Part shown: in pieces, positions 1 through 22,480 of the stretch
Numbering within the stretch: position 1 is the first letter of the stretch
How the letters are laid out: each line of letters starts with the position of its first letter
IMG/VR virus record: IMGVR_UViG_3300044615_000589
Span: 1 to 22,480 of that record
Length of the DNA stretch: 22,480 nt
Strand: one strand, 5' to 3'
Source: a virus
Notes under the pieces: model-generated
Seen by the model: the letters and a program-made list of their open reading frames with translations, nothing else
Database searches by the model: none
What the model was told of the DNA's origin: nothing
Translations under genes and position numbers: made by a program

Positions 1-501
1 GTTCCCCAGCCCGCCCACAGTTCCGGCGGTCGCAGCGACGTAGTAGTCTCCAGTTGCTGGCGCAACGCCGTCCACCGTGTTTGCGGTGATCACTGGCGCG
101 GTGTTGACAGTCCATGCGCCTTTGTAGGTCAGCGCGCCAACGCTCGAGGGAGGCAGCAGCGCGCTCGGAATTTTGCCGTCCACGCCCAGCTGCGGCACCA
201 GTCCGGCGATTGCGGTCGTCGTGAGGAACGCGACCTGGCTGGTGGTCAGCGCGCTGATTTGGTAGCTGGAAATCAGCCCGGCGCTTGTCAGCTGCGGGAT
301 TTTGTCGGCGATCGCGAGTTGCGTGATGTCGTTGGTTGTCAGCGCCCCGCCGCCAACTTCCACTACTCCGGAGTTTCCTTTTAAATACAGCTTGCCGCTC
401 TGCGTGTTGACGGCCAGTTCCGCCAGTTGCAACGCCCCAGCCAGAGGAGCGTCGGGCGACGTGGTGATTGCGTTGCGGATGGGAATGATCGGGAATGCCA
501 T
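1..501 (-). CDS. Tail fibre-like protein, N-terminal part (runs off the left edge)
   Basis: The frame opens with ATG at 501, 9 bp after the stop of the collagen-like gene, and stays open for 167 codons to the window edge. It starts MAFPIIPIRNAITTSPDAP and then has LAELAVNTQSGKLYLK (about residues 27-42). That resembles the start of many phage tail-fibre or receptor-binding proteins, in which a 'GELAVN...GKL' segment precedes repeats. The rest is low-complexity, beta-rich text (LTTNDITQLAIADKIPQL, GLVPQLGVDGKIPSALLPP), as expected for a fibre shaft. It is probably the last structural gene and acts in adsorption at the tail tip. The exact fibre family cannot be given because the C-terminus is missing. 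Confidence 0.7.
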   Translation of the reverse strand, partial: MAFPIIPIRNAITTSPDAPLAGALQLAELAVNTQSGKLYLKGNSGVVEVGGGALTTNDITQLAIADKIPQLTSAGLISSYQISALTTSQVAFLTTTAIAGLVPQLGVDGKIPSALLPPSSVGALTYKGAWTVNTAPVITANTVDGVAPATGDYYVAATAGTVGGLGN

Positions 502-510
502 GGTGGTGCG

Positions 511-792
511 TTAGTAAGTGCCTGCTGTGAAATTAACCGGCGTCCACGCGGTGCCGTTGAATTGAAATACCTGGTTGGCCGTGGGATCGGTCGCGGAAAC
601 CGGCTGGCCTTGAATGCCGACGACGGTCGCCACCGTCTCAGTCTCGCCAGCTGCGAGCGATAGGTCGCCGGTGATGCTCGTTAGGTTGCCGGGAGGCCCC
701 TGAGGTCCCTGCGGGCCTTGCGGGCCAACGGTCCCCGGTGCGCCTGTCAAAAGCGTGACCACCAACGGGCCACAGGTAGAGTTGCAGCTCAT
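511..792 (-). CDS. Small virion protein with collagen-like Gly-X-Y repeat
   Basis: This is a 93-residue protein. Residues 18-35 form a short collagen-like tract (GAPGTVGPQGPQGPQGPP), flanked by a cysteine-containing N-terminus (MSCNSTCGP) and a C-terminal part ending in QFNGTAWTPVNFTAGTY. Collagen-like repeats are known from phage tail fibres and appendages, where they trimerise into a stiff rod. The 'FNGTAWTPV' ending resembles a module found at the end of fibre-associated proteins. It lies between a small distal tail gene and the fibre-like gene, so a fibre or fibre-attachment role is likely. ATG at 792 is used, 3 bp after the stop of the upstream gene. Confidence 0.6.
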   Translation of the reverse strand: MSCNSTCGPLVVTLLTGAPGTVGPQGPQGPQGPPGNLTSITGDLSLAAGETETVATVVGIQGQPVSATDPTANQVFQFNGTAWTPVNFTAGTY

Positions 793-795
793 AGG

Positions 796-1116
796 TCAGG
801 AAATTGTCACGCGGGCCTCAATGAGTCGGATATCCCAGCCGTCAGGGCGCTGGACGTTGACGGTCAGCTGTGCGCCAAACTGTGCCGAAAATGCCGCTGT
901 CTGTGTTTGAGTCAGGCGCAGCGACACCGTCTCCGCGTCCGGTCGCACGATGGTCGGCGTGGTGAGCGATGCGCCCGCAGAGGTTTTGAGCGTCACGCCC
1001 ACAAACCAGTTCGTTAGGTCGGTGTAGGCGCTACAAAGCCCGTCTTCTTGCAGTTGGAACGAAAAATCCCAGTCGGTCCCGCGCTGGATTGTTGAACTGG
1101 TTTGGACGGCGACCAT
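796..1116 (-). CDS. Small distal tail protein, function unknown
   Basis: This 106-residue protein has no recognised motif. It is rich in Thr, Ser and beta-forming residues (FVGVTLKTSAGASL, ETVSLRLTQTQTAAFSAQF, QLTVNVQRP, IRLIEARVTIS). The composition and length suit an all-beta virion protein that accessorises the baseplate or fibre. It begins with ATG at 1116, 4 bp after the upstream stop, and ends 3 bp before the collagen-like gene. A structural role is inferred from position only. Confidence 0.55.
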   Translation of the reverse strand: MVAVQTSSTIQRGTDWDFSFQLQEDGLCSAYTDLTNWFVGVTLKTSAGASLTTPTIVRPDAETVSLRLTQTQTAAFSAQFGAQLTVNVQRPDGWDIRLIEARVTIS

Positions 1117-1120
1117 TTAA

Positions 1121-1351
1121 TTAGAGCCGCCGGGACAAGTAATTTTCTGCCGAGTCGCAGCACCCGCTTGCCTGCTCTGCGCCCTCAGGCCATGCCTTGG
1201 CTGCCACCTCCTCATCCCGCGTTGCGAGCCGTCCCAGTGGGCACTGTGGCGCTTCCTTAAGGATTTGGAACCGCGCCGTGCAGGTTGCCGCCTGTTCACA
1301 CTGTGCGCACACTGAAAGCCTTTTGTCAACGAGCCACCGAGGGATCATCAT
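1121..1351 (-). CDS. Small four-cysteine (putative zinc-binding) protein
   Basis: This is a 76-residue protein starting MMIPRWLVDKRLSVCAQC. Four cysteines follow the pattern C-x2-C-x5-C-x12-C (residues 15, 18, 24, 37) and suggest a small zinc knuckle or structural metal site. More cysteines (CC) lie near residue 65. The ATG at 1351 overlaps the stop of the previous gene (ATGA, 1351-1348), which fixes the start; the longer open frame upstream is overlap noise. Its position among distal tail genes suggests a tail-tip or assembly factor, but the family is unknown to me. Confidence 0.55.
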   Translation of the reverse strand: MMIPRWLVDKRLSVCAQCEQAATCTARFQILKEAPQCPLGRLATRDEEVAAKAWPEGAEQASGCCDSAENYLSRRL

Positions 1352-1941
1352 GCGATGGTGAAACTGCAGCTCACGGATGCGTCTAGGTAACCGTTGGCGC
1401 TTGTGCCGGTCTGGCCACTCTTGAGCCATTGCAACGGCACGGCGTTTGCCGCAGGTGCCCCGGGACTTGGTGGAGTTGGAGCAATCCCCACATAAATAGT
1501 GCCCACCGGAAGTGCGTCAATTTGCGCTCGGTATGCCACGCTGTACGGGTCATTTTCCCAGTCGGGATACGGCGACACCGGCAAAAGTCCCGTTTTCACG
1601 GCGTAATCTTCGCCCGCAATTTGCCAAAAAATGCTCCACTCCTCGGAAACTGGCGGTTGCCCCTGCGGTGTAAAAGTCATTGTGACAGTGCCGGAAGGTG
1701 TGAGGATGCCAAGTATTTGCGCGCGTCCCTCGCATAAGTTCGGCCCCCGCAGGATCCAGTTTTGCTCATCGCCAAGCGGCGCTCCCTCACATTGCAATTC
1801 GCGGCGCGTCCAGCCCGTGTAGAGCGTGCCATGCGTAATAGTGCCTGATCCGGTCAGTGTGTAGCCGTCGCCGGTTTCGGAGTAGTTGAACTCCACCGAA
1901 ACATTGCCGGTGATGTGTTTCCGCCACTCGTAGCAGTTCAC
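1348..1941 (-). CDS. Distal tail / baseplate-region protein, function unknown
   Basis: This 197-residue protein uses a GTG start at 1941, which overlaps the preceding stop as GTGA (1941-1938). That start matches the ATGA coupling seen along the module and is preferred to the in-frame upstream GTG at 1986, which would give a 48-bp overlap. The sequence is beta-rich and aromatic (SVEFNYSETGDGYTLTGSG, TVTMTFTPQGQPPVSEEW, IFWQIAGEDYAV), has Pro/Gly-rich linkers near residue 155, and ends DASVSCSFTIA. No enzymatic motif was seen. The composition and location next to other beta-rich proteins suggest a virion surface protein. Confidence 0.6.
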   Translation of the reverse strand: MNCYEWRKHITGNVSVEFNYSETGDGYTLTGSGTITHGTLYTGWTRRELQCEGAPLGDEQNWILRGPNLCEGRAQILGILTPSGTVTMTFTPQGQPPVSEEWSIFWQIAGEDYAVKTGLLPVSPYPDWENDPYSVAYRAQIDALPVGTIYVGIAPTPPSPGAPAANAVPLQWLKSGQTGTSANGYLDASVSCSFTIA

Positions 1942-2489
1942 GCGCTCCACGCCAGATTGCACGGGTTCGGCACTGGTTGCGAACACACGTTGCTGATTTC
2001 GGTGATGGCCAGCGGGTCGCCGTCGGTGACCACGGTCGCGAGCAGTATGTAAACGGAGTCTGCGGTGTTGGGTTCAATGTTGCCGCTCTGCAGAATGGTG
2101 ATGGCGTCGGAGTCGGGCAGGATTTCCAGCGTGGTCGTGTTGTAAGTGATCTTAGCGTAAATGTATGAGTTGCCGCTGATGTCCAGTTTGAACGGCGGGA
2201 AATCCAGTCCCATCCCGTCAGGCCAGCGGCCAGCGATCAGGTTCTGAGCAACCTGGACTTTTAGGGCAGTGCCTTCGCTAGCGTCGGTAACCTCGAAATA
2301 CTGGCAAACTGTGCCGCCGCCGCCGCCGCCTACCGTGCCGCGATTGATAACAAGCGATGTCCCGCCGCTGGATTCTTTGAGCAGATACCCCACGCCAGGA
2401 CGAAGCCGGGACTGTCGCACCGCTGCGTTGATGCGCTGAATATGCTCGGCGAGGATCGCCATTCCGCGTTGTACGTCTGGTAGATCCAT
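1938..2489 (-). CDS. Distal tail protein with glycine linker, function unknown
   Basis: This is a 183-residue protein from ATG at 2489, 1 nt after the upstream TAA. An in-frame ATG further up would overlap the upstream gene and is not favoured. The N-terminal 50 residues are helical (MDLPDVQRGMAILAEHIQRI). A glycine stretch around residue 57-62 (GTVGGGGGGTV) separates them from a beta-rich C-terminal part (FEVTDASEGTALKVQVAQ, ITILQSGNIEPNTADSVYI). A helical anchor joined by Gly to a beta domain is common in tail-tip and fibre-associated proteins. The specific role is unknown. Confidence 0.6.
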   Translation of the reverse strand: MDLPDVQRGMAILAEHIQRINAAVRQSRLRPGVGYLLKESSGGTSLVINRGTVGGGGGGTVCQYFEVTDASEGTALKVQVAQNLIAGRWPDGMGLDFPPFKLDISGNSYIYAKITYNTTTLEILPDSDAITILQSGNIEPNTADSVYILLATVVTDGDPLAITEISNVCSQPVPNPCNLAWSA

Positions 2490-2490
2490 T

Positions 2491-3159
2491 TTATGGTCCG
2501 TAGAGGTAAGAGTCCCAGCCACCAGGCCGGGATGTGAGCCACTCCATGGTCACGCGGTAGTTCCCGCCTTCCTGCGTTGCGGTTGCGCCAGTCATCAAAA
2601 AGTTGACTTGGTTGGAAAAGTTGAATGGACAGCCGGAGATTGTGTTGGTGGCAAAGCCCACGCCATCAAAATGCGGCGGCACACTGTAAACCTTTTGATG
2701 CTTCACGACAATTCGCGGTGTGAGGTAGTCCACCTCCCCGCGATTGAATCGCAGTAAAAGCTGATTGGTCCACTCCGTTGTTGATGGTCCGTAAGCTGGA
2801 AACCCGTCGTCGGGATAAGTGGTTGGGCCTGGCTCTCTTCCGGCTTTCCAGTTTTGCCACCACCCCATCGTCTGCGCGCTTATGTTGTTTCTAAACAGGA
2901 TAAATGTCTCAATGGGGTCGGTCACAGTAGATATGTCTAGGCTCCAAATGTCGGGGAACGTAGTGCCTCCACCGCCGCCGGGATCGGGGACGGTTTCCGT
3001 GTACGTCTCCGTTAATGTCCACACCCCGTCCGCCTGCGATAGCGTCCAATTGGAAGCAGTGGCGGCTGGCGTCGGCTGGGTGAAACTCTCGTAGGTGTTT
3101 GTCAGGAACTTGTTCCCGCGTGCGTCGCGGCCTGTCTCTGTGCGGACGAGTGTGCTCAT
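2491..3159 (-). CDS. Tail protein downstream of the tape measure, function unknown
   Basis: This 222-residue protein overlaps the tape measure stop by 4 nt (ATGA at 3159-3156). It is Trp/Tyr-rich and beta-rich, with a Gly/Pro linker near residue 58-64 (VPDPGGGGGTTFP). It ends in a segment with WLTSRPGGWDSYLYGP. The slot right after the tape measure usually holds a distal tail or tail-tip protein in siphoviruses, so that role is plausible. No conserved motif was recognised, so the name is based on position. Confidence 0.6.
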   Translation of the reverse strand: MSTLVRTETGRDARGNKFLTNTYESFTQPTPAATASNWTLSQADGVWTLTETYTETVPDPGGGGGTTFPDIWSLDISTVTDPIETFILFRNNISAQTMGWWQNWKAGREPGPTTYPDDGFPAYGPSTTEWTNQLLLRFNRGEVDYLTPRIVVKHQKVYSVPPHFDGVGFATNTISGCPFNFSNQVNFLMTGATATQEGGNYRVTMEWLTSRPGGWDSYLYGP

Positions 3160-4823
3160 TGATAAACGATAGAGGTTGCGCCGCCGGTCGGTTTGCTCAT
3201 TTGAGCCACCAGCTTGGCGGTGTTGTCTGCAGTGCGTTGCTGCGCCTGCAGTTGTTGGCGTTGGATGTCGAGCGCGCTTGTTTGTGGCCCCAAAATGTCG
3301 CCGCCGATTTTGGCCATGCTGGTAACAATCCCGCCCATGGGTTGGACTGCTGCAGTCTGTTTCATTTCCAGCTTTTGCTCGCCTGCTGCGGGAGTTGCAA
3401 ATCGTCCGCGCATTGCGATCCCGGTTGCCGCCACGGTTGCAGCGGTCTTTGCCTCAATTTCGGCCATCTTGCGGCGCGCTTCGTCAGACTGCACCTGCTC
3501 ATTTTGGGTTGGCCCACTTGGCGCTGTAATTTGCGCCCCCACGTTGGAGATTGCAGCGCTTAGCGCGCTCGCCGCGTCCTTGCTCGCCTTTGCGCCTGCG
3601 TTTGCCAACGCCAGCACTGTCTCCGGCTTGATAGCGTTCTGGAGAAAGTCCGATGAGTTCCGCAGCGACTGCAACAGCGACGCCATGCCTTTCTGAATGA
3701 CTCCCATCAGCGCGGTTCCGGCAGACGTGAGCCCCGCTTTCATCTGCTCAATGATGCCCGGCAGATTGATGTATTCTTTGAACCTTGCAAACGCCTCAGA
3801 AAGCCCGTCAGCGGCGCGAGAAAGTAGCGCTTTGAATTCTGTGCCAGCGACAACAAGCCCGGCGCGGATGTACTCGATCGCGTCGCCGTTCATTATCGCC
3901 TCAGCGATTGCAGCCGCCCCCGCGCCCAGCTGCGCACCGACTCCGGCAAGGTCCATGTTTACCAAAGCCTCCACCAGCCCCGCGAGCGGCTCCAGCGCTG
4001 GCGAGAAAGCCCGGATGGATGCCGCGAGGCTTGCTCCACCCGTTGCGCTGGCCTCCATGATTTTGAGCACCGTTGGAGCAACGCCCGCAGCGATGCCGGT
4101 GAAGAGTCCTTGCAATTTGCCTTTGACGGCGACGGCCAAACTGTTGAGCGACGAACCTTGCGCGCCCATCAGTTGCATGATCCGCGCAAAAACGCCTGCG
4201 TTTGCCTGCATGATCTGCGCTTGGGCACCCATTGCGCCCGCTGCGCCAGCAAGGTTTTTAGGATCCAGTGCCGCAAGCATTTTGATGCCGGACGCGCCAA
4301 ACGCAGCCACCGCGGCCTCGGCTTGTTGCGCCGGGTTGGCAATGGCCCTGATCGCGTCGCCCACGGCAACCATGCGCTGCGCCACGCTCATCCCCGCAAG
4401 CTGTTGCATGGACAGTCCTGCGTCGCGGATGATCCCCGCCAACGGTCCCGCGTTGTTGGCGGCCTGTTGCAGCGACTGGTTGAAACGGTCAGTTGCCGGT
4501 GCGGCGTCCTCAGCTTTTCCGCCCACTTCCTCAAGGCTGCGCTCGAGGGTCATAATCTGTTGCACGGCCAGCCCAGACTTGTAACTGACGTCCACAAGCC
4601 GCGCGCCCATTTCCACCGCGCCCACGGTGCCCTTGTAAATTGCTGCACCCAACGCGGCCACGGACGCAGCCAACGCCACGGCGGCCACCTGTAGCCGCGC
4701 CATGCCGTTGCCCTCGTCAACCTTCCCAGCCTCCCCGCGCAGCGATGTGAGTCCCTGCTTGGCAAGGTCCACTCCGGCAAGAAATCCCCGAACGTCGAGT
4801 GCTAGTTGTGCTGTTGCGCTCAT
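3156..4823 (-). CDS. Tail tape measure protein
   Basis: This 555-residue protein sits downstream of the tail assembly chaperone pair and one intervening gene. It sets tail length and is ejected with the DNA. The sequence is typical: Ala/Gly/Gln-rich and helical throughout, with a hydrophobic stretch at about residues 45-75 (VAAVALAASVAALGAAIYKG). Further hydrophobic segments lie around 240-330, and a Gln-rich coiled-coil end carries LDIQRQQLQAQQRTADNTAKL. At the known rule of about 0.15 nm of tail per residue the tail would be roughly 80 nm, fairly short for a siphovirus. ATG at 4823 overlaps the upstream stop (ATGA). Confidence 0.85.
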   Translation of the reverse strand: MSATAQLALDVRGFLAGVDLAKQGLTSLRGEAGKVDEGNGMARLQVAAVALAASVAALGAAIYKGTVGAVEMGARLVDVSYKSGLAVQQIMTLERSLEEVGGKAEDAAPATDRFNQSLQQAANNAGPLAGIIRDAGLSMQQLAGMSVAQRMVAVGDAIRAIANPAQQAEAAVAAFGASGIKMLAALDPKNLAGAAGAMGAQAQIMQANAGVFARIMQLMGAQGSSLNSLAVAVKGKLQGLFTGIAAGVAPTVLKIMEASATGGASLAASIRAFSPALEPLAGLVEALVNMDLAGVGAQLGAGAAAIAEAIMNGDAIEYIRAGLVVAGTEFKALLSRAADGLSEAFARFKEYINLPGIIEQMKAGLTSAGTALMGVIQKGMASLLQSLRNSSDFLQNAIKPETVLALANAGAKASKDAASALSAAISNVGAQITAPSGPTQNEQVQSDEARRKMAEIEAKTAATVAATGIAMRGRFATPAAGEQKLEMKQTAAVQPMGGIVTSMAKIGGDILGPQTSALDIQRQQLQAQQRTADNTAKLVAQMSKPTGGATSIVYQ

Positions 4824-5623
4824 TTGTCAATCTGTTGCTGCATTGCCTTTTCTGCGGCTGCTGCGGATTTGCGTTCCATGCGCTTCGCGACAATCTCGCC
4901 CGCAGCGTTGATTCGACGCTGCATCCCAGCGATGTCGTTTGCGTAGGTGACCTGGTTGGCGGCTTTGATGTCCAGTTTTGACGACGACCGCGTAACGGCC
5001 ACGCTGCCCCGCCCGCCCTTGCTAGATACCCAACTCGGCGTTGGCACCTTAAACCTCGCCGCTGCTGCGTTCCAGCCGCTCGCGAGGTAACCCACGCGCG
5101 CGTGCAATGATCGCCGGATGTTTTCCAGTCCAGTCGTGTCGATCTCCATTTTAACACGGCCCACGAACCGCCCGTTGCGACGTTGCCGCTCGTACCAGGA
5201 CAACGGGTCGTTGTCGGCTGCGCTCAGGACTTCTTTTTTTGCCTTTGCCACGGCAGCTCGCCCAAGTAGTCGCGCCCGTGCGCTTGTCGTGACGCGCGCC
5301 AACTGCCGCGCGGCTTTGCGGCTCACAAACCGCTCGGCTTTGCCAAGCCCCACGCTGCCAGCGATGCCTTTGGACGCCACCACAAACGCCCGCCCAAGGT
5401 CCACGTTTATTGCTGCTTTGCCTCGGCTCAAGTCCACCGCGCCGATCACCCGAGCGCCTTTTGCTGGCGGTGTGATGCCCTGCACTGTCATCAAATACTC
5501 GGCAAACGACACGGCCATGAGTTCGGGCAGCGCGAGCCCGCCGGTCGCAACGCCTTCGACGATGCGCGCCAGTGTTGCCGCTCCCCATTCGGCTTGTGCT
5601 TCATTCAGTTTGAGCGAGATCAT
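4820..5623 (-). CDS. Phage structural-module protein of unknown function
   Basis: This is a 267-residue protein lying between the tail assembly chaperone extension and the tape measure. It starts with ATG at 5623 (MISLKLNEAQAEWGAA), inside the last 23 bp of the -1 frame of the chaperone gene, so translation is probably coupled. The N-terminal region is helical. A basic middle segment (SRKAARQLARVTTSARARLLGRAAVAKAKK broken over residues 105-134) is followed by DPLSWYERQRRNGRFVGRV, then a Lys/Arg/Ala-rich helical end (VAKRMERKSAAAAEKAMQQQ). The high positive charge could fit contact with the tail tube lumen, tape measure or nucleic acid. The family was not recognised. Confidence 0.6.
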   Translation of the reverse strand: MISLKLNEAQAEWGAATLARIVEGVATGGLALPELMAVSFAEYLMTVQGITPPAKGARVIGAVDLSRGKAAINVDLGRAFVVASKGIAGSVGLGKAERFVSRKAARQLARVTTSARARLLGRAAVAKAKKEVLSAADNDPLSWYERQRRNGRFVGRVKMEIDTTGLENIRRSLHARVGYLASGWNAAAARFKVPTPSWVSSKGGRGSVAVTRSSSKLDIKAANQVTYANDIAGMQRRINAAGEIVAKRMERKSAAAAEKAMQQQIDK

Positions 5624-5825
5624 TCGAGCACAACGCCATGAGGCGAGAAAGCTGCTCCGTTGGTGCCGGTCCTTGGCGCACTGTCCACGCACCGGCCGCC
5701 CAGAGCGCCGCGTGATAATACGCCAGCGCTCGAGTCATCGGCAGGTCCAGAATGGCGTCCTCGGTCCACCCCGTCTTGTCGGCCAACGTGAGAATGAGTC
5801 CAGCTTCCCATGTTGGCCCAATCAG
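5601..5825 (-). CDS. Tail assembly chaperone, -1 frameshift extension (gpT-like part of a G-T fusion)
   Basis: This open frame has no good start of its own. It becomes readable if ribosomes on the upstream gene slip back one base at GGGAAAC (5831-5825). After the slip, decoding continues CTG ATT GGG CCA..., giving LIGPTWEAGLILTLADKTG and so on for 74 residues to TGA at 5601-5603. The fusion would be about 199 residues. This follows the lambda gpG/gpGT arrangement, in which a short abundant chaperone and a rarer extended form load tail tube subunits onto the tape measure. Position, reading frames and lengths all fit. The extension overlaps the next gene by 23 bp. Confidence 0.8.
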   Translation of the reverse strand: MIGPTWEAGLILTLADKTGWTEDAILDLPMTRALAYYHAALWAAGAWTVRQGPAPTEQLSRLMALCSNDLAQTE

Positions 5826-6199
5826 TTTCCCGGCGCGTCCTTGTCCTCAGTTCCGGGACGTGGCACTACCTCCACCGCCTGCGACTTAATCTCGGCCGCC
5901 ACGCGGTTGATCTCCGCGACCAACTGCGGCAGCGCGGCCAATGGCAAGGAGTCGGCAAAATCATGGATTGCGTCCCACGCCGTGCCCGCGTCGATGGCCT
6001 TGCGCACGGCCTGTAACGGCTGAGACCGCTCCCACGCCAGAGCAAGAATCTGCTCCTCAATTTGCAGAGGCGTCAGCTCCGCGCCTTCGGTGTCGGTGAA
6101 AAGCGTCAGCCCCAGAGCCATGCAATTCAGCCGCGACCGCAGCGAAAACGGTCGCAATTTGATGCCCTCAATCTCAATCGGACCAGATAGAAAACTCAT
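5822..6199 (-). CDS. Tail assembly chaperone (gpG-like, zero-frame product)
   Basis: This 125-residue helical protein begins MSFLSGPIEIEGIKLRPFSL and ends ...TEDKDAPGN with TGA at 5824-5822. The stop directly follows a GGGAAAC slippery heptamer, so the same mRNA can give a longer product by -1 frameshifting. In long-tailed phages such a pair always lies between the tail tube genes and the tape measure, as here. The proteins act in the cytoplasm as assembly chaperones and are not kept in the virion. ATG at 6199 overlaps the previous stop (ATGA). Confidence 0.8.
   Translation of the reverse strand: MSFLSGPIEIEGIKLRPFSLRSRLNCMALGLTLFTDTEGAELTPLQIEEQILALAWERSQPLQAVRKAIDAGTAWDAIHDFADSLPLAALPQLVAEINRVAAEIKSQAVEVVPRPGTEDKDAPGN
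5825..5831 (-). promoter_or_regulatory. Programmed -1 ribosomal frameshift slippery heptamer GGGAAAC
   Basis: The codons read CCG GGA AAC TGA in the zero frame. G-GGA-AAC fits the X-XXY-YYZ rule, so both tRNAs can re-pair after slipping one base back (GGG AAA). The zero-frame stop follows at once, and the -1 frame is open for 74 codons. The equivalent lambda site is GGGAAAG. A downstream stimulatory structure was not worked out. Confidence 0.75.
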
Positions 6200-6648
6200 A
6201 ACGCGGCGAGCAGTTTGGCTTTCTTTTCCTCCGGTAGGTCAGGATGAATAACGACTTGCCGGTTGCCCTTGCGGATTAGCGCGCACGGTTTTTGAGTCTG
6301 CAGCCACGTTTTAAGCTGCACCGTAAAATCCCGTTGCGCCCGTTGAATCGTGATCCAGTGCAACGGGTTGGCGGCTCGCCACTCGTCTGACAACCAGCGG
6401 CGCCGGAACTCGTCAAACGAGACGTCCTCATCGCCGATGCGAGCGCGCACGTCGCCCTTGATACTCCAAACGACTTGTCGCTTCACGCCGTCGGATGTTT
6501 CTTCGACCGTGTCGTGAAAGTTCTCCTCGTCGAGCAGTTGCCCGCCCACCGCAAGCCACGCACCGATCAAATCGGTGTTGGGTGACTTAAGCGGCGGCAG
6601 GTTGTCGCGAATAAAGTCGATTCGCGTTCCGGGTTTTAGATGTGACAT
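6196..6648 (-). CDS. Tail-module protein of unknown function
   Basis: This is a 150-residue protein (MSHLKPGTRIDFIRDNLPP...). It is charged and mixed alpha/beta, with a Trp-rich centre (VVWSIKGDVRARIGDEDVSF, FRRRWLSDEWRAANPLHW) and a basic C-terminus (KGNRQVVIHPDLPEEKKAKLL). It lies between the paralogous tail proteins and the tail assembly chaperone, overlapping the latter by 4 nt (ATGA at 6199-6196). That position suggests another tail assembly or tube-associated factor. No family was recognised. Confidence 0.55.
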   Translation of the reverse strand: MSHLKPGTRIDFIRDNLPPLKSPNTDLIGAWLAVGGQLLDEENFHDTVEETSDGVKRQVVWSIKGDVRARIGDEDVSFDEFRRRWLSDEWRAANPLHWITIQRAQRDFTVQLKTWLQTQKPCALIRKGNRQVVIHPDLPEEKKAKLLAAL

Positions 6649-6669
6649 AATCGGATGCGCTGTTGCGCT

Positions 6670-6978
6670 TTAACTTGCGGCGGTGTAGGCGACGCCGTCG
6701 TAAGAGAAGCCCTGCCAATCTTCGTTGGTTTGCGTCTCGGTGATTTTCGTGATGATCACTTTGCCGGTGACGCCGTCAGGCTCGCCAGCTGCGCCACCGA
6801 GTGTGATTGCAGGCAAGTCGCCCTTGCCTTTAACCGAAAACGAAAACTGACTGTCCACGATTGTTGCCTCAGAGTGAGTGCCGTCGGCGTTGATAAGTTC
6901 CTTGGTTTCGCCCGTGAGCGTAGTGTCCACGGACTCAATGAGCGTGCCGGTAATTTTGGTAATGCCGAAAGTTGCCAT
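6670..6978 (-). CDS. Small tail protein, paralogue B (MATFG family; possibly tail tube-like)
   Basis: This 102-residue beta-rich protein starts MATFGITKITGTLIESVDT. It resembles the gene directly upstream: both begin MATFG. Both also carry a 'KG...LP/LS-x-I-x-L/I-GG' segment followed by V-x-x-T/I-K-x-x-ETN-type text (here VIITKITETQTNEDWQGF). Small beta-sandwich proteins just before the chaperone and tape measure are often major tail (tube) proteins, so one of the pair may build the tube and the other be a minor or terminal version. This is inference from position. ATG at 6978 lies 6 bp after the upstream stop. Confidence 0.55.
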   Translation of the reverse strand: MATFGITKITGTLIESVDTTLTGETKELINADGTHSEATIVDSQFSFSVKGKGDLPAITLGGAAGEPDGVTGKVIITKITETQTNEDWQGFSYDGVAYTAAS

Positions 6979-6984
6979 GGCGGT

Positions 6985-7287
6985 TTATTCGAAAAGGGTT
7001 CCGGTTATTTCCGATGTCGGAAAGTCGTCGTTGGTTTCGCTGTATTTGGTGGACGTAACGGTCAGCGCCGAAAAGCCACCAATGGAAATGGTGGACAGCG
7101 TGGCAATCCCTTTGGTGCGAATGGTCACCGTGGTTTTGCTGCGCGGCTTTGCCTGTGCGAGCACCACGCGCCCCGTTGCGCCTTTGATGGTTGCGGTTTC
7201 GACTTCCTGCGTGCGTTCGGAGCTTTGCAGAAAGCTGCCGGTCGGCGCGGTCAGTCCGAATGTTGAGGTGACTCCAAATGTAGCCAT
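6985..7287 (-). CDS. Small tail protein, paralogue A (MATFG family; possibly tail tube-like)
   Basis: This 100-residue beta-rich protein starts MATFGVTSTFGLTAPTGS at ATG 7287. Starting further upstream at 7341 would overlap the previous gene and lose the match with paralogue B. The C-terminal half (TIRTKGIATLSTISIGG, then VTSTKYSETNDDF) aligns with the downstream protein, pointing to a tandem duplication. The N-terminal halves differ, so the copies have diverged for some time. It is likely a virion tail component; tube subunit is the best guess. Confidence 0.55.
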   Translation of the reverse strand: MATFGVTSTFGLTAPTGSFLQSSERTQEVETATIKGATGRVVLAQAKPRSKTTVTIRTKGIATLSTISIGGFSALTVTSTKYSETNDDFPTSEITGTLFE

Positions 7288-7292
7288 GGGAT

Positions 7293-7673
7293 TTAAGGTT
7301 GTGGGCCGTAGCCCAAGGTGAACTGCAAATTCGTGATCCAATGCCGTTCCGTGTTTTGCGCCTCCGATGAGGTCGCGACCACGCCGTAAACCTGCACCGC
7401 TGAGCCTGCGCCGGTGACGCCCTTGATCGCGTCTGTCACGTCCTGAACGAGCACAATGTGCTCCGCGACTGTGGAGTCGTCAGCCTGGCTCATTACTGCC
7501 ACGGTCAACGCACCACGTTGCAGCGGTCCACCCACCAGCGCATCCCCGCGAATGTCGAGCAGGATGCACGGCATTGTGATCGACTCCCCGTCGTGCGGAA
7601 GCCCGATGTAGGTGCCGGTGAAGTCGGGCGCAATCTCGTCGCGGATTACTTCGCATGTGAGAAGGTCGATCAT
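7293..7673 (-). CDS. Tail completion / terminator-like protein (gpU-like position)
   Basis: This is a 126-residue protein from ATG at 7673, which overlaps the previous stop (ATGA, 7673-7670). It opens MIDLLTCEVIRDEI and has the alternating strand and helix pattern of tail completion proteins: GESITMPCILLDIRGD, GALTVAVMSQADDSTV, HIVLVQDVTDAI, WITNLQFTLGYGP. Such proteins cap the tail or the connector face. In lambda-like gene order this slot, between a gpFII-like protein and the tail tube, is held by gpZ/gpU homologues. The assignment rests on order, length and general pattern, not on a signature motif. Confidence 0.5.
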   Translation of the reverse strand: MIDLLTCEVIRDEIAPDFTGTYIGLPHDGESITMPCILLDIRGDALVGGPLQRGALTVAVMSQADDSTVAEHIVLVQDVTDAIKGVTGAGSAVQVYGVVATSSEAQNTERHWITNLQFTLGYGPQP

Positions 7674-7972
7674 CGGCTCGGATCCTCCAGGTACAACGTC
7701 CACGAAATAGGATCCTCGGCAATATCACCGATGCGCAGCTCCCTGCCGTTGAGCGTCAGCTTCGTGCCCTTCACCGGCGTCGGAAACCCGGCTTTTTCAA
7801 GCCGCACGGCACCAGTAAAATGCGACTCAAAGCCACCGATGGCCAGCGTCTGCGATTCCTTCTCGCTGGCCACTCCAAACACGGTTGCGCCCTGGTAGAC
7901 GACCGTGTCGGCCTGCATGTAGCCGATTGCGTCGGCCATTGCGGCGGCAGTAATGGCAAGGAATTCAGACAT
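7670..7972 (-). CDS. Head-tail joining protein, gpFII-like
   Basis: This 100-residue protein starts at ATG 7972, which shares one base with the preceding stop (TGATG). It has a helical start (MSEFLAITAAAMADAIGYM). A beta-barrel-like body follows, with GATVFGVASEKESQTLAIGG and VKGTKLTLNGRELRIGDIAEDPISWTL split over residues 68-94. The pattern 'G-x-x-L/F-x-V-N-G-x-x-Y/L-x-I' followed by a late aromatic strand is what I expect from gpFII-type and related head-tail attachment proteins. Its place just after the capsid genes and before the tail genes supports this. Confidence 0.55.
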   Translation of the reverse strand: MSEFLAITAAAMADAIGYMQADTVVYQGATVFGVASEKESQTLAIGGFESHFTGAVRLEKAGFPTPVKGTKLTLNGRELRIGDIAEDPISWTLYLEDPSR

Positions 7973-8205
7973 CAAAGCAGGGATTCAGCCTTGCGGCGGG
8001 ACACAGGCTTTTCGGCAACGAATGTTTCCACCAGCGTCTGAGCCTTGTTCAGCTTCACGCCTTCGGGCGTCGGGTTGCAGACCAAATAGACGCGCCCAGG
8101 GCTGTTGTGCGCCTTGTAAAACTTCCGCGCTTCGTCGGGCGAGCCGGTGGAGAAAATGACCTGCGGGCCTGCGCCGATGTCCTCGAGGACGAGAGAGATT
8201 TTCAT
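7972..8205 (-). CDS. Small protein between coat and connector genes, function unknown
   Basis: This is a 77-residue protein (MKISLVLEDIGAGPQVIFSTG...). A short beta-strand N-terminus is followed by SPDEARKFYKAHNSPGRVYLV and a basic C-terminal tail (KPVSRRKAESLL). It follows the strong terminator behind the coat gene and is the first gene of the next translational unit; its stop overlaps the next start. There is no clear ribosome binding site before ATG 8205. A head-decoration or connector-associated role is possible but unsupported by motif. Confidence 0.5.
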   Translation of the reverse strand: MKISLVLEDIGAGPQVIFSTGSPDEARKFYKAHNSPGRVYLVCNPTPEGVKLNKAQTLVETFVAEKPVSRRKAESLL

Positions 8206-8220
8206 TTTGGGATATTCGGT

Positions 8221-8258
8221 GAAAAGCCGGAGCCCCCCGGTGTAGGGAGCCCCGGCTC
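8221..8258 (-). terminator. Rho-independent terminator after the major coat gene
   Basis: Read on the minus strand, two 13-nt arms (8257-8245 and 8237-8225) pair from AGCCGG/CCGGCT outwards, with a GC-rich upper stem, a 7-nt loop and a TTTTC tail. The two imperfect positions become G-U pairs only in minus-strand RNA, which supports the direction. The hairpin begins about 17 bp after the coat stop codon. Confidence 0.75.
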
Positions 8259-8274
8259 TTTGGAGGGTCAGTCG

Positions 8275-9156
8275 TTAGGGAGTGACGATGCGGACGCCCA
8301 TGTTGGTGCCCTTGGCAACGCCGTAGATGATCGACACGTTGATGCAGGTTTTGCCCAGCGCGCGGTCGTAGTAACGGCGGAAGGTCACCGGCAGCCCAAG
8401 CTCGGGCACCACCACTTCGGCGATCTCAATCGAATCTTGCAACGCCGCTTCCGGGTTAACACGGCGGGCGGCCATGATGAGCGCGCTGGAGTGCATCGCA
8501 AACCCGGCCAGCGCTTCGCCATTAACGTCGCAGAGGTCGGACTCGTAAACTTCAAAACCGGACACGCGGGGCACCGTGTTGTTGGCCTTGAACTCCGTGA
8601 TGGTCGGGATTTCAGCGCTGATGAAGGTCTTCAAAACCGCGCCGTAATAGGCAGGGTTGAGGATCATTGCGCGGCCAAACTTCGGAGCTTTAGCGGAGCT
8701 GGTCAGCTGCTGCGCCAGGTCGATGACGTCAGATCGGTCAAAATTGGCTGCGCTCGAGGAAAGCGGAGTCTGCGCAAAGTTCGCAGCGGTCACCAAATTC
8801 CAGAGATCGCCGAACACCTTGGCGCCCAGAGCCTGCACCATAGGCGCGAGGAAAAGGCGTTCAAAGTTGATGGACGACTGGAGAACGTCGATGTCGGTGA
8901 ACCCAAGCGTCACGCCCTGGTGCTGATCCAGCGTGATGGTGCGAGCGGTTGTGTCGCCGTCGGCGGGAGTGTAACCGACGCTGGCGATGTCCACCACGGA
9001 AGGAACCGTAGCAAACCGAGTCGTCACAGACTGCCCAGCGGACGCAACGTCCGTAGAAAAGTCAGTGGTAACGCCACGCAGGGGAGCGAAAGCGTTGGTG
9101 AGGAACGGCAGCGATTGCTGCGCGATCTGAGCAAGAAAAACACCGTTGAGTGCCAT
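8275..9156 (-). CDS. Major coat protein (P22 coat-like, HK97 fold expected)
   Basis: This 293-residue protein occupies the coat position, after protease and scaffold and before connector genes, and is followed by a strong terminator, as suits an abundant product. It opens MALNGVFLAQIAQQSLPFL. A segment rich in short strands follows (VTTRFATVPSVVDIASVGYT, TARTITLDQHQGVTLGFTDID), then a long helical segment (FERLFLAPMVQALGAKVFGDL). A later part carries MILNPAYYGAVLKTF and ...LPVTFRRYYDRALGKTCINV. This layout resembles P22 gp5-like coat proteins more than lambda gpE, but it is much shorter than P22 gp5 (430 residues). The fold assignment is inference. Confidence 0.8.
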   Translation of the reverse strand: MALNGVFLAQIAQQSLPFLTNAFAPLRGVTTDFSTDVASAGQSVTTRFATVPSVVDIASVGYTPADGDTTARTITLDQHQGVTLGFTDIDVLQSSINFERLFLAPMVQALGAKVFGDLWNLVTAANFAQTPLSSSAANFDRSDVIDLAQQLTSSAKAPKFGRAMILNPAYYGAVLKTFISAEIPTITEFKANNTVPRVSGFEVYESDLCDVNGEALAGFAMHSSALIMAARRVNPEAALQDSIEIAEVVVPELGLPVTFRRYYDRALGKTCINVSIIYGVAKGTNMGVRIVTP

Positions 9157-9175
9157 ATGATTGAGTCAGTAGAGG

Positions 9176-9586
9176 TTAGGAGTTGAGCTTCATTCTGTCT
9201 TTGTTCGCCGCGTAGAACGCATTGCGCTCGACGAAGCCCAAAGTCTGGTAGTGCGCCCACAATTCGTCTTTCGACTTAGGCGCGGTCGCCGCTTCCGGCT
9301 GAATTGCCACGGGCTGCACGCCTAGACTGGCGACGATTGCGTTTGCCTTCGCAGATGCGTCAGCCTCGGCAGCCTTTACGGCGTCGAGAGCGGCGGCGAG
9401 GTCGCGGTTGTTTGCGTTGGCAAGCTCAAGGGCGGCGGACAATTCCGCGCTGCGGGCCTTGAGTGCGTCAAATTGAGCCACCAGCGCCGAGTGCTCGGCG
9501 GTAAGTGCGTTAAGCGCCGAGAGGTCAGCCTGTGCGGCGGACAACGCTGCCAGCGCGTCGGTAAGGGTTGCCGGAGTAGACTCCAT
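9176..9586 (-). CDS. Putative capsid scaffold protein
   Basis: This 136-residue protein starts at ATG 9586, with AGGGG about 4 nt upstream. The open frame extends through the terminator to 9667 but that part is not believed to be coding. Residues 5-90 form a continuous Ala/Leu-rich coiled coil (TDALAALSAAQADLSALNAL, ELSAALELANANNRDLAAAL). The end is basic (ELWAHYQTLGFVERNAFYAANKDRM...), like the capsid-binding helical tip of scaffolds. Its position between prohead protease and coat gene is the usual place for a scaffold. In lambda the scaffold Nu3 is nested in the protease gene; here it is separate. Confidence 0.65.
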   Translation of the reverse strand: MESTPATLTDALAALSAAQADLSALNALTAEHSALVAQFDALKARSAELSAALELANANNRDLAAALDAVKAAEADASAKANAIVASLGVQPVAIQPEAATAPKSKDELWAHYQTLGFVERNAFYAANKDRMKLNS

Positions 9587-9609
9587 ATACCCCTGAGCGT
9601 TCGGACAAG

Positions 9610-9642
9610 AAAAACCCCGCCGGGAGAGACAGCCCGGCGGGG
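9610..9642 (-). terminator. Rho-independent terminator between protease and scaffold genes
   Basis: On the minus strand a perfect 10-bp stem (CCCCGCCGGG / CCCGGCGGGG, 9642-9633 and 9624-9615) with an 8-nt loop is followed by TTTTT (9614-9610). It lies in the 81-bp gap between the protease stop and the scaffold start. The 17 nt covering its 3' foot and tail are identical to those of the terminator near 12260. Confidence 0.85.
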
Positions 9643-9667
9643 TGGAAACAACAAACCAAATGAACAA

Positions 9668-10477
9668 CTACGCGCCCACCATACGCAAAAGTTCAGAATA
9701 TGCAAGCTCTTCTGTCCCCACTGCGTCGATGAGGTTGCCCATCCTCGCTCGCGGCGCGAGATAAGCGGCCCCGGTCATGTACTCGTCGGCCACCAGCCGG
9801 TTGCGGAGGACGTTGTCCCTGAACTGCGCGAAGCTGTCGTCCACCAGCTGCTGCAAGCTGGCGCGCTGCGCGGGAGTCAGCGATGGCCCCATGCCTGCGC
9901 CTTTAAGCGGTCCCGAAGTGATTGGGTCCCAACGCAAGCCCTCTTCCTCATACATCGCGGATTGATCCACCCAAGGAATGATCGTCCCAATGCTGCCCCA
10001 GGTTGAACCCACGGAGCCGTAGACCTTGTCGCAGGAAACCGCGATGTTGTACGCCGCCGAGCACGCCGTGTCGTCGGAATAGGCGACGATGGGAACTTTC
10101 AGGAACTGAATCAGGTCGGTGATCTCGGAGCAACCCGAGCAACTGCCCCCCGGCGAATTGATCTCAAGCAGCACGCCGCGCACGTTGGCCTCCATGGCGG
10201 ACTCAAGGTCTTCGGCAACCCATTCGTAATCCCACACACCGCAGCACGCCTCGATTGCGCTGATACCCTTGGCAAGCGTGCCCTCAATGCAAATGTGCGC
10301 GATACCCTGCCCGTCGATTTCCATCGGCTCGCGCTGGCTTTTCATCATGCCCTCGTACTCATCGCCATTAGCGCGCACCAGCCGCGCCTCAACGAGTTTG
10401 CGGACGGCTGCGTAGCCGCCGGGCGTGATGAGCCAAGGGCGGTAAAAAACTTGCTCGATGACGCGTTGAAATTTCAT
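9668..10477 (-). CDS. Prohead protease, peptidase family S49 (SppA/gpC-like)
   Basis: This 269-residue protein cleaves scaffold and other head proteins inside the prohead. The ClpP-type core is visible: GIAHICIEGTLAKGIS (about 58-73), LEINSPGGSCSGCSEI (104-119), and the nucleophile in DTACSAAYNIA (Ser140). The presumed general base is in SGPLKGAG (Lys192), which matches the Ser-Lys dyad of S49 enzymes. GSVGSTWGSIGTII follows the serine as usual. Unlike lambda gpC there is no long C-terminal scaffold domain; the downstream gene appears to supply it. ATG 10477 overlaps the portal stop (ATGA). Confidence 0.88.
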   Translation of the reverse strand: MKFQRVIEQVFYRPWLITPGGYAAVRKLVEARLVRANGDEYEGMMKSQREPMEIDGQGIAHICIEGTLAKGISAIEACCGVWDYEWVAEDLESAMEANVRGVLLEINSPGGSCSGCSEITDLIQFLKVPIVAYSDDTACSAAYNIAVSCDKVYGSVGSTWGSIGTIIPWVDQSAMYEEEGLRWDPITSGPLKGAGMGPSLTPAQRASLQQLVDDSFAQFRDNVLRNRLVADEYMTGAAYLAPRARMGNLIDAVGTEELAYSELLRMVGA

Positions 10478-11973
10478 TCGGTCGGTGCGGTTGTGGCAGG
10501 GTTGCCGTTAGGTGTGAGCAAGCCGAACACGTCGCGAGTCAGGCCCGAGCGGTCCACGCGTTTTTTGATCTCGAGTTCCTCGCGTTCCACTTCGTCAAGG
10601 TGCTCCTCGAGCGTTTTGGATCCGCTGGCGAGGATGTCCGTCATGCTGCGCATCCCGGCGCGGTAGGCGTCGATGGCGTCGCGGTTGGCGTAGCCGCTGT
10701 CGGCGGTCAGGCGGGCGGGTTCGGTGAAACGGAACTGGTAGGCGCCACCGCGGTTTGCGTCTGCGCCCGTGTAGGGCGGGAGGATGCCGAGTTCGACAAA
10801 GCGGGCCACGGCAAATGCGCAGCGACGTTTACAAAACGCGGAGAGGTAGGCGTGCCGCTCGGAGGTCACGCGGTTCACCTGCTCTAGGATGATCCGGGCA
10901 CTTGCGCCGCCCAGCTTGCTCATATCCCACCCAAACTCGGGCGGCCATTGTGCGGCCAGCAGTGCGTTGCGGATGAGCCTTTCCTGCAGCCGGTCCTGCG
11001 CTTCCGTGGGGATTTTGGCGTCCAGTTGCTGAATGGACTCTCCAGCGTTGGCGGTCAGGTACTCGATGCGCCCGCCTGCCATCGGCGTGAGCCGCAGTTG
11101 CGAACCGCAGCCGGGCGGCGTCACGTCGGTGAGCGCGTTGTACGCGTCCGATGCGTCGGCCATGCCCTGCTGGTTGGTCACCAACAACCCGATCTTTGCA
11201 GCCATGCGGGACGCTGCTTGGATGTCGTCACCGAGATCCTTGAGGGAAATGAGATCCCGGATCGCGGGAGCAAACGCGCTGATGCCGCGCACCTGGTCCA
11301 CCTCGCGCGGATCCATCGTCAGCATCGCCGACTGCACCGGCACGTCGCGGTCTTCGCTGCCGTCCTGAGCCTCCCCGAGCACCCGATAGGCCACTGCTCT
11401 GTTGGTTTTGGACAGGATGACGCCGTTGTAGATCTTCAGCCCCCGATACCGGCCCTCGGTCAAAACGCCGTCGTCGCCACGGCTGCCGATTTGGTGCCAC
11501 GGCACCTGCTGGAGTTGCGGGTAGCCGTTGGCGGTCGTGGTGAGAATCGTCAGCAGGTCGCCCTCCCGGTCGATCGCCACGGACTCAAGCCGGAGCCCTT
11601 CCCACCAGCTTTTGCCGTCGAGGTAAGCAATCTGCATCCAGTCGAGCAGCACCGCCTCGGCCTGCTTGCCCCACTCGCGGTCAGCGCCGGTGAAAATGGG
11701 TCGCATTGCCATCCCCACGGTGAGCATGGATTTCTGGTCGATGGCGGCGTTTACGACGCCCGTGTTCCAGTAGAGCTTGCGCGCCGCCGAATTGACGGTG
11801 CGCCACTCGCCGACGGTCAGTTCGCGGCTGATGCTTTGGGTGTGGTTGCGCCAGTAGGGTTCGCCCCAGACGCCGCCTTCTACTAGGCGTTGCCTGCGGT
11901 AGGCTGCGTAATTGGCGCCCACCTTTGGCGTGCCTACCCCCATGAAATTCTTGATGCGGTCCAGAAAGCTCAT
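10474..11973 (-). CDS. Portal protein, lambda gpB-like
   Basis: This 499-residue protein forms the dodecameric portal through which DNA is packed. It opens MSFLDRIKNFMGVGTP and has ANYAAYRRQRLVEGGVW. The typical lambda-type portal core follows: SISRELTVGEWRTVNSAARK, NTGVVNAAIDQKSMLTVG, REVDQVRGISAFAPAIRDL, LGDDIQAASRMAAKIGLLVT, PPEFGWDMSKLGGASARIIL. The C-terminal tail is charged and helical (LEEHLDEVEREELEIKKRV). Length and neighbours (gpW-like before, S49 protease after) match the gpW-gpB-gpC order of lambda. ATG 11973 overlaps the upstream stop (ATGA). Confidence 0.9.
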   Translation of the reverse strand: MSFLDRIKNFMGVGTPKVGANYAAYRRQRLVEGGVWGEPYWRNHTQSISRELTVGEWRTVNSAARKLYWNTGVVNAAIDQKSMLTVGMAMRPIFTGADREWGKQAEAVLLDWMQIAYLDGKSWWEGLRLESVAIDREGDLLTILTTTANGYPQLQQVPWHQIGSRGDDGVLTEGRYRGLKIYNGVILSKTNRAVAYRVLGEAQDGSEDRDVPVQSAMLTMDPREVDQVRGISAFAPAIRDLISLKDLGDDIQAASRMAAKIGLLVTNQQGMADASDAYNALTDVTPPGCGSQLRLTPMAGGRIEYLTANAGESIQQLDAKIPTEAQDRLQERLIRNALLAAQWPPEFGWDMSKLGGASARIILEQVNRVTSERHAYLSAFCKRRCAFAVARFVELGILPPYTGADANRGGAYQFRFTEPARLTADSGYANRDAIDAYRAGMRSMTDILASGSKTLEEHLDEVEREELEIKKRVDRSGLTRDVFGLLTPNGNPATTAPTE

Positions 11974-12236
11974 ATGAAATACGCCTGAGTGCGTCGCACC
12001 GGACCGTTGATGCCCGCCGCTTTGTAATTAAGCGCCTGCTGCGCGAGCATGATGACGTCCAGCGGACTTAACGTGCCGCCCACATTAAACTGGAAAGCGG
12101 CGCCGTCGATGGAACTGGAAACAAGCGTGGACTTGCCCGCGGTCACCAGGTCGAACTTGCTTGCAATGATCGCCCGCAGTTCGGCCACGTCCCGCGTGAG
12201 GAACACTTGGAGCAGGAGTCTTTGGTCAGGAGCCAT
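11970..12236 (-). CDS. Head-tail joining protein, gpW-like
   Basis: This 88-residue protein sits between large terminase and portal, exactly where lambda keeps gpW. It has an N-terminal helix (LLLQVFLTRDVAELRAIIAS), a central hairpin (TLVSSSIDGAAFQFNVGG), a second helix (SPLDVIMLAQQALNYKAAG) and a basic-aromatic end (PVRRTQAYFI). This is the helix-hairpin-helix plan of gpW, although slightly longer. gpW caps the filled head and prepares it for tail attachment. Identity by residue is weak, so the call rests on architecture and position. ATG 12236 lies downstream of a terminator. Confidence 0.6.
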   Translation of the reverse strand: MAPDQRLLLQVFLTRDVAELRAIIASKFDLVTAGKSTLVSSSIDGAAFQFNVGGTLSPLDVIMLAQQALNYKAAGINGPVRRTQAYFI

Positions 12237-12258
12237 CTACCAAAGGCACCGGGACAAG

Positions 12259-12291
12259 AAAAACCCCGGACATGCCACACGGCAGCCGGGG
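12259..12291 (-). terminator. Rho-independent terminator after the large terminase gene
   Basis: On the minus strand CCCCGG (12291-12286) pairs with CCGGGG (12269-12264). An inner GCC/GGC helix closes a 4-nt loop, and TTTTT follows (12263-12259). It lies in the 109-bp gap between terminase and gpW-like genes. The rest of that gap shows nothing clear. Confidence 0.8.
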
Positions 12292-12345
12292 TAGCCTTCC
12301 GTTCCCGCCAGTCGCACACCGTCGGGTTTAGGTTGAGCCTGCACC

Positions 12346-14124
12346 CTACTCTGTCGCGGCTGGTTCGTCAACCTCCGGCGCGGTGGACACCATATCGGGC
12401 AACGCGCCCAGGATCTGCGCGGCGAGCACGTTCATTGCCTCCGCGTCCCACATATGGTTCGGCCTGCCCGTCGCCGTCCACCGCAGCCTGGTCTTTTTGG
12501 TTCGCTTGTCCACCGTTGCCCGTTTGCGTTCGCTGTTCAAATGCCGCAGGTATTCCGGCGGTGCGTCCTGCGGAAACTCCCAAACCGGCGATCCCGTGTT
12601 TCTCAAATTTGCGAGAATGTCTTTTACGGGATCCGACGCCCAGTAAAAGAACGTCACAAACACCCGCTTACCCGCAGGGTCCCGCGTCGTCGGCGCCACC
12701 ACGCGGTCCGGTGCGCTGTAATACCGGCGAATGGGTTTTCCGTCGCTGCCCCGCACGGTAAAGAAATCCTCGGCGCGCCCGATTAGTGCGGTCCATCCGT
12801 ATTTTGCGCAGGTGTCGTAAACCCGCCCGTGAAACGAGTTCCCGGCGTCGAGCAGGCACCGCTTGTCGGGCACCTTCAGCCGGACCTGAATCTCGCGCAG
12901 CTGGTCCACCGTCAGAATCTTTCCCGCCCAGAGCAATCGCGAGTGCCCGTTTTTGAGCCACACCCGCACAATGCCCCAGTAGTGATCTTGTTGGCAGTCC
13001 ACCGTCATCACTCTGGCAAACTCCTCCGGCATCGCGCGCCCGTCCTGCCATTCGTTTTGGAAATACTCTGCAGCTTCTAACTCAAGCGCGGGAAGTTCCT
13101 CCTCGAGTTTCCACGGCATTGCGAGCCGCTGCATTCTGAAGTCCTTTGTCGGCTGCAGCACCCCGAGGTGACGCGCGTCCGAGGCTTGGCACCACTGAAT
13201 CACGAGGTCACTCCAGCGGATCCAGTAAACGGACTGGGCGGACACACGGCGCGAGCGGTAACCGTCGACGTGGTCGTTGCCCTCGGTAATCCATTCGCTC
13301 CGCTGGGTCAGCGCCCGCCGTGCGGCCATAGTGTCAGGCGTGACGTGCTGGCAGTGCGGGCATTCATGCCGGACGCTCTTCACCAGTTCGCCCCAGTTCC
13401 ATTCGCCGTTGGCGTTCTTGGCCTCGTCATACTTGATGTCCACCCACTCCGGTTTCACCCAAGCATCGCAGCCGGGGCACCGATGGCACCAAACAAACTC
13501 CTCCCCAGAGCGCCACTCCTCGCTGAGTTGGTGCGGCTCCTCAAAGCTCTGGCTTGTCAGCAGCGCGTAGCCGTTCCACCGGTCATGCAACCGTTTTTTG
13601 AACTGCGTGATGAGGTCGGAATACTGCCAGCACTCATCCAAAAAGAGAGCCTGCACGGACTTTTCCTGAGCGTTGCTGCTGTTGGCTCCGCCCAGCATCA
13701 GCGGCATGTGCGCGAAATAAATGCCGTCCTTCTTAATGAAATGCCGGTTATTTGGCATCAATTCGCGCAATGGGTCGCACGCGTTCAGGACCGGCATCAA
13801 CCTAGTTGCCATCCATTCCGCGGAGGTCTGGTCGGTCTGGGTGATCGAAAGCATCGGCCCAGGCTGCTGCGCCACTGCCCAGCAGACGAGTGCCTCCAGT
13901 GCAGTTGATTTGCCTGCGCCGGTGCACGCCTGGACGAATGTCTGGCGACAAGTCGGATCGGCAAAGTCGTGGATGACGGCATTCCACCAGGGCGCGGTGC
14001 TGCGGTCAAAATGAGTCGAGCGGGAACTGTGCGGGAATCGGACGTTGGCCTCCAGCCAGTCGAGCGGGTCACCGGCGTAGGCGAGGCGGACACCGGCGCG
14101 GGCACCTTCGGCAAAGGGATTCAT
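12346..14124 (-). CDS. Terminase large subunit, GpA family
   Basis: This 592-residue motor and nuclease packages DNA into proheads. The ATPase has Walker A CTGAGKST (residues 67-74) and Walker B ALFLDECW (159-166), with a coupling SQSFEE segment near 191-196. A zinc-binding insertion typical of the GpA family is seen as CHRCPGC (213-219) and CPHC (255-258). The C-terminal RNase H-like nuclease shows acidic residues in TVDCQQD (Asp376), CLLDAGNS (Asp426) and HMWDAEAM (Asp560). Length is close to lambda gpA (641). Cos-type packaging is therefore likely. ATG 14124 overlaps the small-subunit stop (ATGA). Confidence 0.93.
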   Translation of the reverse strand: MNPFAEGARAGVRLAYAGDPLDWLEANVRFPHSSRSTHFDRSTAPWWNAVIHDFADPTCRQTFVQACTGAGKSTALEALVCWAVAQQPGPMLSITQTDQTSAEWMATRLMPVLNACDPLRELMPNNRHFIKKDGIYFAHMPLMLGGANSSNAQEKSVQALFLDECWQYSDLITQFKKRLHDRWNGYALLTSQSFEEPHQLSEEWRSGEEFVWCHRCPGCDAWVKPEWVDIKYDEAKNANGEWNWGELVKSVRHECPHCQHVTPDTMAARRALTQRSEWITEGNDHVDGYRSRRVSAQSVYWIRWSDLVIQWCQASDARHLGVLQPTKDFRMQRLAMPWKLEEELPALELEAAEYFQNEWQDGRAMPEEFARVMTVDCQQDHYWGIVRVWLKNGHSRLLWAGKILTVDQLREIQVRLKVPDKRCLLDAGNSFHGRVYDTCAKYGWTALIGRAEDFFTVRGSDGKPIRRYYSAPDRVVAPTTRDPAGKRVFVTFFYWASDPVKDILANLRNTGSPVWEFPQDAPPEYLRHLNSERKRATVDKRTKKTRLRWTATGRPNHMWDAEAMNVLAAQILGALPDMVSTAPEVDEPAATE

Positions 14125-14621
14125 AGCGTTTCCACCGATTGCCGAGCGTTGGCTTTGAGCAGTTCGATGCGCGATCGTAGGCGCGGCTGGATGTCGGCTT
14201 CGGTGAGCCCGGCGAGTTGCCCAGGAAGGTCACCAACTAGCGCGTCGAGTTCCGAGCACCAAACGGCCACCACGCGCGTAGCGGTTTCGCGCATCTCGTC
14301 GGCCAGCACCAACTCGCCCTTTTCCCGCTTAATGATGAGGTCCAGCCTCTCAATCTCCTTCTGAAGCTTGGCAGTGCGAGCCTCTTTGTAATCAACCGGC
14401 GGCGCGGCAGTCTTTGCCGGTTTTGACTTGCGTTCTTTGTTTGCGACAAGCGGAGGCTCTACCAATCGATCAGCGGTGTACTCGGCGCGCCACGCTTCTT
14501 GCTCGGCAATAGACCAGTCTCGATCAAACCCTTTGCGTTCCCAAAACTGGACAGCAGAGACACTTACACCAAAATGTTTTGCGGTCTGGCTATATGATGA
14601 CCGTTTATTCTGAGTTGCCAC
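14121..14621 (-). CDS. Terminase small subunit, DNA-recognition protein
   Basis: This 166-residue protein lies immediately upstream of the large subunit. An N-terminal helix-turn-helix is visible (SQTAKHFGVSVSAVQFWERK, residues 11-30), followed by a basic linker. A coiled-coil segment (KLQKEIERLDLIIKREKGEL) and a helical C-terminus (SRIELLKANARQSVETL) would contact the large subunit. This is the Nu1-like plan: winged HTH plus assembly helices. The start is GTG at 14621; no Shine-Dalgarno site is visible, and a promoter-like -10 (14634-14629) lies so close that the transcript could be nearly leaderless. Confidence 0.75.
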   Translation of the reverse strand: MATQNKRSSYSQTAKHFGVSVSAVQFWERKGFDRDWSIAEQEAWRAEYTADRLVEPPLVANKERKSKPAKTAAPPVDYKEARTAKLQKEIERLDLIIKREKGELVLADEMRETATRVVAVWCSELDALVGDLPGQLAGLTEADIQPRLRSRIELLKANARQSVETL

Positions 14622-14628
14622 GCCGCGA

Positions 14629-14658
14629 GTAGTACACTCGGCAATATCTGCCGGTCAA
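14629..14658 (-). promoter_or_regulatory. Candidate promoter of the packaging/structural module
   Basis: On the minus strand TTGACC (14658-14653) is followed after 18 nt by TACTAC (14634-14629). The -35 is good and the -10 is poor (3 of 6). It lies after tandem terminators and just before the small terminase gene, where a new transcript is needed. An inverted repeat fills the spacer. Confidence 0.35.
14639..14653. promoter_or_regulatory. Inverted repeat CGGCA-N5-TGCCG, copy 1 (operator or terminase-binding site)
   Basis: CGGCA (14639-14643) and TGCCG (14649-14653) are perfect inverted arms 5 bp apart. The site overlaps the end of the TTGACC box and its spacer. A second site with the same arms and spacing lies 44 bp away. 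Confidence 0.5.
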
Positions 14659-14680
14659 TACCCCACTTGCGCTGTCTACT

Positions 14681-14699
14681 ATCGGCATTTTTTGCCGAT
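14681..14699. promoter_or_regulatory. Inverted repeat ATCGGCA-N5-TGCCGAT, copy 2 (operator or terminase-binding site)
   Basis: The perfect 7-bp arms (14681-14687 and 14693-14699) are separated by TTTTT. It shares the CGGCA-N5-TGCCG core with copy 1, so one dimeric protein probably binds both. It could also form a small RNA hairpin, but it has no U-tract. Confidence 0.5.
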
Positions 14700-14704
14700 T
14701 GCAC

Positions 14705-14736
14705 AAAAAAGGGGCACGCGTCCCTGACCTCACCCC
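14705..14736 (-). terminator. Second (weaker) terminator-like hairpin of a tandem pair
   Basis: On the minus strand GGGGTG can pair with CGTGCCCC through four G-C and two G-U pairs, and six T residues follow (14710-14705). The stem is short, but the U-tract is the longest in the window and it directly follows a stronger hairpin. Confidence 0.45.
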
Positions 14737-14740
14737 GACG

Positions 14741-14770
14741 AAAAGCCCCTCTAGGAGACTCCTTTAGGGG
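14741..14770 (-). terminator. Terminator at the end of the early/accessory gene cluster
   Basis: On the minus strand two 11-nt arms (CCCCTAAAGGA at 14770-14760 and TCCTAGAGGGG at 14756-14746) pair with two mismatches around a 3-nt loop. CTTTT follows. It begins 12 bp after the stop of the last small gene. Confidence 0.65.
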
Positions 14771-14781
14771 GGGGCACCCCA

Positions 14782-15030
14782 TTAAACACGAACCGCAGCC
14801 GTGTTCAATTCCGTGTCTTTATCCCGTGTCTTTATCCACTCCTCAAACGCAGCCCACACCGCCTTGTTAGGGTTTTGGCATCTGCGGTCCGATCCATCCT
14901 TGCGCAGCCACAGCGGCCCAAGTCGCCGGTCGTAATCAAAGCGCCACACCTTGCCGTTGACCATGACTTGCTGGTCTGGCTCGTCACACATGGACACCAG
15001 TGTGTTCTTGTCCCAGCGGATCGTCTTCAT
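14782..15030 (-). CDS. Small protein of unknown function, last gene of the accessory cluster
   Basis: This 82-residue protein (MKTIRWDKNTLVSMCDEPDQ...) overlaps the upstream HTH gene by 4 nt (ATGA at 15030-15027) and ends just before the tandem terminators. A strand-rich middle (QQVMVNGKVWRFDYDRRLGPLW split over residues 20-42) and a Trp-containing helix (KAVWAAFEEWIKTRDKD) suggest a small globular fold. The family was not recognised. Its translational coupling to the HTH protein suggests a shared job. Confidence 0.55.
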   Translation of the reverse strand: MKTIRWDKNTLVSMCDEPDQQVMVNGKVWRFDYDRRLGPLWLRKDGSDRRCQNPNKAVWAAFEEWIKTRDKDTELNTAAVRV

Positions 15031-15362
15031 GCCTCAATTGCCTTTCGCGCCGCCTTCACCGCCTCCCCAATCGCCTGCCGCGATACGCCCAGTACGTGCG
15101 CGTTGTCTGCCGCGCTGTCGTACCCTGTCAGGTGCCCGAGTCCGTAGGCCCACGCCAGCCCAGCCAGCCGCACCGATATTTTGCCGTCGTTGTGTCCCCC
15201 GAGCAGGTGGCTCAGGATCCGCACCAACGCAACGCCCCCGGCAGTCTGCGCCAGTTGCCGCGACCGGCGAACATGCCACGCCCACACCTCGTCAACTTGG
15301 TCCTCGGTCAGCCCCAGGTCGAGCAGTTCCTCTTGCGTTTGTGGCGTCAGGTCGTCGGTCAT
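15027..15362 (-). CDS. Small protein with helix-turn-helix-like C-terminus
   Basis: This 111-residue protein starts at ATG 15362 (MTDDLTPQTQEELLDLGLTE). The frame is open to a GTG at 15506, but that stretch is a repeat-bearing segment and is not taken as coding. The C-terminal part (SAADNAHVLGVSRQAIGEAV, about residues 83-102) reads as an HTH: a helix, the turn around LGVS, and a recognition helix. It could be a late regulator or a DNA-packaging accessory protein. Being just upstream of the control region before the terminase genes, it is a candidate binder of the CGGCA sites. Confidence 0.55.
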   Translation of the reverse strand: MTDDLTPQTQEELLDLGLTEDQVDEVWAWHVRRSRQLAQTAGGVALVRILSHLLGGHNDGKISVRLAGLAWAYGLGHLTGYDSAADNAHVLGVSRQAIGEAVKAARKAIEA

Positions 15363-15367
15363 AAAGA

Positions 15368-15389
15368 GTGCCGTCTCTCCGGCTGTCAC
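15368..15389. repeat. 22-bp hairpin repeat, copy 1
   Basis: It is identical over 22 bp to 15485-15506, starts GTGCCGTCTCTCCGG and ends GTCAC. GTG/CAC ends and CCG/CGG arms allow a small imperfect hairpin. It sits directly before the ATG of the HTH gene. Confidence 0.75.
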
Positions 15390-15436
15390 GCCTGTGGACT
15401 CTTGGCGGCGTTCCCGAGCGGGCGTCCCCGCAGTAG

Positions 15437-15480
15437 CCCCGCCGGTTTGAGGAACGCTTGCGCGCCTAGCCTTGGCGGGG
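15437..15480. repeat. Inverted repeat CCCCGCC...GGCGGGG between the hairpin repeats
   Basis: The perfect 7-bp arms at 15437-15443 and 15474-15480 are separated by 30 nt. They lie between the two 22-bp repeats. The 15363-15591 gap otherwise contains only a doubtful 35-codon ORF at its start. Confidence 0.5.
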
Positions 15481-15484
15481 TCTG

Positions 15485-15506
15485 GTGCCGTCTCTCCGGC
15501 TGTCAC
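15485..15506. repeat. 22-bp hairpin repeat, copy 2
   Basis: This is an exact direct copy of 15368-15389, offset by 117 bp. Since 117 is a multiple of three, both copies read VTAGETA in the same minus-strand frame. Confidence 0.75.
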
Positions 15507-15515
15507 ACCACTGCA

Positions 15516-15623
15516 TCAACCGAGCATCCCCGGTCCGTGCTCACCGGCATGGAGCCAGCGGCAGGTGTCGCTCTGCAGTTGCAGGATGCCGTTACTCTGG
15601 CCTTCCTGTGGGTAAGTCGTCAA
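15516..15623 (-). CDS. Doubtful 35-residue ORF with TTG start
   Basis: AGGAGG (15632-15627) lies 3 nt before TTG 15623. The frame gives MTTYPQEGQSNGILQLQSDT and ends ...HAGEHGPGMLG. It overlaps the end of the upstream gene in another frame. The strong ribosome binding site and protein-like text are the only support; spacing is shorter than usual. Confidence 0.25.
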   Translation of the reverse strand: MTTYPQEGQSNGILQLQSDTCRWLHAGEHGPGMLG

Positions 15624-15780
15624 GATCCTCCTGCGTCCACCCCTCCCGGCGCATCTGCACCTCGAGCACCAGCGCCCATGCCTGCCACGCCCGGCGTTTC
15701 TCGCGCTCGCGGCGCAGCGTTGTGTGCAGGATTGCCAGTGCCTGCTCTATGTCGAGTCGTTCGTCGGCTGTCAGGCTCAT
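15592..15780 (-). CDS. Small helical protein of unknown function
   Basis: This 62-residue protein (MSLTADERLDIEQALAILHT...) consists almost wholly of charged helix: residues 6-44 are likely one or two long amphipathic helices (LRREREKRRAWQAWALVLEV). The tail is acidic (WTQEDLDDLPTGRPE). ATG 15780 overlaps the upstream stop (ATGA). It belongs to a row of small, coupled, coiled-coil proteins that could be host-takeover or anti-defence factors. No family was recognised. Confidence 0.55.
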   Translation of the reverse strand: MSLTADERLDIEQALAILHTTLRREREKRRAWQAWALVLEVQMRREGWTQEDLDDLPTGRPE

Positions 15781-15986
15781 TTGAGTGCCTCCAGTGCGAT
15801 CTGCCGCATGTTTAGTGCCCAGTTGCCGTGATAGTCGCGGATCCGTTCCAGTGCCGCTTCCAGCTTGTCCGCGCGTGCCTGTGCCTCGGCTAGGCTTAGC
15901 TGCAGCGACTCCACAATACTCTGCGCTAAGTCAGGGTCGCGCCGGTAGCGTTCGGTCCAGGTGAGTTTTGCTTCTGATAATGTCAT
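15777..15986 (-). CDS. Small coiled-coil protein of unknown function
   Basis: This 69-residue protein starts at ATG 15986 (MTLSEAKLTWTERYRRDPDL), preceded by AAGGAGG with 4-nt spacing, which decides the start over the in-frame ATG at 16025. Residues 20-50 form a heptad-like helix (SIVESLQLSLAEAQARADKL), ending in ALNMRQIALEALK. It overlaps both neighbours by 4 nt. The function is unknown. Confidence 0.6.
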   Translation of the reverse strand: MTLSEAKLTWTERYRRDPDLAQSIVESLQLSLAEAQARADKLEAALERIRDYHGNWALNMRQIALEALK

Positions 15987-16162
15987 TGTGCCTCCTTCTT
16001 TAGTTTCCGCACTTTTGCTTTCCATTCAGACACTGTCTTTCGGAGCTCCTGATTGGTTTCGATCAAAACACCGATGTGCAATCTGGTGCGTTCAACCTCT
16101 TTTTCAAGACGGTCATTTTCCTCTGCCAGATCATTGAGGAACTGCATGAGTCGCTTGTTCAT
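15983..16162 (-). CDS. Small coiled-coil protein of unknown function
   Basis: This is a 59-residue, highly charged coiled-coil protein (MNKRLMQFLNDLAEENDRLE, then EVERTRLHIGVLIETNQELR and KVRKLKKEAQ). ATG 16162 overlaps the stop of the HNH gene (ATGA) and is preceded by a strong GGGAGGAGGTG site. That site lies inside the gene end rescued by the HNH fusion, so keeping this end may have been selected to preserve translation of the small gene. Confidence 0.6.
   Translation of the reverse strand: MNKRLMQFLNDLAEENDRLEKEVERTRLHIGVLIETNQELRKTVSEWKAKVRKLKKEAQ
15991..15997 (-). promoter_or_regulatory. Strong ribosome binding site AAGGAGG
   Basis: It lies 4 nt before ATG 15986 and fixes that start. 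Such sites are rare elsewhere in this window. Confidence 0.7.
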
Positions 16163-16722
16163 TTCTGCACCTCCTCCCATTTTCCCAGCGTCTTCAGAAA
16201 CGCCTCTGCACGTTGGCGGGCGTCAAATTCAGAAATTTCAAGATGCGACCATCGTTTTCCTTTTCTGATGTCGCAAATAACTGTCAGCGATACACCAAAC
16301 TTTCGCGCAAGAATTGATGCAGTTCCTTTTTTTAAAGGGCAACCCTTTGCAATTATTGCCTGCTCTTCAGTTAATTTGCACTCGTGGTTGTTTTGACCAT
16401 TTTTAACTTTGCGAACCTTAAGCATCGCCAAACATCCGGGTTTTGTGTTGTGCCTGTTTTTATTGACCATGTCTTTCATGTTGTCGGATCGAGATCCAAT
16501 AAAAATATGCGAAGGCTTTACGCACAATTTATTGTCGCATTTATGACACGCCTCCATTCCTTTTGACGGATGTGAATCAAGCAAAAACCAATGCGCTGGA
16601 ATGTTTCTAGTTCCGTCCCAAAATTGGCCATACCCAGAACCACTCCGCGCACCATTCCATTCCCAACATTGATTTTCCTGTTTAACGGAAACCTTTTGCA
16701 TAAACCTTTCATGTCTATTCAT
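16159..16722 (-). CDS. HNH homing endonuclease fused to the C-terminus of an interrupted phage gene
   Basis: This 187-residue protein opens with NQCWEWNGARSGSGYGQFW (residues 17-35). The HNH core is ACHKCDNKLCVKPSHIF (58-74) followed by GSRSDNMKDMVNKNR, the usual signature of phage HNH endonucleases. A likely helix-turn-helix for target binding follows (LARKFGVSLTVICDIRKGKR, 138-157). The last 21 residues (DARQRAEAFLKTLGKWEEV) match the end of a different small phage protein family whose start lies just upstream. Base composition is much poorer in GC than its neighbours (23 of 60 at 16441-16500), a sign of transfer. No ribosome binding site precedes ATG 16722. Confidence 0.88.
   Translation of the reverse strand: MNRHERFMQKVSVKQENQCWEWNGARSGSGYGQFWDGTRNIPAHWFLLDSHPSKGMEACHKCDNKLCVKPSHIFIGSRSDNMKDMVNKNRHNTKPGCLAMLKVRKVKNGQNNHECKLTEEQAIIAKGCPLKKGTASILARKFGVSLTVICDIRKGKRWSHLEISEFDARQRAEAFLKTLGKWEEVQK
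16168..16178 (-). promoter_or_regulatory. Strong ribosome binding site GGGAGGAGGTG
   Basis: It lies 5 nt before ATG 16162, within the last codons of the HNH fusion gene, and fixes the start of the downstream coiled-coil gene. Confidence 0.7.
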
Positions 16723-16737
16723 TGCGTTTAGTTTCAG

Positions 16738-16821
16738 CTATTCGCGTTTAGATTGCAAGGCCAAATTTCCACCCCACCCGCACGCTTCTGCAATCGCTGC
16801 GTTAATTTGTTCGTCAGTCAT
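16738..16821 (-). pseudogene. N-terminal remnant of a small phage protein, cut by the HNH insertion
   Basis: ATG 16821 overlaps the upstream stop (ATGA) and has GGGAGGTG 4 nt before it, so it is surely translated. The product starts MTDEQINAAIAEACGW, a start I recognise from a widespread phage protein of about 100 residues that typically ends ...QRAEAFLRTLGKWEE. Here the frame hits TAG (16740-16738) after 27 codons. The missing end is found fused to the HNH protein. The frame of the remnant, the stop and the HNH gene are the same. The 27-residue peptide is unlikely to be functional alone. Confidence 0.7.
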
Positions 16822-17033
16822 TTCGCACCTCCCATCATTTCGGTGACCGCACCGATATGATTCAGCCTTGCGGTCAGTTCCTCGAGCGGAATGCCCGTCT
16901 CCCGGCTCACCAGCACTCGCGCCCACGCCTCCCCGTCTGCGCGGACGTGCCAACGCCTGTACGGCAGGTAGTCCGCGGTCACCTCGTACTCACTTTCAAA
17001 TCGCTTGTCCGCTGTGGTCATATTGGTTTCCAT
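16818..17033 (-). CDS. Small protein of unknown function
   Basis: This 71-residue protein starts METNMTTADKRFESEYEVTA; a second in-frame ATG at 17021 is an alternative start. The core (YLPYRRWHVRADGEAWARVL) looks beta-rich, followed by a helix (PLEELTARLNHIGAVTEMM). The stop overlaps the start of the interrupted gene. No family was recognised. GGGAGGTG lies 17 nt before ATG 17033, too far to act as its normal binding site. Confidence 0.5.
   Translation of the reverse strand: METNMTTADKRFESEYEVTADYLPYRRWHVRADGEAWARVLVSRETGIPLEELTARLNHIGAVTEMMGGAK
16826..16833 (-). promoter_or_regulatory. Strong ribosome binding site GGGAGGTG
   Basis: It lies 4 nt upstream of ATG 16821 and shows that the interrupted gene is still equipped for efficient translation. 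Confidence 0.65.
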
Positions 17034-17045
17034 AGAAAACGCCTG

Positions 17046-17345
17046 CTAGACACCTCCCTGCGCAGCCACGGCCAATTTGCGCTCCCATTGATCGACGGCC
17101 TTTAGGTAGTTTGGCCACTGCTCGTTTGAAATCATGCGAGCGACGCTGTCGGTGGTCATTGCTGCGTTCCGGTGACGGATTGCTCCGTCGAGCAGTTGTC
17201 TCGCCTCGGTGATGAGCGCGGCGTGAGTTGGTGCCAGTGCGCAGGCCAGGCATTGGCAGGCGGCCAGTTGAATGTTTTCCGCGCGTAGGCGGTCCACCTC
17301 GGCGGCGAGGTCGGTTTTGGTGATGTCTGCCAAGTTCGTCGTCAT
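17046..17345 (-). CDS. Small protein of unknown function, first gene after the control region
   Basis: This 99-residue helical protein starts MTTNLADITKTDLAAEVDRL. A short zipper-like N-terminus is followed by CQCLACAL (residues 30-37), then helices (ALITEARQLLDGAIRHRNAA, NYLKAVDQWERKLAVAAQ). The three close cysteines could bind metal, but there is no fourth nearby. It is the first gene downstream of the 235-bp non-coding gap and is probably read from a promoter there. The function is unknown. Confidence 0.55.
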   Translation of the reverse strand: MTTNLADITKTDLAAEVDRLRAENIQLAACQCLACALAPTHAALITEARQLLDGAIRHRNAAMTTDSVARMISNEQWPNYLKAVDQWERKLAVAAQGGV

Positions 17346-17389
17346 GGGTTGTTTTCGGTCTGCGAAGTGCGCAGGTTTAGCGTTTTGTT

Positions 17390-17443
17390 ACCCTGCATCT
17401 CCAAGTTGCTGTTTTTGCGGTGGTTACAAGGCAAATGCAGGGT
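17390..17443. repeat. Inverted repeat ACCCTGCAT...ATGCAGGGT
   Basis: The perfect 9-bp arms are at 17390-17398 and 17435-17443. It is half of a set of four octamers in the control region. Confidence 0.7.
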
Positions 17444-17503
17444 GCGAGGTTGTTTCTCTATTTAGAGAGAGAGAGAAAGTAAATATATATAGGTATGTAT
17501 GTA

Positions 17504-17532
17504 TATATATGGGTACGAAAATGACCCTGCAA
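17504..17532 (-). promoter_or_regulatory. Candidate promoter for the small-gene cluster
   Basis: On the minus strand TTGCAG (17532-17527), then a 17-nt spacer, then TATATA (17509-17504). The -35 overlaps one octamer repeat, so a protein binding the octamer could block or aid it. The AT-repeat context makes a chance -10 likely. Confidence 0.35.
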
Positions 17533-17580
17533 CCCCCCCTATCCCTGAAATGCTCTTGCAAGTGCCGCCGCGCATGGAAC

Positions 17581-19941
17581 TTAGGAGTGCAGGGTTCCGA
17601 CGGTGTAAATCCACGCCTCCCTGCGTTTGCCGTCGCGCTGGATGGTGAGCCCCCGGTTTTCGAGCCTTTTCGGCTCTGCGATGAGTCGCCCGAGGTATCT
17701 GCCAAGCAGGGCGGGGTCGTCGTGGAGCAAGCTTTTGACCTGCCACTTCACCGGCTCAATGTTGCAAAGGTGCTCCAAAAGCTCCTGCGCGGTCTTGCCG
17801 CGTTGAGTTTTGAGCTGCTCGGTGTCGAACAAGTGCACCAGCAAAAGCGCAAGTTGGTGCTCTGGCGTCTGCTCTGCCAGTAGGTGGACGATGTGCGGAT
17901 CCTGCCAACACTTCATCCCGTTCCTGCTGTCGCGCCGGTTCTCCGGGATCGTCAACTGATCCACCCAGGCGGCAAACGCTGGCAACTCGCTGCGGATCGC
18001 TTCGCCGTAGCTCTCCCAGTCCTCCGCGCTTTCGGTCGGCGCCGCCTGCCCGCTGTAGCAACGAAACAGGTGCATTTTGTCCGCCAGATCGTCTGTGAGT
18101 ACCGGCAGCACGCGGATTGCCTCGTCCTGGTCGTTGCAGCAGATAAACAGCCGCGCCCACGGCGTGATGGTGATCTGCTCTTTGAATTTGGCATGGAAGC
18201 CCACCTTGCCCGCATAGAGCTTGGATTTGATGTTGGCCCCGAATTGGCGTCGGCTTTTGAGATCGCAGCTGTGGATTTTGTCGTCCACGATCCACACCTC
18301 CCCGGCCAACAGTTCGCCGTTGAACCCGTCGGCGTCCCCGCTGAATCCTTTGTGAGCGTCGACGCTTCGCCCCCCGAGCAATGGCGTCACCACCAGGTTC
18401 ACCAAAAGCGTCTTGCCGCAGTTTTTGGGCCCACAAAACACGGTCACCGGCCCAGGGCGGACATTCCTTTGCCCGCCCTCTGTTGGAGGCTTAAGCGCGG
18501 CAAACAGGCTTTCTCTTGCGAGCTTTAAGCTCCAACAAAGGTGCAACAGCGGCATTCGGCTTGAGTTGTCTGGCAAAAGCAATCGCTCCAAAAGCGCCAG
18601 AATGTTCGGCCAGCCTGCCCCGATCTCGGTGACGTCCACCGCCGCGCTTGTGTCGGCGGCCACCGGCACCGGTGCAGAGTTCACAAAGCAGCGCTGGCCA
18701 CTTTCAACGTGGAGCCCTCGAGAGTAGCCCGGCATGGGTCCATCGTAATCAATGCCGGTTTCCAGCTTGATGTCGTAGGCTGCCCGCTCAAGTCCTTCCT
18801 TGTCGCCACCGTCCACGATGCCTTCAAACTTGAGCGCGGACTTAAGCCCTGCCTCTGTAAGTGGCACCACGTTTGTGCTGTTGTCGCGCACAAGCAGGTA
18901 ATCTTTTTGATGCTTTCGGTAATAGAACTGCACCGCCGTCGGCGCCTTCGGCAATTCTGGCGCCACCGGCTGCGGCTCTGCGTCCGGTTGCTCTTTTGCC
19001 ATGGCAAGCCAGTCGTCCCAGCATGAGGCGCCTATGTTGACGGCGAGCAGTTCCTGCACGGCGTCTCCGCGGCGCCTGCCTGCCAAGCGTGCCAAGCGGG
19101 ACGGGTTAAGCGCCTGCCGGTCCACCTTAATTCCGTCGAAGCGTTCCATGGCGTCAGCGGCGGCGGCAGCCCGTTGCCGGTACTCCTCCGCGGTGCTTGC
19201 GTCCACTCGCACCCAAGCGTGCACGCTACGCTTTCCAGAGTGCACCACCACGGACACCGGCAGCCCGCTGGCTTGTATCGCTGACCATTGCAGTTCCAAC
19301 GGCGCCTTGTCGCACTCGAGGAGACAATGGCGCCACGCGGTCACGTCAGCGTCGCCACGCCCCCCCGGTTTCATCGGGTTCACGCGGATGAAAGTGCCGT
19401 TGTCGTGTTCGTGTTGGAGCGGGATCCGCGGAAGCACCTCTCCAGCGTTGATGGGTTTGCCCGCCGGTCCAGCTCCAAGCACCACTGCAATAAGTTCGTC
19501 AGCGGCGAAGCACGCCTCGAGGTGCAGTCTTTGCCCGTCAGCAATCGGCACCGGCAGCGCTGCCGGTGCCAGTTGGGTCAGCTGCTGCGGTTCCGGTGCC
19601 GCCCTGCGCGCTTGCACTGTCGTCGCTGCCCGGAGCGTCGTCGGCACTGGCGCCAGTCCTGCGCGCGCGTGGTTGCCGGTCTTTGTGGCAGTTTTGAGCT
19701 TGCCGATGGTGCTGCGCATTTCCTTGTTCTTTTGCGCCAGTACGTGCTCGCAGCTTTGGTGCACGCAAAACAGCGTCGGCGGTCGCCCGTCGTTGATCGT
19801 CAGGCGGCAGTCCTTGCGCCCGTTGCTGCCCGTGTGCAGTTCAATGCCAGGGCACTGCACGTATGCTAAGTGCTCGTCTTGCCAGTCCGCGCTCGGAAAC
19901 ATGGCCCGAGCCACCGCGGTCGTTGCTTCGTCTTCAGTCAT
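17581..19941 (-). CDS. Zinc-finger primase / superfamily 3-type helicase
   Basis: This 786-residue replication protein starts at ATG 19941 (MTEDEATTAVARAMFPSADW), overlapping the previous gene by 8 nt; the frame is open further up but that part belongs to the upstream gene. Residues 30-64 form a zinc-finger-like unit (CPGIELHTG, then KDC, then FCVHQSC). The central part has an AEP-type primase pattern: HCLLECD (205-211), HSGKRSVHAWV (234-244) and NPSRLARLAG (279-288). The C-terminal ATPase has Walker A GPKNCGKT (504-511), Walker B EVWIVDDK (548-555) and the sensor-like LFICCND (598-604). It should prime and unwind phage DNA at the origin. Confidence 0.85.
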   Translation of the reverse strand: MTEDEATTAVARAMFPSADWQDEHLAYVQCPGIELHTGSNGRKDCRLTINDGRPPTLFCVHQSCEHVLAQKNKEMRSTIGKLKTATKTGNHARAGLAPVPTTLRAATTVQARRAAPEPQQLTQLAPAALPVPIADGQRLHLEACFAADELIAVVLGAGPAGKPINAGEVLPRIPLQHEHDNGTFIRVNPMKPGGRGDADVTAWRHCLLECDKAPLELQWSAIQASGLPVSVVVHSGKRSVHAWVRVDASTAEEYRQRAAAAADAMERFDGIKVDRQALNPSRLARLAGRRRGDAVQELLAVNIGASCWDDWLAMAKEQPDAEPQPVAPELPKAPTAVQFYYRKHQKDYLLVRDNSTNVVPLTEAGLKSALKFEGIVDGGDKEGLERAAYDIKLETGIDYDGPMPGYSRGLHVESGQRCFVNSAPVPVAADTSAAVDVTEIGAGWPNILALLERLLLPDNSSRMPLLHLCWSLKLARESLFAALKPPTEGGQRNVRPGPVTVFCGPKNCGKTLLVNLVVTPLLGGRSVDAHKGFSGDADGFNGELLAGEVWIVDDKIHSCDLKSRRQFGANIKSKLYAGKVGFHAKFKEQITITPWARLFICCNDQDEAIRVLPVLTDDLADKMHLFRCYSGQAAPTESAEDWESYGEAIRSELPAFAAWVDQLTIPENRRDSRNGMKCWQDPHIVHLLAEQTPEHQLALLLVHLFDTEQLKTQRGKTAQELLEHLCNIEPVKWQVKSLLHDDPALLGRYLGRLIAEPKRLENRGLTIQRDGKRREAWIYTVGTLHS

Positions 19942-20098
19942 CTGTCGTCTCCCATTCAAATTGGTATCCAAGGTGGTGCAGTACCCAAAGAATCTTGAGG
20001 TTTCCTGCGTCGTCATCAGCGCGCAAAAAGCCGCGACGGTATGCCTCTAGCATCCGCTCGGCCAGCTGGAGCGCGTCCAGCAGTTCGTCGTTCGTCAT
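19934..20098 (-). CDS. 54-residue protein of unknown function
   Basis: ATG 20098 opens MTNDELLDALQLAERMLEAY; the protein continues RRGFLRADDDAGNLKILWVL and ends EWETTDD. Its TGA (19936-19934) lies inside the first codons of the primase gene, an 8-nt overlap typical of this operon. The sequence is helical and acidic, with no motif. It fills the space between the SSB-like gene and the primase, and the coupling suggests a replication accessory role. Confidence 0.6.
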   Translation of the reverse strand: MTNDELLDALQLAERMLEAYRRGFLRADDDAGNLKILWVLHHLGYQFEWETTDD

Positions 20099-20136
20099 GT
20101 AATGCGCGTTTAACGGATGCGCGCCCCCCGATGTTG

Positions 20137-20655
20137 TTAGAACGGGATCTTGTCCTCGTCCTGGTTGTCGTCAGTTCCAGAGTCTTGCGGCTCTAGCAAC
20201 GCTGCAAACTCCGCCACCGCAGGCACGTTTTTCTCCAGCCCCTCAATCAGGGGACTGATGCTGATGATGTTGGCAAACGTGCGGCCTTTTGCACTCACGC
20301 CGTGGTCAACGGTGATTTGTGCGCCGTGTCCCCGGAGCGTTTCGGTGTCCAGCCCTGCCTTGGGCGCTTCTCCTTTCCAGCTCTTGAGGAACTGAAACAA
20401 AGCGGACTTTTCGTGAAGCGACAATTTGAACGGCTTCGATTTGATGACGGTCCTTTTGCCACCTTTGGCAAAATACCCAAAGTAGAACCAGGTAAGGTCC
20501 ACCGTCTCCATTTGGGTAGGGTCGTCAAATTTAGGACGCTGCACACCAAAAGCGTCTTCGACGTCAATGCAGACGGCGATGAACGTGCCTTTCGGTGCCA
20601 GTTCGTTGGATAGGATGCGTGATGCGTTGTTTTTGGTTTCGCGTAGGATTGCCAT
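20137..20655 (-). CDS. Single-stranded DNA-binding-like protein
   Basis: This 172-residue protein starts at ATG 20655 (MAILRETKNNASRILSNEL). The frame is open to 20733 but that part overlaps the upstream gene. The body reads as a beta-barrel: GTFIAVCIDVEDAFGVQRPK, VDLTWFYFGYFAKGGKRT, SKPFKLSLHEKSALFQFLKS. A flexible acidic tail ends DNQDEDKIPF. A tail ending in acidic residues and Ile-Pro-Phe is the hallmark of bacterial and phage SSBs, which use it to recruit partners. Being between resolvase and primase genes supports the call. The OB fold itself is inferred. Confidence 0.65.
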   Translation of the reverse strand: MAILRETKNNASRILSNELAPKGTFIAVCIDVEDAFGVQRPKFDDPTQMETVDLTWFYFGYFAKGGKRTVIKSKPFKLSLHEKSALFQFLKSWKGEAPKAGLDTETLRGHGAQITVDHGVSAKGRTFANIISISPLIEGLEKNVPAVAEFAALLEPQDSGTDDNQDEDKIPF

Positions 20656-20690
20656 GGCGTTTTTGCGTTTTGCGTTGTGGTTTTGGAGTG

Positions 20691-20960
20691 TCAGAACGGG
20701 CACTCCACCCCGTTGCGATCGTTGTGATCGCAAAGTATTTCGGGGTGGTTGCGCACCCCGTGCTGTTGAAAAAGCTGTTCGGTTTTGTCATCGGCAACGC
20801 GCCAGGCTTTTATTTTTGCCAGCGCCCAGGCTTTGCCGTTTTCGCCTGCAGGTGGCGCGTTCAGGAATTGCCGCCCGTAACCTTCCATCTCAAAGGCAAA
20901 CCAGAAAGCAGCCTCGGCTTGCGGGCGGATCTCGTCAAAGATTTCAGAGATGATTTTCAT
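20691..20960 (-). CDS. Small protein of unknown function in the recombination block
   Basis: This 89-residue protein starts at ATG 20960 (MKIISEIFDEIRPQAEAAFW), overlapping the resolvase stop (ATGA). It has aromatic helices (FAFEMEGYGRQFLNAPPAG, ENGKAWALAKIKAWRVADDK) and ends HPEILCDHNDRNGVECPF, with His and Cys residues that could bind metal. No family was recognised. Its operon position suggests a DNA replication or recombination accessory protein. Confidence 0.55.
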   Translation of the reverse strand: MKIISEIFDEIRPQAEAAFWFAFEMEGYGRQFLNAPPAGENGKAWALAKIKAWRVADDKTEQLFQQHGVRNHPEILCDHNDRNGVECPF

Positions 20961-21430
20961 CGCGTCATTTTCTTTCCCGCCTCCAATATCAGCAGTGCGT
21001 CGGCGGTCTTGAGCGTCACTGTGAGTTGTGGATAAAGCGCCTGTGCGCGGCCTTTGAGGTGCGCCTTCCATCGCGGCCCGTGAGTCTTCTTGTCACCCAG
21101 CCCCAAGACGGTCTGCCACTTCTTGGGCGGGAGGTACTCAATCCGGGCTCCGTAGGCCGCGAGGATGCCTTCGATTCTTCCGTAGTTTCGAAACATGGTA
21201 GCCATGCTGCTGCCGGACATTTTTCCCGCAAACTTTGGCAACTCCTCAAGAAACACCGTAGGCGTGTCTGCGCTGGTCGTATTGTGCGCAGTGCAAAGGA
21301 TCATTAGCTGCGTGTCCATGTCGTGCAAAGTGCCAGGCATCGGCAGCGCGTGCGTGCTGCCATCGGTGTCGATGTAGGCAATCCCGCCACCCACGCCGGG
21401 GTCGATAGCTATGCAATTTTGAGCACTCAT
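20957..21430 (-). CDS. RuvC-like Holliday junction resolvase / endonuclease
   Basis: This 157-residue protein has the RNase H-fold acidic signature of RuvC: IAIDPGVGGGIAYID (Asp10), VFLEELPKF (Glu62/63) and a C-terminal TADALLILEAGKK (Asp144, Glu150). The middle holds GRIEGILAAYGARIEYLPP and KKWQTVLGLG, also usual for phage RuvC-like enzymes. It would resolve branched DNA before packaging. The last helix carries A-D-A-L-L rather than the bacterial H-x-x-D-A, as is common in phages. ATG 21430 overlaps the upstream stop. Confidence 0.8.
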   Translation of the reverse strand: MSAQNCIAIDPGVGGGIAYIDTDGSTHALPMPGTLHDMDTQLMILCTAHNTTSADTPTVFLEELPKFAGKMSGSSMATMFRNYGRIEGILAAYGARIEYLPPKKWQTVLGLGDKKTHGPRWKAHLKGRAQALYPQLTVTLKTADALLILEAGKKMTR

Positions 21431-21630
21431 TTAGTTAATCGCGCCCAGATACGGGCGAGCACGCTGTGGTTTTCGAGGTGGTTGAGCGACTCTCGAAGGA
21501 GTCGCACGGACTCGCCTTGCCAGGCAATGATCTGCCGGGCGTCTGTCAGTTTCGCGGATGTTGCTTTGAATTTTGCGCGTTCGTCGCGGAGTTTGCGGCG
21601 AAGCTCCCAGATTTGTTTTTGCGTGCTCAT
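21427..21630 (-). CDS. Small basic coiled-coil protein
   Basis: This 67-residue protein (MSTQKQIWELRRKLRDERAK...) is nearly all helix and strongly basic (KFKATSAKLTDARQIIAWQG, LLRESLNHLENHSVLARIW). ATG 21630 overlaps the nuclease stop and its own stop overlaps the resolvase start, both as ATGA, so all three are likely translated together. It may bind DNA or bridge neighbouring enzymes, but no family was recognised. Confidence 0.6.
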   Translation of the reverse strand: MSTQKQIWELRRKLRDERAKFKATSAKLTDARQIIAWQGESVRLLRESLNHLENHSVLARIWARLTK

Positions 21631-22480
21631 TTTGCCTGCACAAGTGGAGCCTGCCCAATTTTCCGTTGCACGATCTCATCCGGCAGCACCGCACCTGCTG
21701 CGCTCCAGAGAGCTTGCGCCTTTTTGACGCTCATTGAGCCCTGGGCCCGGATTACGTCCCCGGCGCCCAGCACGCCGTTGCTGACAGCCTGGGCGACGTG
21801 TTCGGCCTCCACGTACTCGGAAGCCCTCGGCTTTTGCAGCCTCCAGCCGGGCACCTTCTGCCCCGCTTCGAGCAGTTCGCGGGCCTTCGCTTTGGCAGCG
21901 TCGCGGAAATCGTCCAGCGTCTGACACGCGGCGAGAAACTGCCCGAGCCGCTCGGGATCGTTAAGAAGTGCGAGAAATCCCTCGTCTTGCACCGTCGGAG
22001 CCAGCCCCGCCACTGTCACCAGCGCCTTGTCTTTTGTCGCAACGCGAGCCGGACAGGTCAGGCTTTTCGCGCACCAGCCGCAGTAGTCGTTTTCGACGGG
22101 CGCGGTGCCGACGTTGGCGAGCACCGTGCGCACCAGCTCGCTCGCCGTCGCGTAGGTCCAGCGGTGGATCACGGTCTGCCTCTGGTCGCAAAACAGCAAA
22201 TGCGTGTCCCACGTCTGCTCGAAATGCTGTTGCATCAGTCCCAGAGCGTAGGCTGCCATCTGTGCTCGGTAATCGTAGATTTGGCCGGATTTGAGGTCTA
22301 CCAACCACCGGCCACGGACGGCCACGCCGTCAGCGGTGCCACGGTGCTCAAAGCCGCCGGTCAGGATGCGGCAGCGGTCCTCGTCGGTCGTCAATCCGTC
22401 GCGGACGCCACCTAGGCTGATGCACTGGTTAATCGCCCAGCGCACTGCCTCGGCGTCCTCTTCTGGAAGATCCCAGTCTG
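21627..22480 (-). CDS. PD-(D/E)XK nuclease with Cas4/AddB-like iron-sulphur cysteines (5' end outside window)
   Basis: The frame is open to the right edge, so the N-terminus is missing; GTG 22445 is only an internal Val. Numbering from it, the nuclease core shows GTADGVAV (Asp39), WLVDLKSG (Asp50, Lys52; the D-x-K of motif III) and YRAQMAAYALG (Gln62 of motif IV). Further on, CGWCAKSLTC (122-131) gives C-x2-C-x5-C, the spacing of the C-terminal cysteines of Cas4/AddB [4Fe-4S] nucleases; the fourth cysteine would lie near the N-terminus. It is probably a 5'-3' exonuclease for recombination, working with the SSB-like and RuvC-like proteins. Confidence 0.8.
   Translation of the reverse strand, partial: DWDLPEEDAEAVRWAINQCISLGGVRDGLTTDEDRCRILTGGFEHRGTADGVAVRGRWLVDLKSGQIYDYRAQMAAYALGLMQQHFEQTWDTHLLFCDQRQTVIHRWTYATASELVRTVLANVGTAPVENDYCGWCAKSLTCPARVATKDKALVTVAGLAPTVQDEGFLALLNDPERLGQFLAACQTLDDFRDAAKAKARELLEAGQKVPGWRLQKPRASEYVEAEHVAQAVSNGVLGAGDVIRAQGSMSVKKAQALWSAAGAVLPDEIVQRKIGQAPLVQAK

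Follow-up and report, generated by a model that had tools for sequence, protein, structure and literature searches.

A likely lambda-type cos left end with cosB-like inverted repeats upstream of the small terminase gene of an uncultured phage

In phage lambda, the small terminase subunit (TerS) binds cosB, beside cosN, and positions the large subunit (TerL), as described in the excerpted text of PMC4669245. According to the same excerpts, lambda, 21 and N15 differ in cosB and in the recognition helix of TerS, whereas conservation among them extends to cosQ, cosN and I2. RppC is another cosB-directed protein, as described in excerpts of PMC6739421. Here, comparison of a phage sequence with its relatives points to a region of similar design, which we consider fairly likely to be the left end of a lambda-type cos genome, with cosB-like dyads bound by TerS and with probable repression of the terS operon through the second of these dyads.

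The window, that is, the whole stretch of DNA that was analyzed, is the 22,480-base virus record IMGVR_UViG_3300044615_000589, and gene coordinates are given on its scale. All genes identified in the window read on the minus strand, in the right-to-left order HTH-like protein, small ORF, terS, terL, portal and head protease. DUF5906 and DUF2800 proteins, also on the minus strand, are encoded on the right side of the window and were assigned by eye to the replication type. Elsewhere in the window, a small ORF (511-792) contains a collagen-like GPQGPQGPQGPP stretch and has no Pfam match at E 0.001, and two adjoining ORFs at 6670-7341 share similar stretches (MATFGI.., MATFGV..) and perhaps encode tandem paralogous structural proteins.

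The terL gene (12346-14124, minus strand) encodes a large terminase subunit of the GpA family (PF05876, E 1.1e-23; PF20454, E 2.3e-12), with profile similarity to the lambda/N15 TerL (hhalign E 4.4e-5). Its relatives in phage records number 15, all distant, with a best identity of 23.4%; among genome contigs, three stretches fit a pattern for such relatives and none was confirmed. The product of terS (14121-14621, minus strand; GTG start at 14619-14621) is a small terminase subunit with an HTH-like N-terminus that belongs to PHROG 57 (terminase small subunit; E 9.2e-13) and has an HTH_28 match (E 0.00037) below Pfam's own cut-off. Its profile is weakly similar to that of the lambda/N15 TerS (hhalign E 3.5e-4, probability 37%). 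The N-terminus matched RppC entries very weakly (E 0.32), with another regulator at 0.12. The TerS model aligned weakly with 6hn7_B (Z 4.2, rmsd 7.2, 56 aligned residues, 23% identity), and unrelated helical proteins outscored this entry on the C-terminal part of the model. A Foldseek search with the TerS model returned nothing at E 0.001, and the lambda TerS did not appear under its own name.

Two matching inverted repeats, CGGCA-N5-TGCCG, with centers 44 bp apart had been reported in the sequence-only reading, and both are indeed present in front of terS: repeat 1 (CGGCAAAAAATGCCG) at 14683-14697, the left half of which is kept among relatives while the right half varies, and repeat 2 (CGGCAGATATTGCCG) at 14639-14653, the proposed TerS-binding dyad within a promoter-like element of terS. 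The search of the remaining sequence that had been proposed there yielded one further exact copy, absent from that reading: site 3 (CGGCAAAGACTGCCG) at 14405-14419, inside terS. The many random copies considered there as a possible objection did not materialize, with three exact copies in the 22,480 bases where 0.11 would be expected; no shuffle out of 100 reached three. Counted from the first cohesive base (see below), the CGGCA dyads start at +37, +81 and +315, and terS starts at +113; the shorter form used for the relatives, GGCA-N5-TGCC, starts one base later in each case.

The genome terminus, the mapping of which had also been proposed, could be placed from contig ends. When IMG/VR was searched with TerS, 35 loci were obtained, and many of these start about 112 nt ahead of terS. 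Scanning by pattern for the conserved block adjoining the terminus returned 58 contigs, three of which (L074, L076 and L094) were dropped as unrelated by context; 14 of the 55 that were kept duplicate a region already in the set. Among these 55 IMG/VR contigs, 26 start at exactly one base, three start one base further in, two start 10 and 12 bases further in, and the other 24 run across the site. The scan of the opposite flank gave 27 contigs, seven of which end at exactly one base. The two kinds of contig end overlap by 15 nt, mostly GTG-N8-GACG, and one contig, 3300037507_001179 (G023; 34,594 bp), carries both. The contig starts are best explained by ends of DNA molecules, because an assembly accident would not recur to the base, and filled-in 5' overhangs are the simplest reading, given that the 15 nt are present on both contig ends, as end repair of 5' overhangs would give. 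These are the fixed ends and the short shared cohesive sequence of a lambda-type cos. In the window, the cohesive-end sequence (GTGAGGTCAGGGACG) places cosN at 14719-14733 on the minus strand, as judged from the contig ends of relatives and from adapter junctions, with nicks predicted at 14733/14734 on the minus strand and at 14718/14719 on the plus strand. This puts the terminus 21 bp upstream of repeat 1, with terS on the far side of both repeats. Cutting at cosN probably leaves 15-nt overhangs, the 5' polarity of which we infer from the shared contig ends. A narrow word search of the open-licence literature gave no match for 15-nt cohesive ends, a result that does not prove absence.

A set anchored on TerL, in which 80 of 108 loci were retained and which largely overlaps the motif-anchored set, gave a similar picture: 27 loci start exactly at the terminus, four (L148, L155, L163 and L164) start at an approximately equivalent place in diverged sequence, seven start near it, 21 span it, and the remaining 21 begin further in or lack the motif. 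Two of the diverged loci, L148 and L155, start with CGTTC-N-GTCGTCAT at the approximately equivalent place, suggesting another subtype of cosN. One of the seven near starts, L158, begins with CTCTTCCGATCT directly before the terminus, a sequence that we take to be the end of an Illumina adapter. A scan for this adapter followed by GTG-N8-GACG gave two matches, L158 and L173, the latter with a TerL that is 58% identical; the scan for the reverse arrangement found no adapter at the opposite genome end. The physical genome ends of an uncultured phage family were placed from contig ends alone.

To describe conservation next to the terminus, the TerL loci and the window were combined into 60 regions reaching cos, which were reduced to 41 non-redundant regions at 95% identity; regions were assigned to TerS classes, and the window belongs to class A. 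In the consensus of 22 unique cos-spanning sequences, TCGG(G/A), GTG-N8-GACG and the cos-proximal block TTTTTTGTGCAATCGGCAAAAA are nearly invariant. This block (14689-14710, minus strand) includes the left half of repeat 1 and occurs with all TerS classes. Its core is found in 38 of the 41 regions, a conservation that is overstated because most regions were located with this motif; it is missing in L148, L155 and L164 and takes relaxed forms in L163 and L165. At the place of repeat 1, GGCA-N5-TGCC is exact in 17 of the 41 regions and not exact in 24, the right arm being variable.

The second GGCA-N5-TGCC dyad is exact in 27 of the 41 non-redundant regions and present with at most one mismatch in 39, compared to 9 and 373 (9%), respectively, of 4,100 background segments of the same loci, length-matched to the 135-nt test stretch. 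The motif is therefore conserved, contrary to a possibility that had been left open, and forms repeated sites between cosN and terS, as expected of a cosB. With at most one mismatch allowed, the second dyad is absent from two of the 41 regions, L109 and L164. Downstream of its cos block, L109 has a different inverted repeat, GACGGT..ACCGTC, and encodes another TerS type. The first 800 nt of L173, a contig with the same type of end, contain no exact GGCA-N5-TGCC. The third dyad, inside terS, is an exact GGCA-N5-TGCC at +314 to +316 in 17 of the 21 class A regions, with no exact copy in the other four, and among the regions examined was seen in class A only; its arms are constant and its spacer and the amino acids encoded there variable, as judged from a translation made partly by eye. 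Among the matches listed, each of 33 records carries one to five exact GGCA-N5-TGCC sites, counted irrespective of their position relative to promoters. G023 has two, among the matches listed, one of them at the in-gene terS place, and its dyad 2 contains one mismatch.

The loci encode TerL proteins that are 84-100% identical and TerS proteins with a well conserved C-terminal half, and the N-terminal HTH region of TerS falls into clearly different types, with recognition helices such as SAVQFWE, GAVQGWE, GVLRWKR and GATFQWK. Sequence comparison shows that the position of the second dyad is linked to TerS type. With at most one mismatch, it starts at +81/82 in class A (21 of 21 regions), +69 in class B (9 of 10), +58-60 in class C (6 of 6), +113 in class D (2 of 2) and +80 in class F (1 of 1), and there is none in the single class E region; the sequence around the dyad looks unalike between classes. 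In class B, terS is located more than 1 kb further from cos, behind a first gene encoding a ParB-like protein (by Pfam match in L048; in the others, the start of the ORF looks similar by eye), yet the link between dyad and class still holds. Thus, the layout of the sites co-varies with the DNA-binding domain of TerS, as expected of a cosB. However, the putative recognition sequence does not change with the recognition helix, as it does between lambda and 21: GGCA-N5-TGCC is common to classes A, B, C, D and F despite their different helices, which would be unexpected if TerS alone read the dyad. The distances between dyads, taken from one representative per class and two for class C (44, 31, 22, 63, 75 and 42 bp), cluster near multiples of 10.5 bp (R 0.86, p ~0.005, n=6; p ~0.017, n=5, without the second class C distance), in a test that rests on few distances and on representatives chosen by the analyst. 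Taken together, the TerL proteins of 84-100% identity, the several TerS domains and the matching changes in signal layout amount to a natural experiment on packaging specificity.

Several loci carry additional features around terS. Between cos and terS, L048 (8549-10690) encodes a ParB_N protein, a Tet_JBP-type oxygenase and an FkbM methyltransferase, possibly DNA-modification cargo. L110, L126, L034 and L129 contain a frame of about 330 codons or more between terS and terL, which by eye resembles a D12-class adenine methyltransferase. In class C, L127, L130, L148 and L155 have direct TGTAT repeats and a palindrome, TGTATTATTGATAATACA, before terS, the palindrome being slightly changed in L155.

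The sequence-only reading had placed one repeat across a TTGACC box, in the spacer of a promoter-like element. This is borne out for repeat 2: the -35-like TTGACC (14653-14658, minus strand) shares its last C with the repeat, and the -10-like TACTAC (14629-14634, minus strand) follows 18 bp from TTGACC, immediately ahead of the terS GTG. All 21 non-redundant class A regions contain GTATTGAC, with a TACTAC-like box 17-18 bp after it, dyad 2 in the spacer, and the GTG just downstream. A simple consensus promoter scan of the window did not report this element. If transcription began about 7 nt past TACTAC, the terS mRNA would have little or no leader; a narrow word search of the open-licence literature for leaderless small-terminase promoters gave no match, which does not prove absence. 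In classes B, D and F, a dyad adjoins the start of the first gene, ending a few bases before the ATG in B and D and lying just inside the ORF in F; in class C, this position, before or at the gene start, is mostly taken by a copy with one mismatch. Dyad 2 is bordered by AGTAG/CTACT-like arms at uneven spacing in many relatives of class A; in the window (14629-14665), one side reads AGTGG.

Tandem terminators had also been proposed upstream of the repeats, and one of the two is plausible. A hairpin at 14746-14770 followed by TTTT (14742-14770 in all, minus strand; -12.8 kcal/mol) lies just outside cosN, and its core, AAGGAGTCTCCT, is found in most cos-spanning relatives. The second, which would end in the T-run at 14705-14710 and coincides with cosN and the adjoining conserved block, is possible at the edge of cosN and not secure: its fold in the window is weak (-8.5), and by our count 11 of the 19 unique spanning sequences are predicted to form a stem that stops at the T-run, with the paired bases differing among them. 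A terminator scan of the window reported neither of these two candidates, and a consensus fold examined for covariation gave no structure (energy 0.0).

In our preferred reading, a phage genome packaged from a lambda-type cos has its left end at 14622-14733. TerL would nick the two strands of cosN (14719-14733) at staggered positions, probably with 15-nt 5' overhangs as the result, and the CGGCA-N5-TGCCG dyads would be cosB-like, two-fold symmetric targets for the HTH domain of a dimeric TerS, which, once bound, would hold TerL at cosN. By analogy, the class-independent block would belong to the cosN side and the dyads would be the sites for TerS. Because dyad 2 lies within the conserved promoter-like element of terS, TerS bound there probably keeps the packaging operon from being transcribed as well, once TerS is abundant enough. 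We infer the dimerization of TerS, its binding to the dyads and the repression of the operon from this arrangement. Of the two roles that the sequence-only reading had offered for the repeats, that of cosB-like sites is well supported by position, with the terminus 21 bp from repeat 1, and also by the linkage to TerS type. That of operators is possible beside it: in classes A, B, D and F, a dyad occupies the promoter-like element of the first gene or adjoins its start, and class C mostly has a copy with one mismatch there. The chief difficulty for the preferred reading lies in the pairing of different HTH types with one half-site, unlike in lambda and 21, so that a second protein could read the dyads.

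The alternative that takes up this difficulty, namely that the dyads are operators through which a regulator other than TerS, encoded by the phage or the host, controls the leftmost operon, with the closeness of cosN incidental, seems unlikely to us. It would account for a dyad in the TTGAC..TACTAC spacer (class A) or at the start of the first gene (B, D, F and most of C), for the ParB-like protein, rather than TerS, as the first product in class B, and for the occurrence of one half-site with different TerS HTH types. The two exact sites in G023 among the matches listed, one of them in terS, argue against a wide regulon, however, and neither the third dyad deep within terS of class A nor the position of the dyad, which tracks TerS class and not the HTH protein adjacent to cos, would be expected of such a regulator. 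That adjacent protein, of 111 aa and HTH-like (15027-15362, minus strand), had been suggested as a candidate binder of the repeats and is disfavored. It is encoded upstream of cos in relatives, at the right end of the linear genome, in 22 of 22 loci tested (near-copies included), but its type does not follow the dyad layout, four of its six clusters mixing TerS classes, and the L109 protein is identical to that of the window over 110 aligned residues although L109 lacks the second dyad. The protein has no Pfam or PHROG match at E 0.001, and its model has no match at E 0.001 and only weak general matches to DNA-binding domains. Upstream of its gene, a 22-bp direct repeat, GTGCCGTCTCTCCGGCTGTCAC, occurs at 15368-15389 and 15485-15506, 117 bp apart.

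Two further readings of the repeats are less probable still. If only the cos-proximal half of repeat 1 mattered, as an I2-like element that TerL or a host factor reads, repeat 2 would be a promoter feature and the TGCC arms partly coincidental. The T6-GTGCAATCGGC-A5 block that accompanies all TerS classes next to a variable right arm is in line with this, as is lambda I2, which lies between cosN and cosB and is conserved and required for efficient termination of packaging (excerpts of PMC4669245); we nevertheless consider this improbable in view of the second dyad, which 39 of 41 regions carry with no more than one mismatch, against a 9% background, at class-specific places in unalike sequence. 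Even less credence can be given to transcription terminators or RNA hairpins: the stems are short and GC-rich, adjoin T or A runs, and at 14405-14419 were called by the terminator scan on the plus strand, antisense to terS, but the scan made no call at repeats 1 and 2, Rfam gave no match at the gathering threshold in 14000-16200, the arms are kept while loops and flanks vary, and repeat 2 is upstream of the predicted start point. By eye, the repeats fit neither a sigma54-type nor an IHF-type reading.

If TerS also represses the operon through the dyads, a single protein would couple packaging to transcription. A broader version of the preferred reading, which we put forward only tentatively and with more doubt than confidence, is that cos is both a packaging signal and a feedback switch, at which TerS dimers on phased dyads position the terminase and shut the promoter of the left operon, and that a cassette of cosB and the TerS HTH domain has been exchanged among near-identical terminases with the half-site kept. 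Were the feedback switch real, packaging would start when the left operon is turned off.

Among the closest described counterparts is lambda cos (cosQ-cosN-cosB; gpNu1 and gpA). The two share the order cosN, binding sites (putative here), terS and terL, a GpA-family TerL and a TerS that is of HTH type in lambda and HTH-like here, as well as a conserved cosN side next to sites that vary with the DNA-binding domain of TerS (lambda as in the excerpts of PMC4669245), and the cos-proximal block at 14689-14710 is comparable in position to lambda I2/R3. They differ in the length of the shared ends (12 nt in lambda, 15 here), in the sites, which are single R elements in both orientations in lambda and predicted symmetric dyads here, in the distance of terS from the end (191 nt against 113) and in the promoter-like element that overlaps the sites here; cosQ was not identified here, and inspection by eye against the consensus gave no clear match to an IHF site between the dyads, such as lies between R3 and R2 of lambda. 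As in N15, terS is near the end (89 nt in N15, 113 here) and contains an extra copy of the site; the N15 copy, rR2 in gene 1, lies about 200 bp distal to R3 and is a single R in inverted orientation (excerpts of PMC4669245), whereas the one here is a dyad at +315. The pac/gp1 region of SPP1 is alike in that the TerS-binding region overlaps promoters and the part of terS that encodes the DNA-binding domain (excerpts of PMC6316719), and differs in headful packaging from pac, with no fixed cohesive ends. RppC of the E. coli PICIs (6hlk, 6hn7) resembles the TerS described here in its HTH domain, with very weak sequence and weak fold similarity, but is a satellite-coded partner of TerS and not a terminase subunit. 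The 12-nt, lambda-like ends that define the lambda-like cohesive-end group in the excerpts of PMC4669245 are replaced here by 15-nt ends of the form GTG-N8-GACG. Given these 15-nt ends, the site is not a member of that group, and it would work like the cos of lambda.
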